From an uncultured Opitutaceae bacterium (GTDB lineage: Bacteria > Verrucomicrobiota > Verrucomicrobiia > Opitutales > Opitutaceae): 59,636 bases of DNA. Every line of letters starts with the position of its first letter. Position 1 is the first letter of the stretch. Both the position numbers and the translations under genes were made by a program. Positions 1-59,636 of the stretch are shown piece after piece. Below the pieces are notes generated by a model. The model did no database searches, was not told the DNA's origin, and saw only the letters and a program-made list of their open reading frames with translations. The stretch covers positions 1-59,636 of the forward strand of contig CAIWXW010000096.1 of NCBI GenBank assembly GCA_903916755.1, in the 5' to 3' direction.

Positions 1-2
1 AG

Positions 3-902
3 GACATCCCGATGGGCAAGGATATCGAGCAGTGGCGCGATGAAAAGGCGCTGGGCGAGGTCGACCGCTGGATCATCCGCATGGGCATTGGCTATTTTTC
101 GGCGGCCGAGGGGATTGTCGGCGACAACATCCAGCACGTCGTGCGCGAACTGGTCACCGCCCCGGAATTGAAGCTGGTCCTGGGCCGCCATGCCCACGAG
201 GAGAACATCCACGCGGATTCGCTCCTGTACATGATTTCCTCGCTCGGCATCAACCCGCACGAGTGCGAGGCCATGTTCGAGGATGTCCCGACGATCGTGC
301 GCAAGAACGAGTTCGTCACCCGCATCTCCAGCGATCTGCGCCGCGATCTCGACCTGACCAGGCCGGAAAACAAGAAGTTGCTGGCCAAGAACATTTTCGT
401 CTTCGGCCAGTGCATGGAAGGGACCCAGTTCTACGGGCTCTTCGGCATGATCCTGTCCCTCTACCGGCAGAACAAGATCCCCGGCATCGGCCAGATGTTC
501 CGCTACACGCTGCGCGACGAATCGAACCACATCGAGGTCTTCCGCAACCTGTTCATGGACCTGATCGAGGAAAACCGAGAGATCTGGACCTCCGATTTCA
601 AGGAGGAGCTGCGCGCCCTCATGGCGGAGGCCGTCACCCTCGAGAAGGAGTTCATTCGCGACTGCCTGCCCGTCAACGCGGTCGGCCTGCGCCTGGAAGA
701 TTTCCTCACCTATATCGATTACATCGCCGACCGCCGCCTCGAAGGCTGTGGCCTGGCGCCGCTCTCGGGCGGCGTTAAGAATCCATTGCCTTGGCTCGCC
801 GAGATGATGGACATCAAGAAGGAGCAGAACTTCTTCGAAGGCCGGGTCACTGAATACCAAAAAGCCTCCTCCCTTTCGGTCGCGTCTGATGACGAACTTT
901 GA
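3..902 (+). CDS. nrdB: Ribonucleoside-diphosphate reductase beta subunit, class Ic-like (5' end missing)
   Basis: Radical-generating subunit of aerobic ribonucleotide reductase, which makes dNTPs. The reading frame is open from the window edge; the codons D-I-P before the first methionine (base 12) match the interior of the family, so about 55 residues are missing. Counting from that Met, the six metal ligands are visible: E33, E64 and H67 (EENIH), E136, E170 and H173 (DESNH). The residue that is the radical tyrosine in class Ia is Leu71, and ligand 1 is Glu not Asp; both fit the R2c group typified by Chlamydia trachomatis, which uses a Mn/Fe centre. The alignment to the chlamydial protein (from memory) runs without gaps through this region. 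The alpha subunit follows 183 bases downstream on the same strand. Confidence 0.95.
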   Translation, partial: DIPMGKDIEQWRDEKALGEVDRWIIRMGIGYFSAAEGIVGDNIQHVVRELVTAPELKLVLGRHAHEENIHADSLLYMISSLGINPHECEAMFEDVPTIVRKNEFVTRISSDLRRDLDLTRPENKKLLAKNIFVFGQCMEGTQFYGLFGMILSLYRQNKIPGIGQMFRYTLRDESNHIEVFRNLFMDLIEENREIWTSDFKEELRALMAEAVTLEKEFIRDCLPVNAVGLRLEDFLTYIDYIADRRLEGCGLAPLSGGVKNPLPWLAEMMDIKKEQNFFEGRVTEYQKASSLSVASDDEL

Positions 903-938
903 CTGTAGGCTGAATCCGCAGCCTTAGGCCCCGGGTAA

Positions 939-961
939 TTCGAGCCCGCTCCCGGCTCGAA
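939..961 (+). terminator. Hairpin between nrdB and nrdA
   Basis: Perfect 8-bp inverted repeat TTCGAGCC / GGCTCGAA around a 7-base loop, in the gap between the reductase subunits. There is no T-run after it, so it is either a weak attenuator or an mRNA-stability hairpin rather than a clear intrinsic terminator. Confidence 0.35.
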
Positions 962-1085
962 CTCGGTGACTCCCCCTAAGCGCTTTTGTGTCCATCCCCC
1001 GGTGCGGTGTTTTTCACCCGCGCCCTGAGTCCACTCTCTCCGTCCCTCTCCCTCCCTTTTGTATCAATTCCGTCACGATCCTCCC

Positions 1086-4000
1086 ATGAGCAATCCCTCT
1101 CTCGCGCACGACCTCGCGCTCAAGCGCGCCGTCCACGCCCCCGTCGAACAGAAGCCCCACTATGCCTGGCGCGACATCCTCGCCAACGAGGAAATCCCGG
1201 TCCCCTCCATCGTCCTGCTGTGCCCGCACGGCGAGGAACGCTTCGCCCTGGGCGAGGTGGCGGACACGCTCGGCAAGGCCCTCACCAATGTCTGCCTCGC
1301 CCGCGGCGAGAAGGAGATCTTCACCGACACGAACCGCGCCTGGGTGACCGGCATCTGCCGCGAGCTCTCCGCGAACCTGGTGAGCCAGGCCCTGGCGCAG
1401 ACGCCCCTCCGCCTAACCCTGAACGCCCTGTATGAGCTGATCGAGAAGACCCTGGTCGACAACAACGCCTATTTCGTCGCCAAGAGCCTGCTCCTCAACC
1501 GCGCCCGCAAGCTCTCGGTCAACCGCGAGTCGGCGGCGCAGACCGCCTTCCGGGTCATCCGCCGCAACAACCAGGTGGTGCCGTGGAACGAGCAGAAGGT
1601 CGAGATCGCCATCCGGAAGACGTTCCTCTCGCTCGAGCGCGACTCCTCGCCGGCCGTGGCGATCACGCATGCGGTAGCCGAGCGGGTCCAGGCCTCCAAG
1701 CAGGCCTTCGTCCACATCGAGGAGATCCAGGACATGGTGCAGGAGGAGCTGATGAAGGCCGGCCATTACAAGGTCGCCGCCGCCTACATCCTGTTCCGCG
1801 CCGACCGGGCCTCCGCCCGCGTCTCCGGCAGCCTCGATCTCCCGGCATTCCCGGTCACGGTCGAGGCGGCGGCGCCGGGCCAGGAAACGATGGTCGTGGT
1901 CAAGAAGGCCGACGGGCAGAACCACTTCTGGGACGGGGCCGACCTGCGCAAGCGGATCGAGTTCGCCCGGATCGACCTGGAACTCTGCCTGACGGCCGAC
2001 CAGATCGAGCAGGAGCTGCGCCGCTCGATCTACGACCAGATATCCCAGAAGGACCTGGATGCCACCATCATCCTCAACTCCAAGACCCTGATCGAGAAGG
2101 ACGCGGACTTCGCGAAATTCGCCGGCCGGATCCAGCTCACCTACATCTACGAGGAGGTCCTGGGCTGGGACATCGTCCGCGACGGCATCGGCAAGCTGAA
2201 GGAATTCCACCAGCGCTCGTTCAAGAAGTACCTGGAGCACGGCGTCGCCATCAAGCGGCTGAACCCGAAGCTCCTCGAGTATGACCTCGTCCGCCTGGCC
2301 GGCGCGCTCGATCCATCCTCCGACCTCGAGTTCGACTTCCTTGGCATCCAAACCCTCTACGACCGGTACCTGATCGTCGACAAGGTCTCCAAGCCGACCC
2401 GCCGGATCGAGACGCCCCAGTTCTTCTGGATGCGCGTGGCGATGGGCCTGTTCCTGGCCGAACCCGAGCAGCGCGAGCCCAAGATCACGGCGCTCTACTC
2501 CCTCTACAAGACCCGCCGGTTCTGCTCGTCGACCCCGACCCTCTTCAACGCGGGCACGCTGCATTCCCAGCTGTCCTCCTGCTACCTCTACTACGTCGAC
2601 GACTCGATCGAGGGCATCTTCCAGCGCGGCATCGCGGAGAACGCCTACCTGGCCAAGTGGGCCGGCGGCCTCGGCGGCTCCTGGACGGCGGTGCGCGGCA
2701 CCGGCGCCTACATTGGCGGCACCAACGGCGAGTCCCAGGGCGTCATCCCGTTCCTCAAGCTGCACAACGACCAGCTGGTGGCGGTGAACCAGGGCGGCAA
2801 GCGCAAGGGTTCCGGCTGCGCCTACCTCGAGACCTGGCATAACGACCTCTATGAATTCCTCGAGCTGCGGAAGAACACCGGCGACGACCGGCGCCGCACG
2901 CACGACATGAACACGGCCAACTGGATCCCCGACCTCTTCATGAAGCGGCTCGAGGCCCGCCAGCCCTGGACCCTCTTCCGCTCGAACCAGACCAAGGATC
3001 TCCACGAGCTCTACGGCAAGAAGTTCGAGGAGCGCTACCTGCACTATGAAAAGCTGGCCGAGCAGGGGAAGATCCACGGCCAGACGGTCGAGGCGATCGA
3101 GCTGTGGAAGAAGATGCTCTCGATGCTGTTCGAGACCGGCCATCCCTGGATCACGTTCAAGGATGCCTGCAACGTCCGCTCGCCCCAGGATCACGTCGGC
3201 GTGATCCACTCGTCCAATCTTTGCTGCATGACGGCTGATCAGCGCGTCGTAACCGCGGAAGGCCTGGTCACGGTGGCCTACCTTTACGAGAAAGCGCGCA
3301 AGCTCGCCCTGGTCGGACCCTCCGGCGAAATCATCGAGACGGCGCCGGGTAACATCGTGGTCGGGCGTTCGGGCCCGGTCTCGGCGGGCCCGATGCTCCT
3401 GCCCCGCCCGAATGCTCCTATCGTAAAAATCCGCACCCAGGAGGGTTATAGTCACAAGGTGACGCCCGACCACAAGGTGTGGGTCGTTGCTCGCGGCTGG
3501 GTCGAGGCCCAGCATTTGCAGGCGGGCGACAAGATTGAAATTCAACAGGCGGAGGGCCTGTGGGGCGACTTGGATGCGGCCGACGAAGCCTTTATTTGTG
3601 GCCTCGTGGCGGGCGACGGCACGTTCCTGCACCACACGAACGGCTCCGTCTCGGTCTGCGTCGACGTCTGGAGCCATGAATTCAGCCTGCTGCCGGAGGT
3701 GGAGCGCACGGTCGCGCGCATCCTCGAATCTGCGGGGGAACGTGCTTATACGACCTCGAGCCTGGAGCCCCTATTTGCGGGCGATCAGTATAAGCGCCGG
3801 TTGTCCTCGGCCCCGCTAGCGCGCGTCCTGGCCCTGCGCGGCTTTAACCGCAGCACCAAGCTGCGGGTTCCCGAGATCGTCTGGAGCGGGACCCGGGCCA
3901 CCGCCGCCGCTTACCTGCGCGGACTGTATGCCGCCGACGCAACGGTGCAGGGCGGCGAAGTCACCACCTGCTCGCTGGCATCGACGAGCCCGTCGTTCTT

Positions 4001-5552
4001 GGAGGAAATCCAGATCCTGCTGGCCAACTTCGGCATCAAGGCCTCCCTGACCAAGATGCGGGAAGCCGGGATGTGCGATCTGCCGGACGGCAAGGGCGGC
4101 AGCCAGGAATACTGGCAGAGCGAACTCTGGCGCCTGATGGTCACCTCGATTCGCGGCTGCCAAATCCTGGAGAGCCTGACGGGAATCGGCCGCCTGCGCG
4201 GCAACGAGAGCTTCCTGCTCAACCTCCAGAAGACCGGCTATACGCAGAAGATGCATGCGACCTTCACAGACCTGGAAGCTCTGCCCAATGAGGACGCCTA
4301 TTGCCTCCAGGTTTTCACCGAGGAGCACTCCTGGACGGTCAATGGCCTGATCACCAAGAACACCGAGATCACGCTGAACACCTCGAAGGAGGAGACGGCG
4401 GTGTGCAACCTGGGCTCGATCATCCTGGACGCCCACCTCCTGCCGGATGGCAGCCTGGACCACAAGAAGCTGCGGGAGACGATCCGGATGGCGGTCCGCG
4501 CCCTGGACAACGTCATCGACATCAACTTCTACCCGACCGAGGCGGCCCGCACCTCCAACCTGCGCCATCGCCCGATCGGCCTGGGCATGATGGGCCTGGC
4601 CAACGCCCTCTACATGAAGGGCGTCGCCTTCGCCTCGACCGAGGCGGTGGAGTTCAACGACGAGGTGATGGAGGCGATCGCGCACTACGCCTACGAGGCC
4701 AGCTCCGACCTCGCGGCCGAGCGCGGCACCTATTCGTCGTACAAGGGCTCGAAGTGGGACCGCGGGCTCCTGCCCCAGGACACGGTCGACCTCCTCGAGT
4801 CCGAGCGCGGCGTGCCGGTCGACGTGCCCCGCGGCGGCAAGATGGACTGGACCGCCCTGCGGGCCAAGATCGCGGCCCAGGGCATGCGCAACAGCAACGT
4901 CCTGGCGATCGCTCCGACCGCCACCATCTCGAACATCACGGCGACCTCGCCCTGCATCGAGCCCACCTACAAGAACCTCTTCGTCAAATCGAACCTCTCG
5001 GGCGAGTTTATCGTCCTCAATCCCTTCATGGTGAAGGATCTCAAGGCCAACGGCCTCTGGGACCAGGACATGATCGACAACCTGAAGTACTTCGACGGCG
5101 AACTGAAGGACATCACCCGCATCCCGGAGGCCCTGAAGGCGCGCTATCTGACGGCCTTCGACATCGACCCGAAGTGGATCGTGGAGGCCGCGGCCCGCCG
5201 CCAGAAGTGGATTGACCAGTCCCAGTCGGTCAACCTGTGGATCAAGACGCCGGATCTGAAGACGCTGAGCCACATGTACCGCCATGCCTGGCACGTGGGA
5301 CTCAAGACGACCTACTACCTCCGCTCGCTCGGCGCCTCGAACATCGAGAAGGCCACGATCGCGGTGAAGAAGGAGACCCGCGGGGCGATCAAGGAGGGCT
5401 CCGACGGCGGCCAGAATTCCGGCGATGCCGGCGGTTCCCACGAGACGATCGTCGCGGCGGTGGAGGGCAAGAAGGTGTACTCGGCCGAGGAGAAGCTCGC
5501 CTGCAGCATCGAGGCGATGCGCAACGGCGAGGCCTGCGAGGCCTGCCAGTGA
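1086..5552 (+). CDS. nrdA: Ribonucleoside-diphosphate reductase alpha subunit with in-frame intein
   Basis: Catalytic subunit of class I ribonucleotide reductase: reduces NDPs to dNDPs using the radical delivered by NrdB. The product is 1488 residues, about 1109 after removal of a 379-residue intein, close to the long chlamydial NrdA. Order: degenerate N-terminal ATP-cone-like segment (about 80-150), a recognisable ATP-cone (about 160-250), the ten-stranded barrel, and a C-terminal tail ending in C-E-A-C for re-reduction. Redox cysteines are C499 (SSCYLYY) and C1107 (CNLGS). The thiyl-radical motif N-L-C-T-E is split by the intein right after C713. The ATG is preferred over a TTG nine codons upstream because the leader is pyrimidine-rich and unlike protein; no clear Shine-Dalgarno precedes either. 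A strong terminator follows. Confidence 0.95.
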   Translation: MSNPSLAHDLALKRAVHAPVEQKPHYAWRDILANEEIPVPSIVLLCPHGEERFALGEVADTLGKALTNVCLARGEKEIFTDTNRAWVTGICRELSANLVSQALAQTPLRLTLNALYELIEKTLVDNNAYFVAKSLLLNRARKLSVNRESAAQTAFRVIRRNNQVVPWNEQKVEIAIRKTFLSLERDSSPAVAITHAVAERVQASKQAFVHIEEIQDMVQEELMKAGHYKVAAAYILFRADRASARVSGSLDLPAFPVTVEAAAPGQETMVVVKKADGQNHFWDGADLRKRIEFARIDLELCLTADQIEQELRRSIYDQISQKDLDATIILNSKTLIEKDADFAKFAGRIQLTYIYEEVLGWDIVRDGIGKLKEFHQRSFKKYLEHGVAIKRLNPKLLEYDLVRLAGALDPSSDLEFDFLGIQTLYDRYLIVDKVSKPTRRIETPQFFWMRVAMGLFLAEPEQREPKITALYSLYKTRRFCSSTPTLFNAGTLHSQLSSCYLYYVDDSIEGIFQRGIAENAYLAKWAGGLGGSWTAVRGTGAYIGGTNGESQGVIPFLKLHNDQLVAVNQGGKRKGSGCAYLETWHNDLYEFLELRKNTGDDRRRTHDMNTANWIPDLFMKRLEARQPWTLFRSNQTKDLHELYGKKFEERYLHYEKLAEQGKIHGQTVEAIELWKKMLSMLFETGHPWITFKDACNVRSPQDHVGVIHSSNLCCMTADQRVVTAEGLVTVAYLYEKARKLALVGPSGEIIETAPGNIVVGRSGPVSAGPMLLPRPNAPIVKIRTQEGYSHKVTPDHKVWVVARGWVEAQHLQAGDKIEIQQAEGLWGDLDAADEAFICGLVAGDGTFLHHTNGSVSVCVDVWSHEFSLLPEVERTVARILESAGERAYTTSSLEPLFAGDQYKRRLSSAPLARVLALRGFNRSTKLRVPEIVWSGTRATAAAYLRGLYAADATVQGGEVTTCSLASTSPSFLEEIQILLANFGIKASLTKMREAGMCDLPDGKGGSQEYWQSELWRLMVTSIRGCQILESLTGIGRLRGNESFLLNLQKTGYTQKMHATFTDLEALPNEDAYCLQVFTEEHSWTVNGLITKNTEITLNTSKEETAVCNLGSIILDAHLLPDGSLDHKKLRETIRMAVRALDNVIDINFYPTEAARTSNLRHRPIGLGMMGLANALYMKGVAFASTEAVEFNDEVMEAIAHYAYEASSDLAAERGTYSSYKGSKWDRGLLPQDTVDLLESERGVPVDVPRGGKMDWTALRAKIAAQGMRNSNVLAIAPTATISNITATSPCIEPTYKNLFVKSNLSGEFIVLNPFMVKDLKANGLWDQDMIDNLKYFDGELKDITRIPEALKARYLTAFDIDPKWIVEAAARRQKWIDQSQSVNLWIKTPDLKTLSHMYRHAWHVGLKTTYYLRSLGASNIEKATIAVKKETRGAIKEGSDGGQNSGDAGGSHETIVAAVEGKKVYSAEEKLACSIEAMRNGEACEACQ
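3225..4361 (+). other. Intein with LAGLIDADG endonuclease domain inside NrdA
   Basis: Self-splicing insert of 379 residues (714-1092 of the precursor). It begins with Cys1 (CMTADQRV) directly after the NrdA catalytic Cys and ends in Asn with Thr at +1, so ligation restores N-L-C-T-E. Splicing blocks visible: block A at the start, block B with its T..H pair (KVTPDHKVW), two LAGLIDADG-like helices (GLVAGDGTF and LRGLYAADA), and blocks F/G (EEHSWTVNGLITKN). The residue before the terminal Asn is Lys instead of the usual His. Base use is less GC-biased in places (for example around 3418-3470) than in the flanking exteins, consistent with acquisition. The acidic residues G-D-G and A-A-D suggest that the endonuclease may still be active, but this is not certain. 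Confidence 0.93.
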
Positions 5553-5573
5553 CGCCCCGGGGCCTTTGAAGGC

Positions 5574-5601
5574 AAAAGGCCCGCCTCCGCGGGCCTTTTT
5601 T
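5574..5601 (+). terminator. Intrinsic terminator of nrdA
   Basis: Eleven-bp perfect stem AAAAGGCCCGC / GCGGGCCTTTT with a 4-base loop, running into a T-tract, 21 bases after the nrdA stop. It separates the reductase genes from gntK. Confidence 0.92.
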
Positions 5602-5626
5602 CTGCCCCGCTTTCGCTTCCCCTATC

Positions 5627-6112
5627 ATGATCATCTTGCTGATGGGGGTGTCGGGGACCGGCAAGACCACGATCGGCCGGCTGCTGGCCGCTACTCTGGG
5701 CTGGAAATTCCGCGACGCCGATGACTTCCACTCCGCCGCCAATCGCGCGAAGATGGCTGCGGGCGTGCCGCTCGACGATGCTGATCGCGCGCCGTGGCTC
5801 GGAGCCCTGCGCCAGTGGATCGATGGCGAGCTCGCCCTGGGCCGCGACGCCGTGCTGGCCTGTTCCGCGCTGAAGGCGAGCTACCGCGCCCGACTCGCGC
5901 CGGATCCCGCCCGGGTCAGGGTCGTCTTTCTCACCGGCGATCCTGCCTTGCTGGCGGAGCGGCTGCGGCAGCGTGAGGGCCACTACATGAAGGCTGCCAT
6001 GCTCGCGTCCCAACTGACTACCCTGGAGCCTCCGGCGGACGCGCTGACGATTGACGTCAGCGCATCCCCGGAAGAGATCGTGCGCCGGATCCGCGCGGGC
6101 CTGGGCCGCTAA
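5627..6112 (+). CDS. gntK: Gluconokinase
   Basis: Phosphorylates D-gluconate to 6-phosphogluconate with ATP, feeding the pentose phosphate and Entner-Doudoroff routes. The 161-residue length suits the short GntK family of P-loop kinases. Walker A is G-V-S-G-T-G-K-T at residues 7-14. The family signatures D-A-D-D-F-H, C-S-A-L-K-A-S-Y-R (after the central strand) and Q-L-T-T-L-E-P-P near the C-terminus separate it from shikimate kinase. It stands alone, just after the nrdA terminator and convergent with the next gene; no gluconate permease or dehydrogenase is nearby. Confidence 0.9.
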   Translation: MIILLMGVSGTGKTTIGRLLAATLGWKFRDADDFHSAANRAKMAAGVPLDDADRAPWLGALRQWIDGELALGRDAVLACSALKASYRARLAPDPARVRVVFLTGDPALLAERLRQREGHYMKAAMLASQLTTLEPPADALTIDVSASPEEIVRRIRAGLGR

Positions 6113-6128
6113 CCGCCGGTGCGCGGGG

Positions 6129-6500
6129 TCAGGATTTGCTCGGCATGGCGCGGGCGAGATCGTCCCGTGCCCGCTCGTAACTGGCCTTCACGGGATCGAA
6201 CTGGGACTGATCCGCCGACTTCAGCTGATCGAGGAGCTGATCGCATGCCGCCAGCTTGTCCTTGGCTTCCGCAATGGCCTTCTGATCCGCTGGATTGGTG
6301 TCGGCGTTGATGGCGGAACGGTAAGCATCAAGCTGCTGCCTTGCGCCGGTCACGTATTGCGCCACGGCCTGGGACCGCTGCATCGCCGGATCGGAATCTT
6401 GGTCGGCCGCCTGGCCGGCTGCGGGCAGGGCGCAGGCGAGCAGCGCGAGCAGGCCGAGGGTCTTCCAGGACGGGCGGGAGTGGGTTTTTGGTGAGTGCAT
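6129..6500 (-). CDS. Exported helical protein of unknown function
   Basis: A 123-residue protein with a classical signal peptide (basic N-terminus, hydrophobic segment at about residues 14-26, then A-A-G-Q-A-A). The mature part is Ala-, Gln- and Asp-rich and is predicted helical, probably a short coiled coil, with a single Cys. I do not recognise a family. It is likely periplasmic. It is convergent with gntK, 16 bases away. Confidence 0.6.
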   Translation of the reverse strand: MHSPKTHSRPSWKTLGLLALLACALPAAGQAADQDSDPAMQRSQAVAQYVTGARQQLDAYRSAINADTNPADQKAIAEAKDKLAACDQLLDQLKSADQSQFDPVKASYERARDDLARAMPSKS

Positions 6501-6573
6501 GGTGCTTCCGAACCATGCGTGCGATGAAAGTTCCGCGCTGCGCCGATGTGGCGCAGGGTGCCAAAGTTTCCCA

Positions 6574-6870
6574 CTAAGCCCCGGGTGACTTCAGCCGCTT
6601 GAGCATTTCGGCGGCAAAGATCTCATAGACGATGCTGCGCTCTTCGACGAAAAGCGCCTCAATCGCCGAGCCGCTGGCATAGCGGAAAATGACGCGATGG
6701 CGGCCGACGCGAAGGCGATGATACCCCGCGAGGTTTCCTTCGAGCTGGCGAAGGTCACCCGATTCGTTTTTTAGACCAATCAGGGCCCGCCGCAGGAGCC
6801 GTCTCGGCTCGGGCGCGAGTCGACGACCGAACTCACGGACTTGCGCCGCAATGACGACGGAGTGGCTCAT
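6574..6870 (-). CDS. RelE/ParE-family toxin
   Basis: Toxin of a type II toxin-antitoxin pair, 98 residues, typical for the RelE/ParE superfamily. Visible signatures are the core L-E-G-N-L-A-G-Y-H-R-L-R-V-G-R-H-R-V and the C-terminal strand with V-E-E-R-S-I-V-Y-E. RelE members usually cleave mRNA on the ribosome, ParE members poison gyrase; the basic Y-H-R and R-H-R pattern leans to RelE, but the target cannot be decided here. Its ATG overlaps the antitoxin stop by 4 bases, so it is translationally coupled downstream of the antitoxin. Confidence 0.88.
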   Translation of the reverse strand: MSHSVVIAAQVREFGRRLAPEPRRLLRRALIGLKNESGDLRQLEGNLAGYHRLRVGRHRVIFRYASGSAIEALFVEERSIVYEIFAAEMLKRLKSPGA

Positions 6871-7115
6871 TCTGGAATGTCGTCGATGCTGTAGAATTTC
6901 GTCTTACCGGCTTCGTAGTCCTTGATCGCCTTCATCGCGTCGGGATTGGCCAAAATTTCCATGGTTTCGATCAGCGCCTGCATGCGATCTTTGCCGATGA
7001 CATACGCGACGGGGTCATCGTGTTTCGTGATGGTCGCGATATACCCTGCCTGGGCTTCCTTTACCATTTTAGGAAAGCCGGCCTGCCCTTCAGTGATAGA
7101 ATACGTAGATGACAT
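6867..7115 (-). CDS. Phd/YefM-family antitoxin
   Basis: First gene of the toxin-antitoxin operon, 82 residues. The N-terminal half is the Phd/YefM DNA-binding fold (I-T-E-G-Q-A-G-F-P-K-M-V-K-E-A, then a strand with V-A-Y-V-I-G), and the acidic C-terminus (Y-S-I-D-D-I-P-E) is the usual toxin-neutralising tail. Family antitoxins bind their own promoter and repress the operon with the toxin. The sequence just upstream is AT-rich for this genome, as expected for such an operator. Base use across the gene pair is visibly less GC-rich than the neighbours, suggesting horizontal acquisition. Confidence 0.87.
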   Translation of the reverse strand: MSSTYSITEGQAGFPKMVKEAQAGYIATITKHDDPVAYVIGKDRMQALIETMEILANPDAMKAIKDYEAGKTKFYSIDDIPE

Positions 7116-7236
7116 TGACTAACTATGTAAAACGAGAAGGAGCGACCTCAAGCACTTTCGAGCGGTTGGACGCTCGCCCGTCTCCGATCGGCCAACGGGC
7201 CCTTGACTCCGCTGCGGCGCGGGTTTCGAGAAGGGC

Positions 7237-7800
7237 ATGTTGCAGCCCCCGCCGGCGCCCCTCCTGCGTTCGGCCGCCCCGGCCGATGCCGCGGCGATCC
7301 AGACCATCTACGCACCTTACGTGCGCGACACCTGCATTTCCTTCGAGACCGAGCCACCCTCGATCGAGGAGATGCGCCTGCGGATCGAAAAGATCCTGCC
7401 GCGCTGGCCCTGGTTGGTCTGCGAGGAGGAGGGGAAGGTCGTCGCCTACGCCTACGCGGGCGAGCATCGCTCGCGCGCGGCCTTTCGGTGGGCCGTCGAG
7501 GTGGCCGTTTATGTGCGGCAGGATCAGCATCGCCGCGGCCATGGCCGGAGGCTTTACGCGCGGCTACTCTCCCTCCTGCGGCAGCAGGGATTTTATCACG
7601 CCTATGCGGCGATCTACGTGCCGAACCCGGCCAGCGTCGCCCTGCATGAAGCGGTTGGCTTCCAGCCGTGCGCCCGGTTCCCGAAGATTGGCTTCAAGTT
7701 GGGGGAGTGGCGCGACGTGGGCTGGTGGCACCTGGCCTTGCAGCCGCTCCCGCCGGCGCCGGCCGAACCGCTGGGTCCGGGCGCGGTCGCTTCGCCCTAG
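7237..7800 (+). CDS. GNAT-family N-acetyltransferase, phosphinothricin acetyltransferase-like
   Basis: Transfers acetyl from acetyl-CoA to an amine. The 187-residue protein has the acetyl-CoA loop in V-Y-V-R-Q-D-Q-H-R-R-G-H-G-R-R-L-Y at about residues 93-109 and the late motif N-P-A-S-V-A-L-H-E-A-V-G-F. The segment I-Y-A-P-Y-V-R-D-T-C-I-S-F-E-T-E near the N-terminus is characteristic of the phosphinothricin/methionine-sulfone acetyltransferase branch, whose natural substrates are often methionine sulfoximine-like compounds. The C-terminal 20 residues are a Pro/Ala-rich extension. The gene is monocistronic. Confidence 0.87.
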   Translation: MLQPPPAPLLRSAAPADAAAIQTIYAPYVRDTCISFETEPPSIEEMRLRIEKILPRWPWLVCEEEGKVVAYAYAGEHRSRAAFRWAVEVAVYVRQDQHRRGHGRRLYARLLSLLRQQGFYHAYAAIYVPNPASVALHEAVGFQPCARFPKIGFKLGEWRDVGWWHLALQPLPPAPAEPLGPGAVASP

Positions 7801-7930
7801 GGGCGGCATGGGGGATTCCCTGCTTGATTCACCCTCGGCCTAAGGGAGGGAACCCGCCAGATGCGGGGGAAGTCTAGTTGTTGCCTTCTCTTCCGTCACC
7901 ACGCCCTTCCGGGCGCGTCATTATTTGCGT

Positions 7931-8224
7931 ATGAAAAACAAGAACACCACGGCCTCCACCGCCCTTTTCTCCGAAACCATTCCTCACCGACTCGTCGCCG
8001 AACGCGCTTATGCGATCTGGGCGGCGAGCGGCCAGCCGGTCGGTCGGGACTACGATCACTGGGTCGAGGCCGAGCAGCAGTTGCTCGCCACGCGCGCCGA
8101 GGAGGAGAGCGAGAACCTGGCTGCCCGCATCGCACACGGAGGCGATCCGTTCGCCACGGACATCGACCGGGCGCTCGACGCCATGGCTCCGACGTCGCAG
8201 CAGCGCAGCGCGACATCGCTTTAG
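7931..8224 (+). CDS. DUF2934-family protein (copy 1)
   Basis: A 97-residue soluble protein of unknown function. The central segment (L-V-A-E-R-A-Y-A-I-W-A-A-S-G-Q-P-V-G-R-D, then H-W-V-E-A-E) is the DUF2934 signature. The C-terminus ends Q-Q-R-S-A-T-S-L, matching the end of a second family member about 570 bases downstream. ATG is preferred over a TTG two codons earlier. Only one small exported-protein gene lies between the two copies. Confidence 0.78.
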   Translation: MKNKNTTASTALFSETIPHRLVAERAYAIWAASGQPVGRDYDHWVEAEQQLLATRAEEESENLAARIAHGGDPFATDIDRALDAMAPTSQQRSATSL

Positions 8225-8302
8225 GCGCCGGGCCGCGGCCGGAAATGAAAATTCTGGCTTTCGGAGGGGGCGGGGTTTTCATGGGCAATCCCCTTATTCC
8301 CC

Positions 8303-8698
8303 ATGAAACCCCTCCGTCTTCTCTCGGCAGCCTTCGCGGCCTGCCTCTTTACTGCGGCCGGCCTCGCGGCGGACGCGTCCGGAACCTGGAAATGGACCGT
8401 CGCCACGAATGACTTCACCGTCGACACCACCCTGCAGGTGGTGGCCAAGGCCGGCGTGCTGACCGGCACCTATAGCAGCTCCTACGGCACCGGTCCGATT
8501 TCAGAGGGCACCGTCCACGGCGATGCCATCTCGTTCAAGGTCGTGCGTGAGATCCAGGGCGGCAAATACGTGCTCCAGTACGATGGGACGATCATCGGCG
8601 ACACGATCAAGGGCGCGATCCAGTTCCCGGGTTTCAACGGCGGCGACGCCCAGAAGCTCGATTGGAACGCGAAGCGGGACCCGGCGGCGACGCCCTGA
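8303..8698 (+). CDS. Exported small beta-rich protein of unknown function
   Basis: 131 residues with a signal peptide (M-K-P-L-R, hydrophobic stretch, predicted cut after A-A-G-L-A-A). The mature protein starts D-A-S-G-T-W-K-W-T and alternates strand-like segments with G-T, ending with Y-D-G-T-I-I-G-D-T-I-K-G, a pattern seen in small exported proteins of Acidobacteria, Planctomycetes and Verrucomicrobia. It is probably a single-domain periplasmic beta-barrel or beta-sandwich. No catalytic motif is visible. It sits between the two DUF2934 genes. Confidence 0.65.
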   Translation: MKPLRLLSAAFAACLFTAAGLAADASGTWKWTVATNDFTVDTTLQVVAKAGVLTGTYSSSYGTGPISEGTVHGDAISFKVVREIQGGKYVLQYDGTIIGDTIKGAIQFPGFNGGDAQKLDWNAKRDPAATP

Positions 8699-8791
8699 AG
8701 AGGCGTCAAACCCCGGGGATCGGGCATTTTCCCATGGCCGCATCGGTCCCCGCCCCGATGGCGATCCGAGGAATCGGGGGTATATTGGGGG

Positions 8792-9097
8792 ATGAAACCC
8801 AACCGTTCATCGCTTTCGCCCACTCCTGCTCCGAATTCCGTCGCTCACGCCCTGGTGGCGGAGCGCGCGGAAAGCCTCTGGCGGGAGGAGGGCTGCCCGC
8901 ATGGCCGTGACCTCGATCACTGGCTCGAAGCCGAGCGCCAGCTCCGCGGCCGTCCCCCGGCCACGAAGGGCGACGATCTGAACATGCGTTCGCCGGATTT
9001 CTCGCCCGACGAGGGCGATCCCCTGAAGAACGACGTGGATAAGGCGCTTGACCAGATGGGGAGCATCCGCGGCCAGCGGAGCGCGACGTCCCTTTAA
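8792..9097 (+). CDS. DUF2934-family protein (copy 2)
   Basis: 101 residues, paralogous to the upstream DUF2934 protein: A-L-V-A-E-R-A-E-S-L-W-R-E-E-G-C, D-H-W-L-E-A-E-R-Q-L, a downstream D-V-D-K-A-L-D-Q-M matching D-I-D-R-A-L-D-A-M of copy 1, and the same C-terminal Q-R-S-A-T-S-L. A GGGGG run 2 bases before the ATG can serve as ribosome-binding site. The function of the family is unknown. It ends 9 bases before a convergent gene. Confidence 0.78.
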   Translation: MKPNRSSLSPTPAPNSVAHALVAERAESLWREEGCPHGRDLDHWLEAERQLRGRPPATKGDDLNMRSPDFSPDEGDPLKNDVDKALDQMGSIRGQRSATSL

Positions 9098-9106
9098 GCG
9101 GCCGGC

Positions 9107-9868
9107 CTACTCGAGCCAGCCGCCGGTGGCCTGAACGGGCTCAAGGCTCCCGGCCTGCGTCACCCAGACCGCAAGGCCGCGGCGCACCGCGCCGCCGACC
9201 GGATTGGGCGGGCAGGGGAGCTGGGCCACGGCCGTGCCGCCGACGGCCTGCATGGGCGCGTCAACCAGCGCCAGCGCGACGAATTCATGGCGCAGGGTTT
9301 CGCCCCGATTTTCGCCGGCGGACACCTGCGAGGCATAGCCCCCGCCGAGGAGGGCGACGTGGGCTTCCCATGGGCCGCGGCCGGCGCCCTGCGGCTTAAA
9401 TCGGATTTGGCAGACTCCCTCTGGACCCACCTCGAGGGTGAGCACGCCCGGCAGGCGGGAGACCGAGGGCAGGAGATCGCCGCTGGGGTGCCACTCCCGC
9501 CCATCGCGGACGAAGCAGGGCGTGTAGACCGACGGGGTGCCCCACCGGCGGGCAAGGGCGTACTGCCTCTGGGTGAAGGCGCGCGTGGCGAAGCGATCCT
9601 TCCAGCCGAGGTTGTCCCAGTAGTTCACATGGAATCCGACCGGCACGAAATCGAGCCAGAGGCGGGGCCGGAAGCGGAGGGCCTCGAGCCAGTGATCGGC
9701 GGGCGGGCAGCTGCTGCAGCCCTCGCTGGTGTAAAGCTCGATCAGCGGCACCTGCGCCGGCCCGCTCGCGGTGCTGAAGGTGGCGGCGCGCAGGTTCGCC
9801 GCCACGGCGAGGGTGACGGCCAGGAGCGACAGCGTCGGACGGAACCGGGCGGAGGCGAAAAAGGGCAT
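9107..9868 (-). CDS. DUF1223 exported thioredoxin-fold protein
   Basis: 253 residues with an N-terminal hydrophobic signal/anchor. The hallmark I-E-L-Y-T-S-E-G-C-S-S-C-P-P-A-D at residues 43-58 gives a C-x-x-C pair (C51, C54) in a thioredoxin-like fold, followed by V-N-Y-W-D-x-L-G-W-K-D, both typical of DUF1223. These proteins are predicted periplasmic and of unknown substrate. It is divergent from a CPPC thioredoxin gene 93 bases away, so the two may share a redox role, though nothing in the sequence proves this. Confidence 0.88.
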   Translation of the reverse strand: MPFFASARFRPTLSLLAVTLAVAANLRAATFSTASGPAQVPLIELYTSEGCSSCPPADHWLEALRFRPRLWLDFVPVGFHVNYWDNLGWKDRFATRAFTQRQYALARRWGTPSVYTPCFVRDGREWHPSGDLLPSVSRLPGVLTLEVGPEGVCQIRFKPQGAGRGPWEAHVALLGGGYASQVSAGENRGETLRHEFVALALVDAPMQAVGGTAVAQLPCPPNPVGGAVRRGLAVWVTQAGSLEPVQATGGWLE

Positions 9869-9961
9869 AGGAGCGGCGGGAGAAGCATGCGCCTCCCGCG
9901 CCGGGATGCAACCTGCGGTAAGGCCGTGACAACCCCGGCGCTTTATCCCAGCTTGGAGGCC

Positions 9962-10396
9962 ATGAATCGGACTCTAGGTTTGATCTTGGCCTTCTCCGCC
10001 CTTGCCACCGTCGCGCTCCCCGCGGCTTCGGCCGATGCCGTCAAGGGAGCCGAGCCCCTGACCGTGTCGCATGGCCGGGAAGTGCAGCTCGCCGATTTTG
10101 CCGTCCCCGGCAAGACGACCGTCTTCGACTTTTACAGCCAGTACTGCCCGCCCTGCCGCGCCATCGCGCCCCTGGTGAAAAAGCTCCATGAGGTGCGCGC
10201 GGACATCGCCGTGGTCGAGGTCGACATCAACCGGCCGGGCGTCGAGGGCATCGACTGGAAGTCGCCGGTCGCGAAGGAATTCCAGCTGGATTCGATTCCG
10301 CACTTCAAGATCTTCGGCCCCGACGGCCAGCTGATGTCCGAGGGCGACCCGGCCCGCGCCAAGGTCATTGAGTGGCTGCAGGCGGCGCTGCCATGA
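9962..10396 (+). CDS. Exported thioredoxin-family protein
   Basis: 144-residue thioredoxin-fold protein with a signal peptide (residues 1-24). The active site is C-P-P-C at 62-65 in F-D-F-Y-S-Q-Y-C-P-P-C-R-A-I-A-P, and the cis-proline region is D-S-I-P-H-F-K-I-F. Likely a periplasmic thiol oxidoreductase. A GGAGG lies 2 bases before the ATG, which supports this start over the upstream in-frame sequence. The stop overlaps the ATG of the esterase gene (ATGA), starting a three-gene coupled operon. Confidence 0.88.
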   Translation: MNRTLGLILAFSALATVALPAASADAVKGAEPLTVSHGREVQLADFAVPGKTTVFDFYSQYCPPCRAIAPLVKKLHEVRADIAVVEVDINRPGVEGIDWKSPVAKEFQLDSIPHFKIFGPDGQLMSEGDPARAKVIEWLQAALP

Positions 10397-11124
10397 GGGG
10401 CCTGGGTTTCGGGCGCCGCTCGGCGCTCGCTTGCCTGGCCATCGCGGCCGCCTTGGCGGCCCGGGCCAACACCGCCGTCGAGCCGGTCCCGCGCGATGCG
10501 GGCTGGATGAAGCGGCATGAAGCCTTTGTCCAGATCGCAAAGGCGGGGCACGTCGACGTCCTGTTCCTCGGCGATTCGATCACCGATTTCTGGCGGACGC
10601 GCGGCCACGCGGTCTGGGACCGCTACTACGGAAACCTGCACGCGGCCAACTTCGGCATCAACGCCGACCGGACGCAGCATGTCCTCTGGCGGATGGATCA
10701 CGGCGAACTGACGGGCCTCCATCCCCGGGTGGTGGTGCTGATGATCGGCACCAACAACACGGGGAATGAGCGCGCGGGCACCAAGCCCCGCAATTCCACG
10801 GCGGAGGCCATCGCGGGGGTGACCGCGGTGGTGCGCGATCTCCGCGAGAAGCTGCCGGAGGCGAAAATCCTGCTCCTGGCGATCTTTCCCCGCGGCGAGA
10901 AGGCTGATCCGCAGACCGCGCAGATCCACGAGATCAACGCGGCGCTGGCGACCCTGGACGACGGCCGCTTCGTCCATTTTCTCGATATCGGGCCGAAGTT
11001 CCTCCGGGCGGACGGCTCGCTCGAGCCGGCGGACTTCATGCCGGACAAGCTTCACCCCAGCCCGCAGGGCTATGAGGTCTGGGCCGAGGCCATCCAGGTT
11101 CCGCTGGCGCAGCTCTTAAAATGA
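10393..11124 (+). CDS. Exported SGNH/GDSL hydrolase
   Basis: 243-residue esterase of the SGNH superfamily (PAF-acetylhydrolase beta/gamma-like branch). An N-terminal signal peptide spans about residues 1-26. Block I is G-D-S-I-T-D-F-W at 60-67 (nucleophile S62), block III is I-G-T-N-N, and block V is D-x-x-H at D218/H221 (D-K-L-H-P-S-P-Q-G-Y). It probably deacylates glycans or lipids in the periplasm. The gene overlaps both neighbours by 4 bases, so expression is coupled to the thioredoxin and the TPR membrane protein. Confidence 0.88.
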   Translation: MRGLGFGRRSALACLAIAAALAARANTAVEPVPRDAGWMKRHEAFVQIAKAGHVDVLFLGDSITDFWRTRGHAVWDRYYGNLHAANFGINADRTQHVLWRMDHGELTGLHPRVVVLMIGTNNTGNERAGTKPRNSTAEAIAGVTAVVRDLREKLPEAKILLLAIFPRGEKADPQTAQIHEINAALATLDDGRFVHFLDIGPKFLRADGSLEPADFMPDKLHPSPQGYEVWAEAIQVPLAQLLK

Positions 11125-12959
11125 CCCGGCGGGGGACCGTCCTCCTGGCCGGGCTCGTCATCGTCCTCGCGGCCCTCGCGGCCTACCACAACAGCTTCAC
11201 GGCGCCGTTCGTCTTCGACGACGCCGAATCGATCGCGCACAATCCGACGATCGCGCGCCTCTGGCCGCCCGGGCCGATGCTTTCGCCCCCGGGATCGCGC
11301 GGCCAGACCGTGGGCGGCCGGCCCGTGCTCAATGTTACCCTGGCGGTCGACCATGCCCTCGGCGGGTTGGACGTCCGCGCCTATCACGCGACCAACCTCC
11401 TGATTCATGTCCTGGCCGCGCTGACCCTTTTCGGCCTGGTCCGAAGGACGCTGCGCGGGCAGCCGCGCGCGGAGCTTGTCGCCTTCGGCGCGGCCCTGCT
11501 GTGGGCCGTGCATCCGCTTCAGACCGAATCCGTCACCTACGTGATCCAGCGGGCGGAATCGCTCATGGGCCTGTGCTATCTGCTCACCCTTTACGGCTTG
11601 GCCCGCCTGGCGGAAGGCGAGGATGCCGCGGGCGCGGGCGGCCGGTGGGGCTGGGCCTGGCTGTCGGTCTGCGCGTGCTTTCTGGGCATGGGGACCAAGG
11701 AGGTCATGGTTTCGGCGCCGGTCATCGTCCTGCTCTACGATCGGACCTTCTGGAGCGGCACTTTGGGGGCCGCCTGGCGACGGCACCGGCGGCTCTACCT
11801 CGCGCTCGGAGCCTCCTGGCTGCTGCTCGCGGCGCTGGTGCTGCCCTCCCACCAGCGCGGTGGCAGCACCGGCTTCGGCTCAGGGATGCCGTGGGCCCAC
11901 TACGTCATGCTCCAGTTTCCCGCGGTCGCGCATTACCTCTGGCTCACGCTGTGGCCGCATCCGCTGATCTTTGATTATGGCACCGGCTGGTCCAACCGGG
12001 TCGGCGGCGTGCTGCCGGTGCTCGTCGTTACGGGCCTTGGGGTGGCGGCGGTGGCCGCCTTCCTGCAGCCGGCCCGCCGGCGTTCCGCCCGCGCCGCGGG
12101 CTTCGCGGGCCTCTGGTTTTTTGCCGTGCTCGCCCCCACGAGCCTGATCCCCGGCAACCGGCAGACAATGGCGGAGCACCGGATGTACCTTGCCCTCGCC
12201 CCCCTCCTCGTCACCGGCCTGGCGGCCCTGGCCGGGCTGCGGCTGCGGCGGCCCGGGGGCGCGGGCGCCTTGCTCGCCGGCGTGCTCCTGGTGGCTGGCG
12301 CGGCCACGGCGCTGACGGTGCGGCGCAACGCCGTTTACCGGAGCGATCTGGCGCTCTGGAGCGATACGGTGGCGAAGCTCCCGGACAATCCCTATGCCCA
12401 GGGCGACCTCGGGGTGGCACTGGATGAAAGGGGCGACGAGCAGGGAGCGATTGCCCATTACGAGGCATCGCTCGCCCTGAACCCCAATCCGCGCGAGCTG
12501 GAAAAGGCGTACAACGACCTCGGCCTGGCGCTGGCCAAGCTGGGGCGGCTGTCCGAGGCGGAAGCACGCTTCACGGTGGCCGTCCGGCTGGATCCGGCCT
12601 ACGGCGATGCGAGGGACAACCTCGGCAACGTCCTGCGGCAGCAGGGGCGCCGCGCGGAGGCGGCGGCCCAGCTGCGGGCGGCGATCGGATTGCGGCCTGA
12701 CGACGCGAACGCCTGGATCAATTTTGGGGCCCTTTACGCGGAGGCCGGACACTGGCCCGAGGCCATCGCCGCCTATCGCCAGGCCGAGGCCGTGCGTCCG
12801 GGCGATCCGACCCTGCACCTGCAGCTGGCCAACGTGCTCGCGGAAAGCCACCAATGGTCGGAGGCGATTCCGGAATACGAGGCGACGCTGCGGCTGGATC
12901 CGCGGAACGCCGCCGCGCGCGAGCGCCTGGCGCGGGTCCGCGCCGCCCTGCGACCCTGA
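11121..12959 (+). CDS. Polytopic membrane protein with C-terminal TPRs (TMTC/DUF1736-like)
   Basis: 612 residues. The N-terminal two thirds is a multi-helix membrane region, starting with a helix and then H-N-S-F-T-A-P-F-V-F-D-D, N-P-T-I and the A-Y-H-A-T-N-L-L-I-H-V loop. This layout matches the GT-C-like family that includes the eukaryotic TMTC O-mannosyltransferases. From about residue 425 there are five tandem TPRs (A-Q-G-D-L-G-V-A-L, N-D-L-G-L-A-L, D-N-L-G-N-V-L, I-N-F-G-A-L-Y, L-Q-L-A-N-V-L). The acidic pair D-D in the first loop is where GT-C enzymes carry catalytic acids. A role in glycosylating exported proteins is an inference. Last gene of the coupled operon. Confidence 0.8.
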   Translation: MTRRGTVLLAGLVIVLAALAAYHNSFTAPFVFDDAESIAHNPTIARLWPPGPMLSPPGSRGQTVGGRPVLNVTLAVDHALGGLDVRAYHATNLLIHVLAALTLFGLVRRTLRGQPRAELVAFGAALLWAVHPLQTESVTYVIQRAESLMGLCYLLTLYGLARLAEGEDAAGAGGRWGWAWLSVCACFLGMGTKEVMVSAPVIVLLYDRTFWSGTLGAAWRRHRRLYLALGASWLLLAALVLPSHQRGGSTGFGSGMPWAHYVMLQFPAVAHYLWLTLWPHPLIFDYGTGWSNRVGGVLPVLVVTGLGVAAVAAFLQPARRRSARAAGFAGLWFFAVLAPTSLIPGNRQTMAEHRMYLALAPLLVTGLAALAGLRLRRPGGAGALLAGVLLVAGAATALTVRRNAVYRSDLALWSDTVAKLPDNPYAQGDLGVALDERGDEQGAIAHYEASLALNPNPRELEKAYNDLGLALAKLGRLSEAEARFTVAVRLDPAYGDARDNLGNVLRQQGRRAEAAAQLRAAIGLRPDDANAWINFGALYAEAGHWPEAIAAYRQAEAVRPGDPTLHLQLANVLAESHQWSEAIPEYEATLRLDPRNAAARERLARVRAALRP

Positions 12960-13013
12960 GCGGGCGCCCGTTTGCGGGTTGCCGGGTTCCCGCATTCGCG
13001 CAGGCTCGCCCGC

Positions 13014-14000
13014 ATGGCTGCACTGACGCGCAAGATCCGCTGGGGAGTCCTCGGTTACGCGAAGATTGCCCGCGAAAATGTCATTCCCGCGCTCCAGCGC
13101 TCCGCCCATGCGGAATTCCGCGCGCTGGGTTCGCGCGACCCCGCCAAGCGGGCGGAGTGCGCGGCGCGCTACCCGGGCCTGCGCATCACGGGAAGCTACG
13201 AGGAGCTCCTGCGCGACCCGGAGGTGGACGCGGTCTATATCCCGCTGCCCAATGCGCTGCACCGGGAGTGGACCCTCAAGGCGGCGGAGCAGGGCAAGCA
13301 CGTCCTCTGCGAGAAGCCGATCGCGCTCAACGCCGCCGAATGCCGGGAGATGATCGCCGCCTGCGCGGCCCACGGAGTCGTGCTGATGGAAGCCTTCATG
13401 TACCGGTACACCGACCGGATCCGCCAGGTGCGGGAGGTCCTGCGCCAAGGGCTGCTGGGCGACCTGCGCTTTGTCCAGGCGAGCTTCTGCTTCATGCTGG
13501 CCAATCCCGCCTCGATCAAGCTGCGGCCGGAGCTGGGCGGCGGGGCGCTCTACGACATCGGGTGCTACCCGGTGAACTTTGCGGGGCTGGTGGCCGACAC
13601 GCAGACCGGCGGCCCCGGCACATCCCGGCCCTCGGCGGTGGCCGGATTCGCCGAGCGGGTCGGCGGGATCGACGAGTCGTTTTCGGGCCTGCTGCGCTAT
13701 CCCTCCGGGCTGACGGCCTCCCTCCATTGCAGCATCCGCGCGCACCGGGCCATGGACGCCACGATCGTGGGCACGGCCGGCGTGCTGGAGGTGCCCGATA
13801 CCTTTCTCGACCCGGCCGGGGCGCTGACCCTGGTGCATGGCGACGAGCGCCGGGAGCTGCCGGTTGCCGCCAGCGACCGCTACCGCCATGAGGTGGAGGA
13901 TTTTTCCGCGGCGCTCCTGGAGCGGCGCCCGCCCGCCCTGGGACTGCCGGAATCGCTCCGAAACATGGAGACGATCGACCGGCTCTTTGCGGCCAGCTGA
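13014..14000 (+). CDS. Gfo/Idh/MocA-family oxidoreductase
   Basis: 328-residue NAD(P)-dependent sugar or aldose dehydrogenase of unknown substrate. The N-terminal Rossmann strand is W-G-V-L-G-Y-A-K-I-A and the catalytic lysine lies in C-E-K-P-I-A-L-N (about residue 100), followed by the family C-terminal domain with G-G-A-L-Y-D-I-G-C-Y-P. The ATG is chosen over a TTG 14 codons upstream because W-G-V-L-G then lies near the N-terminus as usual. It starts 54 bases after the TPR protein and is followed 12 bases later by the Nramp-like gene, so it may belong to the same transcript. Confidence 0.88.
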   Translation: MAALTRKIRWGVLGYAKIARENVIPALQRSAHAEFRALGSRDPAKRAECAARYPGLRITGSYEELLRDPEVDAVYIPLPNALHREWTLKAAEQGKHVLCEKPIALNAAECREMIAACAAHGVVLMEAFMYRYTDRIRQVREVLRQGLLGDLRFVQASFCFMLANPASIKLRPELGGGALYDIGCYPVNFAGLVADTQTGGPGTSRPSAVAGFAERVGGIDESFSGLLRYPSGLTASLHCSIRAHRAMDATIVGTAGVLEVPDTFLDPAGALTLVHGDERRELPVAASDRYRHEVEDFSAALLERRPPALGLPESLRNMETIDRLFAAS

Positions 14001-14012
14001 CCCCCCGGCGCC

Positions 14013-15317
14013 TTGGCCACCCCGAAACAGAGACTCCCGGTTCCGCCGGGACCCGACGCCCCGCTGCGCGGCGGTCCCATCCGGCGCTTCTTCCAATTGG
14101 TCGGGCCCGGGGTCATCACGGGCGCCGCGGATGACGATCCCTCCGGCATCACCACCTATTCGGTGACGGGAGCGCAGTTTGGCACCTCGCTCCTCTGGAC
14201 GGCGGTGGTCACCTGGCCCCTCATGGCGATGGTGCAGATGATGTGCGCGCGGATCGGCATGGTGACCGGCCAGGGGCTGGCCGCGGCGCTGCAGCGGAAG
14301 CTCCCGCGCAGCCTCGTCCTGCTGGCCGCGATTGCGCTCTTCCTGGCCAACACGCTCAACGTGGGCGCTGATTTGGCGGGCATGGCGGATGCGGCGTCCG
14401 ACCTCACCGGCTGGAGCTCCGGCCTCTTCGTCGTGATCTTCGGCGTGGGCATCGCCGCCCTCACGATCCGGATCCCTTACGCGCGAATCGCCGCGATCCT
14501 CAAGTGGCTTGTCCTGGTGCTCTTCGGGTACGGGGTGGCCGCGTTCCTGACCCACCCGGCCTGGGGCTCCGTGCTGCATGACACGTTCTCCCCCTCATGG
14601 CCCCGGTCCCACGAGGCCCGCATGATGCTGGTGGCGCTCCTCGGCACCACCATCAGCCCCTATCTCTTCTTCTGGCAGAGTTCCCAGGAGGTGGAGGAGG
14701 AGAAGGCCGCCGGCCGGCGCGAGCGGGTACAGCGCGTCGGCGCGACCCCGATCGAACTGCGCAACCGGCGGATCGATGTCGGGTTCGGCACCTTCTTTTC
14801 GAACCTGGTCATGTTCTTCATCATCGTGACCTGCGCGATGACCCTGCACCGGTCGGGCCAGACGCAGATCCAGACCTCGCGCGAGGCGGCGGCGGCGCTC
14901 CGGCCCCTGGCGGGCAATCTGGCGACCCTCCTCTACACCGTGGGGATCATCGGGGTCGGCCTGCTCGCGATCCCGACCCTGACGGGCTCCACGGCCTACG
15001 CCTTCGCCGAAACGCTCCGCTGGCGCCAGGGGCTCGATAAGAAGTTTGCCCAGGCGCGGCCGTTCTACGCGGTGGTCATCGCCTCCAGCCTCTGCGGCGT
15101 CCTCCTCAATTTCCTGCACATCAATCCGGTGAAGGCCCTGGTCTGGTCCGCCGTGGTCAACGGCGTGCTGGCTCCGTTCCTGATCATCGGCGTCCTGCTG
15201 GTGGCCTCTGACCGCAAGATCATGAAGGATCAGACCAGTCCGCTCCTGAGCCGGCTCGTGGTGGGGGCCACCGCGATCGTGATGTTCGCGGCCGGCGCCG
15301 GCATCATCTGGGGATAA
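14013..15317 (+). CDS. Nramp-related divalent metal transporter
   Basis: 434 residues with 10-11 membrane helices and the LeuT-like fold of Nramp proteins. Helix 1 carries D-D-D-P-S-G (40-45) instead of the canonical D-P-G-N, and helix 6 carries T-T-I-S-P-Y (212-217) instead of M-P-H, so the thioether ligand that selects transition metals is absent. This resembles Nramp-related branches that move Mg2+ or other hard cations; the substrate here is open. A charged cytoplasmic loop (E-V-E-E-E-K, about 226-231) interrupts the bundle. The start is TTG, the only start codon upstream of helix 1 before the previous stop. Confidence 0.85.
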   Translation: MATPKQRLPVPPGPDAPLRGGPIRRFFQLVGPGVITGAADDDPSGITTYSVTGAQFGTSLLWTAVVTWPLMAMVQMMCARIGMVTGQGLAAALQRKLPRSLVLLAAIALFLANTLNVGADLAGMADAASDLTGWSSGLFVVIFGVGIAALTIRIPYARIAAILKWLVLVLFGYGVAAFLTHPAWGSVLHDTFSPSWPRSHEARMMLVALLGTTISPYLFFWQSSQEVEEEKAAGRRERVQRVGATPIELRNRRIDVGFGTFFSNLVMFFIIVTCAMTLHRSGQTQIQTSREAAAALRPLAGNLATLLYTVGIIGVGLLAIPTLTGSTAYAFAETLRWRQGLDKKFAQARPFYAVVIASSLCGVLLNFLHINPVKALVWSAVVNGVLAPFLIIGVLLVASDRKIMKDQTSPLLSRLVVGATAIVMFAAGAGIIWG

Positions 15318-15343
15318 AAAAGGCCGCCGGGGGAGCGGCGGCC
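15316..15343 (-). terminator. Intrinsic terminator for the minus-strand small membrane proteins
   Basis: Seven-bp perfect stem GGCCGCC / GGCGGCC with an 8-base loop. Read on the minus strand it runs into six T residues, 20 bases after the stop of the DUF1328 gene. The T-run lies across the stop codon of the convergent Nramp-like gene. Confidence 0.75.
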
Positions 15344-15363
15344 GGGCAGGGAGCGGGGAGGCC

Positions 15364-15534
15364 TCAGGCGGCCGGAGGCCGCCCGCGCCCGAAGAAGAGC
15401 GTGATGACGAAGAGAACCAGGAAGACGAAGAACAGGACACGGGCGATTTCGCTGGCGAGGCCGGCGACGCCCCAGAAACCGAGGGCGGCGGCGATGAGCG
15501 AAATGATCAGGAAGATGAGCGCGTAGCGGAGCAT
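15364..15534 (-). CDS. DUF1328 (YtjA-like) small membrane protein
   Basis: A 56-residue protein: [10 protein letters not shown], a first helix, [14 protein letters not shown], a second helix [14 protein letters not shown], and a short basic tail. This is the complete DUF1328 pattern (UPF0391, YtjA in E. coli), two transmembrane helices in the inner membrane. Function unknown; members in other bacteria are often stress-induced. It lies 25 bases after another tiny membrane protein and just before a terminator. Confidence 0.9.
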
Positions 15535-15559
15535 GGAGCGAGGGGGTTAAACGGACGGT

Positions 15560-15784
15560 TTAGGAGCTGGACTTGCGGAAGGCGAAGAAGGCGCCGACCG
15601 CCATCAGGGCGCCGCCTCCCACGATGTACGTGACATGCAGGGGGGTGCGGGCGCCGCCATCGATCGAATTGGCCACGTCAGTGGTGACCGTGGCGGTATG
15701 GCCGACGAGGGAATCCTTCCGCGAAATGCCCTGGAAAAGGAGCACGGCGCCGAGGATCAGGATGATGAGGCCGAGGATTTTCAT
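15560..15784 (-). CDS. DUF3185-like small membrane protein
   Basis: 74 residues with two hydrophobic helices: M-K-I-L-G-L-I-I-L-I-L-G-A-V-L-L-F at the start, then S-R-K-D-S, a polar stretch, and V-G-G-G-A-L-M-A-V-G-A-F-F-A. The spacing and polar loop fit DUF3185. The ATG at M-K-I-L is chosen over one five codons upstream because members begin right at the helix. Probably cotranscribed with the DUF1328 gene. Function unknown. Confidence 0.75.
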   Translation of the reverse strand: MKILGLIILILGAVLLFQGISRKDSLVGHTATVTTDVANSIDGGARTPLHVTYIVGGGALMAVGAFFAFRKSSS

Positions 15785-15868
15785 GGGTGGTGAAGCCATG
15801 GAACGCTTTCCCGGCCCCGAGTTCCCCGGGGCCGCCAGATAGGCGCTGCCCCTCCGGTCGCCGGACCC

Positions 15869-17260
15869 TTACTGCAGATCCGGCGTCATCCCCATCACCC
15901 GGTTGAACAGGGTGTTGAGGGTCCCCTGGGTCTGCTCGGACGCCGTGTCGGTCCCGGTCTGCAGGGTTTCCGCCGGGGTGAAATCCTTCACCAGGACGCA
16001 ATAGTCGCTGTTGACCATCAGGCCGAGGAATTCGCCGCTCTGGCTGAAGACCAGGTCGCCGCGCGCGGGCGAGAAGTCGCCGAAGAGGCGCTTGAAGAAG
16101 CGATTGTCCACCCGCACGTAGCCGGGGTGCGCGGCGTCGAGCTTGAAGGCGACGGCGCCATAGCCCTTGCCGCGGTTGCTGATCAGGACGGCCTCGGGAA
16201 ATTTGAAGGGATCGGCCGCGATGGGGTACACCTTGACCCCCATGCCGGCGACCTGGGCGGCGTCGACCGGGATTGCGACCGCCCGCGGATCGCTGGCCAG
16301 AAACTGCAGCGAAGCGGCGGTGCCATGGTAGCCCGACGGCCGGTCGAAGGCCACGCCCATCTGCTCCCAGTTATCGTTGACGGCGCCGAAGGCGAAGACG
16401 GTGTCCGCCTCGTGCAGGAGGGCATAGACCTGGCGGCCGTCGGTGATGAAGACGGTGGGCACGGTCTTGGCCTTGTTCACCTTGCCAAAGAAGCCCTTGC
16501 GCTCGGCGGTGAACGTCGTGTCCACCTGGTTCGCGAGGAAGCCGTTGTAGAGGACATTGGCGTTGATCGGGCGGTTGTCGCGGATCTCCTGGGTGAGCTC
16601 GCCCGACTTCTGGGCGAGCTGGCCGACGCCCTGGGCCAGCTGGGCGCTGTTCTGCTCCACCTTGGCGCGCTCGGCGCGCTCGGCGGCGACCTGGGTCTGC
16701 AGGGAGGTGGCCTGCTCGCGCAGGTGCTCCTTCTCGGTCTCGCCCACCACCACCGCCATGGTCAGCCCGGCGATCTGCTTCTGGGCGTCGGCCTGCTGGC
16801 GCGAAAGGGCGGCCAGCGCCTGCCGCTGGCGCTCGGCGTCGGCATTTTTCTGGTCGAGCTCGCGCAGCAGCTGGGAGAGCTGGTCCTTGGTCAGGGCCGC
16901 CTCCTGGGTCGCCGCGGTGACCTTCTGGTCCAGCGCGGCGGCCTGCTTCTGCGTCTCGGCGAGGGAGGCGGCCAGCTGGCCCTTCTGGGCCTCGGCGGCC
17001 GAAAGGTTCTGCTCGCGGGCCGCGAGGGTCGAGTTGGCGTAGGCGAGCTTCTGGGCGAGATCCTGCTGGCTGGTCTGCTCGTCGGCGAGCGACTGGCGCA
17101 TCGCCTCGACCAGGTCGTCGGATTTCGCGGGGGCGTTGGCCGCCACCTCCGGCACCGGGGGCCGCGACGGGTGGGCTGGCTCCACCTTATCCCAGCGCGT
17201 GAGCGCAATGAGATTGAGGAAGAGAAAATCCAGCATGATCAGCAGGAGCGTCTTGTTCAT
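15869..17260 (-). CDS. Membrane-anchored coiled-coil protein (third gene of an unknown operon)
   Basis: 463 residues. A single N-terminal membrane helix (about 3-22) is followed by a Pro-rich linker and a long Ala/Gln/Glu coiled coil (about 48-235, heptad-rich, with runs such as L-A-A-R-E-Q-N-L-S-A-A-E). The C-terminal 220 residues are globular and beta-rich; the order of segments ending A-R-G-D-L-V-F-S-Q-S-G-E-F-L-G-L-M-V recalls the end of trypsin-like folds (G-D-S-G-G...G-x-V-V-G), but the serine is absent, so at most an inactive relative. I recognise no family. Its ATG overlaps the preceding gene by 4 bases. Confidence 0.7.
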   Translation of the reverse strand: MNKTLLLIMLDFLFLNLIALTRWDKVEPAHPSRPPVPEVAANAPAKSDDLVEAMRQSLADEQTSQQDLAQKLAYANSTLAAREQNLSAAEAQKGQLAASLAETQKQAAALDQKVTAATQEAALTKDQLSQLLRELDQKNADAERQRQALAALSRQQADAQKQIAGLTMAVVVGETEKEHLREQATSLQTQVAAERAERAKVEQNSAQLAQGVGQLAQKSGELTQEIRDNRPINANVLYNGFLANQVDTTFTAERKGFFGKVNKAKTVPTVFITDGRQVYALLHEADTVFAFGAVNDNWEQMGVAFDRPSGYHGTAASLQFLASDPRAVAIPVDAAQVAGMGVKVYPIAADPFKFPEAVLISNRGKGYGAVAFKLDAAHPGYVRVDNRFFKRLFGDFSPARGDLVFSQSGEFLGLMVNSDYCVLVKDFTPAETLQTGTDTASEQTQGTLNTLFNRVMGMTPDLQ

Positions 17261-17790
17261 GGCGTGACGACGGTGACGGGCGTGGCCTGGACCTCGATGA
17301 TGAGGCCGCGCTTGTAGGTGCGCACGTGGCGGATCTTGACCAGCGCGACGCAGATGATGCCGAAGAGGCTGGAGCAGTAGGCGGCCAGCAGGTTGCCCTG
17401 AATCACGCCGAGGACCTGCAGCGCGAGCGCCGCGGCCGTGCCGATCATGCCGAGGTAGAGGCCGCTGTCGAAGAGGTTCTCCTCATTCTCCATGAGACGG
17501 AGCTTCAGCAGCGGCGAGATATCCTGGGCGTTGATCTCACGGACCTTGCGGAGGCAGATCGTGTAGACGAATATCTGCAGGCAGGCGAAGACGGCGATCG
17601 TGATGACGGTGGATGTGTCCATGGTGAGTTTGGGTGTGAAGGGTGGCGGAGCGGCCGGAGTGGCCAGAAAAACGGGCAGGTGCAGCTCGAGCCGGTATTC
17701 GGAGGCCGGCGCCGCGCGGAGGAGGTAGGGCTCGGTGGCCACGAAGACGAGGGAGCCCAGGAGGAGGGCGACGACTCCCGCCTGGATCAC
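17257..17790 (-). CDS. Multi-pass membrane protein (second gene of an unknown operon)
   Basis: 177 residues with hydrophobic helices at about 2-20, 59-80, 108-126 and 129-148. A charged cytoplasmic-type segment between helices 2 and 3 (K-V-R-E-I-N-A-Q-D-I-S-P, then R-L-M-E-N-E-E-N-L-F-D-S) is the most distinctive part. The first 56 residues could be a misplaced start, since a second ATG precedes helix 2, but the 4-base overlap with the upstream stop favours the longer form. No family recognised. Coupled on both sides to the other two genes. Confidence 0.68.
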   Translation of the reverse strand: MIQAGVVALLLGSLVFVATEPYLLRAAPASEYRLELHLPVFLATPAAPPPFTPKLTMDTSTVITIAVFACLQIFVYTICLRKVREINAQDISPLLKLRLMENEENLFDSGLYLGMIGTAAALALQVLGVIQGNLLAAYCSSLFGIICVALVKIRHVRTYKRGLIIEVQATPVTVVTP

Positions 17791-18914
17791 GCGGTGGGCG
17801 GGGCGCGCTCGAGGCCGGGGGGGGCGGAGGTGACGCCGTCGAGGCCCCGCAGGATCAGGAAGAGGCCGATCAGATAGCCGAGGTACTTGAGCCCGAGCAT
17901 GGCGCGGGGATGGGCCAGGACCAATTCGGCGGTGGCGTCGATCGCGGGACCGGCGTGGTGGTCAACCGGAACCTGGCGGTAGAGGAGCAGGCGCACCGCG
18001 CCCACGCCGTCGACCAGCGCCAGGCGGAGGTCATCGGCTCCGGATTTGCCGAAGGCCAGGAGATAGGAGGCGACCCCGTCGGCGGAGTCGGTGAAGAGGG
18101 CCGCGGAGTAAAACAGCGCCAGCTGATCGGGGGCGACTCGCGCCAGGTGCGCATACTCTCCCACCGTCCGCGTGCTTTCCGTCCGGCGAAGCAGCTCGCT
18201 CAGCTGCGCCCAATCGAGCCGGCGGCCCAGCGCCAGCAGGTCGAGGAAGAAGGGTTCGAGGCTGCCCAGCTGCTTTTTGACCGCCGAATCCTCGGCCAGC
18301 CCTCGCAGCTCGCGCTGGAGGGAGGGGGAGAGGTGCTCGCTCTGATAGAGCGCCGCGGTCAGGAGGATCAGCGCATCCAGCGGCTGGCCGCCGGGCCGCG
18401 CGGCCGGCACGAAGCGGCCGGTCGCCGGGACGTCGTGCAGCCGGAGGATGTCCTGGACGCCGAGCGAACCGGAACGGTCGAGCGCCCCATGCAGGGCGGC
18501 GCGCGCCTTTTCCGGCAGGAAGAACGTGACGACCGGCCGGCTCTGCGCTGCGCCCTGCGTCGACCGCAGATTGAAGATCGGATCGAGGTAGGGGTCCCAG
18601 CCGCCCCAGGTGGTCAGGGCCGGCTGCCGGGCCGATAGGCTGTCCAGCGAGACGGCGAGGGCGCCAGCCCCCGGATCGCCCACCGTGCGTGCGGCCGAAA
18701 GCACGAGGGCGGCCGGGCCGATTTTCTCCGATTCGACCAGCTGCTGGCCGAAAGCCGCCAGGGTCGGCGTGCCCCGGCCGGCGGCCCGGAGCAGCCCGGG
18801 ACTGACCGAACGCACGTGCACCGGCAGCATCCAGGCTCCGAGGGCGACGACCAGCCCCAGGCCCACCACCAGCGGGGCGAGCTTTCTTTTGCGGTCGTTG
18901 GCGGAATCGCTCAT
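17787..18914 (-). CDS. Membrane-flanked protein of unknown function (first gene of an unknown operon)
   Basis: 375 residues with a membrane helix near the N-terminus (about 13-31, after a K-R-K-charged start) and another near the C-terminus (about 345-360), leaving a roughly 310-residue soluble part that is rich in Leu/Ala helices. The soluble part includes L-S-P-S-L-Q-R-E-L-R-G-L-A-E-D-S and other helical repeats without recognisable motifs. By the positive-inside rule the soluble part is probably periplasmic. It leads a three-gene operon whose members overlap by 4 bases each. It is divergent from peptide deformylase, 94 bases away. Confidence 0.7.
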   Translation of the reverse strand: MSDSANDRKRKLAPLVVGLGLVVALGAWMLPVHVRSVSPGLLRAAGRGTPTLAAFGQQLVESEKIGPAALVLSAARTVGDPGAGALAVSLDSLSARQPALTTWGGWDPYLDPIFNLRSTQGAAQSRPVVTFFLPEKARAALHGALDRSGSLGVQDILRLHDVPATGRFVPAARPGGQPLDALILLTAALYQSEHLSPSLQRELRGLAEDSAVKKQLGSLEPFFLDLLALGRRLDWAQLSELLRRTESTRTVGEYAHLARVAPDQLALFYSAALFTDSADGVASYLLAFGKSGADDLRLALVDGVGAVRLLLYRQVPVDHHAGPAIDATAELVLAHPRAMLGLKYLGYLIGLFLILRGLDGVTSAPPGLERAPPTA

Positions 18915-19008
18915 GAAATGGGTGAAATCATTCCTGCGGTGGAACCGCGGAGTATTGATTTGCGGCTGGTGAGGCCAAAACTACCTTTAAGGGAAATTCC
19001 TCTGACCG

Positions 19009-19581
19009 ATGGCGCTGCGAATTGTTCACTACAACGATCCCATTTTACGGAAGAAAGGCGAGAAAATCGTCGGATTCGACCCCGCCCTGCGCCTGCTGGC
19101 CCAGGCCATGATCGACACGATGCATGAGGCGGGGGGCATCGGCCTCGCCGCCCAGCAGGTGGGCGTGGCCCGCCAGGTCTGCGTCGTTGATCTGCGCCAG
19201 AGCGACGATGACTTCGACTGGCTGCTGGATGGGGCGAAGCCGCCGCGGGAACTCTTCATGCCGCTGGTCCTGGTGAATCCGAAGGTGATTCCGGCGCCGG
19301 GCACACCGGAGGAGATCGTCGAGGAGGGCTGCCTGTCGTTTCCCGGGATTCGCGGGGACGTCCCGCGGCCGGACGAGATCGCGGTCAAGTTCCACGATGC
19401 CGACGGCATCCCGCACGTCCTGGCCTGCAATGGGCTGCTCGCCCGCTGCATCCAGCACGAGGCGGATCACCTGCAAGGCATCCTTTTCATAGAGCGCATG
19501 CCGAAGAAGGTCCGGGCGGTCATCGACCCGGACGTCAAGGCCCTCGCGAAGGCAACCAAGGAAGCGGCCAAAATACTATGA
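19009..19581 (+). CDS. def: Peptide deformylase
   Basis: Removes the formyl group from nascent proteins; cytoplasmic Fe2+/Zn2+ enzyme. All three motifs are intact in the 190 residues: G-I-G-L-A-A-Q-Q at 43-50, E-E-G-C-L-S at 105-110 (metal-binding Cys) and Q-H-E-A-D-H at 149-154 (metal-binding His pair and catalytic Glu). There is no fmt (methionyl-tRNA formyltransferase) beside it, unlike in many genomes. Its stop overlaps the start of an oxidoreductase (ATGA). Confidence 0.97.
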   Translation: MALRIVHYNDPILRKKGEKIVGFDPALRLLAQAMIDTMHEAGGIGLAAQQVGVARQVCVVDLRQSDDDFDWLLDGAKPPRELFMPLVLVNPKVIPAPGTPEEIVEEGCLSFPGIRGDVPRPDEIAVKFHDADGIPHVLACNGLLARCIQHEADHLQGILFIERMPKKVRAVIDPDVKALAKATKEAAKIL

Positions 19582-20660
19582 CCCAAAAAGCCGACGGCAT
19601 GAACTACGCGCCCCAGGGCAAGCCCAACCCCGTCGTGCGACCGGGCGAATTCACGTTCGCCGCCGCGCACCTCGAGCACGGGCACATCTACGGCCAGTGC
19701 AACGGCCTGATCGAGGCCGGCGCCGATTTGAAATGGGTCTACGACCCCGACCCGAAGAAGGTCGCGGCCTTCCAGGAAAAATTTCCGGCGGTGAAGGTCG
19801 CCCGCTCCCTCGACGAGGTGCTGGCCGACGGCGCGGTGCGGCTGGTGGCGGCCGCCGCCATTCCCTCGGAGCGCGGCGCCCTGGGCTGCCGGGTCATGGA
19901 GTCGGGCAAGGATTATTTCACGGACAAGACGCCGTTCACGACCTTCGACCAGCTCGATCAGGCGCGGGCCGCGGTCATCGCCACCCGCCGGAAGTACATG
20001 GTGTATTTCAGCGAGCGGCTGCACGTCGAGTCGGCCATGTTCGCGACCGATCTCGTGCGCGACGGCGCCATCGGCCGCGTGGTCCAGGTCCTGGGCCTGG
20101 GGCCGCATCGCCTGAGCAAGGAGTCGCGGCCGGCCTGGTTCTTCGAGAAGGCGAAATACGGGGGCATCCTCTGCGACATCGGCAGCCACCAGTTCGAGCA
20201 GTTTCTCACTTTCTCGGGCGCCACGGACGCCGTGGTCAATCACGCCGCCGTCGGCAACTTCGCGAACCCGGACAAGCCGGAGTTCGAGGATTTCGGTGAG
20301 GCGGCGCTCATCGGCAACAACGGGGCCTCGAACTACATCCGCGTCGACTGGTACACCCCGGCGGGCCTGAGCACCTGGGGCGACGGCCGGATGGTCATCC
20401 TCGGCACCAAGGGCTACATCGAGCTGCGCAAGTATGTCGACGTCGCCCGCGAGAAGACGGGCGATCACGTCTTTCTGGTCGACGACAAGGGCGAGCATCA
20501 CCTCCCGGTGGCGGGCCAGGTCGGCTTCCGCTTTTTCGGCGAGCTGATCCTCGACTGCCTCAACCGGACCGAGAAGGCGATGACGCAGACCCACGTCTTC
20601 AAGGCGGCCGAACTGTGCCTGCGGGCGCAGGCCGCGGCCAAGCGGATCCCGGCGAAGTGA
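19578..20660 (+). CDS. Gfo/Idh/MocA-family oxidoreductase, atypical branch
   Basis: 360 residues. The nucleotide-binding half lacks a clear G-x-G-x-x-G and begins with F-A-A-A-H-L-E-H-G-H-I-Y; the usual catalytic E-K-P is D-K-T-P (in Y-F-T-D-K-T-P-F). The C-terminal domain is typical (Y-G-G-I-L-C-D-I-G-S-H-Q-F-E-Q-F and I-L-G-T-K-G-Y-I-E-L-R-K). This is a large Verrucomicrobiota/Planctomycetota branch of mostly unknown substrate. Embedded between def and pduO with 4-base overlaps on both sides, so it is translationally coupled to housekeeping functions. Confidence 0.85.
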   Translation: MTQKADGMNYAPQGKPNPVVRPGEFTFAAAHLEHGHIYGQCNGLIEAGADLKWVYDPDPKKVAAFQEKFPAVKVARSLDEVLADGAVRLVAAAAIPSERGALGCRVMESGKDYFTDKTPFTTFDQLDQARAAVIATRRKYMVYFSERLHVESAMFATDLVRDGAIGRVVQVLGLGPHRLSKESRPAWFFEKAKYGGILCDIGSHQFEQFLTFSGATDAVVNHAAVGNFANPDKPEFEDFGEAALIGNNGASNYIRVDWYTPAGLSTWGDGRMVILGTKGYIELRKYVDVAREKTGDHVFLVDDKGEHHLPVAGQVGFRFFGELILDCLNRTEKAMTQTHVFKAAELCLRAQAAAKRIPAK

Positions 20661-21181
20661 GCATCGCCACGCGCACGGGCGACGACGGCACCACCGGGCT
20701 GCTCTACGGCCAGCGCGTGCCGAAGGATCACCCCCAGATCGAGGCGATCGGCGCCTGCGATGAATTGAATGTCGCGCTGGGCGCCGCCAAGCCGCTCCTG
20801 ACGGACGCGGCTCCCCGCGTCCTGCTGGAGAACGTCCAGCGGGCGCTGGTGGCCGTGATGGGCGAACTGGCGTGCGCTGAGGCCGATGCTGAACGGTATG
20901 CGGCCTCGAAATTTTCCCAGCTCGCCGCGGGGGATCTCGGCCGGCTGGACGAGGCCGTGGCGGCGCTCGAGGCCGGGGGGCTGGTCTTCGACGGCTGGGC
21001 GACCCCTGGCGCCACGGCCCTGGCCGCGGCCTTCGAGCAGGCGCGCGTGGCCGCGCGGCGGGCGGAGCGGCGGCTGGCGGGCCTGCCCGCCCAGGGCCGG
21101 TCCGTGCGCCCGCTGGTGCGGCAGTATGTCAACCGCCTGTCCGATCTTCTCTGGCTCCTGGCCCGGCAGGCGGAGAAATAG
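20657..21181 (+). CDS. pduO: ATP:cob(I)alamin adenosyltransferase, PduO type
   Basis: Makes adenosylcobalamin from cob(I)alamin and ATP. The 174 residues carry the PduO-type N-terminal P-loop T-R-T-G-D-D-G-T-T-G-L-L-Y-G, then D-E-L-N and the C-terminal Y-V-N-R-L-S-D-L-L-W-L-L-A-R. It starts with GTG, overlapping the preceding stop (GTGA); upstream in-frame ATG options lie inside the oxidoreductase and would add residues unlike the family. A DUF6580-like membrane gene starts 37 bases later. No cobalamin riboswitch can fit in these spacings. Confidence 0.93.
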   Translation: MSIATRTGDDGTTGLLYGQRVPKDHPQIEAIGACDELNVALGAAKPLLTDAAPRVLLENVQRALVAVMGELACAEADAERYAASKFSQLAAGDLGRLDEAVAALEAGGLVFDGWATPGATALAAAFEQARVAARRAERRLAGLPAQGRSVRPLVRQYVNRLSDLLWLLARQAEK

Positions 21182-21218
21182 GATTTCCAAATCGAACCCG
21201 CTGGTATAAGCCACCCCC

Positions 21219-21794
21219 ATGCGCGTTCTCGCCCTTTGCCTCATCGTCGCCGCCGCCGCCTGGCGGATCCTTTCCCTGCACGCGCCGGAACTGGGCAATT
21301 TCTCGCCGCTCATGGCGCTCGCGTTCTGCGGCGGCGTCTATTTCAGCCGCGGCTGGATGTGGGCCGTCCCCTTCGTCGCCCTGCTGGGTTCGGATCTCTA
21401 CATCGACCACTGGTACGCCGTCGAATACGGCTATCACTCGGGTCCGGCCGGCGTGGTGCTGCGCCTGCTCTGCTTTGCCGCCGGAATCCTGCTGGGTCGC
21501 CCCTTGGCCGTCCGACGCACCTGGCTCAAGCTGGCGGCCGGCACCATCGGGGCGTCCCTGCTCTTCTATCTTGTCACGAACACCGCCTCCTGGGCGGACG
21601 ACGTGCATTACGCCCACACCCTCGCGGGCTGGGCGCAGGCGCTCACCGTGGGCCACGCCGGCATGCCTTCGACCCTGTACTTCTTCCGCAACACCTTCGC
21701 GAGCGACCTCCTCTTCACCGGTGTGTTCGCCCTGGCGATGGAGTACGCGGCGCAGCGGTCGGGTGCTTTCAGCCTGCTGGCCCGCAAGGCCTGA
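21219..21794 (+). CDS. DUF6580-like membrane protein, possible transporter S component
   Basis: 191 residues with about five or six membrane helices. Features seen are G-N-F-S-P-L-M-A-L-A-F-C-G-G-V-Y-F, then A-L-L-G-S-D-L-Y, and a C-terminal F-R-N-T-F-A-S-D-L-L-F-T-G-V-F. This layout matches DUF6580 proteins, which look like ECF-type substrate-binding membrane components. Because the previous gene is a cobalamin adenosyltransferase, a corrinoid or precursor is a reasonable guess for the ligand, but this rests on position only. No ECF ATPases or T component lie in this window. Confidence 0.7.
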   Translation: MRVLALCLIVAAAAWRILSLHAPELGNFSPLMALAFCGGVYFSRGWMWAVPFVALLGSDLYIDHWYAVEYGYHSGPAGVVLRLLCFAAGILLGRPLAVRRTWLKLAAGTIGASLLFYLVTNTASWADDVHYAHTLAGWAQALTVGHAGMPSTLYFFRNTFASDLLFTGVFALAMEYAAQRSGAFSLLARKA

Positions 21795-21909
21795 GCCCCG
21801 GGGAGCAGGAGGAGGGGACCGGCCGGTCTGCTCCGGCGGAGATGAACCCCTATCCCGCGCCCGGCCTCGCTGGGAAGCGCAGCGCGATCAAGGCCCCGCA
21901 ACGGTCCGG

Positions 21910-22569
21910 TCATCGGCCGCGCCCAGCCGGCCGGAAGAGGACGCTCCGGATAAAGCCGCCTTGAAACGACTGTTCTTCGGCCGTTACGAAGCCCGCCCGG
22001 CGCAAGATGGCCTCCGCGGGCGGCAGGGATGTGGCGGGCAGTCCGGTCTGCCAGCGAAAGAATCGGTACATGACCCATAGGGACAGCCGCGCCCGCCATC
22101 GGCGCCAGCTACGGGGAGGCACGGAGAAGTCCGCCCAGAGCCATGGAGCGTCCGCCGTCAGGGCGGGGTGCACCTGCGCGACCAGCCGCTCCACCTGATC
22201 GGGGCGGAAGCAATCCAGGAAGAACAGGGTGACGACCGCGTCGTGGCTGCCGGGGACGAGTTCCGCCGCGAAGGCGTCGGCGTGCGCAAAGGTGACCCGG
22301 GCCCGGACCGTCGGATCGAGGCGCCGCGAGGCGCGCGCGATCATCCGGCCGCTCGCTTCGACGCAATGCAGCCGCGCCTGCGGGGCCGCCTGCGCGAGCC
22401 GCGCCACGCAGCGGCCGTCGCCCTCGCCCAGGAGGAGGATCGCCCGGCAGCCAGCCAGGCGTTCCAGCAGGCAGAAGCGGGCGCGCTCCAGATCCCGGCC
22501 GAATGCCATCCATTCGAGGGCGCGGTAGATCCGGGCCAGGCCGTCAAAATCCGGCCGGGTCGAGTTCAT
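21910..22569 (-). CDS. Class I SAM-dependent methyltransferase
   Basis: 219 residues of the Rossmann-fold methyltransferase superfamily. Motif I is L-L-L-G-E-G-D-G-R-C at about 51-60, followed by the adenine-ribose acid in H-C-V-E-A-S, the V-T-F-A-H-A-D-A-F strand and V-T-L-F-F-L-D-C-F (motif IV region). A basic, aromatic C-terminal part (W-R-R-W-R-A-R-L-S-L-W-V-M-Y) could bind membrane. Substrate unknown. The ATG overlaps the stop of a polytopic membrane protein by 4 bases, suggesting a joint pathway. An in-frame extension runs far upstream but lies over other genes. Confidence 0.85.
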   Translation of the reverse strand: MNSTRPDFDGLARIYRALEWMAFGRDLERARFCLLERLAGCRAILLLGEGDGRCVARLAQAAPQARLHCVEASGRMIARASRRLDPTVRARVTFAHADAFAAELVPGSHDAVVTLFFLDCFRPDQVERLVAQVHPALTADAPWLWADFSVPPRSWRRWRARLSLWVMYRFFRWQTGLPATSLPPAEAILRRAGFVTAEEQSFQGGFIRSVLFRPAGRGR

Positions 22570-23432
22570 CGCGGCCCCCAGAGCAGCGGCACGAGCGGCG
22601 TCATCAGGACGACGTCGGCCAGGACGCGGGCGGCCCGCCGTCCGAGCCGGGGCTCCAGCCGGTCCACGGCCCCGAGAAGGATCGCGCTGGCCGCGGCGCA
22701 GGCCGCTCCGGCCCGCTGGCCCGCCGGGGCGCCGAGGCCGAGGGCGGCCGCCACCGCGGCCAGCACCCAGGGCATCGCCCGGGCGAAGGCGGTGGCGCGC
22801 TGAAACTGGCCGACCAGCGAGATCTCGCCATGGCTGCGGTCCACCTCGCGCTCCCACACGGAAATCAGCGCGCAGTTCGCGAGGCACAGGCCGGCGAAGA
22901 GCGCCAGCAGGCCGGCGAGGGGCCGGCCGGCGGCGGGGGCCGCGGAAAGCACGAAGAGCACGGCGCCGGCCGTCAGGAGCAGCGCCACGCAGGCCTCCTT
23001 CGGCAGCCGCCACCGCTGGTGCCGATGGAGCAGCTGGTGGGAGAGCAGGTAGGCCAGCACCGCGCCGAGGAGCATGATGCCGCCAATCAGGTCGGCGGGG
23101 GCCAAGCCGTGCTCTGCCACGGCCACGTCCGCCGCCAGCACGGCGGTCCCCAGGGCGGCGATGGGCCAGCGCCAGCGCTGGTAGAAGGCATGCCGCACGG
23201 TCCGGATGCGCGCCGGCGCCAGCCGCCAGCCCTCGATCCAGCGATCGCCGACGTAGGAGAGCCAGACCGAGGCGGCGAGCACGAAGCGGGCGGCCGGCAC
23301 CAGGGAGACGCCTGCGGCCTGCGCGAAGAGCCACTGCCAGAGGAGCGCGACCGCCGGCGCGTCGAGCGAAAGGACGGTCGGCCATTGCCACCAGCGGGGC
23401 CGGCCCAAGCCATCTCCGGGATGGGTTGCCAC
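22566..23432 (-). CDS. Polytopic membrane protein, possibly UbiA-like
   Basis: 288 residues with about eight hydrophobic helices. Conserved-looking polar motifs in loops are W-L-S-Y-V-G-D-R-W-I-E-G-W-R (about 55-70) and F-A-G-L-C-L-A-N-C-A, then W-E-R-E-V-D-R-S-H-G-E. Two acidic motifs after helices 2 and 6 recall the two Asp-rich motifs of UbiA prenyltransferases, but the match is loose. The pairing with a methyltransferase would suit a lipid or quinone modification. This is an inference; the protein could also be an unrelated membrane family. Confidence 0.6.
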   Translation of the reverse strand: MATHPGDGLGRPRWWQWPTVLSLDAPAVALLWQWLFAQAAGVSLVPAARFVLAASVWLSYVGDRWIEGWRLAPARIRTVRHAFYQRWRWPIAALGTAVLAADVAVAEHGLAPADLIGGIMLLGAVLAYLLSHQLLHRHQRWRLPKEACVALLLTAGAVLFVLSAAPAAGRPLAGLLALFAGLCLANCALISVWEREVDRSHGEISLVGQFQRATAFARAMPWVLAAVAAALGLGAPAGQRAGAACAAASAILLGAVDRLEPRLGRRAARVLADVVLMTPLVPLLWGPR

Positions 23433-23441
23433 GGTGCGGTC

Positions 23442-24212
23442 CTAGCGCAGGAAGAAATAGACGGTCATGATCCCGCCGACCCCGATGACGATCCAGCGGA
23501 TGGTCGCGGGGTCGGCCTTGCGCGCGAAAAAGGCGCCCGCATAGCCGCCGGCGATGGCGCCGCCCATCATCAGGAGGGCGTCCGGCCAGAAGATGAGCCC
23601 CCGGGAGACGAAGACCGTGAGCGCGATGAGGTTCTGGGTGCCGGACAAGAGCGTCTTGATCCCGTTCATCGCGTGGATGTCGGTCATGCCCGAGAGGCTG
23701 AGCATCGCCAGCATCAGCATGCTCGCGCCGCCTCCGAAATAGCCGGCATAGGTCGCGATCACGAGCTGGACGAGGCAAGTCGCCAGCCCGATCCGCACCG
23801 TGCCGCCGGCGGGTCCGGCGGCGGCATCCCGCCGGCGCAGCCGTGCGGTGAGGGTGTTGCCGGAGGCGAAGAGCAGCGTGGCGGTGAGCAGCAGCCAGGG
23901 CAGCAGCCGGTCGAAGGTCGCCTGGGGGGTCCGCACGAGGATGATCGCGCCGACCAGCCCGCCGATCGCGCTCACGATCAGGAGCCGGGGCAGGAGCCGC
24001 CGCTCGCGCTGGATGTCCTTCCGGTACGCGCCCACACTGGCCATGGTGCCGGGCCAGAGCGCCACCGTGCTGGTCGCGTTGGCGGCGATGGAGGGCAGGC
24101 CCGAGAAGATCAGCGCGGGAAAAGTGAAGAAATTGCCCCCGCCGGCCACGGAATTGATCAGGCCGGCGGCCAGCGACGAGCCGAGGAGGAGGGAGGCCTG
24201 GGGGGTCGTCAT
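23442..24212 (-). CDS. TauE/SafE (TSUP) family anion exporter
   Basis: 256 residues with about eight helices and the TSUP repeats: L-A-A-G-L-I-N-S-V-A-G-G-G-N-F-F-T-F-P in the first half and T-Y-A-G-Y-F-G-G-G-A-S-M-L-M-L in the second. The family exports sulfite, sulfoacetate or related organosulfur anions. It lies 9 bases ahead of the membrane protein/methyltransferase pair on the same strand and is divergent from a sulfatase-like gene, which hints at sulfur chemistry, although the sulfatase relative lacks catalytic residues. Confidence 0.9.
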   Translation of the reverse strand: MTTPQASLLLGSSLAAGLINSVAGGGNFFTFPALIFSGLPSIAANATSTVALWPGTMASVGAYRKDIQRERRLLPRLLIVSAIGGLVGAIILVRTPQATFDRLLPWLLLTATLLFASGNTLTARLRRRDAAAGPAGGTVRIGLATCLVQLVIATYAGYFGGGASMLMLAMLSLSGMTDIHAMNGIKTLLSGTQNLIALTVFVSRGLIFWPDALLMMGGAIAGGYAGAFFARKADPATIRWIVIGVGGIMTVYFFLR

Positions 24213-24391
24213 CGGCCGGGACGGTCGCAGGGCTTCCGCTTCCGCGACCCGGGCCGCGGCGAGTGGGATGAACGGGTCGAGCGCATCGGGGCACGGTCCC
24301 AGATGGGCTGGGGGAATTCAAGAGTGCGCTCGCGCCGGTCGGGGCGGAAGTCAGGGGTGACAAGCGCGGGCGGCCGGATAAAACGGAGCGG

Positions 24392-25597
24392 ATGGCCGCC
24401 GGTCCCAACCTCCTCTGGATCGTCACGACGCAGTGGCGCGCCCAGGCGTGCGGCTATGCCGGCGATCCCAATGCGCGGACGCCCCACCTGGACGCCCTGG
24501 CGGCGCAAAGCGTCAACTACACCCAGGCCGTCACCCCCCATCCCTTCGGGCCGTTTGCGCGGGCGGCGCTCCTCACGGGGCGGCCCTCGCCGGAAAATGG
24601 CGTGGCCGATTATTTCGACCCCCTGCCGGCGGAGGCGCGGACGGTGGCGCACCATCTGGGGGAGGCCGGGTACGCCACGGCCTTTTTTGGCAAGTGGCAC
24701 CTGGGCCGGCGCGATCCCGCCGCGCCCCTCGTGGGCGAGGCCCATGCGCGGACGCTCGTCCCGCCGGCGGGGCGCGGCGGGTTTGCCTGCTGGGAGGGAT
24801 TTGAAAGCGGCTTTCAGCTGAACGACCCGTGGCTCCACGGCACCCGCCTGCCCGTGGCCACCCGCTTTTCCGGCTACCAGTCGGACGTCCTGGCGGACCG
24901 GGCCGGCACGTGGCTGCGCGCGGCCGCGTCGTCGGCGCCCTGGTTCGCGGTCGTCAGCCTGGAAGCGCCGCATCCACCCTATGGGGCGCCGGCGGCCGGC
25001 GTGCCGGCCCGGGATCCCGCCGCGATCATCCGGGCCGCCAACGTCCCGCGCGGGGGCGAGGCGGAGAGCCGGGCGCGCCGGGAACTGGCCGGCTACTACG
25101 CCCATCTCGAGGCGACGGACCGCGCGATCGGCCGCCTCCTCGCCGCGGCGAGCGATTCGGTCGTCGTCTTTACCTCGGTCCACGGTGACATGCACGGGGC
25201 GCATGGGCTCTTCCGCAAGGGCTGGCCCCACGAGGAGAGCGTCCGGGTCCCGCTGCTGGTCCGGTGGCCGGGAGGAGCGGGGACGCCGGGTCCCGATCCC
25301 GCGCTGGTCTCGCTGCTCGACCTGCCCGGCTGGGCGCGGGCCTGGGCCGGGGGCGCGGCGGTTGCCCCGGGGCCGGCCGGCCAGCGCATCTCGATGCCGA
25401 GCGTGGTGCGCCTGGAGCATCAGGCCGACCGGGTGTGGCGCGGCGTGCGCACGCTCGACCGCAAGCTGATCCTCAACGCCGACGGCACCCCTTGGCTGGC
25501 CTTCGACCTCGCGGCCGATCCCGGAGAACGGCGCAACCGCGCCGACGATCCGGCCTTTGCCGCGGAAATCAGCCGGCTGCGCCGGCTGCTCGGCTAG
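24392..25597 (+). CDS. Sulfatase-family protein without catalytic residues
   Basis: 401 residues of the alkaline phosphatase/sulfatase fold: N-L-L-W-I-V-T at the start, F-A-R-A-A-L-L-T-G at 55-63, F-F-G-K-W-H-L-G, a central A-P-H-P-P-Y, and G-W-P-H-E-E-S-V-R-V-P-L-L-V. However, the metal-binding acid after I-V-T is T13 (T-T-Q-W-R for T-D-Q-H-R), the formylglycine Cys/Ser is G53, and the second metal acid is V263 (S-V-H-G-D for S-D-H-G-D). The Lys/His residues around the pocket remain. It probably binds but does not cleave sulfate esters, or has another role. No signal peptide, so cytoplasmic. A GGAG lies close to the ATG. Confidence 0.85.
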   Translation: MAAGPNLLWIVTTQWRAQACGYAGDPNARTPHLDALAAQSVNYTQAVTPHPFGPFARAALLTGRPSPENGVADYFDPLPAEARTVAHHLGEAGYATAFFGKWHLGRRDPAAPLVGEAHARTLVPPAGRGGFACWEGFESGFQLNDPWLHGTRLPVATRFSGYQSDVLADRAGTWLRAAASSAPWFAVVSLEAPHPPYGAPAAGVPARDPAAIIRAANVPRGGEAESRARRELAGYYAHLEATDRAIGRLLAAASDSVVVFTSVHGDMHGAHGLFRKGWPHEESVRVPLLVRWPGGAGTPGPDPALVSLLDLPGWARAWAGGAAVAPGPAGQRISMPSVVRLEHQADRVWRGVRTLDRKLILNADGTPWLAFDLAADPGERRNRADDPAFAAEISRLRRLLG

Positions 25598-25607
25598 TCC
25601 GGCCGGG

Positions 25608-28600
25608 TTAGACGCTGGCCGGCTGGGCGGCCTTCGCCCGGCCCGCGAACTGCCGGCGGATGACCGCGGCGATTTCGTTCATCTTCACCGGCTTCGAAAT
25701 ATAGTCGTCCATCCCGGCCGCCAGGCAGATGTCGCGGTCGCCCTGCATGGCGTTGGCGGTGAGGGCGATGATCTTCGGCTGGCGCTCGGGCGGCAGCACC
25801 TGGCGGATCCGGCGGGTGGCCTCGAGGCCGTCCATCTCCGGCATCTGGAGATCCATCAGCACGAGGTCGTAGGGGTGGCCTTCCAGCGCGCTGATGACCT
25901 CCAGGCCGTTGCCCACCGCCTCGGCGCGGTAGCCCAGGCGCTCGAGGAAGCGGAGCGCGACCTTCTGGTTGACATGATTGTCCTCGGCCAGGAGCACGCT
26001 CAGCGGAAACTCCTCCGCGAGCATGGGGATGTTCTGCGTCTTCGTGGTGGCGGCCGGGCCCTCCGCCGTGGCGGGCCCGAACAGCGCGATCACCGCCTGC
26101 ATGAACGAGGCGTTCTTGAGCGGCTTGAGGACGCTGCCGAAGGGCAGCCCGTCCTTGGGCGGCGTGGGCGCCGGCTGGCCAAAGGGGACCATCACCAGCC
26201 GGGGTGCGGTCAGGCCCGCCAGCGCCTCGAGCGGCGAGGCCTCCGAGCTCTTGCCGCCGCCGACGACGACCAGGGCGGGGGGCTCGGGCAGGCTGGCCGC
26301 GAGCTGCAGGGCGGTATGGATGTCGGGGGCCGCGAGGCAGCGGGCGCCCCAGGCCTCGCAAAGGGCATGGACGCGGGCGCGGGTGACCGGATGGCTCTCG
26401 ACGCAGAGGATGGTGCCCTGGCGAAGCGGCGCCGGCAGCGGGAGGAAGGGCTCGACATCGGTGCGGGCCGGGGCCGCGGCGCTGAGGATCGAGAAGATGA
26501 AGGAGGAGCCCTGGCCGGCGGTGCTTTCGACCCGGATGCGGCCGCCCATCAGCTCGGACAGGCGCATCGAGATCGCGAGGCCGAGGCCGGTGCCGCCATA
26601 CTTGCGGGTGGTCGAGGAGTCGACCTGGCTGAAGGCCTTGAAGAGGCGGGCGATGCCCTCGGGCGGGATGCCGATGCCGCTGTCGCGGACGGTGAACTCC
26701 AGCGCCATGGCATCGGGGGCCGCGGGCGGCGCGCCCTCCACGGGCTCCGGCAGCGCGACGCGGCGGACCTCGACGGAGATGCTGCCCTTCGGGGTGAACT
26801 TGACCGCGTTGTTGACGAGGTTCACCACGACCTGGCGCAGGCGCGTGACGTCGCCGATGATCCAGACCGGCACGTCCGGAGCGATGTAGTAGCCGATTTC
26901 CAGGCCCTTGGCGGAGGCGGCGACGACAAACAGGTCGAGGGCCTCCTCGAGGCAGAGGGTGAGGTCGAGCGGCATCCGCTCGATCTCCATCTTGCCGGAC
27001 TCGATCTTGGAGAAGTCGAGGATGTCGTTGATGATCGTCAGCAGCGCCTCGCCGGAGGAGCGGACGGTGTTCACGAAATCGCGCTGCTCGGCCGTCAGCG
27101 GCGTCTCCATCAGGAGGCTGGTCATGCCGATGACGCCGTTCATCGGGGTCCGGATTTCATGCGACATCGAGGCGAGGAAGTCGCTTTTGGCCTGGGAGGC
27201 GGCGTCGGCCTCGGTCTTCGCGCGGCGGAGGTGGTGCTCGGTCTCGATGCGGGCGGTCACGTCCTGCACGGTGCCGATGATGCGCGTGGGCCGGCCGGTC
27301 GCGTCGACGTCGACCGACTTCGAGCGCACGTACACCCAGCGCCATTCCCCGGGCCGGGAGCGGACGCGGTACTCGAGGTCGATGACCGGCGCGTTGCCGC
27401 TCAATTGGGAGTCGAAGCAGTCGCGGTAGACCGGCAGGTCGTCGGCATGGATCAGCGACTGCCAGGTGGCGAGGGTGGCGGGCATCAGCGTCGGGTCGTA
27501 CCCGAGCATGATCCACAGGCCGGCGCCGTAGTAGACCTCCCCGGTCGGGACGTTCCACTCGAAGACGCCGATCTGGGTGGAGTCGAGGGCGAGGCGCAGG
27601 CGCTCGTCCGAGATCTTCAGCCGGGTTTCAACCCGGCGGCGTTCCTCGTTCTCGGCGCGGAGGCGCTGGTTGGAAAGCTCGGCGGCGCGCTGGCCGGTGC
27701 CGGCGCGCCGCGCCAGGTGGAGGCTCAGGCCGAAGAGGGCGCTGATGAACAAACCGGCCGCCAGCGCAAATTCCGGCATCCAGCGGCGGTCCTTGTCCAG
27801 GATGCCGTCGGATGGCGTGAACGTGCCGTGCACCCGCCAGCCGAGCATGTCATAGGACTTTGTGACCGCGAACTTGGAGTTGTGGTTGGTCGCCGCCACA
27901 TCCACGGCATAGACGGGATTGAAACCGATGGTGATCGAGATGCCGTACTGGTGGGCGAGGGTGGCGCGCTGGACGGCCACCTGGTCAAACAGGGCCTGGA
28001 AGGCGAAGGTCGCCGCCACGAAGCCCGTGACCGCTTCATTGTGCATGACGCGGTTGTAGATCACGAACCCGGGCAGGCCGCGGCCCCGAATCTGGATCAC
28101 GTCCGAGACCGCGGGGATGCTCTGCTTGCGGGCGGTCTCGACCGCTTCCGCCTGCGCGCGGGCGTCGTCGCGCCGCGCGGCGTTCTTGGCCGTCGGCTCG
28201 AGCGCGAGGTCGGCCAGGAGATTCTCGCCGACCAGCTTGTCCGGGTAGAGCCCGCGGATGTTGAGGTTGGCATCGACGTAGTCGATCGCCACGCAGCCCA
28301 CCGCCACGGAATCATGGTCGTGCATCTGCTGGGCCGCGTCGATCTCCCACAGCGGCTGGTTGTTGTCCGGCGCGCTGCTCCAGCGGGAGGCGATGTCCTT
28401 GAACTCGCTGGCCTGCTGGTTCACCTGGAGCACCACGTCGCCCATCAGGCGGTCCATCGCCGCGACGGTGTTCTGGTTGAGGTAGGCCACCTCGCGCTCC
28501 CGCAGGCCGAAATACAGGATGAGGGTCAGAGTCAGGCAGGCGACGAACGCCGGCACGGGCGTCCAGGCCGGCGGTCCCTTTTCCAGCCGGACGTTGGCGC

Positions 28601-28775
28601 GCCAGGCGACGATCAGCAGCGCGATGCCCAGGGCGAAGAGCCCGAGTGCGGTCAGCGGGGACACCGGCGTGCTGGAACCCCAGTCGTAGACCGCGGACAG
28701 GCCGTAGAAGAGCCCGAGGAGCGTGGACAGGCCGATCGCGCTCAGGATCGAGCCGGCCATGGCCTCGACGAACAT
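25608..28775 (-). CDS. Hybrid sensor histidine kinase (main part)
   Basis: 1055 residues. Order: two or three N-terminal helices, a CHASE-like periplasmic domain (about 85-330, with E-F-K-D-I-A-S-R-W), another helix, a PAS_3 domain (about 388-505), HisKA with phospho-His in A-S-M-S-H-E-I-R-T-P-M-N-G (about 537), HATPase with N-A-V-K-F and G-G-T-G-L-G-L-A-I, a degenerate receiver (about 775-890, acidic pocket incomplete) and a C-terminal receiver with V-L-L-A-E-D-N and D-L-V-L-M-D-L-Q-M-P (Asp about 974). It lacks the first half of its N-terminal membrane domain, which is encoded just upstream in the same frame behind an amber stop. It ends 10 bases from the convergent sulfatase-like gene. No separate response regulator is adjacent. 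Confidence 0.92.
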   Translation of the reverse strand: MFVEAMAGSILSAIGLSTLLGLFYGLSAVYDWGSSTPVSPLTALGLFALGIALLIVAWRANVRLEKGPPAWTPVPAFVACLTLTLILYFGLREREVAYLNQNTVAAMDRLMGDVVLQVNQQASEFKDIASRWSSAPDNNQPLWEIDAAQQMHDHDSVAVGCVAIDYVDANLNIRGLYPDKLVGENLLADLALEPTAKNAARRDDARAQAEAVETARKQSIPAVSDVIQIRGRGLPGFVIYNRVMHNEAVTGFVAATFAFQALFDQVAVQRATLAHQYGISITIGFNPVYAVDVAATNHNSKFAVTKSYDMLGWRVHGTFTPSDGILDKDRRWMPEFALAAGLFISALFGLSLHLARRAGTGQRAAELSNQRLRAENEERRRVETRLKISDERLRLALDSTQIGVFEWNVPTGEVYYGAGLWIMLGYDPTLMPATLATWQSLIHADDLPVYRDCFDSQLSGNAPVIDLEYRVRSRPGEWRWVYVRSKSVDVDATGRPTRIIGTVQDVTARIETEHHLRRAKTEADAASQAKSDFLASMSHEIRTPMNGVIGMTSLLMETPLTAEQRDFVNTVRSSGEALLTIINDILDFSKIESGKMEIERMPLDLTLCLEEALDLFVVAASAKGLEIGYYIAPDVPVWIIGDVTRLRQVVVNLVNNAVKFTPKGSISVEVRRVALPEPVEGAPPAAPDAMALEFTVRDSGIGIPPEGIARLFKAFSQVDSSTTRKYGGTGLGLAISMRLSELMGGRIRVESTAGQGSSFIFSILSAAAPARTDVEPFLPLPAPLRQGTILCVESHPVTRARVHALCEAWGARCLAAPDIHTALQLAASLPEPPALVVVGGGKSSEASPLEALAGLTAPRLVMVPFGQPAPTPPKDGLPFGSVLKPLKNASFMQAVIALFGPATAEGPAATTKTQNIPMLAEEFPLSVLLAEDNHVNQKVALRFLERLGYRAEAVGNGLEVISALEGHPYDLVLMDLQMPEMDGLEATRRIRQVLPPERQPKIIALTANAMQGDRDICLAAGMDDYISKPVKMNEIAAVIRRQFAGRAKAAQPASV

Positions 28776-28805
28776 CCGCGCGCGCTTCGCCCCGCCCGCG
28801 GCGTG

Positions 28806-29222
28806 CTAGACCAGGACGATGGCGCCGACCGAGAGGCAGCATGCCGCCATGGCCGCCACGCGGCTGGAGGTGCCGGCCAGGTCGAAAAGCTGGCCGTTGA
28901 CCAGCAGGCTGCCGAGCCGCAGGTCACGGTTGAAAAACGAGGCGCCCAGGATCAGGAGGCCCAGGGCGGCGGGCACCGCGGCCAGCCAGCCTGCCCAACG
29001 GAAGCCCATCTCGCGCAGGAGGAGCACCAGGCCGATGACGAAGAAGCAGAGGGCCTCTTCCGCCCGGATCGGCGTCAGGTTCGCCCCCGGCAGCAGCAGG
29101 GCATCGATCTTCATCCACCAGCCGCCTAACCCGATCGCCCCGATCAGGGCCAGGACGCCGGCCAGCCCGATCGAAATCCGCTCGAGCCCCGAGCGGCGGG
29201 GCAATGTAGGCAATGACGGCAT
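28806..29222 (-). pseudogene. N-terminal membrane fragment of the hybrid kinase, cut by an in-frame TAG
   Basis: A 138-residue frame with four or five helices (G-L-A-G-V-L-A-L-I-G-A-I-G-L-G-G-W-W, then P-I-R-A-E-E-A-L-C-F-F-V-I-G-L). It ends in TAG; the frame then continues open for 10 codons into the ATG of the kinase. The second helix pair after that ATG (P-L-T-A-L-G-L-F-A-L-G) repeats the pattern of the first, as in the tandem membrane sensor region that normally precedes such kinases. So this is best read as the 5' end of one gene broken by a nonsense change, or a sequencing error, or a separately translated membrane subunit. Confidence 0.75.
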
Positions 29223-29367
29223 AGGGTGGGCACGTAATGCATAGGGGCTCGCTCCGAAGGAGCAACGCGTTTCACGACGGGTAATCCTACGTACGCGCAC
29301 GGGGGCGCCAGCCGGCCCGAACCGAGCCCCTCCCGGCGGAATTTGGGACCGGCCCGCCGCCGCCGGC

Positions 29368-32169
29368 TCACAATCCCGGCAGCTCCGGATCGGCGGGATT
29401 GGAGGGCAGCGGGGCCGGGGGGCGGGCGAGGGGCGAGGGGGCGGCGCCGGCGGCGCTGGGGCTGCGGCTGCGCAGGAGGTTCAGGGGGCTGGCGGCGAGC
29501 ACCCATTTGGGCTTGTCCAGGCTCCCCGTGAGCCGGACCCGCGTGAGCTGGGAGAGGGCCGACAGGGCCACGCTGAAAAACTGCCCCGGCAGCGACTTGC
29601 TCTCGCGGAGCGGATAGACGATCGCGTTGAAGTCCAGCGCGTGCTGGTCCAGGGCGTAGGTGCCGTTCGCGTCGATCCGGGAATGGGCGCCGACGATGCG
29701 CACCTGCGGGAACTCAAGCTGGGTCCCGTTCACCAGGAAATCGGCATGCGCGTTGGTGAAGCGCAGCTCGGTGAACGGCAGCAGCAGCGTGAGCGGCCCC
29801 AGCATCGGCACCTTGGTCAGCTCCGGACCCTGAACCTCCGCCAGCCCGCGCCCGTGATAGGTCAGCAGGCTCCCGTAGGCGCCGGTGGCGGACAGGGCCA
29901 GGTCCAGCTGCACATTGGCCAGATTGCGCATGAAGTCTCCGGTCGGGGCGGCCGGCACCGGCGCGCCGTCGGAGGAATAGGCCTGCACGATGTCGATCGC
30001 GCGCCCCAGGTTGCCGCCCTTGAGCGCGGCGTTGATGATGATCTTCTGGAGATTCTGCACCTCGACCCGGCCGGTGACGGTGCCGTTCGCGAAGCCGACG
30101 GTCAGGGGCTCCAGGACGAAGCTGTCGTCTTTGACTTCGGCGGTGAACCCGGCGCGGTCAAACGGAAAGCCGTGGTAGCGGAAGGGCGCGCCGGCCGTGC
30201 CCTCGATGTGGATCTGCTTGCGCGCCGGCGCCGGCGCCGGCGGCGTGTCGAACCGTCCCGTCAGCTTGACGGTCGGCGGCCGGTCGAAGGCAAAGGCCCC
30301 CAGGGTGTCGACCCCGGCCGGCCAGACCTTGATGATCGGGTCGGTGGCGAGGGTGGACGACAGGTCGAGGTCCAGCCGCCGCATCACGTCGGCCTCCTTG
30401 TCGTACCAGCGGGCGAAGGTGCCGCTGGCCGAGCCGGGCCCCTGGGACAGCGAAACCTCAAGGCCATCGTCGAAGCTCGGCCGCACCCACAGCCGGGTGA
30501 ACAAATGATCGTAGGCCGCCCCATTGATGACGACCTGGGGCGCCTCGACCGCCAGGAAGAGGCGGGTTTCATGATCGGTCGGCCACTGGCCCTGCCAGTC
30601 GATGTTCGCCCGGGGGGGCAGGGTGGGGAAGCCGAAGTTCTTGAACAGGTTGGGCCACCACGGCTGGCCGGGAAACCACGGCGTGATCGCCAGCGGCTGC
30701 AGGCGCCCCTCCAGCAGAAACCGGTAGCGGAGCGTGGAGACGTCCATCGCATAGCTGCCGCGCGCGAAATTCTCGCCGAAGCGGGCATAGACATTCGAGG
30801 CGACCATCCTCCGTCCATCGAAATCGATCTGCCCCTGCACCGCGTCGATCATGAGGTGCTGCCAGGTATCGAGGCGGCGGGTGGCGAAACGGCCCCCGCC
30901 CCGCTGGAAGCGCCAGCCGGGCCCGAAGGTGGCTGCGCCGGCGAACGAAAGCGGCGTGCTGAAGTCCGCGAACTTCTTCAGGTCCACATGGACCTGTCGG
31001 CCGATGGCCGCGATCGCCGCCGGCGCGAGTTGCCCGTCCGCCTGCACCGCCGCCGTCTGCGCGGCCAGATCCAGGTCAGCCTGCACCGCGAGCGGCGCGT
31101 CGAAGGGCCGGCCGAGGAGCTCCAGGTGAAGCTTGGGCCAGGCCGCCGGGCCGAGCGTCATCGCCGGCACGCTCATCACCAGGTCCCGGACGCGCAGCTC
31201 CGCGGCGGACAGCTCCACTAGCTTGATGTCGCCCGGCCCCGGCGCCCGGCCGACCGGGCGCTCGGCGCGGACGCGCGCCTGCAACCCGCGGATCTCCAGG
31301 GCTGACCCCGGCAGCCGCACGGCCCCCGCCTGCACCGCCAGCTCGATCGGCGCGGCCGTGGTGCTTAGGAGCGGGAAAATGCTCTGGAGGCGGACGTTCG
31401 CAGCCTCCACCTCCACCGGCGCGGCCAGGTGCATGCCCGTCGCCCGGAGATTGGCGCTGACCACGGCGGCGTGGGTCTCCGATGGCTCGAAGGCCAGCTC
31501 CAGCACCGGGTGCTCGAGGATTCCCAGCTGGGCGACCAGGCCGGCGAACTGCCGGCTCGCGGGCCCGTAGTTCTGGGCGATGAACTGGGTGAGCGGGATC
31601 TTGACCTTCTGGCCCGCCTGCAGGCCGCTGAGGTGCACCAGACCGTGGGCGGAGACGGACATTTCCCCCAGCCGGAAATTCAGGCTCGCGACGTCGAGCT
31701 CCGCGCCCCGCGGCAGCAGGACGGCGTCGAGGCCGCTGATCAGGTCGTCCGCCTGCCCGGTCGGGGAAAACATCGCGGGCACGCGCAGGCTGGCATCGGT
31801 CAGGCGGATTTCCAGCGGCTCGAACCGCTGCAGCGAGAGGGCCCAGGGGTCGAGGCGGGCATAGACGGCCCGCGCGGTGACCAGCGGCTCGTCGAAGCCG
31901 GGCAGCGTGACCCGGACATCCTCGATCAGGACGCGGCCCGACGGATCGAAGCGGGTGCGGCCGAAGGTCGCATGCATGCCGGCCGCCGCGAGCCGGCGCT
32001 CGAGCGCGTGGATCACGAAGGGCGGCATCTCCAGCTGGTTGCTGCAGGCGATGTAGGCCTGCGCGGCCAGCAGGATCGAAAGGACCAGCCAGCTGGTCCA
32101 GAAGGCCAGCGTCAGGACCGCGCGGGCGATCCAGCGCCCCACGAAGCCGATATGACGGGATAACGCCAT
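29368..32169 (-). CDS. AsmA-like / YhdP-type envelope protein
   Basis: 933 residues. One N-terminal membrane helix (about 18-36) anchors a very long beta-rich periplasmic part with repeated strand patterns such as R-V-L-I-E-D-V-R-V-T-L and a C-terminal AsmA-like region (F-L-V-N-G-T-Q-L-E-F-P, then A-L-D-F-N-A-I-V-Y-P, R-V-R-L-T-G-S-L-D-K-P-K-W). Family members form bridge-like grooves that carry phospholipid to the outer membrane. The last residues are a Pro/Ala-rich tail. It starts 7 bases after the DUF4340 gene and ends the GldA-like operon. Confidence 0.8.
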   Translation of the reverse strand: MALSRHIGFVGRWIARAVLTLAFWTSWLVLSILLAAQAYIACSNQLEMPPFVIHALERRLAAAGMHATFGRTRFDPSGRVLIEDVRVTLPGFDEPLVTARAVYARLDPWALSLQRFEPLEIRLTDASLRVPAMFSPTGQADDLISGLDAVLLPRGAELDVASLNFRLGEMSVSAHGLVHLSGLQAGQKVKIPLTQFIAQNYGPASRQFAGLVAQLGILEHPVLELAFEPSETHAAVVSANLRATGMHLAAPVEVEAANVRLQSIFPLLSTTAAPIELAVQAGAVRLPGSALEIRGLQARVRAERPVGRAPGPGDIKLVELSAAELRVRDLVMSVPAMTLGPAAWPKLHLELLGRPFDAPLAVQADLDLAAQTAAVQADGQLAPAAIAAIGRQVHVDLKKFADFSTPLSFAGAATFGPGWRFQRGGGRFATRRLDTWQHLMIDAVQGQIDFDGRRMVASNVYARFGENFARGSYAMDVSTLRYRFLLEGRLQPLAITPWFPGQPWWPNLFKNFGFPTLPPRANIDWQGQWPTDHETRLFLAVEAPQVVINGAAYDHLFTRLWVRPSFDDGLEVSLSQGPGSASGTFARWYDKEADVMRRLDLDLSSTLATDPIIKVWPAGVDTLGAFAFDRPPTVKLTGRFDTPPAPAPARKQIHIEGTAGAPFRYHGFPFDRAGFTAEVKDDSFVLEPLTVGFANGTVTGRVEVQNLQKIIINAALKGGNLGRAIDIVQAYSSDGAPVPAAPTGDFMRNLANVQLDLALSATGAYGSLLTYHGRGLAEVQGPELTKVPMLGPLTLLLPFTELRFTNAHADFLVNGTQLEFPQVRIVGAHSRIDANGTYALDQHALDFNAIVYPLRESKSLPGQFFSVALSALSQLTRVRLTGSLDKPKWVLAASPLNLLRSRSPSAAGAAPSPLARPPAPLPSNPADPELPGL

Positions 32170-32176
32170 GCGCCGG

Positions 32177-34144
32177 TTACCGGGCGGCGACGGGCGGGGT
32201 GGCGGGGGCGGGCCCGGGATCGCGCGCGCCGTAGGTCAGGGTCCAGAGCGCGTCAAGGAGCGGCTGTTCGATGGCGAAGACCGCCTTGAACTCGATCGAG
32301 CCGGCGTACTGCTGCGACCCGGCGGTCCGCTCCGTGAACCACAGGGCGCTGGTGTGGGATTCGCCCCCGCCCGCTCCCGCCGGCAGGGTGTAGTCCATCT
32401 CCAGCCGGTAGCGCCAGCGCCGCGTTTCGCCGCGCTCATCCTTGATCGAGTCGGAGAATGCGTCCTGCAGGAAGCGCCGGGCGCGCAGGGTGCGCAGCTG
32501 GGCCTGCAGCTCGTGGAGCGCGGCTTCCGAGCCGGCGGGAGCGGGCGCGGCGCCGGGTGCCAGCCCGGTGTCCGCCCGCCAGGCCAAGACCGGCTTCTGC
32601 GTGAGCAGGTCGGTCAGGCGCAGGCCGGTGATCGCCGCTCCGGCGGGCAGGTCGCGCAGGAGCTTGTCGCGCCAGGCCAGCGGGGCCATGGGCGTCTCGT
32701 CCAGGATGTCCGGCGCGACGGCGTAGACCGAGGGGGCGTTGGCCACCCGGGCGAAGGCGCGGTCATCCCGCGGGGTGGGGACGCCGATCTGGAGGAGGAG
32801 CGAGGCGGTCGGGGTCGCGCCCGACGGCGCCACGCTCAGGGTGATTTCGCGCTCGGGCAGGTTGAAGCCCCAGGTTTCGAGGTCCGCCGCCTGGGGCGCG
32901 TCGCTCTGGAAGGCGACGGCGGTGAGGAGGGAGAGCTGGTTCAGCAGCGCCTGGACCGCCGCGAGGTCGGCGCGCTGGGGACCGGCGGCGCCATTGCGGC
33001 CGAGGACGATCTGCCAGCCGCCGCCCGCGGGGGCTTCGAGCCGCTGCAGCGTGATTTCGGGCTGCTTTTCGCTCGGCGAGGCCAGCGTGATCGCGGTCAC
33101 CGCGGAGGGGTCGAAATCCAGCACATGGCGGTCGCGCAGCGCCTCCTGGGCGTTGCCGAGGGCGTCCATGAGCGTGGAGGGAATGACGACGGTAAAGAGG
33201 GCCGGCCGGTCCTCGAGCTGGGCGTAATATTCGCGGTCCTCGCCCTCGCGGGCGGGGGCCGCGGGCGCGCCGACGAAGAGGGTCTCATGCCGGCCATTGC
33301 CCTCGATCGCGACCCGGAGGGCCGGGGCGGCGGAGGGGAGCGGACCCGACGGCACGTCGGTGACGAAGCTCTTCACCCGCAGCGCGTCGAGGCCGTTGAT
33401 CGCCAGCTCGGTGGCGTTCTTGTCGGCGCGGGCGTCGGGAATCGGCGCCTCGAACTGCCAGCGCTTGGAATCGCGCTCGTAGCGCAGGCGCACCCGTGGG
33501 CCCGGCGAGGAGGCGGACCCCGCCGTCGCCGGCGCGGTCGCCTGCAGGTTGAGCGAACTCGCCTCGAAGACCGGCACGGTCAGGATCGCGTCGGAGCGGA
33601 GCTGCTCGAGCGGCAGCGAGAGGCTGTCCACCAGCTCCCGGCGGACCACGTGGATCTGCTCCCCGTCGGGAGAAAGGAGATAGACGAGCTGCCCGCCGCT
33701 CTTGGCCGTGTCGCCGAAGCGCAGGACGGTGGTGATCGGCGCGCTGCCGGTGGTGTCGGCCCCGCCGGAGGTGAGGGTGACGACGAGGCGGGGGTGATCG
33801 AGCCCGTAGGTCGCGAGCGACAGGCCGTTTTTGATGACGTTGCGGACGCTGAAGCTTGTCTCGTGGTCAAGGAGCTGGAGGTCGTTCACGATCCGCGTCA
33901 CGGCCTGGAAGTTGGCCGGCCACTCCAGGGGCTCGGTCAGGAACCACGAGTCGGCGCTCCGCCGCTCGAGGCGGAAGGCGTGCTCGACGGTGATCGAGCG
34001 GATATCCGAGGCCTCCGGCCCGAGCACCCGGCGCCGCACCTCCAGGGCGGCGCGCTCCGTCCGCCAATCGCGCTCGAAGTGAAAGATGAAGAAGAAGAGG
34101 GCGACGTTCAGGAACAGCAGAACGAGGGTGACTTTGGTGCGCAT
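32177..34144 (-). CDS. DUF4340 domain protein
   Basis: 655 residues with an N-terminal signal anchor (L-V-L-L-F-L-N-V-A-L-F-F-F-I-F), then beta-rich repeats of the DUF4340 type, for example W-F-L-T-E-P-L-E-W-P-A-N and G-L-D-H-P-R-L-V-V-T-L near residues 65-125 and similar units later. DUF4340 proteins sit next to GldG/ABC-2 genes in many Bacteroidota, Verrucomicrobiota and Proteobacteria, as here. Exact function unknown; periplasmic, membrane-tethered. Fourth gene of the operon. Confidence 0.88.
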   Translation of the reverse strand: MRTKVTLVLLFLNVALFFFIFHFERDWRTERAALEVRRRVLGPEASDIRSITVEHAFRLERRSADSWFLTEPLEWPANFQAVTRIVNDLQLLDHETSFSVRNVIKNGLSLATYGLDHPRLVVTLTSGGADTTGSAPITTVLRFGDTAKSGGQLVYLLSPDGEQIHVVRRELVDSLSLPLEQLRSDAILTVPVFEASSLNLQATAPATAGSASSPGPRVRLRYERDSKRWQFEAPIPDARADKNATELAINGLDALRVKSFVTDVPSGPLPSAAPALRVAIEGNGRHETLFVGAPAAPAREGEDREYYAQLEDRPALFTVVIPSTLMDALGNAQEALRDRHVLDFDPSAVTAITLASPSEKQPEITLQRLEAPAGGGWQIVLGRNGAAGPQRADLAAVQALLNQLSLLTAVAFQSDAPQAADLETWGFNLPEREITLSVAPSGATPTASLLLQIGVPTPRDDRAFARVANAPSVYAVAPDILDETPMAPLAWRDKLLRDLPAGAAITGLRLTDLLTQKPVLAWRADTGLAPGAAPAPAGSEAALHELQAQLRTLRARRFLQDAFSDSIKDERGETRRWRYRLEMDYTLPAGAGGGESHTSALWFTERTAGSQQYAGSIEFKAVFAIEQPLLDALWTLTYGARDPGPAPATPPVAAR

Positions 34145-34168
34145 GGGAGGCGGGGGGCGGAAGTCCTT

Positions 34169-35644
34169 TTAGTGCCGGCGGGTCCAGTAGACCATGAGGC
34201 CGAGGAGGGCGGTGAGGCCGGGCAGGGCGAAGAGCAGCGTGTAGCGGAGGTTGTTCAGCTCGCGCTCGCTGAGCGAGAGTTCGAAGCGGTCGATCGGGTG
34301 CGGGGGGATGTTCAGCTGGCTGTAGCGGTCCACCGTCCAGTTGATGGCGCCCATCAGGATGTCGAGGACGCCCGCGTTGGCGAAGCGCACGTTGTCGATC
34401 AGGTCGCCGGTGCCGAAGACAACCAGCCGGCCGCGGGGCACGGTGAAGGCCAGGTTGTCGCGCACGGTGACCGGCTCGGAGGCGACCGCCAGGCTGAGGC
34501 GGTCGGGCGGATCCATGTCCGGCAGCGGGCGGATATCGATGCCGGGGTTGTAGACCGGCACGCCGCTGAAGCGATTGTTCACCTCGCCCCAGGCCGTGGT
34601 CGAGGTGGCCGCCAGGGTCCTCACCTCGAGGCCGCGGCCGGCCGCGCTGGCGGGATCGGGGCGCACCGTCCGCGCCGGCCCGATGCGCAGGGTGGGCCCG
34701 CGCTCGCTCAGGAGGCTCTGGGTGACCGGATGCGGCAGGAACTGGCGGATGATGAGGTCGCCGTCGCCGGTCACGCTTTCCGCGGCGTTGTCGTAGATCA
34801 GGTCGTTGTCCACCAGGACGCCCCAGTCGCCGAGGAGGCGCTCGAGCCCCACGCTCGAGGGCGACGGCCCGAGGAAGAGGATGAGCCGGCCCGCGCGCAC
34901 GCGCAGGTACTGGCGCAGCAGTTCGGTCTCGAAGGCGGAATAGGGGCGGCGCGGTGCGACCGCGATCAGGACGGAGGCGTCCTCCGGGATCTGGTGGGCC
35001 GTCGCCAGCTCGAGGGTCTTCACGTCGAAGTTCCGCTGCCCGAGGTAATCCCGCGCCGCCGACAGCCCGGTGGTCGCATCCACGTCATCGGGGCGCATCT
35101 CGCCATGGCCGACCAGAAAGTAGATCCGCTTTCGGGCGGTGCTGGACACGTCGAGGATGGCGGAGGTCAGCGCCCGCTCGCCCTGGAACGCCGCCCGCTC
35201 CCCCTGCACCGCCCGATAGAGGTCGGCCGTCGTCAGCTTGAAGTGGTTATCGTTGCAGCGCAGCAGGATCGCCCCCGGCTCATCGATGCCGAGCTGCTCG
35301 GCCTCCTGGTGGCGCTGGTACACATCGAGGTATTCGACGGTCACCTTGCCCGGGCTGTCCTCGGTCGTGTAGCTGTATTCCCGCAGGAGGCCGCGGAGTT
35401 CGGGGGTGACCTCGGATTCCTCGGTGGCGACGTAGATGTGGACCGGGCTCGAGAGGTCCTTCAGGTAAGCCACCGTTTCCGGGGAGAGCGAGAACCGGCC
35501 GCCGCGCGTCAGGTCGTACCGCCAGGCGTGGTTGCCCGCGAGGTAGTTGAGGCCGCCGAAGAGCGCGAGGAAGAGCGCCGCCTGGAGGACGAGGTTCGCC
35601 AGGCGGATCCAGCGGACGGCACGGAAGCTTTCGAAGACGGCCAT
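34169..35644 (-). CDS. gldG: GldG-family ABC transporter auxiliary protein
   Basis: 491 residues: a membrane helix near the N-terminus, W-R-Y-D-L-T-R-G-G-R-F-S-L-S-P-E-T, a GldG-type periplasmic domain with Y-F-L-V-G-H-G-E, V-L-I-A-V-A-P-R-R-P-Y-S, and a C-terminal helix (L-L-F-A-L-P-G-L-T-A-L-L-G-L-M-V). In Flavobacterium GldG pairs with GldF and GldA for gliding; outside that group the module is widespread and of unclear purpose. The ATG is 2 bases from the permease stop; upstream in-frame sequence belongs to the permease gene. Confidence 0.88.
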   Translation of the reverse strand: MAVFESFRAVRWIRLANLVLQAALFLALFGGLNYLAGNHAWRYDLTRGGRFSLSPETVAYLKDLSSPVHIYVATEESEVTPELRGLLREYSYTTEDSPGKVTVEYLDVYQRHQEAEQLGIDEPGAILLRCNDNHFKLTTADLYRAVQGERAAFQGERALTSAILDVSSTARKRIYFLVGHGEMRPDDVDATTGLSAARDYLGQRNFDVKTLELATAHQIPEDASVLIAVAPRRPYSAFETELLRQYLRVRAGRLILFLGPSPSSVGLERLLGDWGVLVDNDLIYDNAAESVTGDGDLIIRQFLPHPVTQSLLSERGPTLRIGPARTVRPDPASAAGRGLEVRTLAATSTTAWGEVNNRFSGVPVYNPGIDIRPLPDMDPPDRLSLAVASEPVTVRDNLAFTVPRGRLVVFGTGDLIDNVRFANAGVLDILMGAINWTVDRYSQLNIPPHPIDRFELSLSERELNNLRYTLLFALPGLTALLGLMVYWTRRH

Positions 35645-35646
35645 GG

Positions 35647-36408
35647 TCAGCTTTGCAACTGGCGGGCCTCGACGCTGAGGATGCTGAAGATCAGGGCCAG
35701 GACGGTGCCGCTGACGTAGAAGAGCACCTGGCGGGTGTCGATGACGCCGCGGGTGAAATCCTGGTAGTGCCGGAAGATCCACGCATAATCGACGGCGGCC
35801 TTGAGCGGGTGGAGCGCCTCGCGATCGAGGAGCGTGCTCTGCGCCAGGAAATTGTCGCCCCAGATCAGGCCCGAAAGGAGGAAGAGGCAGAAGCAGCCGG
35901 CGACCGCCTGATTGCGGGAGAGGGCGCTGGCGAGGACGCCGATCGCGACGAAGAGCAGGCCGGACACGGCGATAAAGACGTAGCCTCCGACGAGCGGGCC
36001 GGGATCGAGCAGGCGCGAGTCACCGGCGAACTCCTTCAGGATATAGAAGAAGCCGCCGGTCGCGGCCCAGAGCGTGACATAGAGGCCATAGGCCGCCCCG
36101 AACTTCCCCAGCACCACCTCGGGCGTCGTGACCGGCGTCGTGAGCAGGGTCTCCATGGTTCCGAGCCGCCGCTCCTCCGCCAGGCAGCGCATGGTGAGCA
36201 GGGGCACCATGAACAGCACCGGGAACCAGAACAGCTGGAAGAACATGATCGCCGGGGAGGCGTCCTGCGGGGTGTGGCTGTAGTTCTCCAGGATCCCCGT
36301 GAAGATGAAGCCCATCGTGGCGAGGAAGAAGAAGGCCGCGATGTAGGTGCTCGGCGTGACGAGCAGCATGCGGACCTCGTGGGAAAAGATCGTCCAAAAA
36401 TGCTTCAT
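35647..36408 (-). CDS. gldF: ABC-2 type transporter permease (GldF-like)
   Basis: 253 residues with six helices of the ABC-2 permease type; typical start F-W-T-I-F-S-H-E-V-R-M-L-L-V-T-P, then R-R-L-G-T-M-E-T-L-L-T-T-P-V-T in the first cytoplasmic loop, which contacts the ATPase. The C-terminus shows F-Y-V-S-G-T-V-L-A-L-I-F. Partner of the ATPase encoded 4 bases overlapping upstream and of GldG downstream. Confidence 0.9.
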   Translation of the reverse strand: MKHFWTIFSHEVRMLLVTPSTYIAAFFFLATMGFIFTGILENYSHTPQDASPAIMFFQLFWFPVLFMVPLLTMRCLAEERRLGTMETLLTTPVTTPEVVLGKFGAAYGLYVTLWAATGGFFYILKEFAGDSRLLDPGPLVGGYVFIAVSGLLFVAIGVLASALSRNQAVAGCFCLFLLSGLIWGDNFLAQSTLLDREALHPLKAAVDYAWIFRHYQDFTRGVIDTRQVLFYVSGTVLALIFSILSVEARQLQS

Positions 36409-37385
36409 TTTTTGTCCACGACGTCCCAGCTGCGGCGGGTGGCCGCGAGAAACACGTCTTCGAGGGTGGGGTGGGCGCGGCTCAGGGCGCGCACGCGGAT
36501 GTTCGCCGCCAGCAGCGCGTGCAGGAGCGGCTCGCCCAGGTCCTCCTCCGCCGCGGTCGTCAGGGTCGCGACCCGGAAGCCGGCCGCATCCGGCTCCTCC
36601 TGGGCCGAGAGCTCCACCGCCGGCGAAAAGGCCGCCAGCAGCGGCGGCAGCTGGTCCGCGGGGCCCGCGTATTCCAGCACGTAGCGCGTGCGGCCGAGGA
36701 TTTCCCGGCGGAGGTTGGCCGGCGAGCCCTGGGCCACGATCCGGCCCTGGTTGATGATGAGCACGCGGTCGCAGGTCATCTCGATCTCGGGCAGGATGTG
36801 GCTGGAGATGATCACGGTCATCCGGCCCCGCAGGCTCGCGATCAGGTCGCGGACGATGAGAATCTGGTGGGGGTCGAGGCCGATGGTGGGCTCGTCCATG
36901 ATGATGACGGGCGGCTCGGCCAGGATCGCCTCGGCGATGCCGACCCGCTGGCGGTAGCCCTTGGAGAGCCGGCCGATGATCTTGTGCCGGATCCGCTTCA
37001 GGTCGCAGAGCTCAAGCACCTCGTCGATCCGGGGCCCCAGCTTGCGCCGCGGGATCTCCTTCAGCCGGCCGCGGAAATAAAGGTACTCGCTGACCCGCAT
37101 GTCCTCGGGCAGGGGGTTGTTCTCGGGCATGTACCCGACGCGGCGCTTGACCTCGTCCGGCCGGGTCGTGACCGGGAAGCCGCAGACGCTGACGCTGCCC
37201 GAGGTGGCCGGCAGGAAGCCGGTCAGGATCCGCATGGTGGTCGACTTCCCGGCCCCGTTCGGACCCAGCAGCCCCAGGATCTCGCCCCGGGACACCGTAA
37301 AGCTCAGGTCGTTGACCGCGGTCACCCCCGCGTAGCTTTTGACGAGGTGCGAGACGGCGATGGCGGTCGGTTCGGGTTCGGACAT
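36405..37385 (-). CDS. gldA: ABC transporter ATPase (GldA-like)
   Basis: 326 residues. Walker A is G-P-N-G-A-G-K-S-T at 41-49, signature L-S-K-G-Y-R-Q-R-V-G at 140-149, Walker B V-I-I-M-D-E-P at 160-166 with catalytic E165, then the switch His in S-S-H-I-L-P-E. The C-terminal 90 residues resemble the extension of GldA/CcmA-type exporters. Probably powers the downstream GldF-like permease. First gene of a five-gene minus-strand operon; birA lies 66 bases upstream in the same direction. Confidence 0.92.
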   Translation of the reverse strand: MSEPEPTAIAVSHLVKSYAGVTAVNDLSFTVSRGEILGLLGPNGAGKSTTMRILTGFLPATSGSVSVCGFPVTTRPDEVKRRVGYMPENNPLPEDMRVSEYLYFRGRLKEIPRRKLGPRIDEVLELCDLKRIRHKIIGRLSKGYRQRVGIAEAILAEPPVIIMDEPTIGLDPHQILIVRDLIASLRGRMTVIISSHILPEIEMTCDRVLIINQGRIVAQGSPANLRREILGRTRYVLEYAGPADQLPPLLAAFSPAVELSAQEEPDAAGFRVATLTTAAEEDLGEPLLHALLAANIRVRALSRAHPTLEDVFLAATRRSWDVVDKK

Positions 37386-37451
37386 TTGGGACGGATGAGC
37401 GGCGACACTACCCTGCGGAAAAATCGCCGGATGACCAATCCGTAATGCCGG

Positions 37452-38435
37452 CTACTTCTCCAATGAGACCTCGCCCGCCCGGAAACGTTGCGTGCGGCCG
37501 TGCGCATCGCGCAGGAGCAGGGCCCCCTCGTCGTCGATCCCCGTGACCGTCCCGGCGTGGCGGCGCCCGCCCTCGAGGACCACGGCTTCCCGCCCCCGCA
37601 GCACGTCGTAGCGGTGCCAGAGCTCGGCGAAGGTCCGCAGGTGGCCGCCCTCGGCGAACCGCTCGTAGGCCAGCAGCACCCGGCCCACGATCGCCGCGGT
37701 GAACCGGTTGAGGTCAAGCGGAGCCCCGGCCAGGTCCGCCAGGGCCACCGCCCGCTTTTCGAGGTCGCCGGGAAAGCCGGCGCTGCCCCCGTTGATGTTC
37801 AGGCCCAGGCCGAAGACCAGGTCCCGGATCTGGTCGGCGTCGACCCGGGCTTCGGTCAGCATGCCGCCCGCCTTGCGTCCGTCGAAGACGATGTCGTTGG
37901 GCCATTTCACGCCCGGGTTCAGCCGGGTGAAATTGGCGATCAGCTCGCAGAGATTGACCCCCATCCACAGCGTGAAGGTCTGCATCCGGTCCGGCGCGAC
38001 CCGCGGCCGGAAGGCGAAGCTCGCGTAGAGGTTGCCCGTGTCGCCGCTATGCCAGGTCCGTCCGAACCGGCCCCGTCCGCGGGTTTGCCGGCGGGCCAGG
38101 ACGGCGAAGGGCGCCGGACGGCCGGCGCCGAGCTGCCGCGCGGCCTCGTCGTTCGTGCTGTCGATCTCGTCGAGCACGACCAGGCTGAAGCCCTTGGGGC
38201 GCACCTTCAGCTGCAGATCGATCAGCCCGGGGTGCAGGGTCGGCGGGGTCTGCTTGAGTCGATAGCCCTTCGCGCGCTGGGCGGCGAAGACGAAGCCCTG
38301 GGCCCGGAGCTTTTTCATGTGGCCCCAGACGGCCACGCGGCTGACCTTCAGTTTCGCCGCCAGGTCGGCCCCGGAGATCCAGCCCGACTCCGCGGCCAGG
38401 AATTCGCGCAGGATGATGTGCTCGGGCGTGGGCAT
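37452..38435 (-). CDS. birA: Biotin-[acetyl-CoA-carboxylase] ligase
   Basis: Activates biotin and attaches it to the biotin carboxyl carrier of acetyl-CoA carboxylase. 327 residues: an N-terminal winged helix (about 5-60, V-S-R-V-A-V-W-G-H-M-K-K-L), the catalytic loop G-R-G-R-F-G-R at 120-126, K-W-P-N-D-I in the core, and a small C-terminal SH3-like domain. With its HTH it is the BirA class that can also repress biotin genes, though no biotin gene is in this window. The ATG giving M-P-T-P-E-H is used; one five codons upstream is possible. Confidence 0.93.
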   Translation of the reverse strand: MPTPEHIILREFLAAESGWISGADLAAKLKVSRVAVWGHMKKLRAQGFVFAAQRAKGYRLKQTPPTLHPGLIDLQLKVRPKGFSLVVLDEIDSTNDEAARQLGAGRPAPFAVLARRQTRGRGRFGRTWHSGDTGNLYASFAFRPRVAPDRMQTFTLWMGVNLCELIANFTRLNPGVKWPNDIVFDGRKAGGMLTEARVDADQIRDLVFGLGLNINGGSAGFPGDLEKRAVALADLAGAPLDLNRFTAAIVGRVLLAYERFAEGGHLRTFAELWHRYDVLRGREAVVLEGGRRHAGTVTGIDDEGALLLRDAHGRTQRFRAGEVSLEK

Positions 38436-38492
38436 GGCGTGGCCGACCATCTCAGAATTGAAATGGCCGGGTTTCAATGCTGGGCTGCACGC

Positions 38493-38792
38493 ATGTCGCC
38501 TGATGAATTCCGCCGCTCGGCCGCCGCCAGCTCCGAAGGGCTGCCGCCCGACCTTCGGCCGGCGCTGGCCGCCCTCTGGCATGATGCCCGGGGCGACTGG
38601 GACCGGGCGCATGCCTCCGCGCAGGAGGCCGCCGCTCCGGACGGCGACTGGGTGCATGCCTACCTTCATCGCAAGGAGGGCGACGTCGGCAACGCCGGTT
38701 ACTGGTACCGGCGCGCCGGCCGGCCGGTGGCCACCGGATCGCTCGACGCCGAATGGACCGCGATCGCCGGGGCGCTGCTGGCCCGCGGCTAG
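38493..38792 (+). CDS. Conserved small protein of unknown function
   Basis: 99 residues, soluble, Ala- and His-rich. The pattern D-W-D-R-A-H-A-S-A-Q-E ... D-W-V-H-A-Y-L-H-R-K-E-G-D-V-G-N-A-G-Y-W-Y-R-R-A-G-R is one I associate with a conserved family in Proteobacteria and others. Its role is unknown; the repeated helix pairs suggest a TPR-like fold. Divergent from birA. Its TAG stop is formed by the CTAG that flanks a palindromic element. Confidence 0.7.
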   Translation: MSPDEFRRSAAASSEGLPPDLRPALAALWHDARGDWDRAHASAQEAAAPDGDWVHAYLHRKEGDVGNAGYWYRRAGRPVATGSLDAEWTAIAGALLARG

Positions 38793-38951
38793 CCCGGATA
38801 TTTCATGAACACGGGATGAAGCCGGCCAAAATACTGGATTTGAGAAATCCGAAGCCGAGCGAAGATGGGCTTTCAGCCCTTCGAGCGAGGATGAGGGTTT
38901 TTCTGGCCGGTAGTTTGGCCAGATTCGCCCGTGCTTCGTGCATTATCCGGG
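38793..38951. repeat. MITE-like palindromic element flanked by CTAG
   Basis: A 159-base imperfect palindrome. The outer ends are CCCGGATA and its reverse complement TATCCGGG, each flanked by CTAG. Both arms continue with matching blocks: CACGGG, GGCCAAA, TAC(T/C)GG, and a central GGGCT/AGCCC. It carries no ORF. The structure (terminal inverted repeats, 4-base flanks, no coding capacity) fits a non-autonomous element; CTAG would be the target duplication. It supplies the stop codons of the genes on both sides. Confidence 0.75.
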
Positions 38952-39647
38952 CTAGCGCGGGGTCGAGGCGTCCGGCCGGCTGGTCGGGATGCTGTCCGAC
39001 CAGTCCTGATGGCGCATGTAGGTGTCGTTCGACTGGGCCTTGATGAAGTCGCTTTCGGCCTTGTCGCCGCCCACGGCGGACAGCGAGGCATCCGACTTCA
39101 GGCTCGAGAGGTTGCTCGCGCGCTCCGCGTCGGCGTACTGCTGGTCGGCGTAGCTCTGAAAGAGGAGGCGGGCGCCGCCGGCGACGTACGGATTGGCGCC
39201 GTTGAGATCCATCACATAAGCCTTCATCGCGGCGTCCTTCTTGCCCTGCTCGGTCAGGACATCCTTGTCGGTGAAGATCTGCGGGCGGCGGTCGCGCACC
39301 ACGTATTTGGGCAGCCGCACGATCCCGTTTTTCGGCTTGTCGGCCTCCGCGGCCTCGGCCGGCGGCGCCACCGGCTTCGGCGGGTTGTATTTCGGCATGC
39401 TTTCGACCAGGGCGCTCGACAATTCGGACGACTGGATCCGGCGGGTGTCGCCGTGGTCGTCATCGGCCGGCGGCAGGTGGATGGCCGGCGGCGGCTCGAC
39501 CGCGGCGGAAGGGGTGAAGACCGGCGAGGTCTTTGCATCGGCGGCCGGGCCCGCCGCCGTTGCCGGGGCGTCCGTCTGGGCCATGGCGGCGGTGGCGGCC
39601 AGGCCGACCAGGAGGCTCAGGAGGAATGGGGAGGGTGGGCGGGGCAT
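38952..39647 (-). CDS. Exported Pro/Ala-rich protein of unknown function
   Basis: 231 residues with a signal peptide (P-F-L-L-S-L-L-V-G-L-A-A-T-A-A-M-A-Q). The next 90 residues are Pro/Ala-rich and likely disordered; then comes V-R-L-P-K-Y-V-V-R-D-R-R-P and a helical C-terminal part (Y-A-D-Q-Q-Y-A-D-A-E-R-A-S). I recall the R-L-P-K-Y-V-V-x-D-R-R-P motif from Opitutaceae exported proteins of unknown role. The stop codon lies in the CTAG at the edge of the palindromic element, so the original C-terminus may have been altered by insertion. Confidence 0.6.
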   Translation of the reverse strand: MPRPPSPFLLSLLVGLAATAAMAQTDAPATAAGPAADAKTSPVFTPSAAVEPPPAIHLPPADDDHGDTRRIQSSELSSALVESMPKYNPPKPVAPPAEAAEADKPKNGIVRLPKYVVRDRRPQIFTDKDVLTEQGKKDAAMKAYVMDLNGANPYVAGGARLLFQSYADQQYADAERASNLSSLKSDASLSAVGGDKAESDFIKAQSNDTYMRHQDWSDSIPTSRPDASTPR

Positions 39648-39754
39648 ACGTTCCTTCTTGGAACCTAGGAGGGGGGCGGGGTTCCCTGCAATCCCGGAGC
39701 GATGGGGCCTAAGGCCCGCTCCGCGCCCAGGAACAACCTAGGGGAATGTCACAC

Positions 39755-41029
39755 CTAGGCGCGCACCTGGCCGTCACCGACGATCAGGAACTTATGGATG
39801 CAGAGCTCCGGCAGGCCCATCGGGCCGCGGGCATGCAGGCGGTCGGTGCTGATGCCGATCTCCGCGCCATAGCCGAATTCGAAGCCGTCGTGGAAGCGCG
39901 TGCTTGCGTTCCAGAAGACGGCGGCGCTGTCGACGCCCGCCTGGAAACGGCGGGCCGCCGCGGCGTCGCCGGTGACGATGGCGTCGCTGTGACCCGAACC
40001 GTCGCGGTTGATGACGCCAATCGCCGACTCGAGGGAATCGATCACGCGGACCGCCAGGGTCAGCTCGAGGAACTCCGTGGTGAAGTCCTTCGGCACCGCC
40101 GCCTGGTGCGCGACCTTCGCCCGCGCGAGGATGGCCGCGCTGGCATCGTCGCACCGCAGCTGCACGCCCTGGGCGGTCAGGGCGCGGGCGAGCGGCGGCA
40201 GCATCCGCTCCGCGACCGCGGCGTGGATCAGCAGCTGCTCGGCCGCGTTGCACACCCCCGGCCGGGAAACCTTGGCGTCCAGGAGGATGCGCTCGGCCAT
40301 GCCGGCGTCGGCCGCCTGGTCGACGTAGACGAAGCAGACGCCGGTGTAGTGCTTGATCACGGGGATCGTGCTGTTTTCCGCCACGAAGCGGATCAGGCCC
40401 TCGCCGCCCCGCGGGATGATGCAGTGGACATAGGCATTGAGCTTCATCAGCTCGAGCAGCGCCGCGCGATCCGTCGTCGGGATAAACTGCACCGCGTCGA
40501 TCGGGAGGCCCGCGCCGGCGATGGCCGCGCGGACGAGGTCGGCCAGCACCTGGTTGGTGTGGAAGATTTCCTTGCCGCCGCGCAGGATGGCCGCGTTGCC
40601 CGCCTTCAGGCAGAGGATGGCGCAGTCAATCGTCACGTTCGGCCGCGCCTCGTAGATGATGCCGATGACGCCGATCGGGACGCGGACCTTCTGGAAACGC
40701 AGGCCGTTCGGGCGGGTGTATTCCTCGAGAATCTTGCCGACGGGATCCGGCAGCGCCGCGACCTCGCGGACCGAGGCGGCGAGCTTCCGCAGCCGCGGGA
40801 GGTCCAGCGTCAGCCGGTCGACCTGCGCGGGGGCCAGGCCGTTGGCGGCGGCCTGGCTCAGATCCTGGCGGTTGGCGGCCAGGATCGTCTCGGCCGAGCC
40901 CAGGATGGCGTCGGCCAGCCGAAGCAGGGCGTCGTTCTTCGCCGCCGTCGGCGCGTTCGCCAGCACCAGCGACGCCGCGCGGGCGCGGCGGCCGAGATCG
41001 GTGACGAGGGTGGCGAAATCTACGGACAT
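39755..41029 (-). CDS. proA: Glutamate-5-semialdehyde dehydrogenase (gamma-glutamyl phosphate reductase)
   Basis: Second step of proline synthesis: reduces gamma-glutamyl phosphate with NADPH. 424 residues, normal length. Motifs: P-I-G-V-I-G-I-I-Y-E-A-R-P near 118-130, A-I-L-R-G-G-K-E, and the catalytic Cys C260 in S-R-P-G-V-C-N-A-A-E. proB is not adjacent in this window. A PfkB gene lies 120 bases upstream on the same strand. Confidence 0.97.
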   Translation of the reverse strand: MSVDFATLVTDLGRRARAASLVLANAPTAAKNDALLRLADAILGSAETILAANRQDLSQAAANGLAPAQVDRLTLDLPRLRKLAASVREVAALPDPVGKILEEYTRPNGLRFQKVRVPIGVIGIIYEARPNVTIDCAILCLKAGNAAILRGGKEIFHTNQVLADLVRAAIAGAGLPIDAVQFIPTTDRAALLELMKLNAYVHCIIPRGGEGLIRFVAENSTIPVIKHYTGVCFVYVDQAADAGMAERILLDAKVSRPGVCNAAEQLLIHAAVAERMLPPLARALTAQGVQLRCDDASAAILARAKVAHQAAVPKDFTTEFLELTLAVRVIDSLESAIGVINRDGSGHSDAIVTGDAAAARRFQAGVDSAAVFWNASTRFHDGFEFGYGAEIGISTDRLHARGPMGLPELCIHKFLIVGDGQVRA

Positions 41030-41149
41030 AACGTGATAATAAAGCAGACCTTAGCCCGGAAATCCAGCCATGGGAGCGGGCAGGGTCCTAATTCGGAATC
41101 TGGCGGGCCAGGCGGCTTTTTCGGACCGAACACCTCGCCGCGCGGCGGT

Positions 41150-42070
41150 TCAGAACCGGGTGATCTTCTGCAATTCCCGGTAACGGGCGTCGATGGTCTT
41201 CCGGCCGGCATTGGAGAGCCGGTCGACGCTGAAGCTCTCGACCGTGAGGCTCGAAACGGCGGTGGCATAGGCGACCGCCTGCTTCAGGGCGGAGAAGTCC
41301 GTCCGGTTGACCGAGGCCAGGTAGCCGATCATCGCGCCGGCATAGCTGTCGCCGGCGCCCGTGGGGTCGACGAACTTCGTGACCGGGTAGGCTGAGATCG
41401 CAAAGTAGCCGTCGGCGTGGAAGAGCAGCGACCCGTGGCCGCCCTTTTTGATCACCACGATGCGCGGGCCCATCCTCCGGAGGTGACGGCCGGCCAGGAC
41501 CGGATTGCGCTCGCCGGTGAGGAGGAGGGACTCCTCCTCGTTGATGACGAAGCAGTCGATCCGCTGCAGGAGCCGGTCGAGCTCGGGCTTGGTGGTGTGA
41601 ATCCAGAGGTCGAAGGTGTCGGCGAGGATGAACGGCTTCCGCTTGGTGGCGAGCTGGTCGATGACGTGGTTCTGCAGGGAGGGCTGGATCGCGCCCAGCA
41701 TGACATAGGGCGTGTCGCGGTAGTGCGCCGGCAGGTCGGGCGAGAACTTCTCGAAGACATTCAGCTGGATCTCGAGCGTGTCGCGGCCGGCGAAGTGCTC
41801 CTTGTAGCGGCCCGACCAGTAGAAGGTCTTGCCCTCCGGATCGGTCTGCAGGCCCGCCAGGTCGATCTTGTGCTTCAGATAGCGGCGGCGGTAGGCGGCC
41901 GGAAAGTCCCGGCCGACGATCCCGACCAGCCGGGTGGGGGCGAAATAGCTCGCGGCGATCGAGGCATAGGTGGCGGCGCCCCCCAGGATCTTGTCGCTTT
42001 GCGCAAAAGGCGTGGCCACGCGGTCGATGGCAACGGAACCGATAATCAGGGCGGGTTTGGCGGTGGGCAT
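41150..42070 (-). CDS. PfkB-family sugar or nucleoside kinase
   Basis: 306 residues of the ribokinase/PfkB superfamily. The N-terminal G-G-A-A-T-Y-A-S-I-A-A-S replaces the usual G-G-x-x-x-N motif, and the C-terminal D-P-T-G-A-G-D-S-Y-A-G carries the catalytic Asp and anion hole. The N-terminal A-I-D-R-V and F-I-L-A-D-T-F-D-L-W are typical of a widespread branch whose substrate is unsettled. Located at the edge of a nucleobase-related region, so a nucleoside substrate is a reasonable idea. Confidence 0.85.
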   Translation of the reverse strand: MPTAKPALIIGSVAIDRVATPFAQSDKILGGAATYASIAASYFAPTRLVGIVGRDFPAAYRRRYLKHKIDLAGLQTDPEGKTFYWSGRYKEHFAGRDTLEIQLNVFEKFSPDLPAHYRDTPYVMLGAIQPSLQNHVIDQLATKRKPFILADTFDLWIHTTKPELDRLLQRIDCFVINEEESLLLTGERNPVLAGRHLRRMGPRIVVIKKGGHGSLLFHADGYFAISAYPVTKFVDPTGAGDSYAGAMIGYLASVNRTDFSALKQAVAYATAVSSLTVESFSVDRLSNAGRKTIDARYRELQKITRF

Positions 42071-42087
42071 GCGGGAAAAGGGGAGAT

Positions 42088-42513
42088 TCAGGTGGTCACG
42101 GTCAGGCTGGTCGCCAGGAGCGGCTCATCGTTGATCTCGATCAGAAGGGCGTACTCGGCCGGCGCGGGAAAGGTGAAATTGCGGATTTCGTTGATCAGAT
42201 TGATCCGATGGAGGGGGCTCTGCGACGAAAAGTCGCGCTCGATCAACGGCTGCATCTGCCGGGGATCGACCCCCATCGATATCCGCATCTTGTGGTCGCC
42301 CAGGGCGCAGTCGCTCAGGGTCAGGAACCAGACCATCAGCGGGTGGGTGACGGGGAAATGCTGCGCCTGGATGTTCGAGAAGACGCCCAGCAGGGTGTGC
42401 TTCCCCGTGCCGGGGTCGATATGGACCCCGTCGCAGGTAATCCAGGTCAGCAGCTGCGGCTTGGAATGCACAGCCGGCCAGTTGGGCGGCGGGCGGCAGG
42501 CGGCGCAATGCAT
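42088..42513 (-). CDS. DUF6941-like protein
   Basis: 141 residues, soluble. Features: T-W-I-T-C-D-G-V-H-I-D-P-G-T-G-K-H-T-L-L, G-V-F-S-N-I, H-P-L-M-V-W-F-L-T-L-S-D, and a C-terminal A-E-Y-A-L-L-I-E-I-N-D-E. This C-D-x-V-x-x-D-x-x-T-G-K-x-x-L-x-G-V-F pattern fits the DUF6941 family, of unknown function and predicted beta-sandwich. It lies 17 bases upstream of the PfkB gene. Its start overlaps head-to-head with the possible longer start of a divergent nucleoside permease within ATGCAT. Confidence 0.65.
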   Translation of the reverse strand: MHCAACRPPPNWPAVHSKPQLLTWITCDGVHIDPGTGKHTLLGVFSNIQAQHFPVTHPLMVWFLTLSDCALGDHKMRISMGVDPRQMQPLIERDFSSQSPLHRINLINEIRNFTFPAPAEYALLIEINDEPLLATSLTVTT

Positions 42514-42528
42514 TTTCTGGCCCGGCCC

Positions 42529-43593
42529 ATGCTGAAACCGGCCATGGTCCTGAAGCTCCGCGCCTGCCTCGTTCTCTCCCTTCTCGCCGCCCTCGGCATC
42601 GCGAGCCGGGGCGCTCCGCTCCCCATCAAGGTGGTCGTGGTCACCACCTTCGAGGAGGAGACGGGCCCGCAGGCGAGCGGGGTCAGCCCCGGCGAGGGGC
42701 GGGCCTGGATCCGGGGCCTGCATCTTGACCATGTCGTGCCGCTGCCGGCGGGATTCCACCCGGTGCGCCTGGATGACCACGGCGTGCTCGAAATCATGAC
42801 CGGCATGGCGACGGCGCGCGCCACGGCCTCGATCATGGCGCTCGGTCTGGATCCGCGCTTTGACCTGAGCAGGGCCTATTGGCTGCTGGCCGGCATCGCC
42901 GGCGTGGATCCGCAGCGCGCCTCGCTGGCCAGCGCGGCCTGGGCCGAATGGGTCGTCGACGGCGACATCACGAGTTTCGTCGATCCCCGGGAGATTCCCG
43001 CGAACTGGCCTGACGGCCGCATTCCCTGGGACGCCGCCTCGCCCTTTGATCCGCCTGGGGCCGACATCGGGCAGCTCTATCACCTCAACCCGCGGCTCGT
43101 CCACTGGGCTTTCGAACTGACGCGGCACACGCCTATTCCCGATTCCGAGGGCATGCGCCGCTACCGCGCCCGTTTCACCGGCTTCCCGGCCGCGCAGCGG
43201 CCGCCCTTTGTCCTGATGGGCGACAACCTGGCCTCGGCGACCTATTGGCAGGGGACCCTCGCGGCCCAGGCGGCGCGGCGCTGGGTGGCGCTCTACACCA
43301 GGAACCAGGGCACTTTCACCACCACCTCGTGCGAGGACGCCGGCTTCATGCAGGCGCTGACCTTCCTGGGCCGGGCCGGGCGGGTGGACCTGCAGCGCGT
43401 CATGATTCTGCGGACGGTGAGCGACTATTGCGCGCCGCCGCCCGGCATGAGCTCGGTCGAGAGCCTGCAATACGGCCCCGGCAAGGCCTATCTGGCCATG
43501 CGCGAGTCGTTCCAGTCCGCCTATCTCGTCGGGAGCGTCGTGGTCCGTGAGCTGGCCGACCACTGGGACCGCTACCGGGACGCGGCGCCTTAG
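42529..43593 (+). CDS. Purine nucleoside permease (NUP family)
   Basis: 354 residues with a signal peptide (V-L-S-L-L-A-A-L-G-I-A-S-R-G). The rest matches the NUP family: V-V-V-V-T-T-F-E-E-E-T-G, L-D-H-V-V-P-L-P, Y-W-L-L-A-G-I-A-G-V-D-P, F-V-L-M-G-D-N-L-A-S-A-T-Y-W, T-T-T-S-C-E-D-A-G-F, L-R-T-V-S-D-Y. Despite the name, the fold resembles nucleoside phosphorylases (no transmembrane helices), so it may be a periplasmic nucleoside-binding or cleaving protein. Three ATGs compete (42508, 42529, 42544); the second is taken as a compromise. Confidence 0.85.
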   Translation: MLKPAMVLKLRACLVLSLLAALGIASRGAPLPIKVVVVTTFEEETGPQASGVSPGEGRAWIRGLHLDHVVPLPAGFHPVRLDDHGVLEIMTGMATARATASIMALGLDPRFDLSRAYWLLAGIAGVDPQRASLASAAWAEWVVDGDITSFVDPREIPANWPDGRIPWDAASPFDPPGADIGQLYHLNPRLVHWAFELTRHTPIPDSEGMRRYRARFTGFPAAQRPPFVLMGDNLASATYWQGTLAAQAARRWVALYTRNQGTFTTTSCEDAGFMQALTFLGRAGRVDLQRVMILRTVSDYCAPPPGMSSVESLQYGPGKAYLAMRESFQSAYLVGSVVVRELADHWDRYRDAAP

Positions 43594-43596
43594 GGC

Positions 43597-44382
43597 TCAG
43601 GCACCGGCTGCGGCGTCGCGCCCGAGGGCGACGATCGCGGCCGCCAGGCTCCTGGCCCCCTGCTCGAGCCAGCGCTCGCCCTTCGCCGCCGTGGCGGCGG
43701 GGGCGTCCCCCATGATGCCGGAGACGGACAAATCGCGCGTGCACCAGGCCACCGTGACCGGCGCGACGGTGGGCCGCAGTTCCCCGGGATCGGAGAGGGC
43801 GGCCGGGTATTCGCAGGCGGCCTTGGTCATGTCCACCAGCTGCGGGGCCGCGGCCAGGAGCCAGGAGGTTTCAACCTCCCCGGCGTGGATCCCGAAGGCC
43901 GCCTCCTGGGCGGAGATGCCATAGTCGATCTTCATCGAGAGCACGTCGGCCCGCAGGCCGTAGCGGGCGCGGATCTCGCGCAGGGTGGTGACAATGACGG
44001 CAATGTTGCCGCCGTGGGTGTTGACGATCGCAAGGTGCTTGAAGCCCCATGAGGCCAGCTGGGCCGCCTGCGCGAGGAGCAGGGCCCGCAGCGTTTCCTT
44101 CGTGATCATCAGGGTGCCCGGAAAGCCCGTGTGCTCATTGCTCTTGCCGATGGTGATCGGCGGGCTGACGTAGCAGGCCGCCCCTGGCGGGAGCAGCGGC
44201 AGCGCCCGCGTCAGCCAGACCTGGCCCATCAGGGCGTCGACCGCCACCGGCAGGTGGGGGCCATGCTGCTCGATGGCGCCCACGGTCAGGATGACGGGGG
44301 CCCGGGCCTTGTCCGGCAGCGCGGCGATCTGGCGGGCGGTCAGGGCCGGCAGGTAGCGGTCGCGATAGGAGGGAAAGTTCAT
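43597..44382 (-). CDS. Creatininase-family amidohydrolase
   Basis: 261 residues. Metal ligands are intact: E38, H40 and D49 in G-A-I-E-Q-H-G-P-H-L-P-V-A-V-D, the H-G-G-N loop at 123-126, and the H-A-G-E-V-E-T-S segment at 166-173 that supplies the acidic ligand. The family hydrolyses cyclic or linear C-N bonds in creatinine, related amides and flavin precursors. The ATG that overlaps the upstream stop by 4 bases is used; another lies two codons upstream. Last gene of a four-gene minus-strand cluster, and convergent with the permease gene, 3 bases away. Confidence 0.9.
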   Translation of the reverse strand: MNFPSYRDRYLPALTARQIAALPDKARAPVILTVGAIEQHGPHLPVAVDALMGQVWLTRALPLLPPGAACYVSPPITIGKSNEHTGFPGTLMITKETLRALLLAQAAQLASWGFKHLAIVNTHGGNIAVIVTTLREIRARYGLRADVLSMKIDYGISAQEAAFGIHAGEVETSWLLAAAPQLVDMTKAACEYPAALSDPGELRPTVAPVTVAWCTRDLSVSGIMGDAPAATAAKGERWLEQGARSLAAAIVALGRDAAAGA

Positions 44383-45131
44383 CGCCATTCGATCTGGCCG
44401 GCATGGGCCAACGGCGCCCGCGCGCCGATTTCCCCCAGGAGCGAGGCCAATTTCCGCGCGGCGGCCGCGACGATGCCCGGCGCCTCGGCGGCGGCGGCCT
44501 TCGGCTCAACCGCGGCGCCGGCCAAAACGGTCACCGGCTCCTCGCCCCAGCCGGGGGCGGCGCCCGCGGGACCCGCGGCCTCGGGCGCCCGGCCGGTGAG
44601 CCCGGTCAGAAGCGTCTGGACCCGGCGGCGGTCCCGGCTGCGCTGCGGGTGAAAATCCAGGCCCAGGGCGGCGAGCTGGAGCGTGAAAAGGTGCAGACCG
44701 CGCCCGATCCGCAGGTCGCGGGCGGCGGCGGCGCAGAGCTCCTCGTTCCAGGGGCTCGCGTTCAGGAGCACGATGCGGCGGAAACCGGCCGCGCTGATCG
44801 AGGCCACGACTTCGGCGATCAGCGCATGGGCCACGGCCTGATCGACCGCGAAGGCGCAGCCGGGATCGGGGCCGGCCACAAAGCGCAACGGCGGCGTGAC
44901 CAGCAGCCTGCGGTCGAGCGGCCGGAGGCGCGAGGCCTCGGCCAGGATCGGCATGAGCACCGTCTCCTCGGCGTCGAGCGCGTGGCCGAGTCCCCAATCC
45001 GCGAGGCCGGCCAGGGGGATGACGACCACCACCTGCTCGCGGTCGGGCCACGAGCCCAGGGTGGGGGACGAGAACCAGGGCCAGAAGGTGGCGTTATCCG
45101 CCACGCACAGGGGCGGGGTGCCCAGGCTCAT
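44379..45131 (-). CDS. Creatininase-like protein lacking metal ligands
   Basis: 250 residues with the overall creatininase layout: V-V-V-V-I-P-L-A-G-L early, A-L-D-A-E-E at the position of the L-P-V-A-V-D end, and G-F-R-R-I-V-L-L-N-A-S-P-W-N where active members have N-x-H-G-G-N. The E-x-H pair and H-G-G-N are missing, so it probably does not bind metal and may be a partner or regulatory subunit of the active creatininase encoded directly downstream with a 4-base overlap. It also overlaps the upstream DUF2165 gene by 4 bases. Confidence 0.7.
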   Translation of the reverse strand: MSLGTPPLCVADNATFWPWFSSPTLGSWPDREQVVVVIPLAGLADWGLGHALDAEETVLMPILAEASRLRPLDRRLLVTPPLRFVAGPDPGCAFAVDQAVAHALIAEVVASISAAGFRRIVLLNASPWNEELCAAAARDLRIGRGLHLFTLQLAALGLDFHPQRSRDRRRVQTLLTGLTGRAPEAAGPAGAAPGWGEEPVTVLAGAAVEPKAAAAEAPGIVAAAARKLASLLGEIGARAPLAHAGQIEWR

Positions 45132-45625
45132 GGCGCCAGCTCGCCGTCCGGCAGGCAGAGGAAGATCAGGCTGATCCCCATCATCGTGAACATGCGGAAA
45201 GCGGCGTCCTGGCCATTCCAGATGCGCGATTGCCACATGAGGAACCATTCGCCGCCCACGCTGATGAAGGCGAGGTACCACTGCGTGAGGCTCAGCGAGA
45301 ACCCGACGACCGCCAGGGTCTTGGCCCGCCGCCAGCCCTGGGCGTCGCCGGCCCGCGCGCGCCACAGCTGAATGACGCCGAGGCCGAGAAGGACGGCGGC
45401 GGCCGCCTCCCAGCTGATGAGCGTGGCGTAAAAGGCCTTGTGCAGGATCGGGCTCGTGATCGCCCGCCACATGCCGGTGTTGCCGGGAAAGGTCGTGTCC
45501 ATGCTGAGGACATGCCGCACAAACTGGTAATTCGAGTTCGAATCGAACGTGTTGTTGAACACGACCATCAGCAGGAAGAAGCAGGAGTTCGCCACCACGA
45601 GGATTTTGCAGAGGCGGATCGGCAT
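45128..45625 (-). CDS. DUF2165 membrane protein
   Basis: 165 residues with four helices and conserved loops: V-F-N-N-T-F-D-S-N-S-N-Y, then V-R-H-V-L-S-M-D, and late G-G-E-W-F-L-M-W-Q-S. These are the typical motifs of DUF2165 small inner-membrane proteins. Function unknown; possibly a transporter of the compound processed by the neighbouring amidohydrolases, which is only an inference from position. Confidence 0.88.
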   Translation of the reverse strand: MPIRLCKILVVANSCFFLLMVVFNNTFDSNSNYQFVRHVLSMDTTFPGNTGMWRAITSPILHKAFYATLISWEAAAAVLLGLGVIQLWRARAGDAQGWRRAKTLAVVGFSLSLTQWYLAFISVGGEWFLMWQSRIWNGQDAAFRMFTMMGISLIFLCLPDGELAP

Positions 45626-45660
45626 AAGGTGGCGGAAGTTGAGCAGGAAGGGGGCCAGCC

Positions 45661-46950
45661 TTAGCCGGCGAGTTCGGCGTAATCCGGCGCACGGGTGGAC
45701 TGCACGGTCTCGCCGTCGATGCGCTGGCGGGCGCCGCCCGGCCGGCTCAGCAGCTCATTGAAGGACTGGGCCCCGAGCTGGACCAGATGCGCCGGCGCCC
45801 CGGGGCCGATCCGGCCGAATTCCGCCCGTCCGACCAGGGCGGCGGCGGTGCTCGTCACCACGCAGGGCGAGGTGGCCAGCTGGGCGTCGAGATGCGCGAT
45901 CCGGACGCTCTGGACGTAGACTTCGACGGCATCGTAGTCCCCGAATGCGAAGAAGGCGTCGCGCACGTTGTCGCTCGCGCAGGCCACCGGGACGCCCGCT
46001 GCGAGCAGGTCGCGGACAAGGGTGATGCCCCGCCACTGCGGTGTGAGCGGGAAGCCCGCCGGCCGGCGGTCCTGCAGGTAGAGATTGCAGAGCGGCAGCG
46101 AGATCACCCCGACCCGCGCGGCCTTGAGCAGGTCGATCGTCGAGCGCTGGCGCTCCGGCGTCTGCCGGGCGAGGCTGCAGGCGTGGCCGCAGATCACGGG
46201 GTACGGGAAGGAGGTGCGCAGCGCCGCCTCCGCCACCGTCCGCATCACCTCGGCCTCGGGATTGCCGTTTTCATCGACATGGAGGTCCAGCCCGACCCGG
46301 CGCTCGCGCGCGACCGCGAGCAGGCGCTCGACCTGGCGGGGCAGGTCGGCCGACATGACCAGGAAGCCGCCGAGGGCGGACGCCCCGTAGCGCAGGGCAA
46401 GGTCGGCCATCGCCTCGCCGCCGGCGCCGGCGTAGTCGTCCCCGCGGCAGAGGGGCACGGTCTGGAGCTCGATCCGCCCCCGCCAGCGCACGCGCAATTC
46501 CGCCATCGCCGCGTGGCTCGTCTCGCCCCACGATCCGGCCGTGTCGACATGCGTGCGGAGGATGCGGGTGCCGTGCGCCCAGGCGCAGCGCAGCGCGAAT
46601 TCGGCCCGGCGGATCAGGTCCGCATGGGTCCAGTGCGCGCGGTCGCGCGCGAGCGTTTCCAGCGCCTCCGCAAAGGTGCCGCTCCGGTTGGGCGCCCGGA
46701 ACCAGGTGTGCGTCTTGTCGAGATGGACGTGGGCGTCGATGAAGCCGGGGAAGACCAGGGCGCCGGCGGCATCGTGGACGGCGGACCCCGCCGGCTCCGG
46801 AGCGGCCGGGGCCGCCCGCTCCACCCCGGCGATCTCGGCGCCGTCGATCCGCACGTCGCAGAGCACCGTCGGCTCGAGCGGGTCGGCCCCGGCGGCGAGG
46901 CCGGCGGGCAGAAGCGCGGCGGGAACCCGGGCGCGGCGGACGAGGAGCAT
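45661..46950 (-). CDS. codA: Cytosine deaminase-like amidohydrolase
   Basis: 429 residues. The metallo-amidohydrolase motifs are present: H-x-H (H74, H76) in F-I-D-A-H-V-H-L-D-K-T-H, a later D-L-H-V-D-E-N and C-G-H-A-C-S-L, and the catalytic Asp in C-A-S-D-N-V-R-D-A-F-F-A-F-G-D. The D-N-V-R-D-A-F segment and overall order match CodA-type cytosine/isoguanine deaminases and related enzymes acting on other N-heterocycles. First gene of a four-gene cluster (amidohydrolase, DUF2165, creatininase pair). An FAD oxidoreductase is divergent 81 bases away. Confidence 0.85.
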   Translation of the reverse strand: MLLVRRARVPAALLPAGLAAGADPLEPTVLCDVRIDGAEIAGVERAAPAAPEPAGSAVHDAAGALVFPGFIDAHVHLDKTHTWFRAPNRSGTFAEALETLARDRAHWTHADLIRRAEFALRCAWAHGTRILRTHVDTAGSWGETSHAAMAELRVRWRGRIELQTVPLCRGDDYAGAGGEAMADLALRYGASALGGFLVMSADLPRQVERLLAVARERRVGLDLHVDENGNPEAEVMRTVAEAALRTSFPYPVICGHACSLARQTPERQRSTIDLLKAARVGVISLPLCNLYLQDRRPAGFPLTPQWRGITLVRDLLAAGVPVACASDNVRDAFFAFGDYDAVEVYVQSVRIAHLDAQLATSPCVVTSTAAALVGRAEFGRIGPGAPAHLVQLGAQSFNELLSRPGGARQRIDGETVQSTRAPDYAELAG

Positions 46951-47031
46951 GCTTCAAGCGGTTAGCAAGTCTGGCGCCAGCGACGAGAGCAAAACGCCGG
47001 TGGCAGACAACCTGCTCCCGCTTGGAATCCC

Positions 47032-48441
47032 ATGACCCTCGTGACCGAATCCCTGCTGTCGGAACTGCGTGCGCTCCTCGGACCGGCCCAGGTGATCTGC
47101 GCCGGCGACGCCCTGGAGACGCTCTCCAAGGATTTCTACTGGTATTCGCCCGTCCTGCGCCGGCAGCTGGAGGACAAGCGCGCCGAAGCCATTATCCGCC
47201 CGGCCACGGTGGAGGAGACGCGGCAGGCGGTGGCCGCCTGCTGCCGCGCGCGGGTGCCGGTCGTGCCGCGCGGGGCGGGCACGGGCAACTACGGCCAGTG
47301 CATCCCGCTCTACGGCGGCGTGGTCATCGACCTTTCGCGGCTGGACCGGATCCTCTCGCTGGACGATGGCGTCGCGCGGGTCGAGCCGGGCGTCCGGCTG
47401 GGCGCCATCGAGACCGCGGCCCGGGCGATCGGCTGGGAGCTGCGCTGCATGCCCTCGACCTGGGTCAAATGCACCGTGGGGGGCTTTCTGTGCGGGGGCT
47501 CCGGCGGGATCGGGTCCATCACCTGGGGCGGCACCAATTCCCCGGGCAACGTCAAGGCGGTGACGCTGCTGACCTGCGAGGAGTCGCCGCGGCTGATCCG
47601 ACTCGAGGAGCAGGACTGCCTGCGGGCCCTGCACACCTACGGCACGACGGGCCTCATGGTCGAGGTGGAGCTGCGGCTCGCCCCCAAGGTCGACTACGAG
47701 CAGCTCATCTTCAGCGGCGGGAACTGGGACCGGCTGCTCGACTGGACGGATGCGGCGGCCCGCCACGGGACCTGGCGGAAGCGGCTCGTCACCCAGTTCG
47801 AATGGCCGATCCCCTCGTTCTTCAAGCCGCTGCGGAAATACCTGCCGGCCAACGAGCACAGCACGTTTCTGCTGCTTGACCGCGCGCAGGCGGACGAGGC
47901 GGCCGCCTCCGCCGTGGCGGCGGGCCTGGCCGTCGTCTTCCGCCAGCCGCTGCCCGACCCGCCCAAGCCGCCCTTCATCACCGACTACACCTGGAATCAC
48001 ACCACGCTGTGGGCGATCAAGAGCGACCCGGCCTACACCTACCTCCAATCCGGCTTCGGCCAGAACTTCCGGGAGCAGTTTGCCGAGCTGCGCCGCCGGT
48101 TTCCCGGCGAGATCCTCTTCCACCTCGAATGGACGGCGGGGAATGCCAAGATGCTGCGCGGCCACGCCGCCGCCCTGAACCCGGACGCGGTGGTGGTCGG
48201 CGGCATCCCGCTCGTTTGCTTCCGCTCCGAGGAACGGCTCCGGGAAATCCTGCAGTGCTGCGCGGACATCGGCGTCTTCATCGCCAACCCGCACACCTGC
48301 TTCCTGGAGGAAGGCGGGCGCCATCCGAATATCGCCGACAAGCGGGCCCTGAAGGACGAGGTGGACCCGGCCGGGCTGCTCAATCCCGGCAAGATGAAGA
48401 CCTACGCGCACAATCCCTTCGGCGCGCCCGCAAATGCCTGA
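47032..48441 (+). CDS. FAD-linked oxidoreductase (FAD_binding_4, GlcD-like)
   Basis: 469 residues. FAD-binding motifs: V-P-R-G-A-G-T-G-N-Y-G-Q near 82-93, I-D-L-S-R-L-D-R-I, and V-G-G-F-L-C-G-G-S-G-G-I-G-S, with a C-terminal substrate domain containing N-P-H-T-C-F-L-E-E-G-G and L-L-N-P-G-K-M-K. The C-x-x-C of D-lactate dehydrogenases is absent. Such enzymes oxidise 2-hydroxy acids or other alcohols; the substrate is unknown here. Divergent from the cytosine deaminase-like gene, so the two may share a promoter region. Confidence 0.87.
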   Translation: MTLVTESLLSELRALLGPAQVICAGDALETLSKDFYWYSPVLRRQLEDKRAEAIIRPATVEETRQAVAACCRARVPVVPRGAGTGNYGQCIPLYGGVVIDLSRLDRILSLDDGVARVEPGVRLGAIETAARAIGWELRCMPSTWVKCTVGGFLCGGSGGIGSITWGGTNSPGNVKAVTLLTCEESPRLIRLEEQDCLRALHTYGTTGLMVEVELRLAPKVDYEQLIFSGGNWDRLLDWTDAAARHGTWRKRLVTQFEWPIPSFFKPLRKYLPANEHSTFLLLDRAQADEAAASAVAAGLAVVFRQPLPDPPKPPFITDYTWNHTTLWAIKSDPAYTYLQSGFGQNFREQFAELRRRFPGEILFHLEWTAGNAKMLRGHAAALNPDAVVVGGIPLVCFRSEERLREILQCCADIGVFIANPHTCFLEEGGRHPNIADKRALKDEVDPAGLLNPGKMKTYAHNPFGAPANA

Positions 48442-48452
48442 CCGCTATACGG

Positions 48453-48848
48453 TCATTTCATGGCCGTTACCTCGATCTCCACGATGCATTCCCGCTTCGC
48501 CAGGCCCTTCACCTCGATGAGGGTGCTGGCCGGCTTCGCGTTGGCGAAGTAGCGGTTGCGGACGGCCGAGAAGCGCGGGAAATCGTCCATGTTGGTCAGG
48601 TACGTCTGCGCGCGGACGACGTCGTCGAAGCCCATTCCCGCCTCGGCCAGGATGGCGCCGATGAGCTGGAAAATGAACTCGGTCTGGACGGCGACATCGC
48701 CGGCACCGACCGCGTGGCCATCGGCGTCGACCGCCAGCTGGCCGGTGACAAAGAGCAGCGTGGCGCCGGGGAGCGCCACCTTGATCGCGGGCGTGTAGTG
48801 GCCGCGGGGTGCGGGATGACCGGCGGGGTGAACGAAGTTTTTTTCCAT
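48453..48848 (-). CDS. RidA-family protein
   Basis: 131 residues with the RidA/YjgF signatures: L-L-F-V-T-G-Q-L-A-V-D, D-V-V-R-A-Q-T-Y-L-T-N-M-D-D-F, N-R-Y-F, P-A-S-T-L-I-E-V-K-G-L and a C-terminal V-E-I-E-V-T-A. Canonical RidA deaminates enamine/imine intermediates with an Arg in the R-S-T region; here P-A-S-T lacks that Arg, which places it in one of the non-deaminase Rid branches, similar to RutC-type proteins that act in pyrimidine catabolism. Convergent with the FAD oxidoreductase, 11 bases apart. Confidence 0.87.
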   Translation of the reverse strand: MEKNFVHPAGHPAPRGHYTPAIKVALPGATLLFVTGQLAVDADGHAVGAGDVAVQTEFIFQLIGAILAEAGMGFDDVVRAQTYLTNMDDFPRFSAVRNRYFANAKPASTLIEVKGLAKRECIVEIEVTAMK

Positions 48849-48927
48849 GGGGGACGGGGTTTCGGACCCAGGGGGGAACAAGCAGGGAAGGGGCCAACTG
48901 GCGCGACCCTTGCTTAAGGGGGGAAGA

Positions 48928-49950
48928 ATGGCGAAGCGATCCCGGACTTCCTGGCGACACCTCCTTCCGTGGCTCGTGGTCGGGGTCGCCGCCGGCTGCG
49001 CGAAGCCGGCCGCGACTCCGGATGCGGACGGCCACACGCGGGTGCGCGTCTCGCTGCAGACCGACTGGTTCGCCCAGCCGGAGCACGGCGGGTTCTACGA
49101 GGCGCTGGTCAAGGGCTACTACCGCGACGCCGGGCTTGACGTGGAGATTCGGCAGGGGGCGCCCGCGACCATCCCGGGCCAGCTGGTGGCCACCGGCCAG
49201 GCTGATTTCGCGATCGGAAGCAGCAACGATGTCGTCGTCGGCGCCGGTCGCGGCATCCCGCTCGTCATGGTCGGGGCCTTCATGGAGCGGGATCCGCAGG
49301 CGCTGATGTACCACGCCGAAAGCGGCATCCGCAGCTTCAAGGATCTGGACGGGCGGAAGATCATGGCCGTCCCCGGCACGCCCTTCATCGACGTGATCGA
49401 GAAGATCTACGGCATCCGAATGTCGGTCATCCCGACCGACTTCGGGATGGGGCGTTTTCTCGGCGACAAGAATTTCGTCCAGCAGTGCTTCGTGACCAAC
49501 GAGCCGTACTACGTGCGGATGCATGGCGCCGATGCGCGGGTGCTGCTCGTTTCGGACAGCGGCTTTTCCCCCTATCGCGTCTTCTTCACCCGCCGCAGCT
49601 TCATCGCCGAGCATCCCGACATCGTCCGGGCCTTCACCGCCGCGTCCATCCGGGGCTGGCGCGACTACGTTGGCGGGGACCAGGCGGCCGCCAACGCGCT
49701 CATCGCCTCGCTCAACCCCAAGATGGATCCCACCTTCATGAACTTCAGCGTTCAGGCCATGCGGGACTACCACCTGATCGGCGGCGATCCGGCCGCCGGC
49801 GATGCGCCGGGCCGGCTTGACCGCGAACGCCTGGGCACGCTCATCAAGCAGCTGACGGCGATCGGGCTGCTGGAGCATCCGCTTGCGGTCGACGATGTCC
49901 TGGACGACCGGTTTATTCCCGCCGAACCCGCGCCCGCGCCCCGTCCCTAG
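48928..49950 (+). CDS. ABC transporter substrate-binding lipoprotein, NMT1/THI5-like
   Basis: 340 residues. The signal ends in a lipobox (V-G-V-A-A-G-C), so the mature protein is a lipoprotein. The core matches the SsuA/ThiY (NMT1/THI5) family: T-D-W-F-A-Q-P-E-H-G-G-F-Y-E-A, Y-R-D-A-G-L-D-V-E-I, G-Q-A-D-F-A-I-G-S-S-N-D and P-T-D-F-G-M-G-R-F. ThiY binds formyl-aminopyrimidine for thiamin salvage, others bind sulfonates. A purine-rich GGGGGGAAG Shine-Dalgarno lies just before the ATG. No permease or ATPase is beside it; a TonB receptor follows 72 bases later. No TPP riboswitch is visible upstream. Confidence 0.88.
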   Translation: MAKRSRTSWRHLLPWLVVGVAAGCAKPAATPDADGHTRVRVSLQTDWFAQPEHGGFYEALVKGYYRDAGLDVEIRQGAPATIPGQLVATGQADFAIGSSNDVVVGAGRGIPLVMVGAFMERDPQALMYHAESGIRSFKDLDGRKIMAVPGTPFIDVIEKIYGIRMSVIPTDFGMGRFLGDKNFVQQCFVTNEPYYVRMHGADARVLLVSDSGFSPYRVFFTRRSFIAEHPDIVRAFTAASIRGWRDYVGGDQAAANALIASLNPKMDPTFMNFSVQAMRDYHLIGGDPAAGDAPGRLDRERLGTLIKQLTAIGLLEHPLAVDDVLDDRFIPAEPAPAPRP

Positions 49951-50022
49951 CCCGGGCAATGTATTCAAAAATGCCCGCCATGGCATGCTTGATGCTCCCC
50001 GCCTCCTTTAGACCTAATACCA

Positions 50023-52659
50023 ATGAAATACGACACCTCCCTCCTCGGCCGACTGGCCGGGATCATAGCCTTCGGCGCCTGCCTCAGCGTCCCGGCCGTG
50101 GCCCAAAGCACCACGACCACGACCACCACCACCACCACTACGACCGCGACCACGACTGACGCCACCGGTCCGGTCACGACGATGGCGAAGTACACGGTCA
50201 GTGACGTGCCGGTCAACGAGCAGGTGCTTCCCACCGTTCGCCCGATCGGCGACGTCATGGGCGACGCCACCAGCATCATGGACACGCCGCGTTCCGTGAC
50301 CTCGATCAACGAGGCCTGGATGAAGGACCGGATGGTCAAGAACGCGATGGACTTTGGCCAGTTCTCGGCCGGCGTCTATTCCGCGGCCCAATACGGCATT
50401 CCCGCCGTGCCGTTCATCCGCGGCGACCTGGCCCAGATGTACGTCAACGGCCAGATCATCCCCTTCACCCGCAACAGCACACCGCCCAGCTTCAACGGCG
50501 TCCAGGCGATCGACATCGTCAAGGGACCGGGCTCGGCGGTCTATGGTCCGCAGGGCGAGGGCGCCGGCGGCTACGTCGACTTCGTGATGAAGCAGCCGTA
50601 CTTCGACCGCTTCCACGCCGACACCGACCTCACCCTCGGCTACTGGACCAGCGGCCATTCCTATTCCAATCCTGAAGCCACGATCGATTTTGGCGGCCCC
50701 CTGAGCGACAAGCTGGCCTACCGGGTCAGCTATCTCAGCCGCTACGGCGACGGCTACTACATCAATGACAAGGACCAGACGCAGGACGGTTACGTCGCTC
50801 TGACCTACCTGGCCACCAAGCAGCTCAAGCTGGAGTGGTGGGCGCAGGAGTTCTCTGACCGGACCAACGAAATCTCCGGCGTGAACCGCGTGACGCAGGC
50901 CTTCATCGATCACGGCCTCTACGTCGCCGGCCCGGCCAGCCCGGTCACCAGCGGCCCCAACGCCTTCTTCGGATTCGACATCACCGCCCCGGTCTCCCCC
51001 AAGGGCCCCTTTACCGGCTTCGGCTCGTTCACCGACGGCTCGTTCGCCACGGTCAACCCCGCCACCGCCCACACGGTCCACCTCCCGGACTATCTCGAGC
51101 TGATCGGGCCCGGGGACACCGCGCGGTCGAAGCTCTTCCAGACCCAGCTGAAGGCGACCGACGATATCTCCGACACCTCGTCGCTGGTCAACCACACCTA
51201 CTTCGCGCTCGGTCAGTCCAACAAGCGCGAGACCTACGGCTATGACGAGTACGTGCCGCGCCAGGAGTCCTTCCAGGACCGCCTTGAGCTCCACGAGCTG
51301 CTCGAGACGGGCGCGGTTTCGAACAGCATCATCACCGGCCTGGATTACCGCTACCAGGAGCTGATCTCCTACCAGGACTTCACCACCGAGCCCTTCAGCT
51401 TCTACGACCTGACCCAGCCGCTCTCAAAGATCCAGTACCCGGGCTATGCCCTGGAGGGGAACACCTTCGGTGGCGGCGTCCAGGTCGCCGGTGCGCCCTC
51501 TTACAGCGCCAACGCCAGCAGCCCCTCGACGGGCAGCAGCAGCGGCAACCAGTACTCGCATATCTACGACACGGCCGCGTTCATCCAGGACACGATCAAG
51601 GTCGGCCCGAAGTTCTCGCTGGTCCCCGGCTATCGCATCGACCGGATGGATGCCGACACGGCCAGCCCGGCGGTGGTGCAGACCGCGGTCGAGAGCGACT
51701 TCACGGTCTTCCCGCTGACGACCCCGATCTTCATCCCGAAGGGCGCCTCCAGCCCGATCAACGTGACTGACTTCGCCGGCACCCACCCGAGCTACGTGGG
51801 CTACCACGTCAAGGACACGAAGTACGACCAGTCGTACTTCCTCAGCCTGGTCTATCACCCGATCGAATCGACCACGCTGTACGTGACCTACGACCACGTC
51901 GACTCGATCCTGGGCTCGGCCAACTTCGGCGGCCTGAATGTCAGCGGCGAAAGCGGCAACTTCAAGACCTCGCTCGACAACGCGCTGACGACCACCAGCA
52001 CGCTATACGAGGCCGGCTTCAAGCAGAGCCTGGCGAACAACACGTTCTACTTCAGCGCGGCGCTCTTCCAGCAGATCAAGCTGGGCGCCGAGCTGACCGG
52101 CGCGACGTTCCCGATCAAGGACAACGGCTTCGAGGTGGAGTCGGTCTACCAGCCGAGCAAGAGCTGGACCTTCAACGCCAACTTCACCTTCCAGGATGCG
52201 ACGGCCTTCGGGGACAGCTTCTACCAGCAGACGGGGAACTACCTGGATAACTTCGCGACCACGACGATCGTTGATGGCCAGCACGGCACGGGCGTCGGCG
52301 GCCCGAACTTCACCTCGTACCATCCCCCGACCGGCCGCGTCCGCGCTCCCGGCATCCCGCAGGTGCAGGCGAACGCCTTTGTGGTGTACCATTCGCCGAC
52401 CGGCGTCAGCGTGGGCGTGGGCCCCCAGATCATCGGCCGCCAGTACGCCAACTCGCAGGACACCCTCCACATCCCCGGCGAGATGGAGCTCGATGGCTAT
52501 GTCGCCTACGCGGTGAAGAGCTGGGAAGTGCGCGTCAACGTGACCAACCTCACGAACGCGCGCCTCCTGGATCCGATCGACGTCAGCTTCGCGGGCAACG
52601 ACACGATCTTCGTGCGGAAGCCGATCTCGGCCTCCGTCACGTTCCGCTATCACTTCTGA
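50023..52659 (+). CDS. TonB-dependent outer-membrane receptor
   Basis: 878 residues. Signal peptide (to about 28, ending P-A-V-A-Q), then a Thr-rich stretch (about 29-46), an N-terminal plug (about 60-210, with P-F-I-R-G-D-L-A-Q-M-Y-V-N-G and I-V-K-G-P-G-S-A-V-Y-G-P-Q-G-E-G-A-G-G-Y) and a 22-strand barrel ending in the terminal aromatic F-R-Y-H-F typical of BamA-dependent proteins. Its ligand is unknown. It follows a binding lipoprotein gene and may share its transcript. The long Thr run is unusual. A strong terminator follows. Confidence 0.93.
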   Translation: MKYDTSLLGRLAGIIAFGACLSVPAVAQSTTTTTTTTTTTTATTTDATGPVTTMAKYTVSDVPVNEQVLPTVRPIGDVMGDATSIMDTPRSVTSINEAWMKDRMVKNAMDFGQFSAGVYSAAQYGIPAVPFIRGDLAQMYVNGQIIPFTRNSTPPSFNGVQAIDIVKGPGSAVYGPQGEGAGGYVDFVMKQPYFDRFHADTDLTLGYWTSGHSYSNPEATIDFGGPLSDKLAYRVSYLSRYGDGYYINDKDQTQDGYVALTYLATKQLKLEWWAQEFSDRTNEISGVNRVTQAFIDHGLYVAGPASPVTSGPNAFFGFDITAPVSPKGPFTGFGSFTDGSFATVNPATAHTVHLPDYLELIGPGDTARSKLFQTQLKATDDISDTSSLVNHTYFALGQSNKRETYGYDEYVPRQESFQDRLELHELLETGAVSNSIITGLDYRYQELISYQDFTTEPFSFYDLTQPLSKIQYPGYALEGNTFGGGVQVAGAPSYSANASSPSTGSSSGNQYSHIYDTAAFIQDTIKVGPKFSLVPGYRIDRMDADTASPAVVQTAVESDFTVFPLTTPIFIPKGASSPINVTDFAGTHPSYVGYHVKDTKYDQSYFLSLVYHPIESTTLYVTYDHVDSILGSANFGGLNVSGESGNFKTSLDNALTTTSTLYEAGFKQSLANNTFYFSAALFQQIKLGAELTGATFPIKDNGFEVESVYQPSKSWTFNANFTFQDATAFGDSFYQQTGNYLDNFATTTIVDGQHGTGVGGPNFTSYHPPTGRVRAPGIPQVQANAFVVYHSPTGVSVGVGPQIIGRQYANSQDTLHIPGEMELDGYVAYAVKSWEVRVNVTNLTNARLLDPIDVSFAGNDTIFVRKPISASVTFRYHF

Positions 52660-52683
52660 TCCCGGCCGCCGGACCGGGCGCAA

Positions 52684-52713
52684 GGGGCGGGGCCGGTGGC
52701 CCCGCCCCTTTTT
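52684..52713 (+). terminator. Intrinsic terminator of the TonB receptor gene
   Basis: Eleven-bp perfect stem GGGGCGGGGCC / GGCCCCGCCCC with a 3-base loop, followed by T5. It begins 24 bases after the receptor stop and ends 9 bases before the convergent cytochrome gene. Confidence 0.9.
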
Positions 52714-52722
52714 CGCGCCCGC

Positions 52723-53586
52723 TCAGGGCGCCTCGGCCGTGATGAAGGCGATCAGCTCGTCCAGCTGCGCGTCGGTGTAGTGCGGATGCGCCTCCATCTT
52801 GGCCGTGGCGACGAGGGCCTGCGGGTGTCGCACGTAGGCGCGGAAAAACTCCGGGTTGGCCGCCGCCAGCGCCGCGAGGGTGGGGAACGCCTGGCCGCTC
52901 TTGGTCCCCCCGAAGGTCGCGCCCGGCCCGGCATGGCAGCTGGCGCAGGAGTTGATCCAGATCTCGCGGCCGGCGGCGGCCCGGGCGGAGAGGTTCCGCC
53001 AGCGGCCGGTGTAGGCGTCGTGGAAGGCCTCCGCTGACCGGCCCACGATCAGGGCCACGACGCCCCAGGGCTTCTTGTGGTTCACGTCGAGGTAGGCCGC
53101 CACCGCCGGGACCACGCCGGGCGAGACGGTGATCGCGTAGGGGCCCGGGTTGAACTTCAGGCCGGCCGGCGGCCAGCGGTCCGGCCCCTGGCCGTTGATC
53201 TCGAGGACCAGGAAGGGGCGGTACCGGGCGATGAAGTCCAGCCGGTAGACGGAGGCGTAGCCGTCGTCGCAGACGGCCAGCAGCAGGTCGGCCTCCGGCG
53301 GGTGGGGCAGTGCATGCCACAGTTCGGCCAGGAAGACCACGGTCACGTCCTGCTCGCCGGGCAGGAATTCATCCTGCAGCCGCAGGTGGCGGGTCGGCAG
53401 GCCCCGCAGTTCGGCCCAGGGGACAAAGCGGGTCTCGCCCGCGGGCACCCCGGCCAGGAGCCCCGAGACGGCCAGGTCGGTGGGTGAGCCGCGCTCGCGC
53501 CGGAGGTCCAGCGCCCGCGCCGCCCGCGCCCCGGCGAGGAGGAAAGCCGCCGCCAGCAGGGCGTTTTTTGCGCGCACGATGCCCAT
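52723..53586 (-). CDS. Exported cytochrome c-like protein with an uncharacterised N-terminal domain
   Basis: 287 residues. A signal peptide is followed by about 190 residues (F-V-P-W-A-E-L-R-G-L-P, L-L-L-A-V-C-D-D-G-Y-A-S-V-Y, F-L-V-L-E-I-N-G-Q, N-H-K-K-P-W-G-V-V) that I do not recognise with certainty. The C-terminal 90 residues hold one class I heme site (N-S-C-A-S-C-H-A-G) and a distal Met candidate in A-K-M-E-A-H-P-H-Y. So a periplasmic electron carrier joined to another domain. The ATG of M-G-I-V-R is used; another is eight codons upstream. Divergent from a small membrane protein. Confidence 0.85.
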   Translation of the reverse strand: MGIVRAKNALLAAAFLLAGARAARALDLRRERGSPTDLAVSGLLAGVPAGETRFVPWAELRGLPTRHLRLQDEFLPGEQDVTVVFLAELWHALPHPPEADLLLAVCDDGYASVYRLDFIARYRPFLVLEINGQGPDRWPPAGLKFNPGPYAITVSPGVVPAVAAYLDVNHKKPWGVVALIVGRSAEAFHDAYTGRWRNLSARAAAGREIWINSCASCHAGPGATFGGTKSGQAFPTLAALAAANPEFFRAYVRHPQALVATAKMEAHPHYTDAQLDELIAFITAEAP

Positions 53587-53615
53587 TGAGTTTCGGTCGG
53601 GTTTCAGCATGAACG

Positions 53616-53864
53616 ATGCCGATAGCCGTGTCCAACCTCCTCACGTATCTGCCGCCCTCCGTGGCCCATGCGCTGGCCGGGTATCCCCCCTGGCTGGTGA
53701 TCGCCTCGCTGGCCGTGGTCGCCTTGCTTGCGCTGTGGGTACTGGGTAAGGTCCTCAAATGGACCCTTTACCTGGTGCTCATACTCCTCTTGGTCGGGGC
53801 GGCCGGCTTCGCAATCTGGATGCTGCTGAACGCCTTCCATCTGGTCCCCTCCGCAGGTTCCTGA
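53616..53864 (+). CDS. Small two-helix membrane protein of unknown function
   Basis: 82 residues with two or three hydrophobic helices (about 27-45 and 48-72) separated by a short K-V-L-K-W loop. No known family was recognised. It lies 29 bases from the start of the divergent cytochrome gene and 45 bases before pyrG. The downstream gap contains a weak inverted repeat ACGCG/CGCGT but no T-run. Confidence 0.6.
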   Translation: MPIAVSNLLTYLPPSVAHALAGYPPWLVIASLAVVALLALWVLGKVLKWTLYLVLILLLVGAAGFAIWMLLNAFHLVPSAGS

Positions 53865-53900
53865 CGCGTTTTCCTTGCGCGTAGGAGCCCCGTCTTTTAA

Positions 53901-55571
<1,671 letters not shown>

Positions 55572-55584
55572 GCCCGACCACGCC

Positions 55585-56388
55585 ATGGCCTTGCTGTTCG
55601 ACCCCCGGAAGCTGCTGCTGATCGCCGGGCCCTGCTCGCTCGAAAACGAGGCGGTCTGCCGCGCGGTCGCCGAGACCCTGCGGGCCCTCGGCCGCGAGCA
55701 TCCCGAGCTCCGGATCGTCTTCAAGGGCTCCTTCGACAAGGCCAACCGCACCTCCCTCAAGGGCGAACGGGGCACGGGGCTCGGGGCCGGGCTCGCCCTC
55801 CTGGCCCTGATCCGGAAGGAGTACGGATTCCCCGTGCTGACCGACATCCACGAGACCGGACAGGTCAAGGCCGTGGCCGCGGTCTGCGACGTCCTCCAGA
55901 TCCCCGCCTTCCTCTGCCGGCAGACGGACCTGCTCCTGGCCGCCGCCGCCACCGGCCGGGTCGTGAACGTGAAGAAGGGCCAGTTTCTCTCGCCCCAGGA
56001 AATGGCCAACGTCACCTCCAAGCTGACCGAGGGACGCGCGGCCGAGATCTGGCAGACGGAGCGCGGCACCACCTTCGGCTACCAGAACCTGGTCGTGGAC
56101 ATGCGCTCGTTCGCGATCATGCGGCGGAACGGCTTTCCCGTCATCTTCGACGCGACCCACGCGGTGCAGCTGCCGGGCGCCGGCAACGGCGTCAGCAGCG
56201 GCCAGCGCGAGTTCGTGCCGCCGCTCGCGCGCGCGGCGCTGGCGGCGGGGGCCGAGGGCCTCTTCATCGAGACCCACCCGGATCCGGACCGGGCCATCAG
56301 CGATGGCCCGAACATGGTGCCCCTGGCCGCGTTCCCCGCGCTGATCGCCGACTGCCTCGCCGTCTGGCGGGCGGTCAGGCCTTCGTGA
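55585..56388 (+). CDS. kdsA: 3-deoxy-8-phosphooctulonate synthase (metal-dependent type)
   Basis: Condenses arabinose 5-phosphate and phosphoenolpyruvate to KDO-8-phosphate for lipopolysaccharide. 267 residues of the DAHP-synthase-like TIM barrel. Motifs: I-A-G-P-C-S-L-E at 13-20 (the Cys, C17, marks the metal-dependent class; metal-free enzymes have Asn), [35 protein letters not shown]. Probably cotranscribed with pyrG. It overlaps accA tail-to-tail by 14 bases. Confidence 0.97.
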
Positions 56389-57355
56389 CGCCCGCTTCCT
56401 CGTACACGCCGATGTGGCGGTAGCGCTCGTAGCGGCTGTTCAGCAGCTGCTCGACCGGCAGGCCGCAGAGGTCGTTGAAATGCTTGTGCAGGGCGTACCC
56501 GAGCGCCTGGGCGGCCTGGGCCGGGTCGTTGTGCGCGCCGCCGAGCGGCTCGGCGATGACCTCGTCGACGACGCCCAGCTTTTCCAGGTCGCCGGCGCTC
56601 AGCTTGAGCGCCTCCGCGGCCTTCGGCGCGGCCGCGTTGCTCTTCCAGAGAATGGCCGCGCAGCCCTCGGGGGAGATGACCGAGTAATAGCTGTGCTCGA
56701 AGATCAGGACGCGATCGGTGACGCCGATGCCGAGGGCCCCGCCGGAGCCGCCCTCGCCGACCACAATGGCGATCGAGGGCACGGCCAGCACCGACATCTC
56801 GCGCAGGTTGACGGCAATCGCCTCGGAGACGTGGCGCTCCTCGGAACCGACGCCGGGGAAGGCCCCGGGCGTGTCGATGAAGGTCAGCAGCGGCAGGCCG
56901 AACTTCTCGGCGAGCTTCATCAGGCGGAGCGCCTTGCGGTAGCCCTCGGGCTGCGGCATGCCGAAATTCCGGGAAATCTTCTCCTTGGTGTCGCGGCCCT
57001 TCTGCTGGGCGATGATCATGACCGCGCGCCCGGCGAAGAAGGCGGTGCCGCCGACCAGGGCGTGATCGTCGTTGAACTGGCGGTCGCCGTGCAGCTCCTG
57101 GAAGTCGGTGCAGAGCGCGGAGACGTAGTCGAGGGCGTAGGGCCGCTTGGGATGGCGGGCGATCTGCACCTTCTGCCAGGCGGTGAGCCCGGAGTAGATG
57201 TCGCGCTGCATCGCCTCGATCTTCTTCTCGATCAGGAGGATCTCATGGGCCAGGTCGACGTTGGTCTCGATCGACTGCTGGCGCAGCTCGTCGAGCTGCC
57301 GGGCCAGCTCCCGCAGGGGCTGCTCGAATTCGAGGACGTAGGCCTGCGAACTCAC
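56375..57355 (-). CDS. accA: Acetyl-CoA carboxylase carboxyltransferase subunit alpha
   Basis: Transfers the carboxyl group from biotin to acetyl-CoA, first step of fatty acid synthesis. 326 residues, normal length. The N-terminal helical part has [11 protein letters not shown]; the core has [26 protein letters not shown], and the oxyanion-type [12 protein letters not shown]. Its start overlaps the stop of a TPR membrane protein by 4 bases. Confidence 0.98.
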
Positions 57356-58065
57356 TTGCCGGACGGGAAGGCAATCGCGCCCGAAGGGGCGGGGGCGGCC
57401 GCGGCGGGGCTGCCGGCCGTCGTCGGCACCGTGGCCTGCAGGCCGAAGGCGCGCTGGGTCCAGGGGCTGCTCGGCTCGACCTGCATCAGCTGGGTCGCGA
57501 TCTGCTGGACCTCGGCGGCCCGGCCAGCCTCCGCCGCCAGGCTCGCGAGGTGGAAGTAGGCTTCCGCGCGGATATTGGAAAACTGCTTGGAGTCGTCGGC
57601 GAGCTGGTGGAGCGTCGCCACGCCCTCGGCGGCCTGGCCGGCCTGGATCTTGCTGATCGCCCCGCCCAGCTGGGCGCGGGCCGCCAGGACGCCGGTCTTG
57701 AGCATCGAGGCGGCGCGGTCATAGGCCGAGATCGCGTCGGCGTTCTGGCCGGACTGGTAGGCGGCGTCGGCCACCCGCAGTTCCGCGACGCCGGCCAGCG
57801 CGTGGTCGGGATGGGCCTCGACAAAGGCGCGCAGCTTGTCGGGCGTGGTCGCCTCGGCATAGTCGCGCTCCACGCCGATCTCCTTCTGCTCGCTGAAATA
57901 TTTTACGCCGTTCCAGCCGATGATGCCCACGAGGACCACGATGCAGGCGACGACGATGGCCTCGCGGTATTTCTCCCAGAAGCCCAGCAGGGCCTCGTCG
58001 GGATTGGCGCCCACGGGCGTCTCACTGGCGGAAGGGGTATCGGAGGGGAGGGCGGGCGAAGACAT
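57352..58065 (-). CDS. TPR membrane protein, YfgM-like
   Basis: 237 residues: a short polar N-terminus, one membrane helix (about 36-53), then helical TPR-like repeats (L-A-G-V-A-E-L-R-V-A-D-A-A-Y, A-R-A-Q-L-G-G-A-I-S-K-I-Q, A-E-A-Y-F-H-L-A-S-L-A-A-E) and a Pro/Ala tail. This resembles YfgM, the SecYEG-associated periplasmic TPR protein, and other small TPR proteins anchored in the inner membrane. The ATG before S-S-P-A-L-P is used; upstream in-frame extension looks non-coding. Coupled to accA; 70 bases after carB. Confidence 0.78.
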   Translation of the reverse strand: MSSPALPSDTPSASETPVGANPDEALLGFWEKYREAIVVACIVVLVGIIGWNGVKYFSEQKEIGVERDYAEATTPDKLRAFVEAHPDHALAGVAELRVADAAYQSGQNADAISAYDRAASMLKTGVLAARAQLGGAISKIQAGQAAEGVATLHQLADDSKQFSNIRAEAYFHLASLAAEAGRAAEVQQIATQLMQVEPSSPWTQRAFGLQATVPTTAGSPAAAAPAPSGAIAFPSGK

Positions 58066-58135
58066 GGGTTTTGCGAAGCGGAAAGTTAACCGGGGCGGGG
58101 GCCCCGTGTAAAGATCAGTCAAAAACTCGCAACCC

Positions 58136-59635
<1,500 letters not shown>

Positions 59636-59636
59636 G

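Follow-up and report, generated by a model that had tools for sequence, protein, structure and literature searches.

The window, i.e., the whole 59,636-nucleotide stretch analysed here, belongs to an Opitutaceae-type (Verrucomicrobiota) draft genome (G000; 3.35 Mb, 227 contigs, 93 % complete) and opens with the genes of a class I ribonucleotide reductase (RNR), with all parts of nrdB and nrdA described below located on the forward strand. Positions 3–902 represent the 3' 299 codons of nrdB for the small (β) subunit (Pfam Ribonuc_red_sm, E 5e-53), the 5' end being lost where the contig begins. The missing 62 codons were located on another contig of the draft (C135) with an ATG start at L002:1315; the final 60 bases of C135 are the first 60 bases of the window (60-bp overlap), and joining C135 with the window contig C96 yields a full-length NrdB of 361 amino acids. 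An earlier interpretation made from the letters of the window (the sequence-only reading) had the gene span 12–902, which had to be corrected, since ATG 12 encodes an internal Met of a gene clipped by the window edge. The gene nrdA for the α-subunit follows at 1086–5552 (1,488 codons including an intein, assigned by profile matches) in the order nrdB-nrdA with a gap of 183 bp, and the two genes are predicted to form an operon. Outside this operon, ~8.5 kb from nrdA, a gene for an Nramp-family metal transporter was identified (14013–15317; Pfam E 6e-86), the match of which to the MntH model stays under the model cut-off. A scan with defence models gave no match.

Upstream of nrdB, a palindromic pair resembling NrdR boxes was observed at L002:1150–1200, with ACCACATCCCCTAGTGGT at L002:1180–1197 of contig C135. 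The strict pattern ACCAC-N8-GTGGT, which was derived from these same upstream sequences, is present in 69 of 89 distinct stretches taken from the 300 bp upstream, whereas 20 mononucleotide shuffles gave 0.0 on average, and a looser box pattern was found in 83 of 112 upstream stretches. A further GTGGT stands exactly 14 bp before the strict box in 52 of the 69 cases, the repeats thus being 32 bp apart, as would be expected from NrdR box pairs with 15–16-bp spacers (described in the accessible part of PMC12051234). An alignment of the upstream regions of 68 loci was picked by the box itself and does not represent an independent count. NrdR may bind at the upstream pair.

The predicted NrdA contains an ATP-cone domain (1551–1811, E 3e-21) and a second, weak ATP-cone (~1896–2138, E 0.04); no ATP-cone was found in residues 1–155, although a strongly divergent one might escape detection. 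An intein of 379 amino acids with a LAGLIDADG homing-endonuclease domain (3225–4361) is located between SNLC and TEITLN, its insertion point immediately following the SNLC cysteine, which we take to be the catalytic one by comparison with E. coli C439. Related inteins at the same site occur in 8 of 81 NrdA rows longer than 800 amino acids, the window included (two of the rows, L059 and L248, look like a single contig). Insertions at another position of NrdA were observed in L043/L246, L045 and L066. The NrdA extein comprises 1,109 amino acids. The predicted NrdA passes the cut-off of model PRK07207 (1223 bits, cut-off 965) but misses that of PRK12365, presumably the chlamydial NrdA model (1007 bits, cut-off 1350); the intein may lower both scores. 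As far as the available text of the source goes, the long chlamydial NrdA partner possesses three ATP-cones. Thus, the proposal that the NrdA partner is of the long chlamydial type agrees with its length without the intein, but not with the one clear and one weak cone and the missed PRK12365 cut-off.

Radical site, metal ligands and second sphere of NrdB

The window NrdB shares 42 % identity with C. trachomatis (Ct) NrdB over 290 aligned residues, free of gaps around the radical site, and all metal-ligand and radical-path sites covered agree with the chlamydial protein. At the position of the class Ia radical Tyr (Ct F127), a Leu is encoded (CTC, 222–224; Leu136 in full-length numbering, residue 74 of the 299 in the window part), as supported by alignment and a codon survey. 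The first metal ligand is Glu (GAG, 108–110; Ct E89), where Tyr-type proteins have Asp, and the other ligands are Glu 201–203 (Ct E120), His 210–212 (Ct H123), Glu 417–419 (Ct E193), Glu 519–521 (Ct E227) and His 528–530 (Ct H230). Also matched are the Tyr two residues on from the radical site (TAC, 228–230; Ct Y129), the Tyr of the radical/electron path (504–506; Ct Y222), Ct D226, and the C-terminal Tyr of radical transfer to NrdA (855–857; Ct Y338). The Leu at the radical position, the Glu as first ligand and the retained Tyr two residues on, all noted in the sequence-only reading, were hence confirmed by the alignment.

Across 233 aligned rows, first ligand and radical residue co-vary, Asp going with Tyr (57 rows) and Glu with Leu (144) or Phe (29). 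The Phe and Tyr rows belong to distant types, one Gln/Leu row is a decayed paralog, two rows do not cover the site, and no further pairing occurs; some rows are duplicates, with one genome entering from two collections. No residue other than Leu was detected among site-covering rows of at least 50 % identity. In 138 distinct DNA contexts, chosen by a clade motif that leaves the radical residue unspecified, all six Leu codons are used (CTG 59, CTC 58, CTT 8, TTG 7, CTA 4, TTA 2) and every context encodes Leu. The use of six codons for one residue points to purifying selection on Leu. A sequencing or assembly error at this codon was ruled out, since Leu occurs clade-wide and in six codons. At one Leu-type locus among L001–L111, Gln replaces the third Glu ligand (E193 position), representing either an error or a variant.

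Six second-sphere residues are 100 % fixed in 141 Leu-type rows (a count excluding four divergent paralogs): Gln at Ct I190, Gly at Y189, Thr at I223, Asn at I229, Asp at H125 and Tyr at F84. These are rare or missing in 29 Phe-type rows, while the pocket Phe residues (Ct F197, F201) are retained in Leu-type rows. A second sphere so unlike that of Chlamydia suggests that the cofactor chemistry may differ. The AlphaFold model of the window NrdB part is of modest confidence (mean pLDDT 65.7, pTM 0.70) and has its closest solved structures in C. trachomatis NrdB (TM 0.77–0.79). It is weakest at residues 49–73 of 299 (pLDDT <50), directly beside Leu 74, and therefore lends no support on the geometry of the site.

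Second nrdB copies were observed in some relatives. That at L133:1799–3013 (G417) adjoins a normal Leu-type nrdB and has lost four of six metal ligands (to Gln, Arg, Val and Arg), with Y222 and Y338 also replaced; its product may be a partner subunit that binds no metal, comparable to yeast Rnr4. The adjacent second copies at L134:3203–5029 and L135:2896–4143, from two genomes of one genus, keep all ligands and the Leu, with Asn in place of Y222 and His in place of the Tyr two residues on.

Distribution and phylogeny of Leu-type NrdB

Among the matches listed, 80 named loci (86–93 % identity) were kept, which according to their record titles derive from Opitutaceae, Opitutae and other Verrucomicrobia, except for one Planctomycetaceae (G426) and one Rubrivivax MAG (G427). 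Within the phylum of the window, an NrdB match was obtained in 125 of 387 genomes drawn; 83 genomes besides G000 match at 71 % identity at least (G375 in two fragments), and the sequences read among these carry Leu. The phylum of G426 yielded matches in 40 of 294 genomes, four of which, G426 included, show 77–88 % identity and Leu throughout; the remaining 16 of 20 fetched sequences comprise 10 with Phe and 6 with Tyr. For the phylum of G427 (matches in 125 of 299 genomes), the sole near relative is G427 itself, where the gene sits on a contig of 3,058 bp; among the 25 fetched sequences, the 24 others comprise 23 with Tyr and 1 with Phe; the Leu-type nrdB of G427 probably represents contamination. 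Among plasmid and phage records, the best 40 of 294 and the best 40 of 1,583 are all below 45 % identity, and the 11 fetched sequences comprise 4 with Phe and 7 with Tyr. No relative emerged from one search of viral contigs, for which a single sequence served as the query.

All Leu rows fall on the same side of one branch (support 93) in a quick tree of 87 rows, and form a single clade (bootstrap/SH-aLRT 99/94) in a 90-row tree with the two trait columns masked. The Leu proteins are thus soundly resolved as one clade. It falls outside a mixed group of Phe proteins (Chlamydia, haloarchaea, the NrdB of PDB 6y2n, presumably from Saccharopolyspora erythraea, and others) and Pseudomonas-type Tyr proteins. 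Its neighbour in the 90-row tree is a long-branched Tyr group (95/83, starred and flagged as long branches meeting); when this group is removed, another long-branched Tyr group adjoins the Leu clade (88/59), which itself retains 100/99. In AU tests, a union of Leu with the Phe/Tyr group was not rejected (p 0.39), and p was 0.12 for Leu with Phe and 0.046 for Phe alone. A common origin with the Phe proteins of Chlamydia is neither demonstrated nor rejected by these tests. Excluded from the analysis were frame 0 of L181 (spurious) and L166 (fragment); the 90-row tree and the tree with the Tyr group removed omit the second copy of L133, L171 (long branches) and near-identical rows, and the latter also omits L181 and the L149/L182/L183 group. 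The sequence-only reading took a grouping with Tyr-containing class Ia proteins as evidence against its R2c assignment, and on this point the trees speak cleanly neither for nor against it: the Leu clade is not grouped with Chlamydia, and Tyr groups adjoin it, albeit through branches of low support or doubtful reliability. The deepest branch of the Leu clade is the nrdB of G101 (L136:3986–5158), which shows 50 % identity, has His two residues on from the radical site and adjoins an nrdA-like gene.

Searches with three models revealed a single RNR in G000, with one large subunit found by PF02867 and no match to NRDD or RTPR in this 93 % complete draft. With the same models, a second RNR was likewise not detected in G169 and G040, two single-contig genomes with Leu NrdB; one weak RTPR match of G040 is located within its nrdA. 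Twenty other genomes were searched with PF02867 and NRDD, of which 15 encode a single large subunit and lack an NRDD match; the RTPR model, applied to 8 of these 15, gave 6 RTPR-like matches under the cut-off, and none in G169. Another of the 20, G015, has no PF02867 or NRDD match, yet an RTPR-like one. Among relatives lacking this NrdB, 12 of 15 (G012, G014, G015, G018, G021, G033 and others) possess an RTPR-like class II match under the cut-off, and G029, G391 and G051 have none. A divergent match of this kind is also present in many relatives with the Leu enzyme, which is therefore not their only RNR. The idea of a sole RNR across the whole family was consequently dropped once these class II matches, which PF02867 misses, had appeared; as judged by the three models, sole-RNR status is limited to G169, G040 and, as a draft, G000.

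Class assignment and proposed function

The class Ic features found in the window NrdB are an inert residue in place of Tyr, Glu as first ligand, all six ligands and the C-terminal Tyr. The radical-site Tyr expected for classes Ia and Ib is replaced by Leu, and all six metal ligands are kept, whereas they are replaced in class Ie. C. trachomatis R2c shares with the Leu-type proteins the first and other ligands, Y129, Y222, Y338 and the inertness of the radical-site residue, but differs by Phe instead of Leu, by only 42 % identity, by its second sphere and by falling into a separate clade. Similarly, the Phe-type NrdB of PDB 6y2n and of haloarchaeal plasmids have Glu as first ligand and an inert residue in common with the window protein, but carry Phe and lie outside the Leu clade, 6y2n in a clade that also holds Tyr proteins. 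The full-length Leu relative L034 passes the cut-off of the Pseudomonas-type model PRK07209 (331 vs 309 bits); the NrdB copy on a P. aeruginosa plasmid differs, however, in that its first ligand is Asp and its radical position is occupied by Tyr.

Inert residues at this site are known from several groups. According to the accessible text of PMC3824934, Leu, Ile and Val in R2c proteins were documented by Hogbom 2010, these proteins thereby sharing the Leu substitution with the window NrdB. As far as the available parts of the respective papers describe, the ferritin-like subunit of class O RNR has Phe or Leu at the radical site (PMC9531940) and stops just after the C-terminal Tyr, whereas the window NrdB runs 14 residues further; the NrdAz and NrdAq groups have class Ic-like inert residues (PMC9669993), class Ic and Mn/Fe chemistry are summarised in PMC8463856 and PMC7239806, and a class Ic RNR was reconstructed for the last common chlamydial ancestor (PMC9816063). 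In the literature found, mostly represented by titles and abstract openings, there was no purified or spectroscopically studied Leu-type enzyme, and nothing on this RNR subunit was found for Verrucomicrobia or, by title, for organisms with Opitut- names.

Since the Leu is real and fixed in the whole lineage, the enzyme probably stores oxidising power on its metals, and the likeness to Chlamydia makes Mn(IV)/Fe(III) the most likely centre. On sequence and by analogy, we therefore favour, with reasonable though far from full confidence, a functional class Ic-like RNR whose oxidant is centred on the metals. The gene would encode the β-subunit of a class I RNR operating without the usual tyrosyl radical, in which the six conserved ligands would hold a dinuclear metal centre. 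Oxidation of this centre, presumably by O2, would leave the oxidising equivalent on the metals beside the inert Leu, from where the kept path of Trp/Tyr222/Tyr338 type may carry it to the active-site cysteine of NrdA, the intein of which would have to splice out beforehand. The class proposed in the sequence-only reading would accordingly be right in kind: Leu, Glu, radical path and nearest structures agree with R2c, but the Leu clade is not joined to the Phe group in the trees.

This separate clade and its distinctive polar second sphere (Gln, Thr, Asn) are also consistent with a Tyr-less, metal-centred RNR that arose independently of Chlamydia and uses another cofactor, either Mn2(IV,III) as in class Id or high-valent Fe/Fe. 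Such an enzyme appears rather unlikely; it is equally doubtful that a Verrucomicrobiota-centred Leu lineage lost the Tyr on its own and runs, with its polar second sphere, on a cofactor other than the Mn(IV)/Fe(III) state of Chlamydia. The closest structures are those of an Mn/Fe NrdB, and the position four residues after the first ligand, which we take to be that of Lys71 in class Id, is Gly in 141 of 141 rows. Glu can be the first ligand in class Id as well, with its Mn/Mn centre, but class Id keeps the Tyr that is Leu here (accessible part of PMC6754362). Conservation could also suggest that the radical resides elsewhere, e.g., on the conserved Tyr at the +2 position or on Tyr93 of the full-length protein, the latter being Tyr in 141 of 141 Leu-type and Phe in 29 of 29 Phe-type rows. 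We regard this as improbable, because C. trachomatis (Y129) and the Phe group retain the former Tyr as well, and the available source text describes a metal-based oxidant for C. trachomatis.

An R2lox-type oxidase or a decayed copy in place of an RNR subunit is more improbable by far. R2lox likewise lacks the radical Tyr, as far as its accessible descriptions go, and weak matches to R2lox models were obtained (E 6e-8 and worse). According to these descriptions, however, R2lox also lacks the C-terminal Tyr and carries Ala at Ct F197 and Gly before the first ligand, where the window NrdB has the C-terminal Tyr, Phe and Ala. Moreover, nrdB adjoins nrdA, the three models find no other RNR, and L034 passes two RNR-β cut-offs. 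R2lox identity was ruled out by the three residues, the operon and the genome content.

The favoured class Ic-like reading thus concerns a substitution that is already in print, in a lineage that is little studied and a useful test case. The strict pairing of Asp with Tyr versus Glu with Phe or Leu offers two well-defined sites for exchange experiments. Next to this, the Leu lineage could show whether the preference for Mn or Fe is governed by the second sphere and, with genomes such as G169 and G040 in which it is the sole RNR found by the three models, whether any inert residue is enough or Phe is needed.
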